Source of the DNA: Sulfurospirillum tamanense
GTDB lineage: Bacteria > Campylobacterota > Campylobacteria > Campylobacterales > Campylobacteraceae
Assembly: GCF_016937535.1 (NCBI RefSeq)
Contig: NZ_JAFHKK010000015.1
Location: 1 to 60,224 of the forward strand
DNA length: 60,224 nucleotides
Reading direction: 5' to 3'
Under the pieces are notes generated by a model. That model searched no databases, had not been told where the DNA came from, and saw nothing but the letters and a program-made list of their open reading frames with translations. Numbering within the stretch: position 1 is the stretch's first letter; each line of letters begins with the position of its first letter. The position numbers and the translations under genes are program-made. Shown here piece after piece: positions 1-60,224 of this stretch.

Positions 1-29
1 TAAAAAGCTCAAAATCTCTCTCTTCTTTT

Positions 30-317
30 TTATGCATAAAGAATCTCTTTGGCAATTTTTTGTTTATAGAAGTCTCGAAAACTATCAAAATAGCCCACAT
101 CAACTGGTGTTTTAAAAGAATTTTGAAGATATTCTCTTAAATCCTCGCGAAGAAAAAAGTCTTTTTTGGTTGTAACGATAGCCAAATCAATATCACTGTT
201 TTGATGTGCTGTTCCTCTTGCGTAACTACCAAATAGCCCTATTTTAGTGACAGCATATTTTTGGCGCAATTCATCTTTGTGTTCTCGCAAAAAAGTCAAA
301 ATCTCTTCTTTTGTCAT
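30..317 (-). CDS. MNT-type minimal nucleotidyltransferase
   Basis: Small protein (95 aa) of the polymerase-beta nucleotidyltransferase superfamily. The signature GSYARG followed by SDIDLAI is visible about 30-45 residues in; the two Asp of DID bind metal. The frame stays open further upstream, but the ATG at 317 gives MTKEEIL and is preceded by a purine-rich AGAAGAGAG. Members of this family are usually antitoxin partners of HEPN-domain proteins (MntA/HepT), and MntA AMPylates the toxin. A HEPN partner would lie downstream, outside the left edge of the window, so the pairing is inference. It follows the comEA-like gene on the same strand behind a hairpin. Confidence 0.8.
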   Translation of the reverse strand: MTKEEILTFLREHKDELRQKYAVTKIGLFGSYARGTAHQNSDIDLAIVTTKKDFFLREDLREYLQNSFKTPVDVGYFDSFRDFYKQKIAKEILYA

Positions 318-374
318 GGACCACTCTCTTCTTTGGCTTTGATTGATTTTAGCGCACTTTAAATACAGAAAGGC

Positions 375-396
375 AAGGCCCAAAAGCTTGGGCCTT
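375..396 (-). terminator. Hairpin after the comEA-like gene
   Basis: Perfect 9-bp inverted repeat (AAGGCCCAA / TTGGGCCTT) around a 4-nt AAGC centre, starting 6 nt past the stop codon of the comEA-like gene. The T-run on the leftward strand is weak (GCCTTTCTG), so termination efficiency is uncertain. Confidence 0.55.
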
Positions 397-401
397 TTGG
401 A

Positions 402-644
402 TTACTTGACTTCGATGGATTCTTTTAAAGACTCGACGGTTTTTTCGCCGATACCTTTGACGTTGACGAGTTCTTCAACGCTTTTAAAACCACCATTTGC
501 TTCGCGGTAGGTGATGATGGCCGTGGCTTTTTTCTCCCCAATGCCTTTGAGGGTCGCTAACTCTTCCGCGGTTGCGGTGTTGAGATTTACCTTGGCCCAG
601 AGGGCAACTGCCAAAAACAAAAACAACATGATACTTCGTAGCAT
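402..644 (-). CDS. ComEA-like helix-hairpin-helix DNA-binding protein, secreted
   Basis: About 80 aa. An N-terminal hydrophobic signal ([16 protein letters not shown]) is followed by a single ComEA-type HhH domain beginning [11 protein letters not shown], with two GIGEK hairpins (LKGIGEKKA and VKGIGEKTV). ComEA proteins bind double-stranded DNA non-specifically in the periplasm during natural transformation. Two adjacent ATG codons (647 and 644) follow AAAGGAGA; the second has the better spacing and is used here. Short single-domain versions like this are typical of Campylobacterota. The gene stands alone, so a competence role rests on the family. Confidence 0.85.
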
Positions 645-766
645 CATTTCTCCTTTTGGTAAGATAGGGAATAATAACATAAAGTATTATTTTATGTTGC
701 TTAAACGTATTTAAAAATAAAAAAGAGAGAAAGCCTTACTGTTTTTGTTCAGAATGAGGTTGCTTG

Positions 767-1042
767 CTAATAAACCTCATCATGCACGCCAATATCTATG
801 GGGATTATTTCTTTCTCATTGAGAATAAAATCTATGACTATTCTATATTGCATAGTAATAGAAACACTATAATAAACCCCTAATTTTCCTTTTAGTTTGT
901 GCAGTCTTAACGAAGGGTGATAGGGGTCTAATTCAAGTAATTCTATGGTTTTTACATAGCGACTTAGCACGTCGGGGTGTTTTTTGATAAACTTTTTTAG
1001 CTTTTTAAAATACTCATCCGTTCGGATGATCTTATAGCGCAT
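767..1042 (-). CDS. RelE/YafQ-family toxin
   Basis: 91-aa basic protein of the RelE/ParE toxin superfamily. It has an N-terminal alpha-helical pair (YFKKLKKFIKKHP), the family's DPYHPSLRLHKLKG segment and a C-terminal beta-sheet ending GVHDEVY. YafQ-like members are ribosome-dependent mRNA endonucleases. The ATG at 1042 overlaps the end of the upstream antitoxin gene by 11 bp, the classic translational coupling of a toxin-antitoxin operon. No frameshift or truncation is seen. Whether it cleaves mRNA or acts like ParE on gyrase cannot be told from sequence. Confidence 0.85.
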   Translation of the reverse strand: MRYKIIRTDEYFKKLKKFIKKHPDVLSRYVKTIELLELDPYHPSLRLHKLKGKLGVYYSVSITMQYRIVIDFILNEKEIIPIDIGVHDEVY

Positions 1043-1286
1043 CCATCAACTCTTTCACGTGTTCTGAAGCTGTTTGGATTTTGTATCTTCCTTCTTTGAC
1101 ATCTTGCATTGCCTTCATATGCGCAATGTCTAACTCGTGCTCCCTAAAGGCCTTGTACCTTTCTATATCAAGAATCACGTATTTGTTTTTTCCGCGAACA
1201 TTGACAATAAGTTCGTCGGTCTTTTGAAACATTTTTTCAAACATGGACACGCCGTTCACTTTGACTTCATTTGCTGTGATTATCAT
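1032..1286 (-). CDS. Phd/YefM-like antitoxin
   Basis: 84 aa, acidic towards the C-terminus, directly upstream of and overlapping the RelE-like toxin gene. The N-terminus (MIITANEVKVNG) and the segment NKYVILDIERYKAF resemble the Phd/YefM fold, whose N-terminus binds operator DNA while the C-terminal tail wraps the toxin. The start ATG follows a good GGAGG Shine-Dalgarno site. It is expected to neutralise the toxin and repress its own promoter; see the repeats at 1287-1306. Family assignment is from pattern and context rather than a strong motif. Confidence 0.75.
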   Translation of the reverse strand: MIITANEVKVNGVSMFEKMFQKTDELIVNVRGKNKYVILDIERYKAFREHELDIAHMKAMQDVKEGRYKIQTASEHVKELMDAL

Positions 1287-1306
1287 AATAGTACCTCCAA
1301 TAGTAC
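1287..1306 (-). promoter_or_regulatory. Direct repeats over the antitoxin Shine-Dalgarno, candidate operator
   Basis: Two identical 8-mers, AATAGTAC (read on the + strand), lie at 1287-1294 and 1299-1306, 12 bp apart centre to centre. They bracket the GGAGG ribosome-binding site of the antitoxin gene. Each contains the half-palindrome GTAC. Phd/YefM antitoxins usually bind short repeats in their own promoter, so this is a plausible operator; that role is inference. Confidence 0.45.
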
Positions 1307-1446
1307 TTTTAATGGTATTTTACTCCAAAGAGGTTTAAAAGAACCAAAATAAAGTAGCGTAGTTGTTACCTTTGACCAACGAAGTAGCCGCTAAAAGCGC
1401 TTAGACATAGAAAAATATAGACGGGTTTGCTACTTTCTGCCAACGC

Positions 1447-2247
1447 CTACACAGCGATAAAGCTAGGATTATAGAGCGAGGGCTTGTTATAGATTAGGGG
1501 CGTAACGCCTTGGCGCAAGTAGTAGTGCGAGGGGGTGAGTTCGGGGTTGTACATGTAAATCTCGCCACCCGCTTCTTTTAAGATGGCATGACCTGCAGCG
1601 GTGTCCCATTCCATAGTGGGAGCGACGCGCGGGTAGAGGTGTGCTTTTCCTTCGGCAATGAGGCACAATTTGAGCGAACTTCCCCGTTGTTGGACTTCCA
1701 CTTCTGTAACTTCTGCTTTCAAAGCAGCGATGAAACGCTTGGTCTTGGAAGAAAGGTGCGATTTACTCGCCACCACGATGCAATGGCGCGTGTCAAAAGG
1801 CGTTACATGTAAGGCTTCGCGCCCTTGTACGGTCTCTTTAAACGCGCCTTTTCCCTCTTGCGCCCCATAAAGCACATCCCAAACAGGCGCTTGCACCACC
1901 CCAAGCACGGGCACACCGTGACGAATGAGGGCGATGTTTACCGTAAAATCGCCCGTTTTTTTAATGAACTCTTTTGTCCCGTCGATGGGGTCCACACACC
2001 AGTACTCTTCCCATCCCTGCCGCTCCTCATAAGGCGCGGCTTTGGTCTCTTCGGAGAGGATGGGGATGTCTGGATATGCCGCGTTCAACGCATCACAAAT
2101 GAGGGCATTGGCCAATAAGTCTGCTTCAGTGAGGGGCGAATTGTCCGCTTTATACGTAACCGCAACCTTGCGCCCGTACACCTTCAGCACCTCAGCACCT
2201 GCTACCTTGGCAATGCCCACAACTGTTTCTAGCATGAAGGACTGCAT
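1447..2247 (-). CDS. cysQ: CysQ-like 3'(2'),5'-bisphosphate nucleotidase
   Basis: 266-aa member of the Mg-dependent, Li-sensitive phosphatase (inositol monophosphatase) family. Metal-binding motifs are visible: SEE near residues 65-67, DPIDGTKEF at 86-94 and WDTAAGHAILKEAGG near 214-228. CysQ hydrolyses PAP (adenosine 3',5'-bisphosphate) left after PAPS use. The ATG at 2247 overlaps the phosphomannomutase stop by 19 bp and follows AAGAG. It is the last gene of the glycan operon, which could mean PAP recycling for a sulfated glycan, but no sulfotransferase is in the window. Other IMPase substrates are possible. It contains one TTACATGTAA copy (1803-1812, peptide ALHVTP) and one TACATGTA core (1550). 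Confidence 0.85.
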   Translation of the reverse strand: MQSFMLETVVGIAKVAGAEVLKVYGRKVAVTYKADNSPLTEADLLANALICDALNAAYPDIPILSEETKAAPYEERQGWEEYWCVDPIDGTKEFIKKTGDFTVNIALIRHGVPVLGVVQAPVWDVLYGAQEGKGAFKETVQGREALHVTPFDTRHCIVVASKSHLSSKTKRFIAALKAEVTEVEVQQRGSSLKLCLIAEGKAHLYPRVAPTMEWDTAAGHAILKEAGGEIYMYNPELTPSHYYLRQGVTPLIYNKPSLYNPSFIAV

Positions 2248-3593
2248 CTCTTAAGTGCCTCTTCTAGGGCTTTTTGATAGGTGCGCATCAATGCGTGGGT
2301 CTTTGCCTCAAAACGCGCCACAAGCACGGGCGTAGTATTGGACGCGCGCACGAGCCCCCAGCCTTCTTCAAACACCACCCGCACGCCATCCACGGTGATG
2401 ATTTCTTTGATGGCAGGAAAATCACTCGGCGGGGTTTCCAAAAAGGTTTTGAGCTTCACGATGGTTTCAAACTTGGTTTCTTCGGTCGTGGGGATTTTAA
2501 GCTCTTCGGTGGTAAACATTGTGGGAAGTTTGGCCAGTTCCGCGTCCAAATCTAGGCCTTTGTAAAGCAACTCTAATGTACGTAGCATCGCGTAAATCGC
2601 ATCGTCGTACCCAAAATAGCGGTCAGCAAAAAAGATATGTCCGCTCACTTCTGCGGCAATGTCGATGCCAAGCTCTTTCATTTTGACTTTGATGTTGCTG
2701 TGGCCTGTTTTGTACATGTACGCCGTGCCAATCTTGGCTACTTCGTCATACATCACTTGAGAGCATTTCACCTCGCCCAAGATTTTGGGATTTTTAAGAA
2801 GCTTGGCGTACAAAAGTGCCAACTGGTCGCCCTTGAAGTTGTTGGTTTGAGTGAGCACCGCCAAACGGTCGGCATCTCCATCAAAAGCAAAAGCGATGTC
2901 GCCATTTTGCGTTTTCAACAAGGCTTTTACATCGTGCAGGTTTTCTTCTTCGCTGGGGTCAGGGTGGTGATTAGGAAAGGTGCCATCGGGCTGGGCGTAA
3001 AGAATGGTGGTGTTTAGCTCCAACGCTTCGCACAGTTTTGGCACCACCACGCCCGCGGCTCCGTTGCCACAATCAATAGCAATGCGCGTTTTCATGCCTC
3101 TTAAGTGGGCAAACGCTTTGACTAAAAAATCCGTGTATAACGCAAGGGTATCTACGGCTTTACATGTAAGGTTATCAGGAATGTGTTGTGAAAACGCCAT
3201 CACTTCTTGCCCAAGGGCAGTGATATCTGCGCCAAAAAACGGGGCTTGGTTTAGGGTGATTTTGAGGCCGTTGTATTCGGGGGGATTGTGTGAGCCTGTC
3301 ACCATCACCGTCGCATCTGCTTTGTGCTCATGGTCAAAAAAACCGCCAAAATAGTTACACGGCGTGGGTACAAGCCCCATGTTTAACACCTCAAGCCTTG
3401 CGTGGTTGAGGCCACTGGTAAGCCACCCTGCAATGGTAGGAGAATGCAGCCTTGCATCGTACCCTATGGCTACGGTGTTGCCAACCTTAGCAATGCGTTT
3501 GCCCAACAAAAAACCGATGGTTTTAATGCTGTGTTCGTTTAAATCTTTTTCGTAAATGCCACGAATGTCGTATTCTCTAAAAATGTGTTGCAT
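2229..3593 (-). CDS. Phosphomannomutase/phosphoglucomutase
   Basis: 454-aa alpha-D-phosphohexomutase. The phosphoserine loop TGSHNPPEYNG is at about residues 99-109, the metal loop FDGDADRL near 237-244, the sugar-binding loop AEVSGH near 314-319 and the phosphate-binding RASNTTP close to the C-terminus. It converts mannose- or glucose-6-phosphate to the 1-phosphate and so feeds nucleotide-sugar synthesis for the neighbouring GalE/Ugd pathway. The frame extends to a TTG at 3605, but the ATG at 3593 is preceded by TTGAGGA and gives the family N-terminus HIFREYDIRG. It carries one TTACATGTAA copy encoding LTCK (3160-3169). Which hexose is preferred cannot be read from sequence. Confidence 0.88.
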   Translation of the reverse strand: MQHIFREYDIRGIYEKDLNEHSIKTIGFLLGKRIAKVGNTVAIGYDARLHSPTIAGWLTSGLNHARLEVLNMGLVPTPCNYFGGFFDHEHKADATVMVTGSHNPPEYNGLKITLNQAPFFGADITALGQEVMAFSQHIPDNLTCKAVDTLALYTDFLVKAFAHLRGMKTRIAIDCGNGAAGVVVPKLCEALELNTTILYAQPDGTFPNHHPDPSEEENLHDVKALLKTQNGDIAFAFDGDADRLAVLTQTNNFKGDQLALLYAKLLKNPKILGEVKCSQVMYDEVAKIGTAYMYKTGHSNIKVKMKELGIDIAAEVSGHIFFADRYFGYDDAIYAMLRTLELLYKGLDLDAELAKLPTMFTTEELKIPTTEETKFETIVKLKTFLETPPSDFPAIKEIITVDGVRVVFEEGWGLVRASNTTPVLVARFEAKTHALMRTYQKALEEALKRCSPSC

Positions 3594-3601
3594 GGGTTTC
3601 C

Positions 3602-5740
3602 TCAACGGTTAAGTTTATAAATCTTTGCCCACGGCGTGAGCGAAACAGGTGTAAAAAATCTTTGGTCTGGGTTTTCTAACACAAAAAGTTGCACAAAAGT
3701 AGAAGCGAACATGGGCTCATCCACCAGTAAAAACGTCTGGTACGGCTCCATGAAAATGAGCGTGAGCGCACCATCTGGGTGTAGATTTTGAGCCTCATAA
3801 GCCAACGCGCCCGCTTCGTAACGGGTTTGTATGAAACGCTTTAAAGGCACTTGCTGATCTCCAAGGTGCATGATGCCGCGCACTTTATCAAGCTTAACGC
3901 CTCCACCAAGGTGCAGCGCCTCTTTGGTATCTTGAAAACGCGATGTCATAAAAAACAAAGGCGGGCGCTTGGAAGTACCGCTCATCACATCTAGGGCGCT
4001 AAATTGGGCAACAGTTTGCATAATGGGCATCATACGATAGGGCAAGTACATGTAAACCTCATGGTTTTTAGGCGGCAGTGCCACATGGGGCAAATCGTCC
4101 AAAAACGCATTAGCGTCTTCGTAGCCGTACTCGCTCATCATCCACGCGAGGTTTGAACGGGGCAAAAGCACACGGTCGTCTTTGGGCTTGGTGCGGTTGT
4201 CTTGGCCGATGTCGTAACGCATTTGGGTATATTCGACCTCCAGGCGCGCCATAGCTGCGGCACTTGTTTGGTCAGCGTGCAACATAAAACTCACAGGAAA
4301 ATTCACCGCCCCAGAGTGCTTCCCCCCATCAATTAAAGTGCGCATTTTGCCATAGTAACGGAGTGGGTATCCATAATCCCACCATGAAACCACGTAAGCT
4401 TCCTCGCCCACACTCTCCCCAAGGGTTTCAAGTTGCGCCACTTCGTTCGCGTTCATGACTGTAGGTACACGGTAATTAATAACATGTGTAATGTTAGGGT
4501 ATAGCGCCCCAAGTGTTGCCACGACTACCAACGCCCCGCCCATCAACACCACGTTACGCTCTTTGGCAAAGCGCGTCGCAAACCACTCTTTGCACCACAC
4601 AATCCCATACCCAAGGCCCAAAGCAGCGATAGGAACGGCGTAAATTGTAAAGCGAAGCCCGCCCACATAGGCCAAAAATCCAAGACCAAGCAGGGGAAGA
4701 CCAAGGAGCATCACGGGATGTTTGCGCACCAAAAGCAGGTACCCAAGAAGCGACACGACAAAGGTCGCTACATGCCCGCTAATGCGCACTGCAAAGGTTT
4801 CAAAGGGAATATGCCCTGCCTCGCGCACCGTTTGCATGACACTAAAAAAATGCAAAATGATTTCATCTTCATAACTTGCAGTGCTAGCGCGAAACACATA
4901 CCCTTGCAGTTGCTTCCAAACAGGACCAAGCCCGCCCGTGGCAAAAAACAGCACAAGTGCCACGCCAAGTAGGGTCACAGAGTGCCGTTTTAAGGTTTCA
5001 ACACGTTGGAGTCCAAAAAGCACAAATACGCCAACCAAGCGAACCACATCAGGCAAACCCATCATGGCAACAAGCATCATCGCAAGGAGTTGGTAGTTGT
5101 AAGTGTTTTTACGCTCATATACAAGCACATACAGCAAAACCAATCCAAAAAAAGCAAATTCAAGAGAGTAGCTTTGCGGGTACCACCACCGGTAGGCCAC
5201 CATTTCAAGGCCTGTGATGAGCAGATATTTGGCTTCCTTAGTTTGCAGGGCAAGGGCTAGCGACCACACCAAGAGCATAGGAAATACGATGTTAAGCATG
5301 TCTGTGTCGTAATAACCCGACATCGTCCGGTTATAATAACTCACCCCAATACTTGCCACCAATGCCCCAATAAACGCAGCGCCTCGTTCATTTAGATGGT
5401 TTCCCAACAGCAAGATGGGCACCACCACCAAAGAACCAAGCACGGCGGGCATATAGAAAATAATAGTTTCAAAGGAAAAAGGTAGCACAAAAGCAAAAAG
5501 AGCCGTAAGTTGGGCGAGCGCGGTGCGAGTAGGCGAAAAAATACCCGCCTCGCCGCGCAACAAATCCCGCGCGCCCTCGGCAAAATAGTACCCATCATTA
5601 GTATTAATCATAAACACACCATTGTGGTACACGCTTTCTATGCCATCAAATTGGTACACCCAAATGAGGCGCACGGCGAAACTAAAGGCAAACGCAAGGG
5701 CAATGAGCACCCACAGCGGAAGCGTGTTTAAACGGCTCAT
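3602..5740 (-). CDS. pglB: STT3/PglB-type oligosaccharyltransferase
   Basis: 712 aa, close in length to Campylobacter PglB. It has a multi-helix membrane N-terminal part (to about residue 420) and a periplasmic C-terminal domain. Key motifs: NTNDGYY (D49), SGYYDTDML (D145, D147), the loop VMQTVREAG with the likely catalytic Glu near 307, and the signature WWDYGYP at 453-459 that recognises the acceptor Asn-X-Ser/Thr. It transfers a lipid-linked oligosaccharide to Asn of periplasmic proteins. Its start overlaps the ugd stop by 4 bp (ATGA). Unlike Campylobacter, the pglA/C/D/E/F/H/J genes are not adjacent, so the glycan donor pathway must be partly elsewhere or built from this locus. Confidence 0.93.
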
Positions 5741-7062
5741 AGCGCGCCTATTTGGTGGTATTCAAACCCGTATTTTTGCATTTTGCTTTTAGTGAATTGG
5801 TTGCGTCCGTCAAAGAAAATGGGGTTTTTGAGGCGTTGTTTCATCTCCACAAAATCAGGACTTCGGAACTCTTGCCATTCGGTCACGAGTACCAATGCGT
5901 CCACACCATCAAGGGCGTCGTATTTGCTCTTGACATAGTGTACATGTAAGGCCTCTTTAAGGTAGTGTTTTTGGGCTTCTTCCATGGCTTTGGGGTCATA
6001 CGCTACCACTTTTGCGCCACGCTCGCCCAGCAAATGAATGAGCGTTAGGGAAGCGGCTTCACGCATGTCGTCGGTTTCAGGCTTAAAGGCAAGTCCCCAC
6101 AGTGCAAAAGTAAAACCGTGCAAATCTTCCCCAAAACGGGCAACGATTTTTTGCACCAAAAGGGTTTTTTGGTCTGCGTTTACCGCTTCAACGGACTCCA
6201 AAATGCGCGGCGTGTAGCCGTAATCTTTGGCGGTTTTTACCAGCGCTTGCACGTCTTTGGGAAAACAGCTCCCGCCGTACCCGCACCCTGGATAGATAAA
6301 ACTGTACCCGATGCGACTGTCTGAACCGATGCCATTGCGCACTTGGTTCACGTCCGCTCCCACGCGCTCACAAATGTTGGCTATTTCGTTCATGAAGCTG
6401 ATTTTTGTGGCTAGCATGGCGTTGGCGGCGTATTTGGTCATCTCGGCACTTTTGATGTCCATGGCAATAAACCTGTCGTGGTGCAACATAAAAGGGGTGT
6501 AGAGTTCTTTAAGCACTTCCAGGGCTTCAGGCGCGTCTGTGCCCACCACCACGCGGTCGGGCTTCATGAAGTCTTTAATAGCAGCACCCTCTTTTAAAAA
6601 TTCGGGATTAGAGGCCACATAAAAAGGCACAGCAAGGCCGCGTTTTTCAAGGGCTTTGGCGATGCTTTGGCGCACTTTGTCGGCTGTTCCCACCGGCACC
6701 GTGGACTTGGTCACGACCACCAAAGGGTGCTCCATGTGTTCGCCAATGCCCTGAGCAACAGCCAACACGTAGCGCAAATCCGCGCTCCCGTCTTCGCCCA
6801 TGGGCGTGCCCACAGCGATGAAAACCGCCTGTGCGCCCTGCAAGGATTCAGGCAAGCGGGTTGAAAACACCAAAGAACCTTTTTGGGCATTTTGTTTTAC
6901 CATCTCTTCAAGACCTGGTTCATAGATAGGGATAATGCCTTCTTGAAGCTTGGCGATTTTAGCCTCGTCCACATCCACGCACGTCACAGCGTTGCCCATT
7001 TGAGCAAAACACGTTCCTGTTACCAATCCCACATACCCTGTTCCGATGACACTAATTTTCAT
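5737..7062 (-). CDS. ugd: UDP-glucose 6-dehydrogenase
   Basis: 441 aa. The N-terminal NAD-binding fold starts with [10 protein letters not shown] (7-16). STVPVGT follows at about 120-126 and FLKEGAAI near 155-162. The catalytic cysteine C266 lies in [14 protein letters not shown]. Oxidises UDP-glucose twice to UDP-glucuronate. Its neighbours galE (UDP-Glc/UDP-Gal) and the glucuronate 4-epimerase downstream form a branch to UDP-GlcA and UDP-GalA for surface polysaccharide. It overlaps galE by 11 bp and pglB by 4 bp, in one operon. UDP-mannose-type dehydrogenases are related, but motifs and context favour Ugd. Confidence 0.92.
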
Positions 7063-8050
7063 GCAGTTTTTTCTCCCATGCTAATGCTGTTTTGCAAATG
7101 TGTTCCAAGTCGTCGCATTGGGGTTCCCACCCCATGCGCGTTTTGATTTTTGTGCTGCTAGCTACCAGTATAGCAGGGTCGCCCTCGCGTCTTGGAGCCA
7201 TTTCAACCTTAAAATCCACCCCACTCACGCGCTGCATAGTTTTAATCACTTCGCGCACACTAAAGCCGTGCCCGTATCCCACGTTAAAGGTATCGCTTGG
7301 GTGCGTTTTAAGGTATTCAAGGGCCTTTAAATGGGCATCTGCCAAGTCTTCCACGTGGATATAATCGCGCTCGCACGTGCCGTCTTTCGTGGGGTAGTCC
7401 GTTCCAAACACCGCCAACGCATCGCGCGCACCAAGGGCCGTTTGTGCCGCGACTTTAATAAGATGGGTTGCATCAGGAAAAGACTGACCAATGCTTCCGT
7501 CTCCCGCTACTCCAGCCACATTAAAATAACGTAAAATCACATGTTTGAATGCAGGATGAGCATTCGAAGCATCCCTCAGTACTGTTTCGCTCATGAGCTT
7601 GCTTCTACCATAGGGATTAATGGGCGCAAGCAAAACGGTCTCATCAACAGGGTTTGTCGCGGGCTCCCCGTACACCGCCGCAGTTGAGGAAAAGACAAAG
7701 CGTTTGACCCCAAAGTTTACACACAGTTCGATGAGCCCCGTGGTTTTAGCCGTATTGTTTTTATAGTATTTCAGCGGATTTTGCATCGATTCGGAGACTA
7801 CGATAGACGCGGCAAAATGCAACACGTCCGTTACTTCAAAACGTTCGATGAGCATTTCGAGCATTTCGAGATTGTCAAGGTCAATCTTGGCAAAATGAAA
7901 ATCCCGAATCTCCAAGAGCGCGTCGATGCACGCTTGGTTTCCAGTGGAGAGATTGTCCACCACGACGATGTTTTCCTCGGTTTTTTCCAAAAGCTGTTTG
8001 AGCACATGGGAACCGATGTAACCCGCACCGCCGGTGAGTAAGATGGCCAT
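7052..8050 (-). CDS. galE: UDP-glucose 4-epimerase
   Basis: 332-aa extended short-chain dehydrogenase. The NAD loop GGAGYIGSH is at 7-15; SSTAAVYG (121-128) and Y147-x3-K151 (YGRSK) provide the catalytic triad. The C-terminal [15 protein letters not shown] segment is typical of GalE. Interconverts UDP-Glc and UDP-Gal (in Campylobacter also the GlcNAc/GalNAc pair), giving precursors for LOS and N-glycan. Its ATG shares one base with the ligase stop (TAATG), so it is translationally coupled within the leftward operon. Confidence 0.92.
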
Positions 8051-8865
8051 TAGCGCTCACTCCTTACATGTAAGAACACAGGAAAGCGTGGCAAGCCCGA
8101 ATTTGTGGTGCCATAGAACTTGTATGTTACTGTAGCGCCAAGAGGGGGTGGTGTGCGACGGTCGGCATTTTTAAGACCTGAGCCAATGCGAAACTGTGTG
8201 CCGTTTTTGTCCTTACATGTAAAGGCCCCCAGCAAGCCTTCAAACTTCCCTTTGCCCTCATGGTGTGCCACTACTTCGCACTCGGCGTCTTCGTAGCGCT
8301 TGACCTTCAGGGCCAAGGGTGAACGACTGGTTAAATACCCGACATTAGGGTCGCGCACCACCACGCCCTCGCCTCCTTGGTCTTCCACAGTGGCTAAAAA
8401 ATCTTCCAAAGAGGAGGTATCTTCGCACACATACTGAGGAATCACACGAACAAAAGGCGTGGGAATGCGTTTAAGGTAATCTTCCAAAACACTCAAACGT
8501 TGTGCCAATCCACCCTGCCCGTCTGGCACGTCAAACACATGAAAAGCAAGCTTTCTCCACCCCTCGTGGGGTGTAAGTTGCGCCGTGATAGAGGCAATCT
8601 CTTCAAACGCCCCGCGCCCACTCCACAGTTCACCATCAAGGGCAAAAGGTGGAAAATCTTCGGTAAACCACGGGGGTGCGGCAAAAAGGTTACCGTTGCG
8701 TGAATAGAGCGCCGTCCCATCCCAGTAGGCGCGCACGCCATCGAGTTTTTCGCTCATGAGCCACCCCGAAACGTTATGGTCACGGTAAGTTTCAAGAAGC
8801 ATGAGGGCGGGTTTTTGCGCCCAAAGGGAAAGGGAGAGAAAAAGCAGTAACGCCCAAATCCTCAC
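8050..8865 (-). CDS. Secreted ATP-dependent DNA ligase
   Basis: 271 aa. The adenylated lysine motif KLDGVRAYWDG is near residue 40, and later ligase motifs (DGELW, EGVVVRDP, LKVKRYEDAECEV) are visible. The length matches the minimal ATP-dependent ligases of Haemophilus, Neisseria and Campylobacter. Start choice: the frame runs on to a GTG at 8895, but the GTG at 8865 overlaps the upstream stop as GTGA, follows GGAGTGAAGTT, and gives a clean signal peptide, MRIWALLLFLSLSLWA, then QKP. It therefore probably acts in the periplasm. Its role is not settled in the family; a part in DNA uptake or extracellular DNA has been proposed. It contains two TTACATGTAA copies (8064 and 8213). Confidence 0.9.
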   Translation of the reverse strand: MRIWALLLFLSLSLWAQKPALMLLETYRDHNVSGWLMSEKLDGVRAYWDGTALYSRNGNLFAAPPWFTEDFPPFALDGELWSGRGAFEEIASITAQLTPHEGWRKLAFHVFDVPDGQGGLAQRLSVLEDYLKRIPTPFVRVIPQYVCEDTSSLEDFLATVEDQGGEGVVVRDPNVGYLTSRSPLALKVKRYEDAECEVVAHHEGKGKFEGLLGAFTCKDKNGTQFRIGSGLKNADRRTPPPLGATVTYKFYGTTNSGLPRFPVFLHVRSER

Positions 8866-9914
8866 AACTTCACTCCAAAAAACTGCGCGTACCACTCCAC
8901 AAAACGGTCAATGCCTTCTTGGATGGGCGTGGCGGGTTGGTAGTTCAAATCCTCCACCAAATCGCTCACGTCTGCATAGGTGGCAGGCACGTCGCCTGCT
9001 TGCAAAGGCAAGAGATTTTTTTGGATAGGCTTGCCAAGTTTTCGCTCAATGGCTTCGATAAAATCCATCAATTTCACGGGCGCATTGTTGCCGATGTTGT
9101 AGATTTTATAGGGAGCAAAAGAGCGTGAGGGGTCTTGGTGGTTCCATGTGGGATTAGGCGAAGGTGGGTTGTCGATGACCCGCACTACGCCCTCTACGAT
9201 GTCATCCACGTAAGTAAAATCCCGTTGCATATTGCCGTGGTTAAACACGTCGATGGGTTTGCCCTCAAGTGCCGCTTTGACAAACAAAAACAACGCCATG
9301 TCGGGTCGTCCCCACGGTCCATACACCGTGAAAAACCGAAGCCCCGTGGTAGCGATGCCAAAAAGATGGCTGTAGGTGTGCGCCATGAGTTCGTTGGATT
9401 TTTTGCTCGCCGCGTAAAGACTGATGGGGTGGTCGACGTTGTCTTTGGTGGAAAAAGGAAGGCTTTCATTGAGTCCGTACACCGAACTGCTCGACGCGTA
9501 GGAGAGGTTGTTCACGCCGTGATGGCGGCAACACTCTAAGATGTTTAAAAACCCGATGATATTACTGGTCATGTACGCGTCTGGGTTGGTGAGTGAGTAA
9601 CGCACACCTGCTTGGGCGGCAAGGTTGCACACGGCATCAAACTTTTCGGTGGCAAAAAGGGTTTGCAAGGTTTCTTTGTCTTCGAGGTTTGCTTGAATGA
9701 AACGGTAGTTGGCGTGTTTGGTGCTTTGGGTGAGGGTGTTTGGTGCGATGGCCTCCCCCGCAATGCCCGCTTCGCGCAACCTGCCGTACTTAACCCGCAC
9801 GTCGTAGTAGTCGTTGATAGAATCAAGCCCGACCACCTCATCGCCTCTGGAGAGAAGACGGTTTGCAAGGTGAAAGCCGATGAAGCCCGCGGTGCCTGTG
9901 ACTAAAATGCGCAT
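8862..9914 (-). CDS. UDP-glucuronate 4-epimerase
   Basis: 350-aa extended SDR. GTAGFIGFH is at 7-15; DSINDYYDVRVKYGRL (about 31-46) is characteristic of the CapI/LpsL/GAE group; SSSSVYGLN and Y167-x3-K171 form the active site. Interconverts UDP-glucuronate and UDP-galacturonate, using the product of ugd in the same operon. ATG at 9914 follows AAAGGA. The stop overlaps the ligase GTG by 4 bp. Assignment over UDP-glucose epimerase rests on the DSINDYYD region and the presence of ugd. Confidence 0.88.
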   Translation of the reverse strand: MRILVTGTAGFIGFHLANRLLSRGDEVVGLDSINDYYDVRVKYGRLREAGIAGEAIAPNTLTQSTKHANYRFIQANLEDKETLQTLFATEKFDAVCNLAAQAGVRYSLTNPDAYMTSNIIGFLNILECCRHHGVNNLSYASSSSVYGLNESLPFSTKDNVDHPISLYAASKKSNELMAHTYSHLFGIATTGLRFFTVYGPWGRPDMALFLFVKAALEGKPIDVFNHGNMQRDFTYVDDIVEGVVRVIDNPPSPNPTWNHQDPSRSFAPYKIYNIGNNAPVKLMDFIEAIERKLGKPIQKNLLPLQAGDVPATYADVSDLVEDLNYQPATPIQEGIDRFVEWYAQFFGVKL

Positions 9915-9923
9915 GTTTTTCCT

Positions 9924-10715
9924 TTAATGTGTTGCTACTTTTTCAAGCGCTTTGGTGATGGCTTCTTGAAACACGGGGGTGTACGCTTTGTCTTTGGCAA
10001 GTTTTGCGCCCATTGCTTCAAGAGAGAGGGCATAATCTTCACATGTAAGGTTGCCTTTGAGCAGTTCGTACTTTAAATAGAGCCAGTAAGTGTTAAGCAC
10101 GTCGCTTTCACAGTAGGTTTTGATTTTTTCCAATTCCCCTGCAAAATAGAGCGCCATCACTTGGTCGCCGCTCACGTCGTACTTGCCTGGCATCCCCGCC
10201 ATGGCGCACAAATGGTCTAGTTTTAGCCCTCGCGCGGCCCCAAAGTCGCTGATGTGGTCCATCAAATCCACGTGAAAACGGTCGCTAAAGCGCGCGCGGT
10301 AATGTTCCCATTTGTTTTTCCCAAGCTCTTTGTTGTCCATCTCAAAATACGCAGGACACGAGAGGTTGTGCGCCAAGGCGCGCACCATTAACATAGGCAT
10401 GTCAAAACTACGCCCGTTAAAGCTCACCAGTTTTGGGTTATGACGGTCGATAAACTGCAAAAACGCCTTAAGCAGCGCTTCTTCCGTGTCGCCTTCCATG
10501 CTATTTACACGCAAAAAGACGCCAAAATCATCGGCAATCACCGCCGAAATCGCCACGACTTTGTGAAAAGCAATGGGCAAAAACCCGCTGCCCGTTTTGG
10601 CTTCTTGCGCTTCCACGGCCGCTTGTGCGACGGCTTCGTCACTTCCTTCAAAGCCATGAACACGTCGCAACAACGCGCTATCAGGGATAGTTTCACAGTC
10701 AAATACACAAATCAT
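9924..10715 (-). CDS. DnaQ-like 3'-5' exonuclease (PolB-exonuclease related)
   Basis: 263 aa. Motif Exo I is CVFDCETIPD near the N-terminus (Asp and Glu of DCE); Exo II is SFNGRSFDMPML (about 98-109); Exo III lies around TYCESDVLNTYWLYLK. This resembles the predicted exonucleases related to the PolB proofreading domain (PF10108 family). Its substrate is unknown. It overlaps the kinase gene by 4 bp (ATGA) and sits two genes from the secreted ligase, but it has no signal peptide. It carries a degenerate copy of the palindrome (CACATGTAAGG, peptide LTCE) near 10030. Confidence 0.82.
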   Translation of the reverse strand: MICVFDCETIPDSALLRRVHGFEGSDEAVAQAAVEAQEAKTGSGFLPIAFHKVVAISAVIADDFGVFLRVNSMEGDTEEALLKAFLQFIDRHNPKLVSFNGRSFDMPMLMVRALAHNLSCPAYFEMDNKELGKNKWEHYRARFSDRFHVDLMDHISDFGAARGLKLDHLCAMAGMPGKYDVSGDQVMALYFAGELEKIKTYCESDVLNTYWLYLKYELLKGNLTCEDYALSLEAMGAKLAKDKAYTPVFQEAITKALEKVATH

Positions 10716-11485
10716 GCTTCTTCCTTTAATGCCAACGTGCCAAGAATGCCAAGCAACCTAAACGCACTTTTAGAGTCTTGGTCTAGTACCTTTTGCGCTA
10801 GCGGGGTGTGCGCCAAGCGCGCTAACGCTCCAAAACTCCCAGCAAGGGCTTTGACACGTTTTGCCATGCCTTTTTTAGTGCGCGCCTCGTACAGGCCTAT
10901 AAGCTTCGCATAATCAGCCTCAACCCTGTGTTTTGCAAGGGAAAACAAAAACAAAAAAAGGTCGCGAAATTGCAAATCTTCCAAAGGAATGGCTTTATCA
11001 AAAGCTTCTTCAAAGTCAAGAGCAAAGACTTTTCCTTCTTTACATGTAAAGTTTTTTATCTGCGCCCCACCGTGAAATTCTCCCTTTACATGTAAAGCAC
11101 TCAACACCTCAACCACCTTTTCTAAAAGCCCTGGCACATTAGTGACTTCACCGTTACGGATGGCATTAAGGACGCTAGAACCTTGGTCTTCTAGGATAAA
11201 AAATGTTTCATTGACAGTTACAACGCTAGGGACATTGACACCTTTTTGCTCTAACCGCACAAGCTTACTTGATTCGTGCATAAGGGCTTGTTGAGGACTT
11301 TGCACGAGAGAAGGCACCAATAAAGGGTGTTTTAGCACCGCGTATGCGACACGGTGAATGCTTCGTGCGCCCGTTTTGCGCGCCCGTTTTACCCAATACT
11401 TCACCCCTTCGACGTCCATACTCACAACATCAAACGTCTGGTGTCGAGCCAGTGCGGCACTGGCTTCTTGCTCAATCCGCGTCAT
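10712..11485 (-). CDS. BUD32/WaaP-like kinase-fold protein with atypical catalytic loop
   Basis: 257 aa. It shows a small eukaryotic-type kinase fold of the lipopolysaccharide-kinase/BUD32 group: WVKRARK with a lysine near residue 33, HESSKLVRL, a catalytic-loop-like HGGAQIKN (H138 to N145) and ALDFEEA (D157) as the metal site. The usual catalytic Asp of HxD is Gly here. Position directly after msbA suggests phosphorylation of an LPS core sugar, if active. The ATG at 11485 is preferred to an upstream TTG (11503). Two TTACATGTAA copies (11040 and 11086) bracket the catalytic loop, giving LHVK before and FTCK after it. Confidence 0.7.
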   Translation of the reverse strand: MTRIEQEASAALARHQTFDVVSMDVEGVKYWVKRARKTGARSIHRVAYAVLKHPLLVPSLVQSPQQALMHESSKLVRLEQKGVNVPSVVTVNETFFILEDQGSSVLNAIRNGEVTNVPGLLEKVVEVLSALHVKGEFHGGAQIKNFTCKEGKVFALDFEEAFDKAIPLEDLQFRDLFLFLFSLAKHRVEADYAKLIGLYEARTKKGMAKRVKALAGSFGALARLAHTPLAQKVLDQDSKSAFRLLGILGTLALKEEA

Positions 11486-13199
11486 GAGCCAACGTTCCCG
11501 CAAGACGGCGGTATGCGTCGCAGTGCTCTAGCAAATAGGCCTCATTGCCCATATCCACAATCTTTCCACGGCGTAACACAGCAATTTTATCGGCTTGTTT
11601 GATCGTGCTAAGGCGATGAGCAATGATGATGGTGATACGGTTTTTACTCACCGCTTCGATAGCCTCGGTGATTTTTTGTTCACTTTTGGAATCAAGCGCG
11701 CTCGTAGCCTCATCAAAAATCAAAATCTGCGGGTCTACGTACAATGCCCTTGCAATGGCGATGCGCTGACGTTGACCGCCAGAAAGGTTGGTGCCATGTT
11801 CATCAAGCACCACCTCCACACCGCCCATTTCCTCCACAAAATCTAGCGCATTGGCTTGGTGCAAGCACGTCTTCACGCGCTCCAAGTCGATTTCTTTACC
11901 GTAGGCCACATTGGCCGCGATGGTGTCGTTGAAAATATACACCCGTTGTGTAACAATAGAAACACCGTTTCGCAACTGTTCCAATCCCACCTCACATAGG
12001 CGTGTCTCGTCTAGGTAAATCCCTCCCGTATCGGGGTCAAAAAAGCGCACAATAAGATTCACAATAGAGCTTTTCCCTCCGCCACTGTCTCCCACAAGGG
12101 CCAGTTTTTCCCCTTTTTTCACCTCAAAACTCACCCCATCAAGGGCTGTTTTGTCCCCATAACGTAGCACCACATCTTCAAAACGTAAGGCTTGCACACG
12201 GGGCATAGGGAGATTTTTTTCAGAAATAATACTGGGCTTTTGGTCAAAAATGTGCAAAATCCGCTCACTGGCCGCAATGGCATCTTGGATAGCGTTGTAC
12301 AAATCCGAAATACGCCGAATAGGGGTGTAGAGCATAAAAAGAGCCGTTAAAAATGAAAAAAAGCTCCCTACCGTCATCTGCCCTTCGATAACTTCACGAC
12401 CGCCTATCATGATGACGGTTGCTACCCCAATAGCACCCGCCACTTCCATCAACGGGCCTGAAAGCTCGGAAGTTTTGACCGACTTCATGTTGAGTTTAAA
12501 AAACTGCATGTTTTCTTTGGCAAAAATACCATGTTCGTGCTTTTCAGCCGCGTGGGCTTTGATGATTTCGATGTTGGTAAAAATCTCTGAAAGTTTAGAG
12601 GTAATGTCGGACGTTTTTTCTTGAGAATGATGAGAGAGTCTTTTTAGTTTTTTAGCAATAAGGCGTAGCGGAATGATGATGAGAGGAATGATGATGAGCG
12701 CAAAAAAGGAGAGTTTAGGACTTTGGTAAATCACTACCCCCAAAAGCCCACAAGCGGTCAACCCCTGTCGTCCCATCTCAGGAATGAGCGTAGAGACGAT
12801 ACTACGGATGCGCTCCACGTCGTTGACATTGCGGCTAATAAGTTCCCCTGAGCGCAAGCGGTGAAAAAAGACAATGTCTAGGTGTAGCATGGTTTCAAGG
12901 AGTTTATTGCGCACTTTACGGATGATGTCCTGTCCAATGAGTGCCGAATAATAGACTTGAATATACTTCCCGCCGCCTTTTAAGAGGTATACCCCGATGA
13001 TGGCGTAAGGCAGCAAATAGAGCAAATCGATGTCTTTTTTAACAAAAATCTCATCCAGTACAGGCTTAACAAGATAGGCGGAGGAGGAGGCGCCGATGGC
13101 GGAGAGCACCATGCCCAAAATGGCCAATAAAAAATAGGGAATATACCCTTTAAAATAGGGAATAACGAGGCGACGAAGCACCATCCGAATGTCTTTCAC
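11472..13199 (-). CDS. msbA: MsbA/PglK-type lipid flippase ABC transporter
   Basis: About 575-aa half-transporter with an N-terminal six-helix membrane domain (to about residue 315) and a C-terminal ATPase. Walker A is GDSGGGKSS (372-380 counted from the ATG at 13205), the signature LSGGQRQR (474-481) and Walker B ILIFDEATSALD (494-505). It flips lipid A-core or lipid-linked oligosaccharide across the inner membrane. Position beside pglB and the LOS genes does not decide between MsbA and PglK. ATG at 13205 lies directly on its AAAGG, so the GTG at 13199, 6 nt from AAGG, is favoured. First gene of the leftward operon. Confidence 0.85.
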   Translation of the reverse strand: MKDIRMVLRRLVIPYFKGYIPYFLLAILGMVLSAIGASSSAYLVKPVLDEIFVKKDIDLLYLLPYAIIGVYLLKGGGKYIQVYYSALIGQDIIRKVRNKLLETMLHLDIVFFHRLRSGELISRNVNDVERIRSIVSTLIPEMGRQGLTACGLLGVVIYQSPKLSFFALIIIPLIIIPLRLIAKKLKRLSHHSQEKTSDITSKLSEIFTNIEIIKAHAAEKHEHGIFAKENMQFFKLNMKSVKTSELSGPLMEVAGAIGVATVIMIGGREVIEGQMTVGSFFSFLTALFMLYTPIRRISDLYNAIQDAIAASERILHIFDQKPSIISEKNLPMPRVQALRFEDVVLRYGDKTALDGVSFEVKKGEKLALVGDSGGGKSSIVNLIVRFFDPDTGGIYLDETRLCEVGLEQLRNGVSIVTQRVYIFNDTIAANVAYGKEIDLERVKTCLHQANALDFVEEMGGVEVVLDEHGTNLSGGQRQRIAIARALYVDPQILIFDEATSALDSKSEQKITEAIEAVSKNRITIIIAHRLSTIKQADKIAVLRRGKIVDMGNEAYLLEHCDAYRRLAGTLAHDAD

Positions 13200-13209
13200 A
13201 CCCATCCTT

Positions 13210-13230
13210 TGAACTGTTTTTGAACTGTTT
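13210..13230. repeat. Tandem TGAACTGTTT pair in the msbA leader
   Basis: Two exact 10-mers TGAACTGTTT (13210-13219 and 13221-13230) repeat with an 11-bp period, close to one DNA helical turn, between the msbA -10 box and its start codon. This geometry suits binding of a dimeric repressor on one DNA face; the function is inference. Confidence 0.6.
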
Positions 13231-13235
13231 AGGGC

Positions 13236-13264
13236 ATTGTACTTTGTCGTTGCTGTGCAGTTAA
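13236..13264 (-). promoter_or_regulatory. Candidate promoter of the msbA-cysQ operon
   Basis: Read on the leftward strand: -35 TTAACT (13259-13264), a 17-bp spacer, and -10 TACAAT (13236-13241). The expected start site lies just before the tandem repeat and the msbA start. All ten genes down to cysQ overlap or nearly touch, so this may drive the whole operon. Confidence 0.5.
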
Positions 13265-13332
13265 TAAAAATAACCTAAAACAGGACACGTAAATTGGCAC
13301 ATCAATACTTTTACGTTCCTTAAAGTCCCCCG

Positions 13333-13341
13333 TGCTATAAT
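13333..13341 (+). promoter_or_regulatory. Extended -10 promoter of the hldD operon
   Basis: TGCTATAAT: a consensus TATAAT (13336-13341) with an upstream TGn extension, about 42 bp before the hldD GTG. No good -35 is seen, as often in Campylobacterota. It probably starts the rightward LOS operon, divergent from msbA. Confidence 0.6.
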
Positions 13342-13382
13342 TTTCCCTCATTTTAGCGCCACTTAACACCAAAGGACTTTTC

Positions 13383-14384
13383 GTGCCCACTACCACGCAA
13401 ACATTTGAAAACAAAACCATCCTCATCACTGGAGGCGCTGGGTTTATCGGCAGCAACCTCGCTTTTTATTTTCAAGAACACCATCCCAAAGCCACCGTCA
13501 TCGTCCTTGACACGTTTCGCAATGAAGAGCGTTTTAGCAACGGCAACCTCAAAAGCTTTGGCCATTTTAAAAATCTCCTTGGCTTCAAAGGCAAAATCCT
13601 CCAAGGAGACATCACCAAAGACTTAGGCATTTTAGAGTCCCTAGACATCGACTTCATCTTCCACCAAGCCGCCATCTCCGACACCACCGTGATGGACCAA
13701 GGCATCATGATGCAAACCAACGTCAACGCCTTTGAAGACTTGCTTGGCCTTGCCTTGCGTAAAAACGCTGTGATGGTCTACGCCTCCTCGGCCGCCACCT
13801 ACGGCAATGCCCCAAGCCCTCAAAGAGTAGGCCATGAAGCCCCTGAAAATGTCTATGGTTTTAGTAAGCTTGCCATGGACAACCTCGCCCGCCTTTGGGC
13901 TGCTAAAACCGACCTAACCATCGTCGGGTTGCGCTATTTTAACGTCTATGGCCCACGGGAATTTTATAAGCAAAAAACCGCTTCCATGGTGGTGCAACTG
14001 GGCCATCAAATCCTTGGCGGGCGTGCGCCCCGCCTTTTTTATGGTTCGGACGCTATCGTGCGGGATTTTATCTACATCGAAGATGTCATCCAAGCCAACA
14101 TTCTTGCCGCTACAAAGGGTAAAAGCGGGGTGTACAATGTGGGCACAGGCAAACCCCGAAGTTTCCAAGACATCGCCGATATTTTGCAACAAGAACTGGG
14201 CACGAATCTAGGCACAGACTACTTTCAAAACCCCTACAGCGCCTATCAAACCCACACCGAAGCGGACATTTCCCTTACATGTAAAGACTTGGGCTACGCA
14301 CCTCGTTTCACCCTAGAACAAGGCATTCGCGCCTACGTTCCCGAAATCAAACGGTTGTTTGAAAGCGAGGTCAAGGGTGCATAG
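13383..14384 (+). CDS. hldD: ADP-L-glycero-D-manno-heptose 6-epimerase
   Basis: 333-aa extended SDR. GGAGFIGSN is at 17-25, SSAATYG at 135-141, Y158-x3-K162 (YGFSK), and the specific RYFNVYGPREFYK segment near residue 190 is typical of HldD/RfaD. Last step of ADP-heptose synthesis for the LOS inner core. The GTG start at 13383 follows AAAGGA with 6-nt spacing. It is followed by hldE and gmhA in the same operon, with gmhB in the opposing operon, so the full ADP-heptose pathway is present. A TTACATGTAA copy (14275-14284) encodes LTCK near the C-terminus. Confidence 0.93.
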   Translation: MPTTTQTFENKTILITGGAGFIGSNLAFYFQEHHPKATVIVLDTFRNEERFSNGNLKSFGHFKNLLGFKGKILQGDITKDLGILESLDIDFIFHQAAISDTTVMDQGIMMQTNVNAFEDLLGLALRKNAVMVYASSAATYGNAPSPQRVGHEAPENVYGFSKLAMDNLARLWAAKTDLTIVGLRYFNVYGPREFYKQKTASMVVQLGHQILGGRAPRLFYGSDAIVRDFIYIEDVIQANILAATKGKSGVYNVGTGKPRSFQDIADILQQELGTNLGTDYFQNPYSAYQTHTEADISLTCKDLGYAPRFTLEQGIRAYVPEIKRLFESEVKGA

Positions 14385-15792
14385 ACTCCACGGACGCACC
14401 CCAACTCTTTTGGTGGTGGGGGATTTGATGTTGGATCATTACCTGTGGGGTGCGTGCGAACGCATCTCTCCCGAAGCGCCCGTGCAAGTGGTGGACATCA
14501 AAAACGAAACCACCGTCCTTGGTGGGGCGGGCAATGTGCTTTCCAATCTTGCTAGTCTTGGGGCCAAAGTGCATGTGGCTAGCGTCATTGGCAACGACGA
14601 AAACGGCAACGCATTAGTGGAAAAACTGCACACTCTTGGCATCAGTCACCAAAGCCTTGTGCGTCAAGAGGGGCGCAAAACCAGTAAAAAAAGCCGCGTC
14701 ATGGCAAGCCACCAACAAGTCGTGCGCTTTGATGCAGAGTCCAAAGAGCCCATCACTGCCCAAAGCGAAGCCGCTCTTTTGACTCACGTGCAAGGGCTTT
14801 TGGACGCGGCAGATGCGGTGTTACTTTCTGATTACGGCAAAGGCGTGTTGACCCCCTCATTCACCCAACGCCTCATCGCTCTCTCAAATGCTCGGGGCAT
14901 CCCTTGCCTTGTAGACCCCAAAGGCAAAGACTACAGCAAATACCGCGGTGCCACGCTCATCACCCCCAACCGCGCCGAAGCAGCCCTAGCTACCAACATC
15001 AGCATCACCGATGACGCGTCGCTTTTGGATGCTGGCATGAAGCTCAAAAACAACCTTGACTTAACCTACGCCATCATCACCCTCTCCGAAGATGGGATGG
15101 CTATCTTTGACCAAAACGTGGAAAAAATCCCCACCGTTGCGCGCGAAGTGTATGATGTTACAGGCGCGGGAGACACCGTGCTTGCCAGTCTTGGCTTTGC
15201 CCTGGCGTGCGGCATGAACATCACAGAAGCCGCTTTGTTTGCTACTTCTGCCGCAGCCGTGGTGGTGGGGAAACTGGGCAGTGCAACAGCCACTCTTGAA
15301 GAAATTATCCAGTATGAACGCTCCCTTGCCACCCCATCGCTCCATGAAAAAATCCTCACCGCGCAGGCGCTTAAACCGCTCCTTAGTGCCTACAAAGAGG
15401 GGACAGTTATTTTCACCAATGGCTGTTTTGACATCCTTCATGCAGGACACGTGCGCTACTTAGAAAAAGCCAAAAGCTTTGGAAACGTGCTAGTGGTGGG
15501 GCTAAACTCCGATGCGTCGGTGAAACGCCTCAAAGGTGAAAAACGCCCCATCAACCCCCAAGAGGACCGCGCCTTTGTGCTCTCAGGACTAAATTCAGTG
15601 GATTATGTGGTCGTGTTTGACGAAGAGACACCCTACCGCCTCATCCAAGAACTTTCGCCTGATATTTTAGTCAAAGGGGCAGATTATGAGGGCAAAGAGG
15701 TCGTGGGAAGCGACCTTGTCAAAGACGTGCGCCTTGTGGAGTTTTTAGAAGGGCGCAGTACAACGCAGATACTTAAAAAGGCACAACAATGA
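14377..15792 (+). CDS. hldE: Bifunctional heptose 7-phosphate kinase / heptose 1-phosphate adenylyltransferase
   Basis: 471 aa with two domains. The N-terminal ribokinase-like domain has GGAGNV near 49-54, the DYGKGVLT segment and the anion-hole VTGAGDT near 261-267. The C-terminal nucleotidyltransferase domain starts at [13 protein letters not shown], with the HxGH motif HAGH near 355-358. It makes heptose 1,7-bisphosphate and later ADP-heptose, with GmhB acting between the two steps. The frame opens at a TTG (14359), but the GTG at 14377 overlaps the hldD stop region and follows GAGGTCAAG. Full length, no fusion break. Confidence 0.93.
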
Positions 15793-16364
15793 AAACAATG
15801 ATTGCACGGGAAATGGCCGCCCACCAAGCGACGCTAGAAGCCACCATGCACAGCATGCAAGACGCCATCGAAGCCGCGGCTATCATGATGGTAGAAGCCT
15901 TAGAACAAGGGCACAAAGTCCTCTTTTTTGGCAACGGCGGGAGTGCGGCAGACGCGCAGCACTGGGCGGCGGAACTGAGTGGTCGCTACAAAGTAGAGCG
16001 CGGTGGGCTTGCAGGCATTGCCCTCACCACCGACACGTCCGCCCTCACTGCCATTGGCAACGACTACGGGTTTGAGTTTATCTTTTCACGCCAAGTCGAA
16101 GCCCTTGGACGCAAAGGAGACGTACTGGTGGGCATTTCCACGAGCGGCAACAGCCCCAACGTCTTGCGCGCCTTTGAAAAAGGCAAAAGTCTTGGGTGCA
16201 AAAGCATCGGTTTTAGTGGCAGAGGCGGCGGAGTGATGGCACCTTTGTGTGACGTGAACCTCATCGTTCCCTCCAACGACACGCCCCGCATCCAAGAGAT
16301 GCACGGACTCATCGGACACATCTTGTGCCAAGCGGTCGATGACGCCTACGCGCCCAAAGGCTAA
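15789..16364 (+). CDS. gmhA: Sedoheptulose 7-phosphate isomerase
   Basis: 191-aa SIS-domain protein. [22 protein letters not shown] lies around residues 45-66, with the Ser and His/Glu of the sugar-phosphate site; [10 protein letters not shown] and the C-terminal [14 protein letters not shown] segment are characteristic of GmhA. First step of heptose synthesis: sedoheptulose 7-phosphate to D-glycero-D-manno-heptose 7-phosphate. The ATG overlaps the hldE stop (ATGA), so the pathway enzymes are translationally coupled. Confidence 0.93.
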
Positions 16365-16365
16365 C

Positions 16366-17121
16366 ATGCGCACCTGCCGTTTTGAACTCTCGCCCGCTTA
16401 CGCGCATTTGGAAGAGTTTTGCAAAAACATTGCACAAGAATTTGCCCAAAGCAACGCCACCATTCACCGCGCGCGCAACGAGCTAAAAACCTTACATGTA
16501 AAGGGTGAAGCACTGGTGGTGAAGTCTTTTAAAGTGCCCAATCTTTTTAACCGTATTGTGTACACATTTTTTCGAAAAAGCAAAGCCGAAAAATCTTTTA
16601 AGAATGCGCAAAAGCTTTTGGATTTAGGAATTTGTACCCCAGAACCTATCGCTTATATTGAGTTTTTCAAAAATGGCTTGTTACATACGAGCTATTTCAT
16701 TGCCAAAGAATGGCCCTATGATTTCACTATCAGGGAACCTTTGTTGGAGGAAAATTTTCCAGATAAAGAGATTGTCTTAAATACTTTCGCACACTTTGTC
16801 CACACCTTGCACCATCAGCACATCACCCACAAAGACCTCTCCCCTGGCAATGTGCTCATTCGACGAGAAAATCTACAGATGTGTGTCGTAGATATCAACC
16901 GCATGGGCTTTTCTTCTTTAAACATGAAGCAAAAGTTAGTAAATTTCTCAAAACTGTGGGCAAAAGACGAGGATCTTGAAAAAATCATAACCGCCTATGC
17001 TGATAAAGAAAAAATCGATGTGCAAGAAGCTAATACAATAGCATTGCATTACTCTCAATCGCTAAAAAGAAAGAAGGGGTTAAAAAGAAAAATGAAAGCA
17101 CTCTTCACAAAGCGTCCGTAA
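16366..17121 (+). CDS. Lipopolysaccharide kinase family (WaaP/RIO-like)
   Basis: 251 aa. Kinase-fold motifs: K53 in VVKSF, a Glu in KSKAEKSFKNAQKL (E76), the catalytic loop HKDLSPGNVLI (H155, D157, N162) and the metal-binding VVDINR (D176). All key residues are present, unlike the kinase at 10712-11485. Likely adds phosphate to an LOS core sugar (heptose or Kdo). The ATG at 16366 lies 1 nt after the gmhA stop and follows AAAGG. A TTACATGTAA copy at 16492-16501 encodes LHVK. From about 16540 onward the gene becomes AT-rich compared with gmhA. Confidence 0.82.
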   Translation: MRTCRFELSPAYAHLEEFCKNIAQEFAQSNATIHRARNELKTLHVKGEALVVKSFKVPNLFNRIVYTFFRKSKAEKSFKNAQKLLDLGICTPEPIAYIEFFKNGLLHTSYFIAKEWPYDFTIREPLLEENFPDKEIVLNTFAHFVHTLHHQHITHKDLSPGNVLIRRENLQMCVVDINRMGFSSLNMKQKLVNFSKLWAKDEDLEKIITAYADKEKIDVQEANTIALHYSQSLKRKKGLKRKMKALFTKRP

Positions 17122-17880
17122 ATGATAAAACATATTTCTGTCGTTATTATCGTAAAAAATGGTGCCCAAACACTCTCAAAGACTTTAGACAGCATAAGAG
17201 CGTTTGAAGACGTTATTGTTTATGACAACGGCTCCACAGACGCCTCCTTATCCATCGCCTCTTCGTATGCTAATGTTACTTTACACCAAGGAGATTTTTT
17301 TGGCTTTGGCGAAACAAAAAATCTAGCAGCAAGCCTTGCAAAAAACGACTGGATTTTTTCATTAGACTGCGACGAAGTGGTGAGTGCAGAACTTTTAAAG
17401 AACCTCCAAAAAACCATTTTTAATAATACTTTTGTATATGAAGTTTTTAGAAATAATTATTACAATAACAAACGCATTATGTATTGTGGGTGGGGGAAAG
17501 AATCTATTCCAAGAATTTACAACAGAATATTTACTTCCTTTACCGATAGCATGGTGCATGAAAAAATTCTCACAAAAGACTTAAGTCTTATGCCTATTTA
17601 TGGTGAGCTAATGCATCATCCTTATGCTTCCTTAAGTGATTTTATCATCAAAGCTGACCGCTACTCTTCTTTGTATGCCACTAATAATGTGGGTAAGAAA
17701 AAATCCAGTCCCTCCAAGGCCTTTTTTAACGGACTCTACTCTTTTATGCGCACTTATGTTTTAAAACGAGGCTTTTTAGACGGTTGGGTGGGACTAGTTA
17801 TCGCATTTTCGCACATGGTGACTAACTTTTTTAAATACATGAAACTCTACGAAGCCAACAAAGAAGCAGGGTATCAGTGA
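17122..17880 (+). CDS. Family 2 glycosyltransferase (WaaE/KdtX-like)
   Basis: 252 aa, GT-A fold. The N-terminus ISVVIIVKNGAQTLSKTL is followed by YDNGSTDAS and the metal-site region FSLDCDEVVS. The KRGFLDGWVG motif near the C-terminus is typical of the WaaE/KdtX LOS-core glucosyltransferases. It probably adds a hexose to the first heptose; the sugar and linkage cannot be assigned from sequence. Starts directly after the kinase stop and overlaps the next gene by 4 bp. More AT-rich than its neighbours. Confidence 0.85.
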   Translation: MIKHISVVIIVKNGAQTLSKTLDSIRAFEDVIVYDNGSTDASLSIASSYANVTLHQGDFFGFGETKNLAASLAKNDWIFSLDCDEVVSAELLKNLQKTIFNNTFVYEVFRNNYYNNKRIMYCGWGKESIPRIYNRIFTSFTDSMVHEKILTKDLSLMPIYGELMHHPYASLSDFIIKADRYSSLYATNNVGKKKSSPSKAFFNGLYSFMRTYVLKRGFLDGWVGLVIAFSHMVTNFFKYMKLYEANKEAGYQ

Positions 17881-18794
17881 AGCTTCTCATCACCAGACAC
17901 GATAAAATCGGTGATTTTATCACTGCGCTTCCCTTGGTAAAGGCCATCAAAACCCAATACCCCACCACGCACATCACCTTGCTTGTGGCTCCTGTCAATG
18001 CCCAGTTTGCAAAAACCCTCCCGTGGGTAGACCATGTCATCGTGTATGAAAAAAAAGGGTTTTGGTCCCTCGTGCGCACTTTGCGCCGTGAAAAATTTGA
18101 CGCGTCTATTAGCTGTTTTATTACCACGCGGCTTGGAGGGTTGCTCTGGCTTAGCAATATTGGGGTGCGGGTTGCCCCTGCTACGAAATTTGCGCAAGTT
18201 TTTTTCAACCGTCGCATCACCCAACGCCGTAGCCTTGTCGCCATGACCGAATGGCAATATAACCTCGAACTTGGCATGGGGCTTTTCCCTGATTTTAACC
18301 CTGTTTTTACCCCGCCCTTGCTCACTTATAACACTCCTGTGTCTAGCGAAAAAAAAGTGGTTTTTCACCCAGGAAGCGGAGGTAGTACCGATAGAAACGT
18401 GCGGGTTGAAGAGTACGTACATCTTGCGCGCATCGCCAGTCACGTGCCTAACACCCGCGTCTTTTTTACCTTTGGGCCTGATGATGTGGCCCTTAAAACA
18501 CAGGTGGAAGCGCAGGTAGATTTTCCCGCCACACTGCTACCTGCCTTTGAAAGCTTGGAAGCTTATTGCCGTTTTTTGAGTGACTGTGCCTTGTTTGTTA
18601 GCACATCCACAGGCCCCATGCATTTAGCGGGTGCAGTGAACATCCCTACGTTATCTTTTTTTGGTAGTTCCGCTTTTGCCTCTAGCAAACGTTGGGCACC
18701 CGTGAACGACCCACAAAAACAACACAATTTCATGTTGAAGCCTGATTACCTCCTTGCCCCCATCGAAACTGCCCTCAAAGAAGCTCTTGCATGA
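17877..18794 (+). CDS. Family 9 glycosyltransferase (heptosyltransferase-like)
   Basis: 305 aa. N-terminal ITRHDKIGDFITALPLVKAI with the conserved Asp of GT9, HPGSGGSTDRNVRVEEY as donor-binding loop and STSTGPMHLAGA near the C-terminus. GT9 enzymes move heptose from ADP-heptose onto the LOS core. waaC and waaF are both recognised elsewhere in the window, so this may add a third heptose or another sugar. GTG start overlapping the previous stop (GTGA). Confidence 0.85.
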   Translation: MKLLITRHDKIGDFITALPLVKAIKTQYPTTHITLLVAPVNAQFAKTLPWVDHVIVYEKKGFWSLVRTLRREKFDASISCFITTRLGGLLWLSNIGVRVAPATKFAQVFFNRRITQRRSLVAMTEWQYNLELGMGLFPDFNPVFTPPLLTYNTPVSSEKKVVFHPGSGGSTDRNVRVEEYVHLARIASHVPNTRVFFTFGPDDVALKTQVEAQVDFPATLLPAFESLEAYCRFLSDCALFVSTSTGPMHLAGAVNIPTLSFFGSSAFASSKRWAPVNDPQKQHNFMLKPDYLLAPIETALKEALA

Positions 18795-19828
18795 AACCCC
18801 CGTTTTCTTGGGATGCTTACTCTGACCAACCCGCCCTTTTAAAAGACAAAGCCTACAAAAATGCTATGCGGCGCGCCCAGTGGAGAGAACATCTTAAAAC
18901 CCTTGGTACGGCACTTTTTGCCCTCCCTCTTGCGCTGTGCGCCATGCCTTTTTTCAAGCCCAAAAAGCGCTTTGAGTTAGGATTGTGCGTGAACCTTGAC
19001 AAAGGGCACGAGCAAGTAGCCCTCGTGGAAGAGCTTGGTGTGAAACACCTGTTGTGCCGTTTTCCCCTGTGGGAGATGGAACATCTGGAAGCGTACGCGA
19101 CGTTTATCAAGAGTTTTGGGAACGATAAAACCGTTGTGGTGTGCGTGCTTCAAGACCGTGAACACATCGAAAACCTCCCTCTTACTGCCTTACATGTAAG
19201 GAAAGTTTTTGAAGTGCTTTCCCCTTTGGCGAGGGAATTTCAAATAGGAAACGCTATCAACCGCGCCAAATGGGGCTTTTTTAGCGTGGGCGAATATTTG
19301 CGGTTTTTTGAGTGTGTCCAAGCGGTGCGCGACACCCACTTTCCTCACCTCAAACTCCTAGGCCCCTCCGTCATCGACTTTGAGTACCACTACACCGCGC
19401 GGGCACTCTTTCATGGGTTTAACACCCGCTTTGACGCCCACACGGCACTCTTATACGTAGACCGTCGGGGCGCGCCCCACAACAAACAGTTGGGTTTTAA
19501 CACGAAAGCGAAAATCGCCTTTTTGTACGCCCTTGCGAAACTTAGCCCCAAAAGTAGCGATGACCTTTACATCACCGAAGTGAATTGGCCTCTCTCCAAC
19601 ACCGCACCTTACGCCCCAACCAGTGAAAAAGAGTGCGTGGACGAGGCGACCTATGCGCGCTATTTGAAGGCGTACGTCACCACCGCCAAGCAAAGTGGCA
19701 AGGTGCGTAAACTCTTTTGGCACCAACTCATCGCGCCAGGCTATGGGCTTGTCGACAACCGCGAAGGACTCCACAAAATGCAAGGATTTGATACCTTTAA
19801 AAAACTCCTCCAAGAAAGTGCCCGATGA
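18791..19828 (+). CDS. Membrane-anchored glycosidase-like TIM-barrel protein
   Basis: 345 aa. One membrane segment (about 38-55, LGTALFALPLALCAMPFF) lies between charged flanks. The rest resembles a clan GH-A beta/alpha barrel: a strand FELGLCVNL, then EFQIGNAINRAKWG (149-162) where GH39-like enzymes carry a Gly-Asn-Glu-Pro motif, KLLGPSVIDFEY, and ITEVNWPLS with E263 as a possible nucleophile. The acid/base Glu position appears to be Ala, so it may not hydrolyse, or may be a distinct family. It is translationally coupled on both sides (ATGA) between two heptosyltransferase-type genes, which suggests a part in LOS assembly. Not recognised with certainty. Confidence 0.55.
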   Translation: MKPPFSWDAYSDQPALLKDKAYKNAMRRAQWREHLKTLGTALFALPLALCAMPFFKPKKRFELGLCVNLDKGHEQVALVEELGVKHLLCRFPLWEMEHLEAYATFIKSFGNDKTVVVCVLQDREHIENLPLTALHVRKVFEVLSPLAREFQIGNAINRAKWGFFSVGEYLRFFECVQAVRDTHFPHLKLLGPSVIDFEYHYTARALFHGFNTRFDAHTALLYVDRRGAPHNKQLGFNTKAKIAFLYALAKLSPKSSDDLYITEVNWPLSNTAPYAPTSEKECVDEATYARYLKAYVTTAKQSGKVRKLFWHQLIAPGYGLVDNREGLHKMQGFDTFKKLLQESAR

Positions 19829-20760
19829 GACTCTTTATCGAAGTGCCCGTGTGGCTAGGCGATACCATCATGGCAAGCGTGGCGGTGGAAAATGTCATGA
19901 CCCATTTTAAAGGTGCGGAAGTAGTAGTCTTTGGCTCAAAAGTCGCCACGGAAGTGTACAAAGCCCATCCTAGCGTGAGTTCCGTGGAGGTGGATGAGAG
20001 CAAACAAAGTAAAAACCGCTGGCAGTGGCTTTATCAAAAAACTAAGACTTTGGGAGAATTTGACCTTGCTGTCTCGTTTCGCAGGCAATGGAGTACACGT
20101 TTTTTGCTCTGGTGCGTTAACGCGCGTCAAAAAGCGCGCTACCGTCGCCTTGACAAAGCAAGCATTCACCAAGTCAAACGCTACAACGATTTTGCCGCCC
20201 ACGTTTTAGGCGTAGCGTTACCGCTTGGGGATTTGGTCTTGCCCTTTGCACCCCACTCCTTTGCGCGCCCTACCCTAGGGCTCAACCCTGGCGCAACCTA
20301 CGGGAGCGCCAAGCGGTGGTATCCTGAAGAGTTTGCCAAGGTTGCCATCGCGCTTAGTTCCACCCACGACATCGTCATTTTTGGAGGGCCAAGCGAACAA
20401 GACATCGCCTTGGAAATCGAAACCTTACTCCATGAAGCACACGTCACCAACGTGCAAAACTTAGCGGGGAAAACCACTATCGCACAATTGTGCGCCTACA
20501 TCGGAGGGCTAGCGTGGTTCATCACCAACGACAGCGGCCCTTTACATGTAAGCGCGGCGTACAAGGTTAACACCGTCGCCATCTTTGGTCCCACCATGAA
20601 CACCGAAACCCACGGGTGGCACAACCCCAATGAGCGTATCGTAAAGCTCGACCTACCCTGCCAACCCTGCATGAAGCGTGTGTGTCCCTTGGGACACCAT
20701 GCGTGCATGAGAGGGGTAAAGGCTAAGGATGTTTTAGATAAAATCGCACTTTTAGCATAA
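19825..20760 (+). CDS. waaF: ADP-heptose:LPS heptosyltransferase II
   Basis: 311-aa GT9 enzyme. N-terminal VPVWLGDTIMASVAVENV, the donor loop NPGATYGSAKRWYPEEFA typical of WaaF, NDSGPLHVSAAY, and the WaaF C-terminus with LPCQPCMKRVCPLGHHACMR. Adds the second heptose of the LOS inner core. ATG overlaps the previous stop. One TTACATGTAA copy (20542-20551) encodes PLHVS in the conserved donor-binding segment. Confidence 0.92.
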   Translation: MRLFIEVPVWLGDTIMASVAVENVMTHFKGAEVVVFGSKVATEVYKAHPSVSSVEVDESKQSKNRWQWLYQKTKTLGEFDLAVSFRRQWSTRFLLWCVNARQKARYRRLDKASIHQVKRYNDFAAHVLGVALPLGDLVLPFAPHSFARPTLGLNPGATYGSAKRWYPEEFAKVAIALSSTHDIVIFGGPSEQDIALEIETLLHEAHVTNVQNLAGKTTIAQLCAYIGGLAWFITNDSGPLHVSAAYKVNTVAIFGPTMNTETHGWHNPNERIVKLDLPCQPCMKRVCPLGHHACMRGVKAKDVLDKIALLA

Positions 20761-20769
20761 AGGGATTCT

Positions 20770-21555
20770 ATGTCGTTTTGGATTATTGTTGCAAACCGTT
20801 TGGAAAAAATCTTGGGCACCGTGGTAAAAACTCTTGCGTATCCATTCCATACTCTTTTTCCAAAAAAACGCTTTACTATCCCTACACATGCGACACCTTT
20901 ATGCACCTCTAAACACAAAAGTGCCATTCCTAAAATCATCTGGCAGACCAATTACACCAACCGCGTTAGCCTTCCTGTATATGCCAATTACCTCTTTAAT
21001 CGCCTCATGGGATACGATTTTGAGTACCGCTATGTGAGCACTGAAGAGCGATTAGTGTTCATTAAACAGCACGCATCAGAACGTTTTATTTCAGCTTTTG
21101 AGCAACTCTCTGACGGAGCGGCCCAGGCGGATTTTTGGCGGATTTTTGTGCTTAACCACACGGGTGGCGTGTATATGGACATCGATGCGCATGCGGTATG
21201 GCCTTTGTCAAAAATGATTCGGCCTGAAGACAGCGAAGTTATTTTGATGACCAAACACAACTACAGTAATTATTTCATTGCCACTGCGCCCAACAATCCT
21301 CATCTGGCAAAAACGTTAGAGATTATTGTGGAAAATATCGAAAAAAAAGATGTAAGGGGTGGCGTTTATGATTTAACTGGTCCAACAGCCCTCAACAAAG
21401 CAATTGGAGAAAGTATGGTAAATCATCGCCATAGTAAAATCACTTGCATTCAAGGAAGCTTCACCAACGAACACTTCCAGTATATCGATAAACCAAAAGG
21501 GAAGTGGACACATAAAAAGCAAGATGAACTTTTAAAGCAAGGGGGTTTAGAATGA
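20770..21555 (+). CDS. Family 32 glycosyltransferase
   Basis: 261 aa. PKIIWQTNY (54-62) is followed by the conserved [27 protein letters not shown] (about 114-140) with the DxD metal site D137/D139. This is the GT32 (OCH1/capsular transferase) pattern. The sugar is unknown. It starts 9 nt after waaF with AGGGA as Shine-Dalgarno and overlaps rmlA by 4 bp. Confidence 0.85.
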
Positions 21556-22442
21556 AAGGTATCATCCTAGCAGGCGGCAGTGGCACAAGGCTCTACCCCA
21601 TCACCAAGGGCGTCAGCAAACAACTTGTCCCTATTTATGACAAACCGATGATTTACTACCCTCTTTCTGTGTTGATGCTTGCAGGTATTAAAGAGGTGCT
21701 TATCATCTCCACACCCCATGATTTGCCCCGTTTTGAAGAGCTTTTGGGCGATGGGTCGAGTATTGGGATGGCCTTTTCTTACGTGGCCCAGCCCAACCCT
21801 GATGGCCTTGCCCAAGCGTTTATCCTAGGAGAAGCCTTCTTGGGGAGTGATGATGCGTGTTTGGTCTTGGGGGACAATATTTTCTACGGCCATGGCCTCA
21901 CTCATCTTTTAGCCCAAAGCGTTAAAAACGTTGAGCAAGAAAACAAAGCGACTGTGTTTGGCTACTACGTCAAAGACCCCCAACGGTACGGGGTTGCCGC
22001 TTTTGATACCAAGGGAAATGTGGTCTCCATTGAGGAAAAACCCAAAGAACCAAAATCAAATTACGCCGTGGTCGGACTCTATTTTTACCCTAACGATGTT
22101 GTTAAAAAAGCCAAAGAAGTACAGCCAAGTGAACGAGGGGAGCTTGAGATTACCACGCTTAATGAAATGTATCTAGGGGAACAACGCCTTAAAGTCGAGC
22201 TCATGGGGCGCGGTTACGCGTGGCTAGACACAGGCACCCACGAGAGCCTCCTTGAAGCGAGCCAATTCATCCAAACCATCGAAAACCGGCAAGCCCTAAA
22301 GGTGGCGTGTATTGAGGAGATAGCTTACGAAATGGGGTATATCTCCAAGGAACAGCTTTTGGTTCTTGCAGAACCTTTGCGTAAAAACCAATACGGCCAA
22401 TACCTCCTTGAGCGCGCCAATCATCCACGGGGGGTACGCTAA
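21552..22442 (+). CDS. rmlA: Glucose-1-phosphate thymidylyltransferase
   Basis: 296 aa. The nucleotide-binding loop [18 protein letters not shown] is at 8-25 and [14 protein letters not shown] follows at 29-42; [12 protein letters not shown] and [12 protein letters not shown] are RmlA hallmarks. Makes dTDP-glucose from glucose-1-phosphate and dTTP, first step to dTDP-L-rhamnose. Start ATGA overlap with the GT32 gene. All four rml genes follow in the order A, C, D, B. Confidence 0.95.
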
Positions 22443-22443
22443 G

Positions 22444-23019
22444 ATGGAATTTGTACGCACTGCTATCCCTGATGTTGTTTTGATTAAGCCAACCGTGCAC
22501 GGTGATCACCGCGGGTATTTTGTCGAGACCTTCCGTCAAGACGCCCTTGCGTCTTTTTTGGGATTTTCGGTGGCATTTTGTCAAGACAACGAAAGCAAGT
22601 CTAGCAAGGGCGTGTTGCGTGGCCTTCACTACCAACTTCCTCCTTTTGCCCAAACCAAACTGGTCCGTGTTATCCAAGGAAGTGTGCTTGATATTGCCCT
22701 AGATATTCGCCAAGGCAGCCCAACCTTTGGGCGTCATGTCAGCGTCTGCCTTAGCGAAGCCAACAAACACCAACTTCTCGTCCCCCGTGGTTTTGCCCAT
22801 GGCTTCGTCGTTCTAGAGGAAGAGACTGTTTTTGCTTACAAGGTAGATAACTACTACAGTCCCGAAAATGACCGAGGCATTGCTTATAACGACCCAAATC
22901 TTGGCATCGACTGGCAACTTCCCCACGAAGCCCTTAAACTCTCCGCCAAAGACACCACCCAGCCCTCCTTCAACGAGGCCAAAGATTTCTTTTCTTACGG
23001 GGTAAATTATTATGGCTAA
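22444..23019 (+). CDS. rmlC: dTDP-4-dehydrorhamnose 3,5-epimerase
   Basis: 191-aa cupin-fold epimerase. HGDHRGYFVETF (19-30), catalytic H62 in RGLHYQ, and VPRGFAHGFVVLEEETVFAYK are present. The frame is open upstream into rmlA, but the ATG at 22444 follows a GGGGGT stretch, lies 1 nt after the rmlA stop and gives the normal family N-terminus. Third step of dTDP-rhamnose synthesis. Overlaps rmlD by 8 bp. Confidence 0.94.
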   Translation: MEFVRTAIPDVVLIKPTVHGDHRGYFVETFRQDALASFLGFSVAFCQDNESKSSKGVLRGLHYQLPPFAQTKLVRVIQGSVLDIALDIRQGSPTFGRHVSVCLSEANKHQLLVPRGFAHGFVVLEEETVFAYKVDNYYSPENDRGIAYNDPNLGIDWQLPHEALKLSAKDTTQPSFNEAKDFFSYGVNYYG

Positions 23020-23884
23020 CATCTTAGTCACGGGCGCGAACGGCCAAGTGGGTAGCGAAATCAACGCCTTGTACGCCTTTTATCCCAAGCATCGTTTTGT
23101 CTTTACATGTAAAGAGGAGTTGGACATCGCTGATGCCAGTGCCCTTACCCTTACATGTAAGGCTCACGCTATCACCCATCTTATCAACTGCGCCGCTTAC
23201 ACGGCCGTGGACAAGGCTGAAACAGACGCACAAAGAGCGCAACATGTTAATCACTTGGGTGTGCGCAATCTTGCCCTTACATGTAAAGCGTTGGACATCG
23301 CCCTAGTGCATCTTTCCACCGACTATGTGTTTGATGGCAAGCACTACAAACCTTACACCGAAACCGACACGCCAAACCCCCAAACTATCTATGGGCAGAC
23401 CAAATTAGCAGGAGAGCAGGCTATCTTAGAGATAAGCCCAAAAAACACCCTCATCATCCGCACCGCTTGGGTCTACTCCTCTTTTGGGAACAACTTTGTC
23501 AAAACCATGTTGCGCCTTGGCAAAGAGCGAGAAAGTCTTGGGGTAGTGTATGACCAAGTAGGCTCACCCACGTACGCTAAAGACTTGGCAAACATGATTT
23601 TAGACCTCTTGCCACGCATCCAAACTTCCTCGCCTACAATGTACCATTACACCAATGAAGGCGTGGTGAGTTGGTTTGATTTTGCCAAAGAGATTATGCG
23701 CATGGCAAAGCTACCTTGCCGTGTCAATCCTATCGAAACAAAAGAGTACCCCACCCCCGCCAAACGGCCTCATTATTCCGTACTAAACACACAAGCCCTC
23801 AAGCGTGACTTTGGCATTGAAGTGCCCTACTGGAAAGACAGTTTGGACGCTTGTTTAAACGCATTAGGAGAAAGACGCTCATGA
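23012..23884 (+). CDS. rmlD: dTDP-4-dehydrorhamnose reductase
   Basis: 290-aa SDR. GANGQVGSE (8-16), NCAAYTAVDKAE (59-70), STDYVFDG (102-109) and Y127-x3-K131 (YGQTK) are visible. Final step to dTDP-L-rhamnose. It holds three TTACATGTAA copies within 183 bp, encoding FTCK (31-34), LTCK (47-50) and LTCK (89-92). These add cysteines at positions that are, as far as I recall, variable in the family. Stop overlaps the rmlB start (ATGA). Confidence 0.94.
   Translation: MANILVTGANGQVGSEINALYAFYPKHRFVFTCKEELDIADASALTLTCKAHAITHLINCAAYTAVDKAETDAQRAQHVNHLGVRNLALTCKALDIALVHLSTDYVFDGKHYKPYTETDTPNPQTIYGQTKLAGEQAILEISPKNTLIIRTAWVYSSFGNNFVKTMLRLGKERESLGVVYDQVGSPTYAKDLANMILDLLPRIQTSSPTMYHYTNEGVVSWFDFAKEIMRMAKLPCRVNPIETKEYPTPAKRPHYSVLNTQALKRDFGIEVPYWKDSLDACLNALGERRS
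23103..23286. repeat. Three TTACATGTAA palindromes clustered in rmlD
   Basis: Exact copies of the 10-mer at 23103-23112, 23151-23160 and 23277-23286, each flanked by C on the left and G or AG on the right (CTTTACATGTAAAG, CCTTACATGTAAGG, CCTTACATGTAAAG). This is the densest intragenic cluster of the motif in the window; all positions are listed in the findings. Confidence 0.9.
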
Positions 23885-24888
23885 AACACCTTTTACTCAC
23901 TGGCACCGCTGGCTTCATTGGCTCCAACTTCGTGCCCTACTTCCTAGACGCCCATCCAGACACCAAACTCATCAGTCTCGATGCCCTTACCTATGCTGGC
24001 ACTCTGGATAACCTCCAAGAAGTTGCCACTCACCCCCGCCATGTGTTTGTGGAAGGCAACATCACTTCACGCTCTTTAGTACAACATCTTTTTGAAACCT
24101 ACCCCATCGAAGGTGTCATCCACTTTGCCGCTGAGTCTCATGTGGACAACTCCATCAAAAACCCTGGCGTGTTCATCGAAACCAATGTCAATGGCACCTT
24201 TACCCTGCTGGATGTGGCCTATAAAAACTGGATGGAAAAACCCTTTACATGTAAAGCGGGATTGGAGCACGCTAGGTTTCACCACATCAGCACCGATGAA
24301 GTGTATGGAACCCTAGGTGAAACAGGACTCTTTACTGAAACCACCCCTTATGCGCCAAATTCTCCTTATAGCGCCAGCAAAGCCGCAAGCGATATGATTG
24401 TGCGCAGTTACCACCACACCTATGGGCTCAACACGGTCATCACCAATTGTTCCAACAACTATGGCCCCAAACAGCACGATGAAAAGCTCATCCCCACCAT
24501 TATCCGCAATGCCTTGCAAGGCAGCCCTATCCCCATTTACGGAGATGGTAAAAACGTCAGAGATTGGCTGTATGTGCTCGACCACTGCAAGGGCATTGAT
24601 TTGGCTTTTCACAAAGGCAAAGCGGGAGAAACCTATAATATTGGCGGAAGAAACGAAAGGACGAACCTGCAAATCGTCCATGCTATCTGTGAGATTCTAG
24701 ACAACATACACCCAAGCCAAAGAAGCTACAAAGAGCTCATTACTTTCGTAGAAGACCGCGCAGGACATGACAGACGCTATGCCATTGACGCCACTAAAAT
24801 CGAAACTGAACTTGGCTGGAGAGCCGATGAAGACTTCGAGAGTGGGATTGTGAAGACGGTAGCGTGGTATTTAAAGAGGCTTGCTTGA
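23881..24888 (+). CDS. rmlB: dTDP-glucose 4,6-dehydratase
   Basis: 335-aa extended SDR. GTAGFIGSN is at 8-16; the catalytic set HISTDEVYG (T138, D139, E140) and Y163-x3-K167 (YSASK) is complete, as is the NCSNNYGPKQHDEKLIP segment. Converts dTDP-glucose to the 4-keto-6-deoxy sugar, second step to dTDP-rhamnose. The ATG at 23881 overlaps the rmlD stop; an upstream in-frame start is disfavoured. One TTACATGTAA copy (24245-24254) encodes FTCK in an insert before ISTDE. It is the last gene before base composition drops. Confidence 0.95.
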   Translation: MKHLLLTGTAGFIGSNFVPYFLDAHPDTKLISLDALTYAGTLDNLQEVATHPRHVFVEGNITSRSLVQHLFETYPIEGVIHFAAESHVDNSIKNPGVFIETNVNGTFTLLDVAYKNWMEKPFTCKAGLEHARFHHISTDEVYGTLGETGLFTETTPYAPNSPYSASKAASDMIVRSYHHTYGLNTVITNCSNNYGPKQHDEKLIPTIIRNALQGSPIPIYGDGKNVRDWLYVLDHCKGIDLAFHKGKAGETYNIGGRNERTNLQIVHAICEILDNIHPSQRSYKELITFVEDRAGHDRRYAIDATKIETELGWRADEDFESGIVKTVAWYLKRLA

Positions 24889-25949
24889 AAAAACTCAATA
24901 CAGCCATTATTTGCCTCTCGCCAAACTCTGGAGGCATGGAGATTGATACAATCAAATTAGCCAAAAAGCTTTACCCGCACACATCAATTACTGTTATAGC
25001 CAAACAAGACGGGTACATTGCGAACACTTTTCGCGACCACCTCAGCGCGCCACAAGCCACGGTCGAAACAGTCCAGTTTCGCCATTCACTGAGCCTATCA
25101 ATCATTGTAAATGTTAGAAAAATTATTAAAAAGCACAATATTGTCAATGTAATATTTTTTGGAGCAAGTGAACTAAAATCTTTATATTTTGCTTTTCTCG
25201 GACTCGAAATCAACCTTATTGTTAGACATGGAACAACAAAAAGTAACCCAAAAAAAGATTGGTTTCATAGACTCATCTACAGCAAAGTGAATTATCATGT
25301 TTCCATCTGTCAACACCTCCAAAACAATGTTAACTTTATTGTTCCTTTTGGAAAAAATGCAAAATCTGTATTGATTTATTTATCAGTGGACATCAAGGCA
25401 AAGCAAGTAGATTCTCCTCGTCTGCCAACACTTCTCCATGTGGGAAGAATAGCCCGAGGGAAAGGTCAAGCCGATGCACTACTTGCATGCGATATTCTTT
25501 ATAAAAATAATATAGATTTTATATTTTATATTATTGGTGGTTTTGAGGATGGCTACAAAAAAGAATTTACCTCTCTTCTAAACTCACTTCCTTATAAAAA
25601 CAATATTCAGCTTATAGGATTTACAAAAAATATCGATGAATATCTAGAAAAATCCAATATTTTTCTTTTTCCAAGCCACGGAGAAGGCCTTGGTAATGCT
25701 TTTCTTGAGGCGCTTAGTGCTGGTTTATCTTGTATTTGTTTCAATAATACCTCTTTTCCAGAACTTCTATCTTTGGGCTTTAATTTTCAAATGGTGGAAA
25801 ATAAAAACTTGCCCGCCCTCAAAGAAGCGCTCATGAATTTAATTTCAAATAATGTTTTTCACAACAAAAATCAGCATAATCACGAGCTTGCAAAAAAGCT
25901 CTTCTCGCCCCAAAGGGAAATTTCTCAATATCTGGAGCTATTACGATGA
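24885..25949 (+). CDS. Family 4 glycosyltransferase
   Basis: 354 aa, GT-B fold. An N-terminal LSPNSGGMEIDTIKLAKKL acceptor domain is followed by TLLHVGRIARGKGQADAL (donor domain start) and the EX7E-type SHGEGLGNAFLEALSAGLS near residue 265. Adds a sugar to an LOS or O-antigen intermediate; specificity unknown. The TTG at 24885 overlaps the rmlB stop as TTGA and follows AAAGAGG, so it is preferred to starts inside rmlB. Strongly AT-rich compared with the rml genes and free of the TTACATGTAA motif, which suggests separate origin. Confidence 0.82.
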   Translation: MKKLNTAIICLSPNSGGMEIDTIKLAKKLYPHTSITVIAKQDGYIANTFRDHLSAPQATVETVQFRHSLSLSIIVNVRKIIKKHNIVNVIFFGASELKSLYFAFLGLEINLIVRHGTTKSNPKKDWFHRLIYSKVNYHVSICQHLQNNVNFIVPFGKNAKSVLIYLSVDIKAKQVDSPRLPTLLHVGRIARGKGQADALLACDILYKNNIDFIFYIIGGFEDGYKKEFTSLLNSLPYKNNIQLIGFTKNIDEYLEKSNIFLFPSHGEGLGNAFLEALSAGLSCICFNNTSFPELLSLGFNFQMVENKNLPALKEALMNLISNNVFHNKNQHNHELAKKLFSPQREISQYLELLR

Positions 25950-27166
25950 ACATCCTTTCCCGTGCCAAAGAAAATCCTTTTATCGGCTTTGTTTTTCTGT
26001 TTATTTTTTTAATGCCTTGGAATATAAACAATGGACAAATGAGTCTTCTTAGTATTATTTTACTCATTTGGTGGATGATTATTGGGCGGAAAAAAGGCTA
26101 TTTTTCAAAACTTAAAAATATTTTTCACACCACTCCACTTGTACTATTGATATTTTTTCTTCTGTATGCTTACGGCTCCTTGCTCTGGTCCCAGAACATT
26201 GCTTTTGGAATTGATTCGACACTCAATTTTTATAAATACTACTGGATTATGGTACCCATACTTTTTACAGCTCTTTCTCGCCAAGATGCCCTCTGGGGAA
26301 TGTATGTTCTTATTTTTAGCTTTAGTGTTTATGGTGTGCTTTCTCTCATGATTTTCCTTGACATAATTCACATTCCCTCTTCTTCTCCAAGAGACCCCAA
26401 AGGACATCTAGCGTACGCAGTAGTAACTGCTTACATGGGGCTGGGTTCGCTTTTAGCAATGGCTGCTTTCTTTTTTGCAACAAGCAAAAAATCCAAGGTT
26501 TTTTTCCTCGCCTGTTTTGCGATTTGCACAATTGGTTTATTTATAAACCAAGGACGTGCCAGTCAATTGGCATTTTTGGGTACCATTGTGGTTTTAGCCA
26601 TTGTTTATAGAAAATACATTTTTACAAACTTAAAAATATCTTTAGCTTTTTTGGGAATTGCAAGTATAGCTTTCCTTCTTTTTTCCCAAACATCACAATT
26701 CGATAGATTTGCACAAGGTTTTAAAGAGTTACAACACATAGAAGAAAAACATTTTGCTGGGAGCTGGGGACAGCGGGCATATATGTGGTATGCCTCTGCA
26801 CACATCATTAAACAAGAGCCACTCTTTGGCGTGGGAGTAGGGGACAACATTGATGCTTTTATAGATTACACCAAAGAGCATCCAAGCGAAGCCACATGGC
26901 TACGCTCCTTCCACAATCAACATCTTGACTATTTGACAAAATTTGGGCTAATAGGATATATGGTATTTTTATTAGGCATTTATGCACTCTTGAGAAAATG
27001 TTCAAAATCAACTATCTTTGGAAGCCTTGGAATTATATTTTTCTCTTTCGTGTTTATAAATTCACTCGGAGATATTTTGCTTTTAATGAAGCCTTTCAAC
27101 AACATCTACATGCTTGTCTTTATCCTGATAACCATAGGTTGCATACGCCCCCCTAGTGCTGCTTGA
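25946..27166 (+). CDS. O-antigen ligase/polymerase family membrane protein
   Basis: 406-aa polytopic protein with about ten hydrophobic segments. The Wzy_C-type region contains NQGRASQLAF (about 200), a large periplasmic loop with GSWGQRAYMW and GVGVGDN, and FHNQHLDYLTKFGLIGY (about 311-327), whose His is typical of WaaL ligases. It either joins an O-chain to lipid A-core (WaaL) or polymerises it (Wzy); the two cannot be told apart by sequence alone. AT-rich. Its last 14 bp overlap the 3' end of the convergent glycosyltransferase. Confidence 0.8.
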   Translation: MNILSRAKENPFIGFVFLFIFLMPWNINNGQMSLLSIILLIWWMIIGRKKGYFSKLKNIFHTTPLVLLIFFLLYAYGSLLWSQNIAFGIDSTLNFYKYYWIMVPILFTALSRQDALWGMYVLIFSFSVYGVLSLMIFLDIIHIPSSSPRDPKGHLAYAVVTAYMGLGSLLAMAAFFFATSKKSKVFFLACFAICTIGLFINQGRASQLAFLGTIVVLAIVYRKYIFTNLKISLAFLGIASIAFLLFSQTSQFDRFAQGFKELQHIEEKHFAGSWGQRAYMWYASAHIIKQEPLFGVGVGDNIDAFIDYTKEHPSEATWLRSFHNQHLDYLTKFGLIGYMVFLLGIYALLRKCSKSTIFGSLGIIFFSFVFINSLGDILLLMKPFNNIYMLVFILITIGCIRPPSAA

Positions 27167-27980
27167 CTCCACTCTTGCACTCAAAAAGTCCGTTAGCTTT
27201 ATTTAAGCGCATTTGCTCAAGAGCCTCAGTGGAATCCACTGAGTTTCGGAATCCTCTGGAATGATAAAGGTGAAAAACATTGGCAACATTTTTAACAGAC
27301 CTAACCTCACATCCATAGGTCCTAAATCTCCACTCCAAGTCTGTATCATCACCAACGGCTGTTTCTCCATACCCCTCATCATACCCATTAATTGCCATCA
27401 TGTCTTTCTTAAAGCAAGAATAATTACACCCTAAAAGCCCAGTACTTGCTCTTCGCTTGCTTAAAAACATTCGATATACAAGGCCTGTGGGTGAAAAACA
27501 AAACCCATCTTCGCTGTGATTTTCCTTGCAATCAAGCGCTATGAGTGGAAACCTCAAAGCAAAGGTACGTTCAAGTCTTAAGGAAGAAATTTTGCCACTT
27601 CTAAGCATTGCTGAATATCTTGGTCCGAGGTTTACTCTTCTTCCGCTTAGCACCACTCCTGCTTCTGCCAAAGCAACATGGTTTTGAATAAAAGTGCTAT
27701 AAGGAACACAATCGCCATCAATAAAAATCAAGTATTCGCCCTCACTGGCGATAATCCCGTTGTTTAAAGAACGCGTTTTGCGAATACCCAAATCTTCCTG
27801 TGTTGTGTGTTTAACCCTAAGTCCCTGAATGCTTTTTATATACTTCTCCATGGCTTCATTTTGCCCATCTTCTGCAACCACCACTTCAAAATTTTTATAG
27901 GTCTGCTGTTTTAAAGCCTCAACAATGAGGCTTAACGCTTGCACATCTTTGTATACAGCAACAACAACACTGACTCTCAT
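27153..27980 (-). CDS. Family 2 glycosyltransferase
   Basis: 275 aa. VSVVVAVYKDVQALSLIVEAL, VVAEDGQNEAM, then LIFIDGDCVPY with the DxD (DGD), and DDTDLEWRFRTYGCEV near the C-terminus, which resembles the chondroitin-polymerase/galactosyltransferase C-terminal motif. The ATG at 27980 overlaps the SDR stop (ATGA); a TTG farther upstream is disfavoured. Last gene of the leftward LOS operon. Its acceptor and donor are unknown. Confidence 0.83.
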   Translation of the reverse strand: MRVSVVVAVYKDVQALSLIVEALKQQTYKNFEVVVAEDGQNEAMEKYIKSIQGLRVKHTTQEDLGIRKTRSLNNGIIASEGEYLIFIDGDCVPYSTFIQNHVALAEAGVVLSGRRVNLGPRYSAMLRSGKISSLRLERTFALRFPLIALDCKENHSEDGFCFSPTGLVYRMFLSKRRASTGLLGCNYSCFKKDMMAINGYDEGYGETAVGDDTDLEWRFRTYGCEVRSVKNVANVFHLYHSRGFRNSVDSTEALEQMRLNKANGLFECKSGVKQH

Positions 27981-28849
27981 TTCAATACCCAATTTACAGA
28001 TTGTAGCGTAGCAATATACTCGCGCACACTTCGCTTAGCACTCCATCCAAGGGCTTCTGTTTTATCAGTAACCACATCAGCGCTCATGCGATTTCCTTGT
28101 CTCTGGGGTAGCATTTCTATTGGGCCGCCAAACATTTGAGCGATTTCAAGAACACTATAGCTCTCAGGACTGCCAATACCAAACTCATCCCCATAGCCAT
28201 GTTCGCCAACCAAGACAAGACCATCAACAATGTCATCAATATGGGTAAAGTTTCTTTTTTGAGCGCCAGGGCTTACCACGGTGAGGCTTTCCCCTTTGCG
28301 CATTTTTTCTGCAAAAAGAGCGATTAGAGTAGCATATTTGCCCGTGGCAATTTCTCGCTTTCCATAAACATTATAAAAGTAGACGATGGCATAGGGAATA
28401 TTAAACCATTTTCCATAATTCTCAACCAATTCTGTGTTGGAAGCCTTTGTCCATGCATAAGGACTCTGACTTCTCCCCAGCCCCCCATCTCCAAATTTTG
28501 TACTGCTTCCCGCATAAATCAACTTTGCACCCGTTTTGCGCACAAACTCTAAAATACTAAAAATTCCATCCTTATTGAATCTCCACACCGTTTCTATGTC
28601 ATCAAAACTTTGCTCTACGCGCGAATACTCTCCCAAATGATAAATCACGTCAGGTGCAAAATCAATAAGTTCAGAAACTTCCGCGGTGCTCCCTTTGATG
28701 TATTTCACTCCCTCTATATGGTTTTTCTCGCTACCCGTAAAATAGTTATCTAGAGAATAAACTTCATTTTTTTCATTTTCAACAAGTCTTTCACATAAAT
28801 TTGAGCCAATAAACCCTGCGCCACCTGTTACAAGAATTCTTCTTTTCAT
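27977..28849 (-). CDS. NAD-dependent nucleotide-sugar epimerase/dehydratase
   Basis: 290-aa extended SDR. GGAGFIGSN is at 9-17, AGSSTKFGDG around 113-122 and Y131-x3-K135 (YAWTK). FYNVYGKREIATGKYA and NFTHIDDIVDG match the extended SDR pattern. It modifies a nucleotide sugar, but substrate cannot be named; it is distinct from GalE, Uge and RmlB in the same window. Start overlaps the upstream stop as TAATG. Confidence 0.8.
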   Translation of the reverse strand: MKRRILVTGGAGFIGSNLCERLVENEKNEVYSLDNYFTGSEKNHIEGVKYIKGSTAEVSELIDFAPDVIYHLGEYSRVEQSFDDIETVWRFNKDGIFSILEFVRKTGAKLIYAGSSTKFGDGGLGRSQSPYAWTKASNTELVENYGKWFNIPYAIVYFYNVYGKREIATGKYATLIALFAEKMRKGESLTVVSPGAQKRNFTHIDDIVDGLVLVGEHGYGDEFGIGSPESYSVLEIAQMFGGPIEMLPQRQGNRMSADVVTDKTEALGWSAKRSVREYIATLQSVNWVLK

Positions 28850-29835
28850 TATTTTCCCATCTCTTTAATTTTTTTAAAAATATACGCCACCCTTTTTGTG
28901 TCCGTATGACAAGCAAGAAGCTTTTGATGCCCTTGCTTTGCTATTGATTCGCGCTTTTCCTCATGCTTCAGATAGTACTCTCCCAACTCCAACAAGTCAG
29001 ATAAGTCATCTTGCGCAAAAACAATCTCTTTTTCATTTTCAAAATTATCAGGAATTACAATCCCTGGTTTTTGGCTTAGCATAAAACTCCCTACCGCAGG
29101 AACTTCCCAGTAGCGCATGGTATCCCATCCGCCGCCCCTTAAGTTGAGCACAACTTTACATGCTGCCAATTCTTGCAAATAAAACTCCCCTTTGCGCTTG
29201 TACTTACTCATTTTCTGATTTTTATATGTTCCGTTTTCCCTGCAATCAAAAACATTTTCAAGCATTTCCAAAGCCTTAGAGCGCACAGGGTCGGACTCCA
29301 CTGCCCAAAAAGAGAAATCATACTTTTTCAGGGGTCCGATATCAGGAAGTCTGTCTAAATTAAAACTCATTGGAAGTGGAAACACATTAGCAGCATACTC
29401 TCCACCAATCAAGTATTCTCGTTTAAAAATGATATCAAATGGGCGTTTCTGGATTGCCTGTTCGTACAGCTCAGGTCTTCCGTATGTCGTTAAGTCCACG
29501 CCCACCTTATTTCCATCGCCACCGTCTATAAATACAACAGGAGTAGAGGCTGGAATTTTGTCCACAACTTCCAAGTACGTTTCAAAGGCTTCCACTTTGC
29601 ATGCGCCAACAAACACATAGTCAACCGCCTTAAAGTCAACACTTCTAAACAGGGTTTGAAAAAAAGAGTGTTTCATGTAGCCATTGTTTTTTGGGTATTT
29701 TTTATAGGGAATGTGAAATTTTTTATTCCATTTATAATCTATGACATTGCTTAAACCAAACTCTTTCACAAGCCCGCTATAGGTTAAATCCTGAACATAA
29801 TCAAAAGATGGAGTATTGATATAGAGTATTTTCAT
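28849..29835 (-). CDS. Glycosyltransferase-like protein (GT-B, family 1 type)
   Basis: 328 aa. No classic N-terminal motif, but the C-terminal part, NLRGGGWDTMRYWEVPAVG (about 236-254) followed by IVFAQDDLSDLLE and a helical tail, resembles the Glyco_trans_1_2 domain of GT-B enzymes. Position among glycosyltransferases supports a sugar-transfer role. AT-rich like its neighbours and free of the TTACATGTAA motif. ATGA overlap with the upstream GT4 gene. Confidence 0.68.
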   Translation of the reverse strand: MKILYINTPSFDYVQDLTYSGLVKEFGLSNVIDYKWNKKFHIPYKKYPKNNGYMKHSFFQTLFRSVDFKAVDYVFVGACKVEAFETYLEVVDKIPASTPVVFIDGGDGNKVGVDLTTYGRPELYEQAIQKRPFDIIFKREYLIGGEYAANVFPLPMSFNLDRLPDIGPLKKYDFSFWAVESDPVRSKALEMLENVFDCRENGTYKNQKMSKYKRKGEFYLQELAACKVVLNLRGGGWDTMRYWEVPAVGSFMLSQKPGIVIPDNFENEKEIVFAQDDLSDLLELGEYYLKHEEKRESIAKQGHQKLLACHTDTKRVAYIFKKIKEMGK

Positions 29836-30914
29836 TTTTCTTTTCCCTGATAGTTTTTTAGCATTCCCCTGACTTCCCTAAACTGCTTCACCGCATCAAA
29901 ACAAGCTTTTGCGCGCATTTGGCCCCCTTGGGCCAACTTGCTTCGCAGCTCCCCATCTCCCAAGACCATTGCCAGCTTCTTTGCCAAATCTTCCGCGCTC
30001 ATGGGCTCAAATAACACTCCGCTCACCCCATCTTCGATGATCTCTTGGGGTCCTCCGCTGTTGCTTCCAAGCACACTCACGCCCGCATGCATCGCCTCCA
30101 CGAGCACCAGCCCAAACGTCTCTTTTTCAGTGGCAAGCACCACACAATCACATGCTTGCATTAGCGCGCCAACTTCATGGCTAAACCCCACAAATACGTC
30201 TTTGCAAAAACGCTCTTGGAGTTTTTTCTCATAAGCCTTATCCATCGCCCCGCCGACCACGAGAGTCTTGACCTCCAGCCCTTGTTGGCGCAAGCGCTCT
30301 GCCGCCTCAAGTACCACATGCTGCCCTTTGGCTGGCTCAATGCGCCCAAAAATACCTACCACAAAGCCCCCATCAAGACCATAAGCGCGCCGCAACTCCA
30401 TCGCCGCTTCAGGCGTCAACATCTGCGGCGTCTCTACGCCGATGTACGAAGTAAAAACCTTTGGTCGTACCGACTGGGGCACAAAAGCCTCAATCTGCTC
30501 ATGCACGCGCTTGGTCACCGCAATCATCCCATCAATATATCGGTACAAAAATCGGTGATACATATCATCTTTAAACCGTGTCATATGCATGTGTCTTGTT
30601 TGGATTATCTTTGGTTTTTGGTGAGAGAAAAGCTTTGCAAAAACAGCCACAGAAAGGTCTTTTGTCCAGTGTACATGTAAAACATCTGCTTTACATGTAT
30701 CAATAATTTTAGCTAATGCAAAAGGATTTTTTCTGCCAATTTTCTCATATTTTAAGTCTTCTTCCTCAAGATATCCTGCTAACTTTGAATCTTTTGCTAT
30801 AACCATACTTGTTTTAAAGTGCTTGGCACAACGCAATACATACAGCTCCAACCCCCCAAGGTCAGGGGAAAGACACACTTCTAAAATGCGTACATCTTCT
30901 TTACATGTACGCAT
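29832..30914 (-). CDS. Family 4 glycosyltransferase
   Basis: About 360 aa. ILEVCLSPDLGGLELYVLRCAKHF begins the acceptor domain; FVVGIFGRIEPAKGQHVVLEAA and ATEKETFGLVLVEAMHAGVSVLGSNSGG (EX7E) mark the donor domain. The frame runs far upstream into lpxL; ATG codons at 30914 and 30920 both follow AAAGGGGAG, and the former has normal spacing. It contains three TACATGTA cores (30672, 30692, 30902). The last one overlaps the lpxL stop and gives RTCK here. Confidence 0.83.
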   Translation of the reverse strand: MRTCKEDVRILEVCLSPDLGGLELYVLRCAKHFKTSMVIAKDSKLAGYLEEEDLKYEKIGRKNPFALAKIIDTCKADVLHVHWTKDLSVAVFAKLFSHQKPKIIQTRHMHMTRFKDDMYHRFLYRYIDGMIAVTKRVHEQIEAFVPQSVRPKVFTSYIGVETPQMLTPEAAMELRRAYGLDGGFVVGIFGRIEPAKGQHVVLEAAERLRQQGLEVKTLVVGGAMDKAYEKKLQERFCKDVFVGFSHEVGALMQACDCVVLATEKETFGLVLVEAMHAGVSVLGSNSGGPQEIIEDGVSGVLFEPMSAEDLAKKLAMVLGDGELRSKLAQGGQMRAKACFDAVKQFREVRGMLKNYQGKEK

Positions 30915-31791
30915 GAGCATGCTCCCCTTTCCAGCGTTTGTGAAACCAAAACCACTCATCGGGCTTAGCACGGATGGCCTCTTCGGTGACACACGCTTGG
31001 GCTTGGGTGGCTTCCAAGATGTCTTTTTCCATATCCTCGGTCTTAGCCACTTCAATGGATGGGTAAAAAGTCAGGGTAAAATGCTGATGGTCAACTGTTG
31101 TCATAAACACGGGCACGATAAGTCCATTAACGCGCCTTGCAATAATGCTAGCCGCTGGCGTATGGCGCACTTTTTTTCCAAAAAAATCCACCAATACCCC
31201 AGTCTTGGAACCCGTACTTTGGTCTACAAGCAATCCCAAGTTTCTCCCTGCTTTGGCTGCTTTTAGCATGGGGCGCATCGCGCCGCGCTTGTCGATGAGT
31301 TCGATATCTAGCTGCTCTCTGTTGGAGCGCACGATTTCATTCATTGCGCGGGAGTCTAGCGGACGGCCAACACCACTTAGGGGTCCGTATTTTGCCGCCA
31401 ACGCTAAAGGCACCAATTCCCAATTTCCATAATGGGCCGTCTGAAACACCAAAATTCTTCCTTGGGCAAGTGCCTCATTTAAAACACCCTCATTAACAAA
31501 GGTAACTTTGCTTAAAATCTCTTCTTTAGTACTGTTTTGGTTGCGGATGAAATCTGCCCCGTTGAGTGCAAGATTGCGGTAGCACGCCTTTAAAATCCGC
31601 TCTTTTTCAGCCTCGTCCATACTCTCCCCATAAGCCAAATCCAAATTGATACGAATGATACGTCGGTGTTTTTTATTTACCCACCTTACACCATCTGCCA
31701 AGACGTGCAACAAGGGTTTTAGTACCTCAAAGGGTACCCAGCGCACCAATGTCCTAAACCCATAAAAAAGTGCTAAATACATCTTATCCAT
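30901..31791 (-). CDS. lpxL: Lipid A lauroyl acyltransferase
   Basis: 296 aa of the LpxL/HtrB/WaaM family. An N-terminal hydrophobic segment precedes the HX4E catalytic motif HYGNWE in VFQTAHYGNWELVP; GLLVDQSTGSKTGVLVDFFGK and DEWFWFHKRWKG are also typical. Adds a secondary acyl chain to Kdo-lipid A, beside waaC as in Campylobacter. ATG at 31791 follows AAAGGA. The stop codon itself is part of a TACATGTAA copy (reading Y-M-stop). Confidence 0.9.
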   Translation of the reverse strand: MDKMYLALFYGFRTLVRWVPFEVLKPLLHVLADGVRWVNKKHRRIIRINLDLAYGESMDEAEKERILKACYRNLALNGADFIRNQNSTKEEILSKVTFVNEGVLNEALAQGRILVFQTAHYGNWELVPLALAAKYGPLSGVGRPLDSRAMNEIVRSNREQLDIELIDKRGAMRPMLKAAKAGRNLGLLVDQSTGSKTGVLVDFFGKKVRHTPAASIIARRVNGLIVPVFMTTVDHQHFTLTFYPSIEVAKTEDMEKDILEATQAQACVTEEAIRAKPDEWFWFHKRWKGEHAHAYM

Positions 31792-32779
31792 GCAGCAGTT
31801 CCTTTGCCCTGGCCACAATGGTCTCAGGCGCAATCGTCTTTATACACATTTCGTGTTTATTTAAGCGTTTTGCATCAATTTTCTTACCGCAGTCTATTGT
31901 CACATTAACCGGCGTTGTGTAGGTATTGCGCGCGCTTGGCGTAGGCCCAAACAGGGTGATGCTAGGGCGATTTTGCGCCCAAGCTACGTGCGTAGGCCCG
32001 CTATCTGGCCCAATCACTAAAGCACATTGTTCCACCAAAGTCACAAGCTCAGGCAAGGAAAGTTTAGGCAAAACCTGCGCGTGCGTATGCCCCGCAATCC
32101 ACTGGGCCATCTCTTCTTCTGCCGCAGTTCCCCAACACAACCACACCGAAGCACTCTCTAGCCTTTCGGCAACAAGGGCCATTTTTTCTTTAGGGTAAAC
32201 CTTGCTGGGCCAGCTTGACCCTAACACAAGTAACACATTGGGGGGCGTTTGCTCAAGCGTTACATGTAAAGGGGATTTTGAGAAAAGGCAAGGGGCTTTG
32301 GTGTCAATGGCACGCCTGTCAAAAGGGAGTTTGAGTGCTTCGCAGACCAATTTTACATTGCGCACAATCACATTTTCCTCATAGGCCACCACTGCACGAA
32401 CGTCATACAATAAACTCGCAGGCCACTCCCGAGTCGAACGCCCCGAAAATCCAGCCACGCATCTACCGCCAAGCGCCCTGCTCACCACGGCGGATTTGAT
32501 TAATCCTTGCAAATCAATCACCATGTCGTAGTTTTCTCTTTTTAGTGCTCGCAAAACCTGCCATTGCCGCCATGCGTTTTTCACAGAACCTTTGGCTTTT
32601 TTAAGTGACACAGCATGTACTTGGCGCAAAAGTGGGTGGCCTTCTAGCAAAGGTGCAAACCGCTCCTCCACCACCCAATCAACCTGCACATCAGGAAAAT
32701 GGGCATGGATAATTTGCAAGACAATACTCGCATGCACAATATCACCAAGGGCAGAAAGTTTCACTAGGGCGATTTTCAT
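31784..32779 (-). CDS. waaC: ADP-heptose:LPS heptosyltransferase I
   Basis: 331-aa GT9 enzyme. VKLSALGDIVHASIVLQII (6-24) with the conserved Asp, DLQGLIKSAVV, the donor loop LGSSWPSKVYPKEK and IGPDSGPTHVAWAQ are WaaC hallmarks. Adds the first heptose to Kdo2-lipid A. It lies 74 nt after gmhB; the gap contains a TTACATGTAA copy whose right arm runs into the AAGAAG ribosome-binding site. Another copy (32260-32269) encodes PLHV inside the gene. Confidence 0.92.
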   Translation of the reverse strand: MKIALVKLSALGDIVHASIVLQIIHAHFPDVQVDWVVEERFAPLLEGHPLLRQVHAVSLKKAKGSVKNAWRQWQVLRALKRENYDMVIDLQGLIKSAVVSRALGGRCVAGFSGRSTREWPASLLYDVRAVVAYEENVIVRNVKLVCEALKLPFDRRAIDTKAPCLFSKSPLHVTLEQTPPNVLLVLGSSWPSKVYPKEKMALVAERLESASVWLCWGTAAEEEMAQWIAGHTHAQVLPKLSLPELVTLVEQCALVIGPDSGPTHVAWAQNRPSITLFGPTPSARNTYTTPVNVTIDCGKKIDAKRLNKHEMCIKTIAPETIVARAKELLHG

Positions 32780-32853
32780 AAAATATCTTCTTTACATGTA
32801 AGCTTTGGGGTTTCAAAAGCCTTTATTTTACAAAACCCAAACAAAAAAAGATG

Positions 32854-33354
32854 TTAATCAATCACTCCAAGTGCCTCATGCAGCGACCCGACACTGGGGT
32901 AGTCTTCACTTTTCAAACCCACCAGCAAACATTTCTCAACCCTTGCATTCTTGCCCGCTTCCATGTCGCTAAGCTTATCGCCCACCATCCACGAACGCGC
33001 AGGGTCGATGCCAAACTCTTCAATGGCCTCTTTTAACATGCCAGGACGCGGCTTGCGGCATTCACATTTTTCTTCTGGCGCATGGGGACAGTGGTACACT
33101 TTGGCAATGGTGACGCCATTTTTTTGAAACTCTCCAAGCATCCATGCCGTTAATATTTCGTAAGCTTCTTGGGTGCAATACCCCCGCCCGATGCCTGATT
33201 GATTCGTCACAATGATGAGCAAATACCCCCGCGCCTCAAAGGTGCGCAAGGCTTCAAAAACCCCTGCACAAAAGGCAAAATCCTCAATACGAGAAACGTA
33301 TCCTTTGTCTTCATTAATCACCCCATCACGGTCTAAAAAAAGTGCTTTTTTCAC
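32854..33354 (-). CDS. gmhB: D-glycero-D-manno-heptose 1,7-bisphosphate 7-phosphatase
   Basis: 166-aa HAD-superfamily phosphatase. The nucleophile motif LDRDGVINE gives D8 and D10; TNQSGIGRG is motif II; the structural zinc is bound by C89, H91, C97 and C99 (CPHAPEEKCEC). Dephosphorylates heptose 1,7-bisphosphate between the two HldE steps. GTG start at 33354 with AAAGGA. First gene of the leftward LOS operon. Confidence 0.94.
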   Translation of the reverse strand: MKKALFLDRDGVINEDKGYVSRIEDFAFCAGVFEALRTFEARGYLLIIVTNQSGIGRGYCTQEAYEILTAWMLGEFQKNGVTIAKVYHCPHAPEEKCECRKPRPGMLKEAIEEFGIDPARSWMVGDKLSDMEAGKNARVEKCLLVGLKSEDYPSVGSLHEALGVID

Positions 33355-33377
33355 GTCAATTTCCTTTACATGTAAGG

Positions 33378-33406
33378 ATTATACCCTAGCTTTTAATACG
33401 TTGCAA
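33378..33406 (-). promoter_or_regulatory. Sigma70-type promoter of gmhB-waaC-lpxL operon
   Basis: Leftward strand: -35 TTGCAA (33401-33406), 17-bp spacer, -10 TATAAT (33378-33383). The predicted start site near 33371 falls on the centre of a TTACATGTAA palindrome (33366-33375), a position where a bound protein could block transcription. Confidence 0.7.
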
Positions 33407-33431
33407 TAAGCTCACACAAAGGCAACTTCAT

Positions 33432-33437
33432 TATAAT
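33432..33437 (+). promoter_or_regulatory. -10 box of the cytochrome c gene
   Basis: TATAAT 33 bp before the ATG of the cytochrome c gene, with T-rich DNA nearby and a GGAG ribosome-binding site following. No clear -35 at 17 bp. Divergent from the gmhB promoter. Confidence 0.55.
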
Positions 33438-33469
33438 AATGGAAAATTTTTATTGATTGGAGTGGTGTA

Positions 33470-33769
33470 ATGAAAAAAGTACTTTTCGCACTTTTGGTCG
33501 TAGGTGTTTCTTCTTTGGTAGCTGCTGATGGCGCGGCGGTTTACAAAAAATGTATCTCCTGTCACGGAGCCAGTGCAGAGAAAAAAGCCCTTGGCAAATC
33601 TGAAGTCATTGCAGGCTGGGCAGCAGACAAACAAATCGCAGCCCTCAAGGGCTATAAAGACGGCACGTACGGCGGTCCTATGAAAAACCTCATGAAAGGC
33701 CAAGTAGCCAACCTCAGTGACGCGGAAATTGAAGCCGTTTCAAAATACGTCGAAAGTCTTGCCAAATAA
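33470..33769 (+). CDS. Periplasmic monohaem class I cytochrome c (c553 type)
   Basis: 99 aa. Signal peptide MKKVLFALLVVGVSSLVAAD, haem-binding CISCH (C28, C31, H32), and a methionine ligand in the GGPMKNLMKG segment (M71 or M75). A small soluble electron carrier probably feeding the cbb3 oxidase, whose maturation genes ccoS and ccoI lie next to it in the opposite direction. The same gene sits between gmhB and ccoS in C. jejuni (Cj1153, from memory). It ends with its own strong terminator. Confidence 0.92.
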   Translation: MKKVLFALLVVGVSSLVAADGAAVYKKCISCHGASAEKKALGKSEVIAGWAADKQIAALKGYKDGTYGGPMKNLMKGQVANLSDAEIEAVSKYVESLAK

Positions 33770-33774
33770 CCCTG

Positions 33775-34008
33775 TTACTCGGGCATTTTTTTGCCCGAGT
33801 TTTTTCTTCTCTCCTGCGCTTCTTTTCTCTTTTGCTCCATCATCGCCGCATCCCGCAACGCCTCTTCATCATCAAAATGCACCGCATTAATAAACTTACT
33901 CTGGTCATCAAATTGTCCCGTCCTAAGCCCCCACAATAGTGCCAGCAATGCAACCGCACCCAATCCAATCGACACACTCACCATCACCATCACCAATCCA
34001 CCGCTCAT
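33775..34008 (-). CDS. ccoS: Cbb3-type cytochrome oxidase assembly protein CcoS
   Basis: 77 aa. One N-terminal membrane helix (MVMVSVSIGLGAVALLALLWGL) is followed by the CcoS signature GQFDDQSKFINAVHFDDE, then a charged tail. Needed for cofactor insertion into cbb3 oxidase. Overlaps ccoI by 4 bp. Its C-terminal codons double as the terminator stem of the convergent cytochrome c gene. Confidence 0.9.
   Translation of the reverse strand: MSGGLVMVMVSVSIGLGAVALLALLWGLRTGQFDDQSKFINAVHFDDEEALRDAAMMEQKRKEAQERRKNSGKKMPE
33777..33805 (+). terminator. Intrinsic terminator of the cytochrome c gene
   Basis: Perfect 9-bp stem ACTCGGGCA / TGCCCGAGT (33777-33785 and 33792-33800) with a six-T loop and a T5 tail. 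The stem also encodes the last residues of the convergent ccoS gene (KKMPE), whose stop codon starts at 33777, so the two 3' ends share DNA. Confidence 0.9.
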
Positions 34009-36422
34009 TGTTTTCCTTTTTTTAGCATGGTGCGAATACGCATCGCATTTCCAATCACCACCAACGAACTTAGCGACATGGAAATCGCTGCAATCATCGG
34101 ATTCACAAACCCCAAGACCGCCAAAGGCACTGTGGTGACATTATACAAAAGGGAAAAGCCAATGTTTTGCTTGATGGTTCGGTAGGTTTTACGCGAAACC
34201 AAAAATGCATCTTCAAGGCTTTTTAAAGAATCATTCAACAACACCACATCACTAGCACTCACCGCCACATCCGCCCCCTCGCCCATGGCAATGGCAATAT
34301 CCGCTTGCGAAAGCGCCAAGGTATCGTTAATGCCATCCCCCGCCATCACCACGTGCACGCCTTTGGCTTGGTATTCCTCTACCACTGCGGCTTTTTCGTG
34401 AGGAAATAAGGAGTGGCGCACCTGCGTTATCCCTACTTCGCGCGCCACTTTCCACGCGGCAGTTTCATTGTCGCCCGTTAACATTTCTACTTTAATGTTC
34501 ATCTTTTGCAAATGCGCCAACACAGCTTTAGCGTCTTTTTTAGGCGTATCCTCCAAAGCAAAACGCGCCAACACGACTCCATCGCAACTAAACAGATAAT
34601 GGGTCGCCCCAACGCGCTCATGCGCAATCCCAAGCTCCTCCATAAGCCGTCCACTACCCCCCGCAATGGCGTGTTCTTTCCACTTAGCCTGCACCCCTTT
34701 GGCTTCCACCACTTCCACATCCAAAAGTGTTGCCTCTTTGAGTGCTAAGGTATGTTCTTCCAAATACTCTCGCACTCCTTGACTTACTGGATGGGACGAG
34801 GTGCCAAGGAGCGCGAAGAGCACATCAACTTCGCACGCAGGGTCTATCCAGGCTTCTTTCACCTTGGGGCGTCCCTCGGTGAGTGTGCCTGTTTTATCCA
34901 GCAACAACACGCGACTTTTGGCCATGTTTTCCAAAAAGCTTGCCTCTTTAAACAGCACTCCTTTTTGCGCTCCCACACCAAGTCCCACCAACGTCGCCAC
35001 AGGTGTCGCCAAGCCCAAAGCGCACGGACACGCAATCACGATCACCGAGATCGCCACTACCAGTGCCGTTTCAAAAGAGCCCGTAGCGACAAACCACCCG
35101 ATAAACGTGAGTAGTGCAATGCTTAACACTACCAAAGAAAATTTCCCCGCAATGCTATTGGCCAGCTGTTCGATGCGGGGTTTTTTGGTCATAGACACTT
35201 CCAAAAGGGTCACGATTTTAGAAAGGATAGAACCTTGATGGGTCGCGCTTGCTTCGTAGCGCACCACACTATCAAGGCAAATCGACCCGCTCAAAATCGC
35301 CTCTTTTTGGCCTTTGAGTTTAGGTTCACTCTCACCCGTGAGGCTTGATTCATCAAACGACGCTTCACCGCTAAGCACCACTCCATCAATCACTACCTTC
35401 TCGCCAGGACGCACTTCAATCACATCGCCCGCTTGCACTTCTTCTACATGTAAGAGTATTTTTTCCTCGCCCCGAATCACCATGACCTCTGTAGGCAAGG
35501 AACCTATCATGGCATCCAAGGTATCAACCGCGCGTTTCTTGGTAAGTACTTCGAGGTATTTTCCTGCAAACACAAAGGTTACAATCATGGTCACTGAATC
35601 AAAATAAGTCTCACCATTGCCCGAAAACATCGCGTACAGCGAAAATCCGTAAGCCAAACTTGCTCCTGTAGCGATGAGCGTGTCCATGCTTACATACCCG
35701 TGCTTAAACCCATAATACGCTCCACGGTAGTACACCCAACCGGTGTAAAACAGCGCGGGCGTTGCTAGCACAAACTCCGCAAAATTAAGCACGCTTTTGA
35801 TGTCACCACGCATCCCTGTAAAATACCCCGCGTACTGGGCGATGGCAATCCACATGATATTCATCGTAGCAAAAACCCCCACCAAAAGGCGTGAGTAGTA
35901 TTCGCGTCTGGCCGCATTAGCGTGTTCTTCTTGGAGTTTTGGATCGTAAGGATGGGCGTTATACCCGATGGCACGAATAGTCTGGATAATGCTTGAAAGG
36001 CTCGTGGTTTCAGGGTCCCACACAATCCTCGCCTTGTGACTGGTGCCGTTTATGCTCGCTTCCAACACCCCTTCTTTTTGGAAGAGCACCTTTTCATTGA
36101 GCCACACGCACGCCGCGCAATGAATCCCCTCGATAATGAGCGAAATCTCACAAAAACCTTCGTCATTAATCTTAATATAACACTCTTTAAACTTCTCCAG
36201 ATCAAACTTTTCAAGCCCTGAAGAAGTAGGTGTTTCAGGAGGAGCGATGGATTGACCGCCCAATTTATCATAAAAACTCTCAAGTCCTTCACTTTGAAGT
36301 AAGTGAAATACCCCTTGACACCCTTTGCAACAAAAAAAACGTGCCTCTTTAAAGGTTTCATCACAAAGCAATACGGCCTCTTCGTACAACAATTGGCAAT
36401 GGTCACATCGACGTTTGGACAT
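34005..36422 (-). CDS. ccoI: Copper-translocating P1B-type ATPase (CcoI/FixI)
   Basis: 805 aa. An N-terminal Cys-rich module (C6xxC9, then FFCCKGC at 30-35) precedes a heavy-metal-associated domain with HCAAC (101-105). Eight or so membrane helices follow, with the CPC metal site at 465-467. The actuator TGES (362-365), phosphorylated D509 in DKTGT and GDGIND complete the ATPase. With ccoS downstream, it is the CcoI pump that supplies copper for cbb3 oxidase rather than a detoxifying CopA. A TTACATGTAA copy lies between its -10 box and its ATG; a TACATGTA core (35445) encodes LHVEE. Confidence 0.92.
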   Translation of the reverse strand: MSKRRCDHCQLLYEEAVLLCDETFKEARFFCCKGCQGVFHLLQSEGLESFYDKLGGQSIAPPETPTSSGLEKFDLEKFKECYIKINDEGFCEISLIIEGIHCAACVWLNEKVLFQKEGVLEASINGTSHKARIVWDPETTSLSSIIQTIRAIGYNAHPYDPKLQEEHANAARREYYSRLLVGVFATMNIMWIAIAQYAGYFTGMRGDIKSVLNFAEFVLATPALFYTGWVYYRGAYYGFKHGYVSMDTLIATGASLAYGFSLYAMFSGNGETYFDSVTMIVTFVFAGKYLEVLTKKRAVDTLDAMIGSLPTEVMVIRGEEKILLHVEEVQAGDVIEVRPGEKVVIDGVVLSGEASFDESSLTGESEPKLKGQKEAILSGSICLDSVVRYEASATHQGSILSKIVTLLEVSMTKKPRIEQLANSIAGKFSLVVLSIALLTFIGWFVATGSFETALVVAISVIVIACPCALGLATPVATLVGLGVGAQKGVLFKEASFLENMAKSRVLLLDKTGTLTEGRPKVKEAWIDPACEVDVLFALLGTSSHPVSQGVREYLEEHTLALKEATLLDVEVVEAKGVQAKWKEHAIAGGSGRLMEELGIAHERVGATHYLFSCDGVVLARFALEDTPKKDAKAVLAHLQKMNIKVEMLTGDNETAAWKVAREVGITQVRHSLFPHEKAAVVEEYQAKGVHVVMAGDGINDTLALSQADIAIAMGEGADVAVSASDVVLLNDSLKSLEDAFLVSRKTYRTIKQNIGFSLLYNVTTVPLAVLGFVNPMIAAISMSLSSLVVIGNAMRIRTMLKKGKQ

Positions 36423-36453
36423 GGTGCAATCTTTACATGTAAATTAAAGTGAA

Positions 36454-36459
36454 ATTATA
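36454..36459 (-). promoter_or_regulatory. -10 box of ccoI-ccoS
   Basis: TATAAT on the leftward strand, about 32 bp before the ccoI ATG. The TTACATGTAA palindrome at 36433-36442 lies centred about 10 nt downstream of the predicted transcription start. Confidence 0.5.
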
Positions 36460-36498
36460 ATGTAGCTTTCCTCAGGATGACCTAAAAACCCATATTTA

Positions 36499-36507
36499 TG
36501 CTAAAAT
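36499..36507 (+). promoter_or_regulatory. Extended -10 giving a probably leaderless transcript
   Basis: TGCTAAAAT ends 7 nt before the ATG at 36515, so transcription would begin at or next to the A of the start codon. No Shine-Dalgarno sequence precedes the ATG (AAATTCGCCCC). Confidence 0.5.
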
Positions 36508-36514
36508 TCGCCCC

Positions 36515-36910
36515 ATGAACAGCTCTTTTTCTGCCCTTTTGTTGGCACTTGTTTTTTTTGAACTTTTTGAGGTTTTGTGGCAGCAAGGTCGCTCTACGCG
36601 CCAATATCTTACAACGTTACTGCGTGTCTACCAGCGTCATATTCTCCTTTTTATTGCTCTGCATCCTAGTTTTTATTTTGTGTTGTTATGCATGATGCTT
36701 TTTAACGCATACACCTTTGCCGCTTGGCTACTTTTGGGAATCAAAGGGGTTGACATTGTGATTAAGCTTCTTTTTTTAGACCGTCTTTCTCAACATAAAG
36801 ACCTAGGGCCTTATGGCGTCCTTGTTTGGACTGATCAACCTTTTCCCTTGATATTAAAACTTGTACCTCTTGCTATCTATGTTGTACTTTTTTATTTGGC
36901 CTTCGCTTGA
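36515..36910 (+). CDS. Small integral membrane protein of unknown function
   Basis: 131 aa with three to four hydrophobic segments (about 4-17, 43-75, 108-131) and a basic loop QQGRSTRQYLTTLLRVYQRH after the first. No recognised domain. It sits between ccoI (divergent) and rho, and its stop overlaps the -35 box of the rho promoter. The likely promoter ends so close to the ATG that the mRNA may be leaderless. Function unknown. Confidence 0.65.
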   Translation: MNSSFSALLLALVFFELFEVLWQQGRSTRQYLTTLLRVYQRHILLFIALHPSFYFVLLCMMLFNAYTFAAWLLLGIKGVDIVIKLLFLDRLSQHKDLGPYGVLVWTDQPFPLILKLVPLAIYVVLFYLAFA

Positions 36911-36935
36911 CAAGAAAGGGGGTTTAGTATAAAAT
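36907..36935 (+). promoter_or_regulatory. Consensus promoter of rho
   Basis: -35 TTGACA (36907-36912, exact consensus), 17-bp spacer, -10 TAAAAT (36930-36935). The -35 box overlaps the stop codon of the preceding membrane protein gene. Predicted start near 36942, leaving a leader of about 155 nt. Confidence 0.75.
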
Positions 36936-36941
36936 TGCACC

Positions 36942-37096
36942 CGAAGTTAACCGAATACGTGTCCAAAACTTCTCACTTTGCCCCGAACTTATTTCTCGCA
37001 CACCAACTCTAACGCCGTGCAACAAACGGGCAAGCACCATTATCGCTACATAGCAACCGGTAACCACTCCAACAAACCAAGCAAAAAGAAGGAACC
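36942..37096 (+). promoter_or_regulatory. C-rich, G-poor rho leader, candidate rut site
   Basis: My hand count for 36941-37096 is 51 C against 23 G in 156 nt, with little obvious pairing and YC dinucleotides spread throughout. That is the profile of a Rho utilisation site. In E. coli rho is autoregulated by attenuation in its leader; a similar loop here is inference. Confidence 0.5.
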
Positions 37097-38428
37097 ATGG
37101 GCGACAGCACCACCACGGGAAACGGTAAGTCAAATACCAAATCCCAAAACCAACGCACTCACATCCCTGTTGAGGGCTACAGAATCGAAGATTTACGCAC
37201 ACGTGATTTAAAACAACTCCTAGAGATTGCCGAAAAAGCCGGCGTTGAAAACCCTCAAGAGCTCAAACGCCAAGATTTAATGTTTGAGATTTTAAAAACC
37301 CAAACCTCCAAGGGTGGGTTTATTTTGTTCACGGGCATCCTTGAGATGTCTTCGGAAGGCTACGGCTTTTTACGCGCCACCGACTCCAACCTTACCCCAA
37401 GCCCTAATGACGCTTATGTTTCAAGTACGCAAATTCGCAAATTCGCCTTACGCACCGGCGACATTGTCACGGGTCAAGTGCGTCCTCCTAAAGACCAAGA
37501 GCGCTATTATGCTCTTTTAAAAATCGAGGCTATCAATTACTTGCCCATGCAAGAATCCAAACAGCGCCCACTCTTTGACAACCTCACACCTCTTTATCCT
37601 ACTGAAGCGCTAAAACTTGAATTTGACCCCATGAAACTCACTGGGCGGATGCTTGATTTGTTTGCGCCTATTGGCAAAGGACAACGGGGACTCATCGTTG
37701 CGCCCCCGCGCAGTGGTAAAACGGAACTCATGAAAGAGCTAGCGCATGCTATCGCCAAAAACCACCCCGAAGCCGAACTCATCGTCTTACTTGTGGATGA
37801 GCGCCCCGAAGAAGTCACCGACATGCAACGCTGTGTCAATGGAGAGGTATACAGTTCCACTTTTGACCTACCCGCCTCCAACCACGTGCGCGTAGCAGAG
37901 CTCGTCATTGAAAAAGCCAAGCGGCGCGTAGAGATGGGTAAAGATGTTATCATTTTGCTTGACTCCATTACCCGCCTAGCGCGTGCTTACAACACCGTTA
38001 CACCTTCTAGCGGAAAAGTGCTTAGTGGTGGGGTAGACGCTAACGCGCTTCACAAGCCTAAGCGTTTTTTTGGTGCGGCAAGAAACATCGAATTTGGCGG
38101 AAGCTTGACCATCGTTGCTACCGCGCTGATTGAAACAGGCAGCCGCATGGACGAAGTGATTTTTGAAGAATTCAAAGGCACAGGCAACAGTGAAATCGTC
38201 CTAGACCGCAATATCTCTGACCGACGCATTTTCCCTGCTATTAACATTATGAAATCTGGAACCCGCAAAGAAGAGTTGTTGCTCTCACCTGATAACTTGC
38301 AAAAAATCTGGGCCATCCGTACCGCCATTAGCCAAATGGATGACGTGGAAGCCCTGAAGTTCCTCTACGCCAAAATGCTTAAAACTGCCAACAATGAAGA
38401 GCTTTTGGCTGCTTTAAACGACGGTTAA
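37097..38428 (+). CDS. rho: Transcription termination factor Rho
   Basis: 443 aa. An N-terminal 25-residue polar extension precedes the Rho_N helix bundle ([18 protein letters not shown]), the RNA-binding fold with GYGFLR (88-93), Walker [10 protein letters not shown] (202-210), Walker [17 protein letters not shown] and the Q-loop [16 protein letters not shown]. Hexameric RNA-dependent helicase that ends transcription. AAGAAGGAACC precedes the ATG. Followed 2 nt later by murI. Position next to ccoI and before dnaX matches C. jejuni from memory. Confidence 0.96.
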
Positions 38429-38430
38429 CC

Positions 38431-39192
38431 GTGCGCGCAGGTGTCTTTGACAGCGGCGTAGGAGGCTTGAGTGTTGTGCGCAGCCTCCTTGAACACCGTT
38501 TGTTTGATGAAATCATTTATTATGGCGACACCGCGCGGGTACCTTACGGGGTAAAAGACAAAAACACCATTATTCGCTACTCTCTCGAAGCGGTGGAGTT
38601 TTTCAAAAACTTCGACATCGATACCCTCATTTGCGCATGCAACTCCGTTAGTGCTTATGCTATCCCAGAACTTCGCGCCAAGGCACCTTTTCCTGTTTTT
38701 GGGGTTATTGAGCCTGGCGCCATTGCGGTGCACAACACCATCACCAATAAAGATGCGCATATTCTCATCTTAGGGACACGTGCCACCATCAACAGTGGCA
38801 AATACCAACACTTGCTCGAAGGGTATGGTTTTGCAAACATTACAGCCCTTGCGCCTTCTCTTTTTGTGCCTATTGTTGAGGAAGGATTGTTCAATGGACC
38901 CATTCTTGAACAAGCGATGCACTATTACTTTAAAGACTTAGCCCAAGCCCCCGATGTCATCATTTTAGGATGCACACATTTTCCACTCATTAAAGACGCT
39001 ATTGGGGCTTATTTTCCAAAAGCACTTTTAATTCACTCAGGCGAAGCGATTGTAGAACATCTTGAGGGGCATTTGACGCTAGAAAAACAGAAGCAAAAAA
39101 CCCAACTCAAGCTTTTTGCTACTGAAAATCCCGAGGGACTTAAAAAAGTAGCGGCAACTTGGCTGGGTTTAGAAAAAGGAATGCTACTTTGA
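38431..39192 (+). CDS. murI: Glutamate racemase
   Basis: 253 aa. VFDSGVGGLSVV with D7, the first catalytic cysteine C70 in CACNSVSAYA and the second, C181, in ILGCTHFPL. Interconverts L- and D-glutamate for peptidoglycan. GTG start 2 nt after the rho stop, so probably co-transcribed with rho. Its last 9 bp overlap a convergent small lipoprotein gene. Confidence 0.94.
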   Translation: MRAGVFDSGVGGLSVVRSLLEHRLFDEIIYYGDTARVPYGVKDKNTIIRYSLEAVEFFKNFDIDTLICACNSVSAYAIPELRAKAPFPVFGVIEPGAIAVHNTITNKDAHILILGTRATINSGKYQHLLEGYGFANITALAPSLFVPIVEEGLFNGPILEQAMHYYFKDLAQAPDVIILGCTHFPLIKDAIGAYFPKALLIHSGEAIVEHLEGHLTLEKQKQKTQLKLFATENPEGLKKVAATWLGLEKGMLL

Positions 39193-39288
39193 GCGATGCA
39201 TGGGGTGCTGGTAGTCATTGCGCTCACACCCGCTCAAAGCCGCACCAACACCAAGCGCGATGAGTGTTGCTAAAATTACCTGCTTCAT
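39184..39288 (-). CDS. Very small lipoprotein
   Basis: 34-aa precursor: MKQVILATLIALGVGAALSGC is a lipoprotein signal with lipobox LSGC (Cys 21), leaving a mature peptide of only 14 residues (CERNDYQHPMHRSK). AAGGAG stands 7 nt before the ATG at 39288, and TATAAT lies upstream at 39319-39324. The size recalls entericidin-type lipopeptides, but no sequence match is claimed. The longer open frame upstream is not used. It overlaps the murI 3' end. Confidence 0.7.
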   Translation of the reverse strand: MKQVILATLIALGVGAALSGCERNDYQHPMHRSK

Positions 39289-39387
39289 TACTCGCTCCTT
39301 CGTTATAAAATTTTGCCCATTATACCAAAGCTTAATCAAAAATCCAGTACAATCTCCCCATTCGCTTTGTGCATTCAGGAGTTTATC

Positions 39388-40959
39388 GTGCCCGAAAAAT
39401 CCCAAGTTTTAGCGCTAAAATACCGCCCAAAATCCTTTGACAAGCTCATTGGACAAGAGGCCATTACCCAAACACTCATTCAAGCCTTAAGCGCCAAACG
39501 CCTCTCCCATGCTTATCTTTTTTCAGGCCTCCGCGGAAGCGGCAAAACCTCCACCGCACGCATCTTTTCCAAAGCCCTTGTCTGCGAAAAAGGTCCGACA
39601 CCTACCCCTTGTGAAGTGTGCCCCAATTGCGTTATGGCCAATGAAAACCGCCACATCGACATCATCGAAATGGACGCAGCCAGTAGCCGAAAAATCGATG
39701 ACATTCGCGATTTGATCGAACAAACTAAATACCGTCCAAGCATCGCCGCCTTTAAAATCTTCATCATCGACGAAGTGCACATGCTCACCCGCGAAGCCTT
39801 TAACGCGCTACTTAAAACCCTCGAAGAGCCCCCAGAGTATGTGAAGTTTGTTTTAGCCACCACCGACCCACTCAAGCTACCTGCGACCATCCTTTCGCGC
39901 ACGCAACATTTTCGTTTTAAGCAAATTTCACGCAGCGACATCGTCCACCACCTTAGCCACATCCTTAATCAAGAACACATCGCTTATGAAGTCGAAGCCC
40001 TTGAAATGCTTTCGCGCGCGGGTAACGGTTCTTTGCGCGACACACTAACTCTACTAGATCAAGCTATTCTTTTTTCCAAGGGTCACGTTAAGCCCAATAT
40101 AGTGGCCTCCATGCTTGGGTTGCTCGATCCAGACCGCCTAGAAGAAATTTTTGAAATGGTTTTTGAAGAAGACCGCAAAGGAATTTTAGACGCCATCAAA
40201 GAGCTTGAAAGCCACGAATGCGAAGTGGTAATTGATGAGCTTATTGCTTATCTAAAAGAGCGTTTTCTGGAGCAAGACAGCCGTTTTTCTACTCTTATTT
40301 GTGAGCGTTTTTTCCGCATTTTAAGCGAAGCTAAACAGCTTTTATTTATCAACGCTGAGAGCGGTTTTGTCCTCAGTCTTGTCTTTTTCAAAATGCTTGA
40401 AGCCCTCAACATTAAAACTATCGATGAAATGATAGCCTCTTTGGAAAGTGAAAAATTTCGCCCATTTGAAGCGCCTCAGGTTGCGGCCGCGCCCATGCCA
40501 GCCGCGCCTGTTGTTTCCAAAAGCGGCTACGAACAACTCGTAGAAAAACTTTTTGACCGCGATTATGACTTGGGGCTTTGTTTTGAAAAGCAGATTCGTT
40601 TTGTCAGTTTTGAAGAGGGCCAATTAACCCTCGCTTCCTACGCAGACGAAGGGTGTCGTGGCCACTTGCGCAATGCTTCAAACATCATCAAGCATTTTGT
40701 TAAAGAAGTATTTGGACTCGAAACAACCATCAAAATCACCCAAGAAAAACCCGAAGCACTCCCCCAAAATGAGCCAGAGCCCTTGACGCCGCCAACAAAA
40801 GAAATTCCCGAAGAAGGTGCGACACAAGGATGCGTGAGTGCTCCTTATGAGGAAAACAAAAAAGAGTTAGATGCTAAAGAGGTACTAAACGACCCTTTTG
40901 TGCAAAAAGCGCAAGAGCTTTTCAGTCCTAAAAAAATTCAAATTCGACCCAAAATTTAG
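39388..40959 (+). CDS. dnaX: DNA polymerase III gamma/tau subunit
   Basis: 523 aa. LALKYRPKSFDKLIGQEAI opens the AAA+ domain; Walker A is SGLRGSGKTS (about 46-55), zinc-binding cysteines are C66, C75, C78 and C81, Walker B is FIIDEVHML and sensor 1 follows (LATTDPLKLPATILSRTQHF). Clamp-loader ATPase. The GTG at 39388 with AGGAG 7 nt upstream is chosen over an earlier open stretch. A Pro/Glu-rich linker (about 455-490) precedes a short C-terminal segment. I see no frameshift site suited to making a separate gamma form. Confidence 0.94.
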   Translation: MPEKSQVLALKYRPKSFDKLIGQEAITQTLIQALSAKRLSHAYLFSGLRGSGKTSTARIFSKALVCEKGPTPTPCEVCPNCVMANENRHIDIIEMDAASSRKIDDIRDLIEQTKYRPSIAAFKIFIIDEVHMLTREAFNALLKTLEEPPEYVKFVLATTDPLKLPATILSRTQHFRFKQISRSDIVHHLSHILNQEHIAYEVEALEMLSRAGNGSLRDTLTLLDQAILFSKGHVKPNIVASMLGLLDPDRLEEIFEMVFEEDRKGILDAIKELESHECEVVIDELIAYLKERFLEQDSRFSTLICERFFRILSEAKQLLFINAESGFVLSLVFFKMLEALNIKTIDEMIASLESEKFRPFEAPQVAAAPMPAAPVVSKSGYEQLVEKLFDRDYDLGLCFEKQIRFVSFEEGQLTLASYADEGCRGHLRNASNIIKHFVKEVFGLETTIKITQEKPEALPQNEPEPLTPPTKEIPEEGATQGCVSAPYEENKKELDAKEVLNDPFVQKAQELFSPKKIQIRPKI

Positions 40960-40990
40960 CTTTACATGCAAAAGATTTGATTTAAAAGCG

Positions 40991-41018
40991 CCTTACATGT
41001 AAAGCTTTACATGTAAGG
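40991..41018. repeat. 28-bp perfect palindrome made of two TTACATGTAA copies
   Basis: CCTTACATGTAAAG (40991-41004) is followed directly by its exact reverse complement (41005-41018). RNA from either strand could fold into a 12-bp hairpin with an AGCU loop. A third, degenerate copy (TTTACATGCAAA) is at 40961-40972. It lies between the convergent dnaX and prfB-operon ends. On the leftward strand CGCTTTT follows, so it might act as a weak terminator there. Confidence 0.85.
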
Positions 41019-41029
41019 TATAACGTGGG

Positions 41030-41356
41030 TTACTTTTTAAAGCCTAAAATATAAAAGGTCTCTTTGTTGGAAACTTTCTCTAGTTGGACTTTAAATTTTT
41101 CAGCCCATTTGTAAATAATTTCGTTGACTTCTTCTTGAAGTTCTGGCTCAGCGGCCATGTTTTTGATTTTAAAATAATCTTTGTTACTCGAAAGCGCTAC
41201 AAACGAAAGGTGCGACTGCAAGTGATCATGCAAAGTCACCAAATGCTTTCCAATGTGTTCAAACCCCTCGGTGTTTTGAATCACGCGGTCGATTTGCGCC
41301 AAAGAGCTTTCGCTCACGCTATAGCCAAGCTGTGTTAACAGTGCTTCTGAAGTCAT
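41030..41356 (-). CDS. Conserved hypothetical protein downstream of prfB
   Basis: 108 aa, mostly alpha-helical by appearance, with no signal peptide or membrane segment. Motifs such as [23 protein letters not shown] and a C-terminal [13 protein letters not shown] are visible, but I recognise no family. The ATG overlaps the prfB stop (ATGA), so it is translationally coupled to release factor 2. Function unknown. Confidence 0.65.
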
Positions 41357-42459
41357 ACGTCTCCTTTACTTTGTTGTGAAATTAAAACATCTTCTATCAT
41401 TTTGGTAATATCGCCATCCAAAATAGCATCCACTTGCGAGTAAGCAATGTTACTGCGGGTATCTTTAACTTGCTGATACGGCGCTAGCACATAACTTCTA
41501 ATCTGATGCCCCCACCCAATCTCGCTCTTTGCCACCCCGTCTTTTTCCGCTTGCTGTTTTTCAAGCTCCAACTCATACAAACGGGACTTTAACATTTTCA
41601 TGGCGTTAGCGCGGTTTTTGTGCTGAGAACGGTCGTTCTGGCACTGCACTACGATGTTAGTGGGAATATGGGTGATGCGAATAGCGCTGTCGGTTTTATT
41701 GACATGCTGCCCACCCGCCCCGCTCGAACGGTACGTATCTACACGAATCTCTTTATCTTCAATGACAATGGCAATATCATCATCCACCTCGGGACTCACC
41801 ATCACCGAAGAAAAGGAGGTGTGGCGCTTGGCGTTGGAGTCAAAAGGGCTGATGCGCACCAAGCGGTGGATGCCATTTTCCGCTTTCATGTACCCGTACG
41901 CGTTGTCGCCTTTGAGGATAAAACTCACATCCTTAAGGCCCGCCTCTTCGCCATCTTGATAATCCAGCACTTCCACCCCAAATCCCATGCGTTCCGCCCA
42001 ACGCAAATACATGCGGTACAACATACTCGCCCAATCCTGAGACTCCGTACCTCCCGCACCTGGATGAATGGAAACGATGGCATTTTTGCCATCGTCCTCA
42101 CCACTAAGCATCATGGAAACCTCCAGTGCTGTCGTGGCTTTTTCAAGACCTGAGGCATCGGCAATGAGCGCATTTAGGGTCTCTTCGTCTTGTTCGCTTG
42201 AAGCCATCTCAAAGAGGTCTTTGGCATCTTCCACGGCCGCTTTGGCTTTGCGGTATTTTTTGAGCATCGCAGCAAGTTTGGTTTTCTCTTTTTGTAGCAC
42301 TGCGGCCGTTTCAACCGCCTCCCAAAAAGCAGGCTCTTGTTCTTGTGCTTCAATCTCTTCAATCCGTTTTTTGAGAACTTCGGGTTGAATAATTTGAGCG
42401 ATGTTGGTAACTTTTTTGGTCAGTTTTTTTAACAATTCTGTGTATTCGTAGTGATCCAA
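41353..42459 (-). CDS. prfB: Peptide chain release factor 2
   Basis: About 368 aa. The stop-codon recognition tripeptide SPF (206-208 counted from the GTG at 42465) identifies RF2, and the catalytic GGQ is at 251-253 in [15 protein letters not shown]. Unlike E. coli, the frame is continuous from the start, so there is no programmed +1 frameshift. The GTG at 42465 lies on its own GGGAG, so the TTG at 42459, 5 nt after that site, is the better start. Divergent from panC. Confidence 0.93.
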
Positions 42460-42479
42460 AGGCACTCCCGTTTTTTTGG

Positions 42480-42485
42480 TATAAT
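42480..42485 (+). promoter_or_regulatory. -10 box of panC
   Basis: TATAAT behind a T7 run, 41 bp before the panC ATG, in the 67-bp gap shared with divergent prfB. The T-rich upstream stretch is typical of Campylobacterota sigma70 promoters, which often lack a -35. Confidence 0.55.
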
Positions 42486-42526
42486 GTCTTCCTTTTAAAA
42501 ACCCATTCTACTGTAAAGTCGCTAAA

Positions 42527-43348
42527 ATGAAAATTGTTTCCCAACCCGAAGAACTCGCCCAATTTCGCCAAACCTTACAAGGAAGCGTGGGGTTTGTTCC
42601 CACCATGGGCGCACTCCACAACGGGCATCTTTCGCTGATTAAACGCTCCATCGCTGAAAATGACCACACCGTGGTTTCCCTTTTTGTCAACCCTACCCAA
42701 TTTTTACCCGGGGAAGATTTGAGCACCTACCCAAGGCGCCAAGAGGCCGATTTAAAACTGTGCCGCCTTGCTGGCGTAGACGCCGTGTTTACACCCCAAG
42801 CTACCGCCATGTACAGCATTGAAGAGCCCATTCTTTGTGCGCCCGACACCCTGGGTTACATGCTTGAAGGATTGCGCCGCCCTGGCCACTTTGATGGGGT
42901 GTTGCGCGTGGTGCTTAAGCTGTTTAACCTCACCCAACCCGCCCATGCTTATTTTGGCAAAAAAGACGCTCAACAACTCTACCTCATCCAAAACATGGTG
43001 CGCACCCTCTTTTTGCCTGTGAGCATTGTCCCGTGCGACATTGTGCGCGAAGAAGACGGCCTTGCCCTCTCTAGCCGCAACGTCTATCTCTCACCCGATG
43101 AGCGCCAAGAGGCCCTCAAACTTTCCAAGGCCCTCAAACACGCCTCCCGCCTTGTGATACAAAAAGAGTTTCACGCCAAGGTTCTAGAGCGCACTATGCA
43201 AGAAACTTTAGCCCCTTTACATGTAGAGTACGCCCGCGTTTTACGCCGAGATTTTACGCCCCTAGAGCGCGTAGAACTTGGCAATACCCTCATCGCCATC
43301 GCCGCTTATGTCGGCTCGACGCGACTCATTGATAACCTCTGGATATAA
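42527..43348 (+). CDS. panC: Pantothenate synthetase
   Basis: 273 aa. [19 protein letters not shown] carries the HxGH nucleotide motif (HNGH), [10 protein letters not shown] and [15 protein letters not shown] are conserved, and [12 protein letters not shown] is the KMSKS-like region. Joins pantoate and beta-alanine using ATP for CoA synthesis. A TACATGTA core (43218) encodes PLHVEY. rimO follows after 1 nt. Confidence 0.94.
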
Positions 43349-43349
43349 C

Positions 43350-44663
43350 ATGCAAAAAACCCTTCACCTTGTCTCACTAGGCTGTAACAAAAACCTCGTC
43401 GATAGTGAAATCATGCTTGGCAAACTCAAAGCCTACACACTCACCAACGACCCAAGCACCGCTGATGTGCTCATCGTCAACACTTGCGGTTTCATCGGAC
43501 CTGCTAAAGAAGAGAGCCTTAACACCATTTTTGAGCTTCACGAAGCGCGCAAAGAAGGCTCCTTGCTCGTTGTCGCAGGATGCTTAACCCAACGCTACAG
43601 GGAAGACCTCATGAGAGAACTTCCCGAAGTGGACCTTTTTACAGGCGTGGGGGATTATGGCAGCATTAATGAAATCATTGCCAAAAAAGAGAGCCGTTTT
43701 AGCCCACGCGTGTACCTCCAAGACACTTATGACCGCGTCATCACTGGCTCCAACGCCCACGCGTACATCAAACTTTCCGAAGGCTGTAACCAACAGTGCA
43801 GTTTTTGCGCGATTCCAGGCTTCAAAGGCAAGCTCAATTCCCGCTCCCTTGAAGACATCGTCGCCGAAGTAACCCACCTTGTCGCTCAAGGTTTTTACGA
43901 CTTTAGCTTCCTCTCGCAAGACAGCAGTTCGTACTTGCGCGACCATGACATTAACGATGGGCTAATTGGTCTTATTGACGCAGTTGAGGCCATAGAAGGC
44001 ATAAAAAGCGCGCGTATTCTTTACCTTTACCCCTCCACCACCTCTGATGCCCTAATTGACCGTATTGGCGCGTCGGCTTTGTTTCACAACTACTTTGACA
44101 TGCCCATCCAACACATCAGCGACCCTATGCTCAAACGCATGCGCCGAGGGGCGGGAAAAGCGCGCATCCTAGAACAACTCCTTGCCATGCGCGCCCTGCC
44201 CAACTCCTTTGTGCGCACCAGCATCATCGCAGGACACCCAGGAGAGAGTGAGGCAGAATTTGAAGAAGTGCGGTTATTATTAGAGAGTTTCCCTTTTGAC
44301 CGCGTCACGGTGTTTGCTTACTCAGACGAAGAAGAGACTCTTGCTTATGGCATGGAAGAAAAAATCGACACCAAAACCCTCAACAAACGCCTTAAAACCC
44401 TTGAAAAACTGGTAAGTAAAACGGTTGAAGCATGCTTGGAGGCTAGAATTGGCACCCAGACCAAGGTGCTCATCGAGGGCGAAAGTAGCGAACACAAACT
44501 CTTTATGGGAGCAAGAGATTTAACATGGGCTCCTGAAATCGACGGCGAAGTGCTTATTAATGATTCGGACATTGGGGCGTTAGAAGTGGGTAAAACCTAC
44601 CACGCCACCATCACCCAACGCGCGGGAGACAAGCTGCTTGCAACCGTTACCGCACCTGCCTGA
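43350..44663 (+). CDS. rimO: Ribosomal protein S12 methylthiotransferase RimO
   Basis: 437 aa. The UPF0004 domain has [15 protein letters not shown] (first cluster Cys 12) and NTCGFI; the radical-SAM motif is [18 protein letters not shown]; a TRAM domain with LIEGES ends the protein. Adds a methylthio group to Asp of S12. CNKNLVDSE and the FKGK after the SAM cysteines separate it from MiaB, which is also in the window. The ATG at 43350 is 1 nt after the panC stop; the upstream open frame is not used. Confidence 0.94.
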
Positions 44664-45624
44664 ATCCCTCTTAGAGGGGCTGCGCACCTCCCATAACCTT
44701 TTGGCGTTCTCAGGCGGTGTGGACTCCTCGGCCCTCTTTTTTACGCTGTTGCATCAGGGCATTGCTTTTAGCGTTGCCCATGTTAATTATCAAACCAGAC
44801 CCCAAAGCGACACCGAAGAGGCCCACGTGGCAGCGCTGTGCAAAAAACACAACATTCAGGCGCATTTCCTTACATGTAAGCTTTCCCCTAGCAATTTTGA
44901 ACACCGCGCCAGAAAAACGCGCTACGACTTTTTCGAGCGCCTTGCCGCATCACACGGTTTTGACACCTTGCTAACCGCCCACCAATTAGATGACCGCCTT
45001 GAATGGTTTTTGATGCAGTTGTGCCAAGGAGCGGGAGCGGTAGAACTTTTAGGGTTTAAAGCGCAAGAGTCGCGGGAAGGCCTTCGCCTTGTGCGTCCTT
45101 TTTTAGAACACACTAAAGCCTCGCTCAAAGGGTTTTTACACGCCCACAACCTGCCCTATTGCCTTGATGCTTCTAACGACGACCCTGCTTTTTTGCGCAA
45201 CCGCTTTCGCGCGCGCTTTGCAAGACCACTTTTAGAAGAATACAGCGGGGGGATTTTAAATACATTTCGTTTTTTAGCTAACGATGTGGCCCTCTTGGAG
45301 GGCACCTTCACCCATCACGCAGAAGAGCTCTTTGTCGCCAAAAACACGCCCTTGGCTTTGCGTCTTGTGGATAAAGCGGCGAAACATTTGGGTATCGTGA
45401 TGAGCCAAGCCCAACGCAACGCAATCGACCAAAAAGATGGGGTCATCGGCGGGCGCGTGGCCGTGGGATGGACGCAAAAAGCGGTTTTTGTAGCGCCTTT
45501 TGTGCAAACGCCCATGCCAAAACCGTTTAAAGAAGCCTGCCGCAAAGCGGGGATTCCACCCCTCATTCGCCCTTACATGTACACCAAAAACATCACACCT
45601 AGCGCTTTAATTCAAACACTTTAA
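44638..45624 (+). CDS. tilS: tRNA(Ile)-lysidine synthase
   Basis: 328 aa, the short form without long C-terminal domains, as in Campylobacterota. PP-loop SGGVDS at 25-30, HVNYQTR and the [16 protein letters not shown] segment are typical. Converts C34 of tRNA-Ile(CAU) to lysidine so that AUA is read. The TTG at 44638 follows GGGAG inside the rimO end (26-bp overlap). A TTACATGTAA copy (44870-44879) encodes LTCK; its 3' end overlaps the convergent PilO-like gene by 26 bp. Confidence 0.88.
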
Positions 45625-46132
45625 TATTAAAGGTTGCGTGAATTAAACCCCCTTCTGCACGCATCTCAATGGGAAAGTCTGCCTTTACAATCCCCTCATA
45701 GCGCTTCAAGCTTTCCAAAAATTCGTAAAATTTCGAAGGGGTTTTAAGCAAGGAAGTCACCTTAAGTTCATACATCACAAAATCCTCTTCGTGCTCTTTT
45801 TGCTCCAAGCGTGCCAGACTCACCTCTTCAAAAAACTCGCTCACAAAACGCACAAAACGCTCTTCGTCAAAGCGACTCACAAACGCTTCAATCACCTTTC
45901 GATTTTCCACACGCAACGCTTGAAGTTGTGATTCTTTTTCTTGCAAGACGGTTTCAACCCGCCCGGTCGTCACGAGCTCGTACCCATAGGAAGCCTTCTC
46001 GCGCTTGTGCTCTTTGATGTTGGGCACAATAAATGCCAAGACCATAAAAAGGCTCATCGCCAAAAACAAGAGCAAAAATATAAGCAATTTAATAAGATCG
46101 AACTCTTCGAGGCTTTTATCTAATCTATTCAT
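45599..46132 (-). CDS. PilO-like inner-membrane protein
   Basis: About 177 aa. A short cytoplasmic N-terminus, one membrane helix (LIKLLIFLLLFLAMSLFMVLAFIV), a coiled-coil stretch (VLQEKESQLQALRVENRKVIEAF) and a C-terminal ferredoxin-like domain with KFYEFLESLKRYEGIVKADFP. This is the architecture of PilO/GspM alignment proteins of type IV pili and type II secretion. The ATG at 46132 overlaps the upstream gene by 8 bp. Assignment rests on architecture and on the trio order, not on a strong motif. Confidence 0.6.
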   Translation of the reverse strand: MNRLDKSLEEFDLIKLLIFLLLFLAMSLFMVLAFIVPNIKEHKREKASYGYELVTTGRVETVLQEKESQLQALRVENRKVIEAFVSRFDEERFVRFVSEFFEEVSLARLEQKEHEEDFVMYELKVTSLLKTPSKFYEFLESLKRYEGIVKADFPIEMRAEGGLIHATFNIKVFELKR

Positions 46133-46646
46133 TGAAGCCCGCCGAATCGATAATTTTATTGGTTGAAACAAAGCGATAATACCCGTCGTTATCCAAGTAA
46201 AACACGGTATTTGAAGCATGAAAAATGGAGCGTAAAGGCGAGGCGAGCAAGAAATTATAAGTCTCTTTAGAAGGTGTTTTTCCATAAATTACTAAGGCAT
46301 TTTTTTCCATCACTACCCGCGAAAGGGTGATCTGGTCTGGCACTAAGTCAAAAAGGTTTTTAATACTTTCCCTCAAAATGTCATTGGAGGCATAAATGCC
46401 CTCAGCGATGGCTTTTTGATGCTCAATAAACGCAATTTGCGCTTCGCTAGATTCGATTTTAGCACGATACTCTTCTCGCAACTCCACAAGTTGGCGCGAT
46501 TGAGATTGAAAAGCGCCAATCTTGTACATAATAAAAAAATTAAACACAGCCATCAAAAAAAGCGTCAATCCAATGAATACCAACCAAATTTTAGAAAAAA
46601 GCGAAAACAGTGGTTTAGGCTTAGGGGCAATAAAACTGTAACTCAT
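46125..46646 (-). CDS. PilN-like inner-membrane protein
   Basis: 173 aa. N-terminal cytoplasmic tail (SYSFIAPKPKPLFSLF), one membrane helix (WLVFIGLTLFLMAVFNFFIMY), a coiled coil (LVELREEYRAKIESSEAQIAFIEHQKA), then a small domain with LFDLVPDQITLSRVVMEKNALVIYGKTPSKE that strongly recalls the PilN repeat. PilN links the PilM ring to PilO in type IV pilus and competence systems. ATGA overlap with the PilM-like gene. In this phylum such proteins can serve DNA uptake (Cts system) rather than pili. Confidence 0.62.
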   Translation of the reverse strand: MSYSFIAPKPKPLFSLFSKIWLVFIGLTLFLMAVFNFFIMYKIGAFQSQSRQLVELREEYRAKIESSEAQIAFIEHQKAIAEGIYASNDILRESIKNLFDLVPDQITLSRVVMEKNALVIYGKTPSKETYNFLLASPLRSIFHASNTVFYLDNDGYYRFVSTNKIIDSAGFNE

Positions 46647-47695
46647 AGCCTCACATCCTTTTGCGCCATTTCAAGCATCAGCTCCAGTGTCTTTATTTTT
46701 TGTAATTCAATACGCACCAACAGTTCATTTTCCAACATATCAAAAACCGTTTGACTCGTCTCGTAATTATCAAAAATCACAATATCTTCAATAAAGTCGC
46801 TTTCATAATTTGGGTTTTGATAAAACTCTTCAATAGAAGACTTGATGTATTTATACATAAGCATACTACGTCCAAACAAGGCCATAGAATGCTCTGAATC
46901 TTTGGCGCTTTTTTCCACATCTATATCCTGCAAGGAGCCCTCATCAAAGCTTTGTTCGCCATCCTCCTCATCTCTAACCATTGCTTCGACACTGTCCAAA
47001 TCATCCAAATCATCCAAGCTTTGGTAATCCTCTGTGTCGTCAATCTCATCGAGTTGAACAAGATTTTCAACCCCTTTTTCCTCTTCCGCCTCTTCCCATT
47101 CGTTTGGTTCTAGCCCATCATCTAGTTTTTGCTCTTCATCGCCCGTGGTGCGAAAGAAGGCACCAAAAAGCACTTTAGTGCCTTTGTAAATTGCGATAGC
47201 AAAAGAGTCTTGGTGGTTATACATGTAAAGGGTTGGGCGCGCTGGAAAACCCTCTTTTTTAACACATTTATGCAGAAGAACGAACGGCGAATAGAGCAAA
47301 TCAAGGCCTAGGTTATCAAACAAACCTTGTGCCCAATTAACTTCAATATAGGAGGCATACACAGACCAATCATCGTCCATTTTAATTTGACGTACGTGTT
47401 TTGCATCAACACTGTAGCGCCCAAATTCAGCAACATGCGCAGTGGGCACAACGCCCTGCCCCATAGCATCTAAAAAATAAGCCACATACATATCAAGGCA
47501 ATCTGCTTCCTTGTGTTTAATGTATTCTATAATCTTATAATCTAATCTATCGGGGTCTGGGTTATCAAACGCTGCTTCGTAGGTCCGCTTTGTTTTACCA
47601 TTTTTAATGACTTTTGCCAATAGGTGACATTGGCTATTTTCAATTACAACAGCAACAAAGAGGTTGGAAAAATAACGTTGAGGAACAAACGGCAT
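46643..47695 (-). CDS. PilM-position protein with long acidic insert
   Basis: 350 aa. Two folded-looking parts flank an extremely acidic, probably disordered stretch of about 85 residues (186-270), rich in Asp, Glu and Ser. It is first in an operon with the PilN-like and PilO-like genes, the place of the actin-like PilM; I do not see clear PilM ATP-binding motifs, so homology is a guess. GGAGAGAG precedes the ATG at 47695. A TACATGTA core (47220) encodes LYMYN. Confidence 0.45.
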   Translation of the reverse strand: MPFVPQRYFSNLFVAVVIENSQCHLLAKVIKNGKTKRTYEAAFDNPDPDRLDYKIIEYIKHKEADCLDMYVAYFLDAMGQGVVPTAHVAEFGRYSVDAKHVRQIKMDDDWSVYASYIEVNWAQGLFDNLGLDLLYSPFVLLHKCVKKEGFPARPTLYMYNHQDSFAIAIYKGTKVLFGAFFRTTGDEEQKLDDGLEPNEWEEAEEEKGVENLVQLDEIDDTEDYQSLDDLDDLDSVEAMVRDEEDGEQSFDEGSLQDIDVEKSAKDSEHSMALFGRSMLMYKYIKSSIEEFYQNPNYESDFIEDIVIFDNYETSQTVFDMLENELLVRIELQKIKTLELMLEMAQKDVRL

Positions 47696-47791
47696 CTCTC
47701 TCCTTTTGCAGACCACATCCCACCTCTTTTAAAAGGCGAATCGTTTAAGCATATGGTAAACTATTTTCCCTTAAGGGTAGCTCTAAACGCC

Positions 47792-48244
47792 CTAAAAAAG
47801 CTCCTTGTGAAGCTGTTTAAATTTTTTATACACAACTGCGGCTCGCTCTTGCAACCCCTCATCTGTCAAGGGCGTCGGAGAGAGGGCGGTGTATCCATCT
47901 ATCATAATTTCACACATAAGTTTAATACGACTGCGATCTGCATCACTTACCTCAGTTTTAGTGCTAATGGCATCAATTTGCGCCAAATATTGATTTCCTT
48001 GTGTGATGTAGGCTTCGTATTTTAGGGCGATGGTGCTTTGAGTAAGCACTGTAAAAGCCATCTTATTGTAAGAATCTTTAGCATAAGCACTGGCAGACAA
48101 TGCATTTGCTTTTGCATAGTCTCCCAAAAAATAATAGACCCTGCCCTGAATAGAGTCCTGATAAGAGCTATTAAGGGCAAAAAAAAGCGCGCTGAGCGCT
48201 AAAAGCAAAATCGCTCCAGCCATCACAACAACCCTAGAAAGCAT
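47792..48244 (-). CDS. Small anchored protein with possible TPR-like helices
   Basis: 150 aa. One N-terminal membrane helix (VVVMAGAILLLALSALFFAL) is followed by a helical domain with GRVYYFLGDYAKANALSASAYAKDSYNKMAF, which looks like a TPR-type helix pair. No named family recognised. It overlaps the acyltransferase gene by 11 bp and precedes the Pil-like trio after a 96-nt gap. Function unknown. Confidence 0.65.
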   Translation of the reverse strand: MLSRVVVMAGAILLLALSALFFALNSSYQDSIQGRVYYFLGDYAKANALSASAYAKDSYNKMAFTVLTQSTIALKYEAYITQGNQYLAQIDAISTKTEVSDADRSRIKLMCEIMIDGYTALSPTPLTDEGLQERAAVVYKKFKQLHKELF

Positions 48245-48860
48245 GGCGCATCAACCTTTCACGAAGTATTGCTTTGGCTTTGTCTTTTGAAAGCCCTTTT
48301 ACCTCAAAAGGCTCTCCAATAAAAAACTCTATTGTTGAAAAGGGCTTGGGAAGAAACATTTTATCCCAACTTTTAAATTGCCAAACTTTTGAAGCGCGGC
48401 AATTAATGGTCACAATAGGGGCATTGTTTCGGGAAGACAAAGCCACCACACCTTCAGCAACAAAATGGCGCGGTCCTCTTGGTCCATCGGGCGTCACCGC
48501 CACATCACTACCTTGTTGCATCGTTCGAAATGCCTCCTTTAAAACACCAACTGCTCCTCTACTAGAGCTCCCTCGTAGCGTTTTAATGCCTAATCTTGAG
48601 ACAATCTTAGCTAATATTTCCCCATCCTTGTGTTGGCTAACGATAATTGCCAATGAGCGGTTTTTGGGAAAAAACCGCTGATAAAACACAGGCATCATAA
48701 CCAACTCTCCATGCCATAGAGCAAACACGCAAGGGGTTGCCAAAGGCCTCCACTCCCCCTTTAACTTTACTTTACATGTAAAGGTGATTAGACGCAACAC
48801 GTTTATAAAAACAAACGGCGCAATCGCTAGCAAAAAGGATCGAAGAAAGCGTTTACGCAA
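48234..48860 (-). CDS. Lysophospholipid acyltransferase-like protein (DUF374)
   Basis: 208 aa. An N-terminal hydrophobic segment is followed by [15 protein letters not shown] with the acyltransferase-like His, [19 protein letters not shown] and [10 protein letters not shown], the pattern of the DUF374/LPLAT group. Probably modifies a lipid at the inner membrane; a lipid A or Kdo-linked role is known for some relatives, but substrate is unclear here. A TTACATGTAA copy (48772-48781) encodes FTCK. Confidence 0.8.
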
Positions 48861-50160
48861 CCACTTCCCCGTACAAGACCAAGCGTCTCGGATTGGTAAT
48901 GCGCACCAATGAAGTTACCCCAAGAAGCGAAGCATCCCCTGGGGCTTGCACTAAAAAATTACTAAAGCTTCTACCCGCTAGCATGCCCTCTTCACGCGCT
49001 TCCTCCCAATACACTTGCATCTGCTTACCAAGCTGCGCCCCAGCAATCTCATCCAAAATCTGCTCATGTCGTCCTTGCAAACGCGCAAGACGCGCTGAGG
49101 CAACCTCTGAAGCAATAGCGCCTTCCATGGTTGCAGCTTTGGTAAGTGGGCGCGGAGAATATTTAAAGGAGAACATCTGCTCAAAACGTACTTTTTCTAG
49201 CACATCCATTGTCTCTTCAAAATCAGCCTCACTCTCCCCAGGAAACGCCACAATCACATCGGTACTAATAGCAACATCAGGGACCATTTGGCGAAGTTTC
49301 ATGGCGCGGTCCAAAAACCACTCCTTGGTGTATCCTCGCTTCATTTGGTTTAAAATATGGGTCGAGCCACTTTGCAATGGCATGTGCATGGACTTACAGA
49401 TTTTCGGATTTGAAGCAAACACTTCCAAAAATTCATCATCCATATGTAACGGATGGGGCGAAGTAAAGCGAATGCGCTCAACTCCCACCACTTCGCTCAC
49501 GCGTGTCAATAAGCCTGAAAAGTTTATTTTTGGCTCATTACCACTAAAACGGCGACCATAGTTGTTGACATTTTGCCCTAAAAGAAAAATTTCCTTTGCT
49601 CCCTTTGCCGCAGCTTTTTCCACTTCTGCCACAATCAACGCAGTAGGAATAGAAATCTCTTCGCCGCGGGTGTGGGGAACAATGCAATACGTACATTGCT
49701 TATCGCACCCGATAGAAATATTCACATACGCCTTGTGTGTAGAGTGACGAAAATCACTAAAAGCATAGGTGCTTTCATCATAATCAATATCCACATCCAT
49801 AAATTTAGACGTGCGCACTGCTTTGGTGATTTTAGAGACATTACGCGCCCCCAACACAAAATCCACTGCAGGCGCACGACGAAAAATCTCTGCGCCCAAG
49901 TGACTTGCAGTACACCCGCATACTCCAATTTTTGCACCTGCTTTTTTATGCTTAGCAAAGGCGCCAATTTCAGAGAAAAGCTTGTGTACGGGCTTTTCGC
50001 GCACACTGCAGGTATTGATAACAATAACATCTGCTTCTTCTGCGCTGGTAGTCAATGTATAAGCTTCGTCCTTATTAAGCTCTGCAATCATGTGCTCCGA
50101 ATCACGCACATTCATGGCACAGCCCAGTGTCTCGATAAAAAGTTTTTTAGTTTCTTGCAT
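48853..50160 (-). CDS. miaB: tRNA-2-methylthio-N6-dimethylallyladenosine synthase
   Basis: 435 aa. First Fe-S cluster cysteines C14, C51 and one of CGC (81-83); radical-SAM motif CDKQCTYC (C152, C156, C159); [13 protein letters not shown] and PHTRGEE are MiaB-specific; a TRAM domain closes the protein. Adds a methylthio group to i6A37 in tRNA. Overlaps the acyltransferase gene by 8 bp and shares a base with the upstream small gene (TAATG). Confidence 0.94.
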
Positions 50161-50402
50161 TAGAGAATGTGAACCTCGTACATGTAATCGCCCTCATCCA
50201 GTCCATACTTGACCTCACGCAAGTAAACACTAAAGTCTTTTGCCTCAAAGTACTCCACTAATGCCACAAGATCCTTGTGTGTGTTTTCCTTATCAAAATA
50301 AAAAATCTTTTGACCGTCTTTTAGGAGGATTTCTTCAATCTTGTCGAGTTGAATGGGTCGCGGTTTCGCATTGATAGTGTTGCGTGCAAGTTTTAATTCC
50401 AT
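50160..50402 (-). CDS. HP0268-like small protein
   Basis: 80 aa. The pattern [47 protein letters not shown] and YMYEVHIL aligns by eye with Helicobacter pylori HP0268, which also lies beside miaB. HP0268 has been reported as a small nuclease (nicking and RNA cleavage), which I recall rather than verify. Coupled to miaB by TAATG. Divergent from nusA across a 191-bp gap. Confidence 0.75.
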
Positions 50403-50511
50403 GGGTTCCTCTTTTGATTATCTCTCCCGCGTTTTAAACGCAGGATATCGTAGATAGTCTAACATCATTTCAATAAATATCTTATTAAAGTTAACCAAAG
50501 CCCCGTTTGAG

Positions 50512-50517
50512 TATAAT
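50512..50517 (+). promoter_or_regulatory. -10 box of nusA
   Basis: TATAAT about 77 bp before the nusA GTG, in the 191-bp intergenic region shared with the HP0268-like gene. A weak -35 (TTAACC, 15-bp spacer) precedes it. Nothing else recognisable lies in this gap. Confidence 0.5.
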
Positions 50518-50593
50518 ACCCCTCTTCGTGGCAATCAAACCTCACACCTCATCTTGACGTTCGTATTGCAACATTTTCAATTAAGGAAAAACT

Positions 50594-51712
50594 GTGGAAA
50601 AAATCGTTGATATCATTGAGTCTATCGCCAATGAAAAAGGGTTAAAGATAGAAGAAGTGAAAGCGACTGTTGCGCTTGCTATGGCAAAAACTGCTAAGCG
50701 AGTTTATGGCGAAGAATACGAATATGATGCCATTATTGATGAAAAGAAAAAAACACTCTCCTTGTTTCAAAAAGTCATTGTTGTTTCCCCAGAAGACGAG
50801 CGCCTTGAAACATCAAAAGAAAAATACATCGCCTTAGCACAAGCCAAAGAAATTGACCCCGATATTGAAATTGGCGATGAACTTACTTATGAACTGCCGC
50901 TTGATAACCTCGGTAGAACTGCCGCAGCGACACTGCAACGAGAATTAGAATTCCATATTCAACGCTTATTGGAAACAAAAATTTTTGAAAAATACCAAAA
51001 CATGATGGGGAAAAGTGTGTTTGGTTCTGTAGTGCGTATTGATAATGAAGAAAATACGTACATTGAAATTGATGAGGTCAGGGCAGTACTTTCTCGCAAA
51101 AACCGCATCAAGGGTGAAAAATTTAAAGTGGGAAATGTGGTCAAAAGCGTCATTAAGAAAGTCTATGTCGATAAAACCCATGGCATTCGCGTGGAACTTT
51201 CCCGCACCGCCCCCAAATTTCTTGAATCTTTACTCGCCCTTGAGGTTCCCGAAATCGCCGATGAACTAGTCATTATTAATAAGTCGGCCAGAATCCCAGG
51301 CGAGCGTGCCAAAGTGGCGCTCACCTCCATCCACCCTAATGTCGACGCCGTGGGCGCAACCGTAGGAACCAAAGGTGTACGTATTAATGCCGTAAGCAAA
51401 GAGCTTCATGGTGAAAATATTGACTGCATCGAGTACTCCTCTATTCCCGAGATTTTTATCGCAAGGGCCTTGTCCCCCGCTATTATCAGTAGCGTAAAAA
51501 TGGAAGGAGATTCCAAAGCAATTGTAACCCTTCAAAGCGACCAAAAATCTAAAGCTATCGGAAAAAATGGTATTAATATTCGTCTTGCTTCTATGTTGTG
51601 CGGCATAGATATTGAATTGAATGAAATCGGCGGCGTTCGCCCTGATGGTGAAGAGAGTAAAGAACCAAAAGAAGCCCTTAAAGACTTGCGTGCCCTTTTT
51701 GGCGAAAGTTAA
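50594..51712 (+). CDS. nusA: Transcription termination/antitermination factor NusA
   Basis: 372 aa. An N-terminal RNAP-binding domain (VDIIESIANEKGLKIEEV) is followed by an S1 domain (about 130-195), then KH1 and KH2 (ARIPGERAKVALTSIHPNVDAVGATVGTKGVR and AIGKNGINIRLASMLCGIDIEL). It lacks the C-terminal acidic repeats of E. coli NusA, as usual for this phylum. GTG start after AAGGAAAA. The last 4 bp overlap the convergent permease gene. Confidence 0.93.
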   Translation: MEKIVDIIESIANEKGLKIEEVKATVALAMAKTAKRVYGEEYEYDAIIDEKKKTLSLFQKVIVVSPEDERLETSKEKYIALAQAKEIDPDIEIGDELTYELPLDNLGRTAAATLQRELEFHIQRLLETKIFEKYQNMMGKSVFGSVVRIDNEENTYIEIDEVRAVLSRKNRIKGEKFKVGNVVKSVIKKVYVDKTHGIRVELSRTAPKFLESLLALEVPEIADELVIINKSARIPGERAKVALTSIHPNVDAVGATVGTKGVRINAVSKELHGENIDCIEYSSIPEIFIARALSPAIISSVKMEGDSKAIVTLQSDQKSKAIGKNGINIRLASMLCGIDIELNEIGGVRPDGEESKEPKEALKDLRALFGES

Positions 51713-52677
51713 GCCCGTGCGCGTTTAAAATGTGGATTGAGTTTTAAAAGAACAATATCTGCTATCATATTTCCAAACAGTGTCAAAAGCGCCCCGATAA
51801 TGAGAATCCCCATGATTACGGGATAATCACGGCTCAGGGCGCTTTGGTAAAACAAGAGTCCCATCCCATTTATAGAAAAAATTGATTCTAAAATAACACT
51901 GCCTCCGATAAGCCCAGGCAAAGAGAGTCCAAGCAGTGTCACCACGGGTGGCGAGAGATTAGGCAAAAGGTAAAAGCGCAACAAACGCCACCCCTTAATA
52001 CCTCGTGTTTTAGCAAAAAATATATAATCACTTTTTAAAATTTCAACACTCAAGCTACGCACATACAGCGTTAAGCTTCCCACGCCCGTTATCACAACCA
52101 CACCAATAGGCAACACCAAATGCCATGCAAAATCTAGCCAATACCGTACCCCTTCTTGAGCATCTACTGAATGAAGTCCTGCGATAGGAAACCAACCCAA
52201 TTTCACACTAAAAACAAGCACCAATAAAAGTGCCAAATAAAAAGAGGGCATAGCATAGCTTACCAAAGAGGCTTGCGTAATAGTGCGGTCTGCTGTTTTT
52301 TCCTGCCGCATTGCCGCCAAAATTCCAAAAAAAAGCGAAAGCATAAACACTAGCACCATACTGATGATATTTAGTGTTAATGTAATAGGGAGCCGTTGCA
52401 AAATCTCTTCTTTGACCGTTTTTCCACTCGCAAAAGAGATACCAAAATCCAATTGCGCCACCGCCACAATCCATGAAAAAAATTGTTGCCACAAGGGCTT
52501 ATCTAAGCCATACACGCGCTTGAGTTGCTCTAAAGATTCAGGGGTAATATTGGGGTTCAAATCCCCGCTAGCAAAAAAAGAGTTTGGGGCTAAATGAATT
52601 GCCCCAAAGGAGATAATTGCGATTAAAACCAACATTCCTGCTACATAAAATCCTTTGCGCAGCAAGAAAGGTAACAT
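51709..52677 (-). CDS. Peptide/nickel-type ABC transporter permease (DppB-like)
   Basis: 322 aa with six membrane helices. The N-terminal signature FGAIHLAPNSFF and ESLEQLKRVYGLDKPLWQQFFSW is typical of DppB/OppB, as is the EAA-type loop SDYIFFAKTRGIKGWRLLRFYLLPNL. Channel-forming subunit of an oligopeptide or metal-complex importer. No DppC, ATPase or binding protein is adjacent, so it is either an orphan or its partners are elsewhere. Sits 1 nt after the fabI stop region on the same strand. Confidence 0.87.
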   Translation of the reverse strand: MLPFLLRKGFYVAGMLVLIAIISFGAIHLAPNSFFASGDLNPNITPESLEQLKRVYGLDKPLWQQFFSWIVAVAQLDFGISFASGKTVKEEILQRLPITLTLNIISMVLVFMLSLFFGILAAMRQEKTADRTITQASLVSYAMPSFYLALLLVLVFSVKLGWFPIAGLHSVDAQEGVRYWLDFAWHLVLPIGVVVITGVGSLTLYVRSLSVEILKSDYIFFAKTRGIKGWRLLRFYLLPNLSPPVVTLLGLSLPGLIGGSVILESIFSINGMGLLFYQSALSRDYPVIMGILIIGALLTLFGNMIADIVLLKLNPHFKRARA

Positions 52678-54190
<1,513 letters not shown>

Positions 54191-54194
<4 letters not shown>

Positions 54195-55399
54195 TCAGGC
54201 TTCTTTAGGCGCAAAGGTCTCACCCCGGGAAGTTCTTTGCCCTCAATCAGTTCCAAACTTGCACCACCTCCTGTTGAGATAAAGGTCATCTCATCTGCGT
54301 CCCCTGCGCGCGCCACCACGTCTGCCGTATCGCCTCCACCCACTACGGTTGTAGCGTGTGCTTCAGCGATAGCATGGGACATTTTGATGCTTCCTTTGGA
54401 AAATTTTTCAATCTCAAAAACACCCATGGGGCCATTCCAAAGAATTGTTTGGGCGTCACTTAGGGCTTCGCGGAACAGTCGCATGGAAGCAGGCCCAATG
54501 TCAAGCCCCATCCATCCATGGGGAATCTCTTGAGTGGTGACAAACTTCATTGTCGCATCTTTGGTACACGTTTGGGCCGCAACCACGTCCACGGGAAGGT
54601 AAAATTTTACCCCGAGGCGCTTAGCTTCTTCCATGATTTTTTTGGCCTCTTCAATCAACTCATCTTCCACAAGAGAATTGCCCACATCAATGCCTTGCGC
54701 TTTCAAAAAGGTAAATGCCATACCCCCACCCACGATGATTTTGTCAACACGGTGTATGAGATTATGCAAAGCCTGAAGCTTGCCACTCACCTTGCTGCCA
54801 CCCACAACAGCAACAAAAGGACGCGTGGGACGCTTGAGGAGATTTTGGGAGAATTGAATCTCTTTTTGGAGCAAAAAGCCTGCTGCTTTTTTATCTTCTT
54901 CAAAAAAGGTAGTAATTGCCTCCACTGAAGTGTGCGCGCGGTGGCAGACTCCAAAAGCGTCGTTGATATAAACTTCACCAAATGCCGCAAGTGCTTTGGC
55001 AAGCGCTATGTCATTTTTAGTTTCCCCTTTTTCAAAACGTAGGTTTTCCAAAAGTACAATACCACCAGGCGCAAGTGCGGCGACTTTAGCTTGCGCGTCC
55101 GCACCAATCACATCGTTAGCAAACACAATATCATCTCTACCCAGCAATCGACGCAAGCGTTTTGCTACAGGCAAAAGAGAGTGTTTTTCATCACGGCCTT
55201 CTTTGGGGCGCCCCAAGTGGCTTGCCAATACCAAAGAACACCCTTGATCCAAACAATACCGAATCGTAGGAATAGCAGAACTCACACGGCGGTCATCAGT
55301 AATGTTCATAAACCCGTCCAAAGGTACGTTGAAATCGCACCGAATAAACACCTTTTTTCCTGCAATATCAATGTCTTTAATAGAACGAATGCCCGACAT
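54191..55399 (-). CDS. pgk: Phosphoglycerate kinase
   Basis: 402 aa. RCDFNVPLD near 19-27, [17 protein letters not shown], the hinge region, GGSKVSGKL, and the C-terminal nucleotide site [11 protein letters not shown] and [15 protein letters not shown]. Converts 1,3-bisphosphoglycerate and ADP to 3-phosphoglycerate and ATP. Starts 9 nt after gap. Confidence 0.96.
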
Positions 55400-55408
55400 C
55401 GTACCCCC

Positions 55409-56407
55409 TTATTTGCTTACATGTAAAGCCATCTCAACCAGCCTCACCGAATAACCCCACTCATTGTCATACCACGCCATAATTTTTACCATATCCCCAT
55501 CAATCACCTGCGTCAAATCTGCTGCTACGACAGAGCTAAAAGGTGAGGTTTGAAAATCTTGGCTCACGCGGTACTCTTCATCTACCAGCAAAATGCCCGC
55601 CAATTCATTTTGTGCTTTTACTTTAAGTAAAGCGTTAATCTCTTCCTTGGTGGTCGTTTTACCCACAAGCACGTTTAAGTCCACCATGGAAACATTAGGG
55701 GTTGGGACGCGCACGCTTTGGCCATGCATTTTACCTTTGAGCTGTGGCAGCACAAGGCCAATGGCTTTGGCCGCACCGGTTGTGGTAGGAATCATGTTAA
55801 TCGCTGCTGCGCGCGCGCGGCGAAGGTCTTTAGCGTGTTTAACATCCAAAATATTTTGATCGTTAGTGTACGCATGGATAGTGGTCATAAGACCTTTTTT
55901 AATCCCAAATGCATCATCTAGCACCTTGGCAATGGGGCCCAAGCAGTTGGTCGTACAGCTAGCATTAGAAACAATGGCTTGACCTTGGTATTCGTGGGCA
56001 TTAACTCCAAGCACAAAGGTCGGAGTGTCGTCTTTTGCTGGTGCTGACATAACCACGCGCTTGACGCCACTATCAATAAACACTTGCGCCTTTTCTTGGG
56101 TCAAAAATGCACCTGTGCACTCAAGCACCACATCCACACCAAGAGCGGCAAAAGGAAGCTCTTTAGGATCGCGGGTAGAAAACATTTGCACCACGGTGCC
56201 ACCTAGTTGCAAACGGTCATTTTCCAGCAGTGCCACTTCACCCTCAAACGTACCGTGTACGCTGTCGTATTTTAGAAGTTGCTTGGTCATGGCACGATCT
56301 GCTGTGTCGTTAACTGCTACCAGCTCCACATCGTCTCGCCCTGCAATAATGCGTGCCACACATCGCCCGATGCGTCCAAATCCGTTGATTGCTACTTTTA
56401 AAGCCAT
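55409..56407 (-). CDS. gap: Glyceraldehyde-3-phosphate dehydrogenase
   Basis: 332 aa. NGFGRIGR (8-15), catalytic C151 in SNASCTTNCLGP, and the C-terminal WYDNEWGYSVRLVEMA. VNDTADRAM after the second strand lacks the usual Asp-Leu NAD-specific context, so coenzyme preference is open. First gene of the glycolytic operon; AAAAGGAA precedes the ATG. A TTACATGTAA copy at 55417-55426 encodes the last residues ALHVSK before the stop. Confidence 0.94.
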   Translation of the reverse strand: MALKVAINGFGRIGRCVARIIAGRDDVELVAVNDTADRAMTKQLLKYDSVHGTFEGEVALLENDRLQLGGTVVQMFSTRDPKELPFAALGVDVVLECTGAFLTQEKAQVFIDSGVKRVVMSAPAKDDTPTFVLGVNAHEYQGQAIVSNASCTTNCLGPIAKVLDDAFGIKKGLMTTIHAYTNDQNILDVKHAKDLRRARAAAINMIPTTTGAAKAIGLVLPQLKGKMHGQSVRVPTPNVSMVDLNVLVGKTTTKEEINALLKVKAQNELAGILLVDEEYRVSQDFQTSPFSSVVAADLTQVIDGDMVKIMAWYDNEWGYSVRLVEMALHVSK

Positions 56408-56421
56408 GTCGTTCCTTTTGG

Positions 56422-56428
56422 TATAATA
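56422..56428. promoter_or_regulatory. Overlapping -10 boxes for gap and nadD-rsfS
   Basis: TATAATA reads as TATAAT rightwards (56422-56427, for nadD-rsfS) and as TATTAT leftwards (56423-56428, for gap). The 68-bp divergent gap has no clear -35 on either side. Competition between the two directions is possible. Confidence 0.45.
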
Positions 56429-56475
56429 CGCGTAAAATGCGACATTCTAGCAAAATCGAGGTTAAAGAATCGTAA

Positions 56476-57339
56476 ATGAAACTTGCTATTTTTGGTGGCT
56501 CTTTTGATCCCCCGCACACAGGCCATGAAGCCATCATTACCGCTGCTTTAAAGCACCTAACCCCTGATCTTCTTGTGGTCGTTCCCACGTGGCTAAACCC
56601 TTTTAAAACCGCCGTAAGTGCACCTGCTAACTTACGCTTGGCGTGGGTGCATAAAGCGTGGGGCCACTTACCACATGTAGAAATTTGCCCTTTTGAAGTA
56701 GAGCAAGCGCGTGCTGTGCCTAGCATCGAGACAGTGAAGCACCTCTGTAGCACCTACCAACCTAGCCATATTTTTCTCATTATCGGGGAAGATAATCTAG
56801 CCTCACTTGGCACATGGAACAGTTTCCAAGAACTTTCGCGCTTGGTGGAGTTTGTCGTTGCCACGCGAGGCGGAAAACTAAAGACTTCCTTGAAAAAATT
56901 GTCTATAAATGTTACTATCTCATCCTCAAAACTTCGGGAACACCTCGACGCGTCAAAGCTACCCAAACCGATTGTTGTTGACGTACTGAATTACTACCAC
57001 ACAAGGAAACCAATGAAAGAGCGCATTGAGCGTATCGTCGCACTGCTTGACGACAAAAAAGCAGAAAATATCCAAGTTTTTGATATGCACGGGAAAGAGT
57101 ATTTTGTTGAACAAGTGGTGATTGCCACAACCCTAGGCGAGCGTCACGGCGCATCACTTTTGGACGAATTGCGAGAAGTGCTTAAGCCTTTGGGAGAAGA
57201 GTTTTTACATGTAGACCCAGCAAGTGAATGGGTTGTTGTGGACTTGGGCGATATTCTAGTGCACCTGATGACACCTGCTTACCGCGCGCGTTATAACCTC
57301 GAAGAGTTTTTAAGCGATTTTGAACGACAAAAGATGTAG
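56476..57339 (+). CDS. nadD-rsfS: In-frame fusion: NadD nicotinate-nucleotide adenylyltransferase - RsfS ribosome silencing factor
   Basis: 287-aa continuous frame. Residues 1-179 are NadD: GGSFDPPHTGHEAI with the HxGH motif, WLNPFK, IIGEDNL and ISSSKLREHLD. Residues 180-287 are RsfS (DUF143): MKERIERIVALLDDKKAENI, then DFVIATT-like VVIATTLGERH, and the C-terminal WVVVDLGDILVHLMTPAYRARYNLEE. In relatives these are two adjacent genes (Cj1404/Cj1405 from memory). Here no stop codon separates them, but an internal ATG at 57013 follows AAGGA with 6-nt spacing, so free RsfS (108 aa) may also be made. NadD makes deamido-NAD; RsfS blocks ribosomal subunit joining. Confidence 0.88.
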   Translation: MKLAIFGGSFDPPHTGHEAIITAALKHLTPDLLVVVPTWLNPFKTAVSAPANLRLAWVHKAWGHLPHVEICPFEVEQARAVPSIETVKHLCSTYQPSHIFLIIGEDNLASLGTWNSFQELSRLVEFVVATRGGKLKTSLKKLSINVTISSSKLREHLDASKLPKPIVVDVLNYYHTRKPMKERIERIVALLDDKKAENIQVFDMHGKEYFVEQVVIATTLGERHGASLLDELREVLKPLGEEFLHVDPASEWVVVDLGDILVHLMTPAYRARYNLEEFLSDFERQKM

Positions 57340-57364
57340 AGAATTTCTCTACATCTTGTTTTTT
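57331..57364. terminator. Bidirectional terminator containing both stop codons
   Basis: Inverted repeat AAGATGTAGAG (57331-57341) / CTCTACATCTT (57347-57357) with a T6 run to the right (57359-57364) and TTTT on the leftward strand. Each arm holds the codons AAG ATG TAG, so RsfS and the convergent ArgS both end in Lys-Met-stop within the hairpin. Confidence 0.88.
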
Positions 57365-58932
57365 GCCTCAATACCCAAAAGACCCAAACCTACACGAATA
57401 CTCACCGCTACTACCGCAAATAGCTTCAGAAGTTTCACCTCTTCTTCGCTTCCTACAACGCGATTTTCATTGTAAAATTTATGTAAGTTTCCAGCGAGCA
57501 TACGTAGGTACTCTGTCATTTTTTGCACTTGGCGCGATTCAAAAGCATCCTCAAGCACTTCAGGTAAAAGCAACGCCTGAAACAAAAGGGTCTTGCCCTC
57601 TTCGCTTAGGTTATCAAGCTTTACATGTAAGACTTCTTCAGGTGTTTTACCACTTTTTTCAAACACTTGATTCACGCGCGCATGGGCATAATTGATATAA
57701 AAAATAGGGTTAGAGCTATCATGTTGTTTGAGTGAATCCACATCAAACTCCAAATGGGTATCACACTTTTTACTCAAAAAGATAAACCGCAACGCATCTG
57801 CGCCAATCTCTTCAACCACTTCGCTCATCAGGATAAAATTACCCGCACGCTTGCTCATTTTGTAAGGTTCACCGCCCTTTAGCAAAGAGACCATTTGTGC
57901 CAAAAGCACCTCAAGCTTCTCTTCATCATATCCCAAAAAATGGATGGCTGCTTTTACCCTCGCAATGTAACCGTGGTGATCTGCACCCCAGATATTAATG
58001 TAGCGGTCGTATTTGCGTGCAAATTTATCATCGTGGTAGATAATATCGCCAGCAAGGTAGGTTGGTCTGCCATCTTCCCGTACGACTACACGGTCTTTTT
58101 CATCCCCTTTTTCAGAGGAACGTATCCATGTTTTTCCACCCTCTTCAAAGGTTGTTTTGTTGTCTTTTAGCTTTTGAAAGCTCGCATCCCAGCGCGCATA
58201 CAACGTTTTTTCGCTGACAAATTGGTCAAAAGAAATTCCTGCATCACTTAGGTTTTGACGAATGAGTTCAAGCATCTTGTCTTTCCCCCAAACGCTTAGG
58301 CGTGCAATGTTTTCTTTTGTGCTAAACACCTCACGGCCTAGCTCTTTTTCGGCCACAAACGCAAGATCGGTAATGTATTCGCCGCGGTAAAATTCCTCAG
58401 GCCACGCCACTGTTTCACCCAACACATGTTGGGCGCCAGCCAAATAAAGAGAGAGTCCCAAAAGCTCCACTTGATTGCCTGCATCATTAATGTAATATTC
58501 ACTGGTAATTTTTTTACCAAGATGACGCCCCATGCGACACAAGGCATCACCATACACCGCGCCTCTAGCGTGCCCAATGTGTAAAGGGCCCGTAGGGTTA
58601 GCGCTCACAAATTCCAGCAAAATAGTTTCGCTTGCATTGCCTTTAGCAAAAGTGTCCTCGTGAGCAATCGCCTGCGAGGCGTATTTGTCTAAAAAAGCGT
58701 CGCTAAGTTTAAAATTCACATACCCACCAACAGCAGTAACGGAAGCAAACATAGGCTCATCCAAGAAGCGCTCAGCGCACTCTTTGGCAATAACTTGTGG
58801 GGGTTTTCGAAGTGTTTTTGAAAGGGCAAAAACTGGCGTAGCATAGTGCCCAAAGCTGGAATCTTTGGGCTTTTCTAGTACAAACTCGTGTTCTAATATC
58901 TGGGCAATCTTCTGGGCAACAATCTGTTTCAA
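57349..58932 (-). CDS. argS: Arginyl-tRNA synthetase
   Basis: 527 aa. N-terminal additional domain (FGHYATPVFALSK), HIGH at 118-121 in ANPTGPLHIGHARGA, the KMSKRAGNF motif and a DALR anticodon-binding domain ending FAVVAVSIRVGLGLLGIEAKNKM. Charges tRNA-Arg. Starts 9 nt after tatA. A TTACATGTAA copy (57621-57630) encodes LHVK in the C-terminal domain. Confidence 0.96.
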   Translation of the reverse strand: MKQIVAQKIAQILEHEFVLEKPKDSSFGHYATPVFALSKTLRKPPQVIAKECAERFLDEPMFASVTAVGGYVNFKLSDAFLDKYASQAIAHEDTFAKGNASETILLEFVSANPTGPLHIGHARGAVYGDALCRMGRHLGKKITSEYYINDAGNQVELLGLSLYLAGAQHVLGETVAWPEEFYRGEYITDLAFVAEKELGREVFSTKENIARLSVWGKDKMLELIRQNLSDAGISFDQFVSEKTLYARWDASFQKLKDNKTTFEEGGKTWIRSSEKGDEKDRVVVREDGRPTYLAGDIIYHDDKFARKYDRYINIWGADHHGYIARVKAAIHFLGYDEEKLEVLLAQMVSLLKGGEPYKMSKRAGNFILMSEVVEEIGADALRFIFLSKKCDTHLEFDVDSLKQHDSSNPIFYINYAHARVNQVFEKSGKTPEEVLHVKLDNLSEEGKTLLFQALLLPEVLEDAFESRQVQKMTEYLRMLAGNLHKFYNENRVVGSEEEVKLLKLFAVVAVSIRVGLGLLGIEAKNKM

Positions 58933-58941
58933 TGAGAGCCC

Positions 58942-59172
58942 TTAGGCAGTTTTTGTTTCTGAAGTAGCTTCAGTTTTTGCAGGCTCGGCTTTTTCTTCAA
59001 TCTTTTCAGATTCTGCTTTTTTGGTCTCTACTTCGTCCTCTTTCATTTCACTCTTAAAGCTCTTGATACCTTTACCAATTCCTTTTGCAAGATCAGGAAT
59101 TTTTTTAGCTCCGAACAAAAGCACAACAATCGCTAAAATAATAAGCAACTCCGGCATACTTGGCATACCCAT
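58942..59172 (-). CDS. tatA: Sec-independent translocase subunit TatA
   Basis: 76 aa. One membrane helix ([22 protein letters not shown]), an amphipathic helix [17 protein letters not shown], then a Lys/Glu/Ala-rich tail. [10 protein letters not shown] is the TatA/E signature. Pore component for export of folded proteins, such as metalloenzymes. AAGAAGGAG ribosome-binding site directly follows a TTACATGTAA copy (59187-59196). Confidence 0.93.
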
Positions 59173-59218
59173 ACTATTCTCCTTCTTTACATGTAAATGT
59201 CAAATTTAAAATCCGCCC

Positions 59219-59224
59219 ATTATA
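59219..59224 (-). promoter_or_regulatory. -10 box upstream of tatA
   Basis: TATAAT on the leftward strand, 46 bp before the tatA ATG, in the short gap after gmk. It may give tatA-argS a promoter of its own. Confidence 0.45.
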
Positions 59225-59241
59225 CCACAGCGATGGGCATT

Positions 59242-59856
59242 TTAGTCCACATTTGCCCACGTGCTAATAAAACTTTCCACATCTAATCTGGAGGTTTTAT
59301 GGCGAGAGGCACTAGCAATACACATCAGCTCACCAAAAGCCCTCTCCAAATCATCATTAATAAGCAAATAATCATAATCATGCATGCATGTCATTTCGCT
59401 GACGGCGTTATTAATGCGTCTTTCTATAACAGAAGCTGTGTCTGTCCCCCTGGCATTAAGGCGTCTTTGCAACTCTATTTGATCAGGCGTTGTGATAAAA
59501 ACTGAAGTAGTAATGTTCCCAAACTTTTCACGAACAATTTTATGGCCTTGTACATCAATGTCAAAAACGACTACCTTGCCTTCTTTGAGTGCCTTTAAAA
59601 TAGGTTTCAAGGAAGTGCCGTAGTAGTTATCATGCACTTTTGCCCACTCCAAAAAAGCACCCTCGTCAATCTCTTTTTCAAAGACTTCTTTGGAGATGTA
59701 GTGGTAATTTACCCCCTCAACCTCTCCTTCTCGCGGCTCTCTTGTGGTAGTAGAGATGGAAAAATACGAGCCTTCAAGGGCGTTAAGAAGATGGCGCAAC
59801 AGTGAGCTTTTGCCTGAACCGCTTGGCCCAGAAACTACTAAAATATTTCCTTTCAC
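59242..59856 (-). CDS. gmk: Guanylate kinase
   Basis: About 204 aa. The P-loop GPSGSGKSSLLRHL opens the protein; STTTREPREGEVEGVNYHY is the GMP-binding region; FDIDVQGHKIV and RRLNARGTD are also conserved. Phosphorylates GMP to GDP. The frame has an ATG at 59871, but it lacks a ribosome-binding site; the GTG at 59856 follows GGAGAGTAGG, lies 4 nt past the upstream stop and gives the usual family N-terminus MKGNILVVSG. Hence the shorter start. Confidence 0.93.
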   Translation of the reverse strand: MKGNILVVSGPSGSGKSSLLRHLLNALEGSYFSISTTTREPREGEVEGVNYHYISKEVFEKEIDEGAFLEWAKVHDNYYGTSLKPILKALKEGKVVVFDIDVQGHKIVREKFGNITTSVFITTPDQIELQRRLNARGTDTASVIERRINNAVSEMTCMHDYDYLLINDDLERAFGELMCIASASRHKTSRLDVESFISTWANVD

Positions 59857-59860
59857 GCGC

Positions 59861-60224
59861 CTACTCTCCATCAAAACTAATTGAAATATTAATTTTCATA
59901 GCCTTGAGTGCTTCTTTGAGCTTTGTTTGCTCAAAAGCATTTGCTAAGGCTTTGCCAACTTCTTTTTTAATTTCTTCTTTAAGTGCCGCTGTGTCTTCCC
60001 GAGACTTTGTTTTCACCTCTTCTACCGCCTCGCCAAGGGCCGCTTTGAGCTCCATTTCACTCAAACCACCAAAGGGATCATCAAGCGCATCAACCTTTAG
60101 CCCCATCAACGCATCTTCTGGCGTCTCTTCTTCTTTTTCAATAACTTCTTTTTTTGGCTCTTTCTGAGGGGCTTCTAAAATCGCGGCTTCATCCAAAGAT
60201 TCTTCTTCATCCAAAGATTCTTCT
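59861..60224 (-). CDS. Highly acidic protein, C-terminal part (runs off the window)
   Basis: At least 121 residues, cut by the right window edge; the TTG-type start near 60214 is only an internal codon. Very rich in Glu, Lys, Asp and Ala, with tandem EESLDE units, then PKKEVIEKEEETPEDALMGL and a helical segment ending EALKAMKINISISFDGE. It matches the highly acidic protein upstream of gmk in C. jejuni (Cj1178c, from memory). Probably disordered; function unknown. Confidence 0.7.
   Translation of the reverse strand, partial: EESLDEEESLDEAAILEAPQKEPKKEVIEKEEETPEDALMGLKVDALDDPFGGLSEMELKAALGEAVEEVKTKSREDTAALKEEIKKEVGKALANAFEQTKLKEALKAMKINISISFDGE
60188..60223. repeat. 18-bp tandem repeat in the acidic protein gene
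   Basis: Two exact 18-bp units (60188-60205 and 60206-60223) encode EESLDE twice. The array may continue beyond the window; unit number could vary by slippage without breaking the frame. Confidence 0.75.

Follow-up and report, generated by a model that had tools for sequence, protein, structure and literature searches.

An in-frame nadD–rsfS fusion in Sulfurospirillum tamanense and its relatives, with a conserved putative internal rsfS start site

Results

A single open frame carries NadD and RsfS domains

The window, that is, the whole 60,224-nucleotide stretch of Sulfurospirillum tamanense DNA that was analysed (contig NZ_JAFHKK010000015.1), contains an uninterrupted open frame at 56476–57339 on the + strand. 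In its 287 codons, a NadD domain is followed by an RsfS domain with no stop codon between them. The features of the locus are as follows.

56476..57012, + strand: NadD (nicotinate-nucleotide adenylyltransferase) part, codons 1–179; supported by Pfam, TIGR00482, motifs and structure matches
57003..57007, + strand: AAGGA, Shine-Dalgarno-like motif for the putative internal RsfS start; position kept in fused and split relatives
57013..57015, + strand: internal in-frame ATG, putative RsfS start, codon 180; a start codon is found near the RsfS start in relatives
57013..57339, + strand: RsfS (ribosome silencing factor) part, codons 180–287 plus stop; supported by Pfam and TIGR00090
57331..57357, no strand assigned: 12-pair hairpin with a T run on the + strand, between the convergent nadD–rsfS and argS

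The Pfam models CTP_transf_like and RsfS matched residues 5–155 and 186–278 of the fused ORF, respectively, both with scores above the gathering cut-off, and the PF02410 match spanned profile positions 2–97 of 98, indicating a full RsfS domain. The ORF also scored as NadD with TIGR00482 (128.4 bits against a cut-off of 112.45) and as RsfS with TIGR00090 (89.1 bits against 56.9). A first, sequence-only reading had described nadD and rsfS as fused in frame and the two proteins as joined in one polypeptide; the uninterrupted 287-codon ORF, with two full domains above both the Pfam and the TIGR cut-offs, bears this out. The fused protein had a single match in the S. tamanense genome (a 2.46-Mb draft in 63 contigs), and a search across this genome found no second rsfS, the fused ORF being the sole RsfS match.

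The locus lies between a divergent gap gene on one side and a convergent argS on the other, and the other genome of the genus shows the same order gap/nadD–rsfS/argS. The hairpin at the argS side is a possible terminator; it was identified by consensus match only, in a scan that found 2 hairpins against a shuffle mean of 1.0. A perfect TATAAT is present at 56422–56427 in the divergent region between gap and nadD, some 50 bases ahead of the nadD start codon. That start codon itself directly follows a TAA, and no Shine-Dalgarno match reaching 4 bases precedes it.

Both halves of the fused protein appear intact

Both nucleotidyltransferase motifs, HxGH and SSS/TxxR, are present in the NadD part of S. 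tamanense, and the residues of HxGH (H14, G16 and H17) and SSSxxR (S149, S150 and R154) were invariant across 14 fused relatives. Within the genus, purifying selection acts on both domains (dN/dS of 0.20 for NadD and 0.04 for RsfS; dS about 1.2). In S. aureus RsfS, the residues contacting uL14 are Glu70, Asp81 and Tyr98 (PMC7125091). By spacing comparison rather than direct alignment with the S. aureus protein, D256 and Y273, which are both invariant in the fused relatives, are separated by 17 residues as are Asp81 and Tyr98, while D247 would be equivalent to Glu70 only if a 2-residue gap is assumed.

An AlphaFold2 model of the fused protein had a mean pLDDT of 87.6, with both domains fairly confident, and contained one predicted helix (residues 164–193) connecting the NadD and RsfS domains; the domain arrangement is unsure because the pTM was only 0.65. 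The top PDB matches of the model were solved NadD structures, and no solved structure of a fusion was found among 29 matching PDB sequences, each of which covers one domain or the other. Both domains would presumably work in the fusion.

The putative internal rsfS start is conserved at the DNA level

The sequence-only reading had also noted that codon 180 is an ATG preceded by AAGGA. This motif is indeed present at 57003–57007, ending 5 bases upstream of the ATG at 57013, and a 16S 3′ end with CACCTCCTT is present in the S. tamanense genome. AAGGA overlaps the Arg177 codon AGG (57004–57006). In 460 kb of stretches from the same genome, which served as the background for codon and Shine-Dalgarno rates, AGG accounted for 6.2% of Arg codons and 2.2% of internal in-frame ATGs carried a Shine-Dalgarno match of at least 5 bases. 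Because of this low background rate and the rare Arg codon, the combination of AAGGA and ATG 57013 goes beyond chance expectation.

The same signal was found across the fused relatives. An in-frame start codon, ATG in 58 cases, lay close to the RsfS start in all 62 representative fused genes. When we required a start within −6 to +4 codons of the RsfS domain start and 4 or more bases matching TAAGGAGGTG, 58 of the 62 genes passed, as against 5.1% of control windows from the same ORFs; with a stricter match of at least 5 bases, the figures were 81% of junctions and 0.5% of control windows. The motif preceded 6.6% of the other in-frame ATGs in these fused ORFs. Permutation of synonymous codons with the protein held fixed gave an expectation of 26.1 genes (sd 2.5, maximum 33, 500 shuffles) against the 58 observed. 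In a wider window, 109 of 112 different fused ORFs kept a Shine-Dalgarno-like motif and a start codon; two of the exceptions (L020 and L044) had AGGG instead of AGGA, and the third (L268) had no start signal.

Relative to the nadD frame, the motif occurred in all three phases (32, 20 and 8 cases), as in ACA-AGG-AAA (TRK), AAA-GGA-CAA (KGQ) and TAC-AAG-GAA (YKE). Since the encoded residues differ by phase while the DNA motif is constant, the motif is conserved as DNA and not through the protein alone. In the clade of S. tamanense itself, Arg177 was encoded by AGG in all 3 compared genomes, the NadD parts of which were 51–67% identical, while other identical residues shared a codon in only 37–59% of cases. 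The internal ribosome-binding site and start are thus conserved beyond the need of the protein, as would be expected of a gene with two products. This DNA-level conservation in nearly all fused genes makes it very likely that the internal RsfS start is used, in line with the initial proposal that a separate RsfS could still be translated, and RsfS is probably also made alone from ATG 57013. Part of the conservation could reflect inheritance from recent split ancestors, as the fusions are possibly young. A search for an internal rsfS promoter gave one promoter-like site (56890–56918), a yield not above that of shuffled sequences (1 against 1.3).

The fused and split states recur among the Campylobacterota

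A look for the same fusion in related genomes, which the sequence-only reading had advised, gave a clear outcome. The second genome of the genus encodes the same 287-codon fusion with 77% identity, so that both available genomes of the genus are fused, and the genes are fused at the same place in two further genera of the family (G405 and G421). Of 299 genomes drawn evenly across the order, 55, from 10 of 23 families, carried the fusion, many of them complete single-contig genomes. Sulfurospirillum cavolei, Campylobacter concisus and several Sulfurovum MAGs are among the named relatives with the fusion. Thus, the earlier supposition that the relatives have two genes did not hold for the nearest relatives, all of which are fused, and a recent, unique loss of the nadD stop codon was rejected. 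These genome searches covered the Campylobacterota; a separate scan of viral contigs found no relative of the fused protein, and a viral source of the fusion was discarded.

We sorted 229 loci into classes and chose 156 representatives of them for tree building. Of these representatives, 62 were fused, a class overrepresented in the sample because the search query was itself fused. The genes were adjacent and in frame with a stop codon between them in 30, out of frame with overlapping open frames in 48, out of frame with a gap in 6, and apart in 10. In 44 of the 48 overlapping pairs, the end of nadD lay 4–41 bases beyond the first base of the rsfS start codon. The distance from the end of the NadD profile to the RsfS start was usually 4 codons, leaving no linker.

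On a FastTree tree of the representatives, which rests on a short alignment and has many weak branches, 33 fused/split changes were counted against a shuffled mean of 48.6, and the well-supported (starred) branches force at least 27; both figures count changes without direction, not fusions. Sister or near-sister rows had opposite states (L050/L123, L147/L204 and L063/L159), while some clades, such as Sulfurospirillum-type genomes and Campylobacter concisus relatives, were fused over long distances. The changes are too frequent to be oriented as fusion or fission on this tree. In family f18 (L086, L090, L097, L099, L104, L106, L109 and L117), rsfS adjoins nadD on the opposite strand, and the conserved tandem order is broken.

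Discussion

We have described an in-frame nadD–rsfS fusion that recurs among the Campylobacterota and retains, at the DNA level, an internal rsfS start site. Our preferred explanation, to which we assign a probability of roughly 0.78, is that it represents the in-frame form of a conserved tandem nadD–rsfS pair with a drifting frame, yielding a fusion plus an internally initiated RsfS.

In Campylobacterota, nadD and rsfS usually abut or overlap, and the ribosome-binding site and start codon of rsfS lie within the final nadD codons or immediately after them. According to this proposal, small indels or stop codon changes at this short junction would move the nadD frame or stop relative to rsfS. 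An overlapping pair allows three frame settings. Two of these let nadD end shortly past the rsfS start, whereas in the third, nadD either stops ahead of that start or reads through RsfS to give the fusion. Where the frames coincide and no stop precedes the rsfS start, ribosomes translating NadD would continue into RsfS and produce a 32-kDa NadD–RsfS protein, while other ribosomes could initiate internally at the retained AAGGA...ATG and produce a 12-kDa RsfS. Both products would then be made, every NadD having an RsfS tail and RsfS being both tethered and free. Changes within some tens of bases could toggle the state and leave both domains and the rsfS start site untouched. Such toggling would explain the recurrence, the missing linker and the retained internal start together. 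The simple loss of a nadD stop, first suggested as the origin, is not supported, since the nearest relatives are all fused and many split relatives overlap in another frame, so that an indel separates the two states. We infer that the fused state is nearly neutral or, at most, mildly favoured. That the state switches repeatedly while the internal start is conserved speaks for a fusion that is mainly a side effect of the overlap between the genes, with free RsfS still being produced.

The fusion could instead have been selected as a bifunctional protein, either coupling NAD supply to ribosome silencing or serving as a bulkier 50S anti-association factor, which we consider unlikely. The retention of the fusion over long distances in the Sulfurospirillum-type and Campylobacter concisus clades and the single predicted helix joining the domains would suit such a protein, but the domain arrangement in the model is uncertain at this pTM, and a stable advantage is not apparent with at least 27 state flips among relatives. 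RsfS with an N-terminal His6 tag has been used in a 50S complex (PMC7125091), and an N-terminal extension therefore need not block binding. However, the internal start is kept, so that free RsfS is probably still needed, and a table row of PMC3223725 reports neither pyrophosphatase nor NAD cleavage activity for the corresponding Wolinella fusion. A more elaborate idea, which we regard as rather doubtful, is that the junction is a selected evolutionary toggle, with lineages going back and forth between joined and separate NadD and RsfS; tethering would bring an enzyme of NAD synthesis to the 50S subunit or make RsfS sense NaMN, ATP or NAD, and the internal start would set the ratio of tethered to free RsfS.

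It is quite improbable that the internal ATG and AAGGA are unused relics of a recently lost gene boundary, with the fusion as the sole product. Although the high rate of change means that fusions can be young, and L268 exists without an internal start, the signal is retained in 109 of 112 fused ORFs, persists in fused-only comparisons despite diverged synonymous sites (the dS of about 1.2 in the genus), and is accompanied by a synonymous-codon bias towards the motif in fused genes. A sequencing or assembly error, in which a missed stop or frameshift merged two genes, was raised at the outset as what would undo the fusion and is conceivable for a 63-contig draft, but it is refuted to near certainty, as the fusion is unbroken at the same place in the other assembly from the genus and in several genomes of the order that are complete in a single contig.

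The fusion itself is already known and is neither unique nor recent: the NadD–YbeB fusion protein of Wolinella succinogenes had been tested biochemically by 2011 (PMC3223725, BMC Genomics). S. tamanense has the same uninterrupted NadD-then-RsfS architecture, a likeness of the same two domains in the same order within the same phylum. The activity result cited above stands there under Iojap/COG0799, and an NAD-dependent role predicted earlier for the RsfS family was, in the passages found, not borne out in the assays tried; those passages do not mention an internal start, the spread of the fusion or its evolution (PMC3223725). There is no mention of nadD in PMC3400551, a paper on RsfS. No publication dealing with the internal start or with repeated switching came up, which, as coverage of the literature was partial, is weak evidence of novelty.

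Several known arrangements resemble this locus in part. Tandem nadD–rsfS pairs of other bacteria have the same gene order, and many relatives have the rsfS ribosome-binding site inside the nadD end; unlike in S. tamanense, a stop or a different frame parts the two proteins. The NF005519/PRK07152 type, which we take to be the bifunctional NadD–YqeK fusion, likewise has an N-terminal NadD fused to the product of a neighbour, but the partner in S. tamanense is RsfS. Membership in NF005519 was rejected, as the ORF scored 130.2 bits against a cut-off of 315 and matched only positions 1–172 of 361. In infB and cheA, an in-frame internal start yields a short product with the C-terminal part in addition to the full-length protein. 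S. tamanense would share with them an internal ribosome-binding site from which the C-terminal part is made as an additional, shorter product, with the difference that its short product would be a complete gene product that is separately encoded in relatives. The MALSU1–L0R8F8–mtACP module sits on the mitochondrial large subunit; it is comparable, by analogy only, as an RsfS homologue with extra protein mass on the large subunit, and differs in that its partners are non-covalent and include no NAD enzyme.

The new element here is how often the state has switched at a junction that conserves an internal start. Any benefit of the fusion is hypothetical, and finding the two genes fused is in itself weak evidence that NAD synthesis and ribosome silencing are functionally linked. 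The dozens of fused-versus-split pairs in close relatives offer a natural test of fusion function against a by-product of drifting overlap. Annotation of such fused ORFs as single proteins probably overlooks a second product.

Some loci depart from the common junction. L268 (G396:C12:33968-36837) is fused and has neither a start codon nor a Shine-Dalgarno motif near the RsfS start; a fusion is evidently maintainable without an internal start, and this locus may be an obligate fusion, which would offer a natural test of the proposal that two products are made. In L154 (MAG contig JALVVR010000014.1), the RsfS part directly follows the NadD SSTKLR and the NadD C-terminal helix is missing, yet AAGGA and ATG remain in place. 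In Campylobacter concisus-type genes (L029, L030, L032–L035, L037 and L038), the RsfS start is apparently duplicated, giving MQERS-MQER at the junction, and the ribosome-binding site precedes the first ATG. Finally, L257 (G353:C1:1817600-1820600), an ORF of 582 codons, carries an in-frame insert of about 270 residues within the NadD domain, of low complexity and rich in S, A, N and D, and retains the RsfS part and the internal start.
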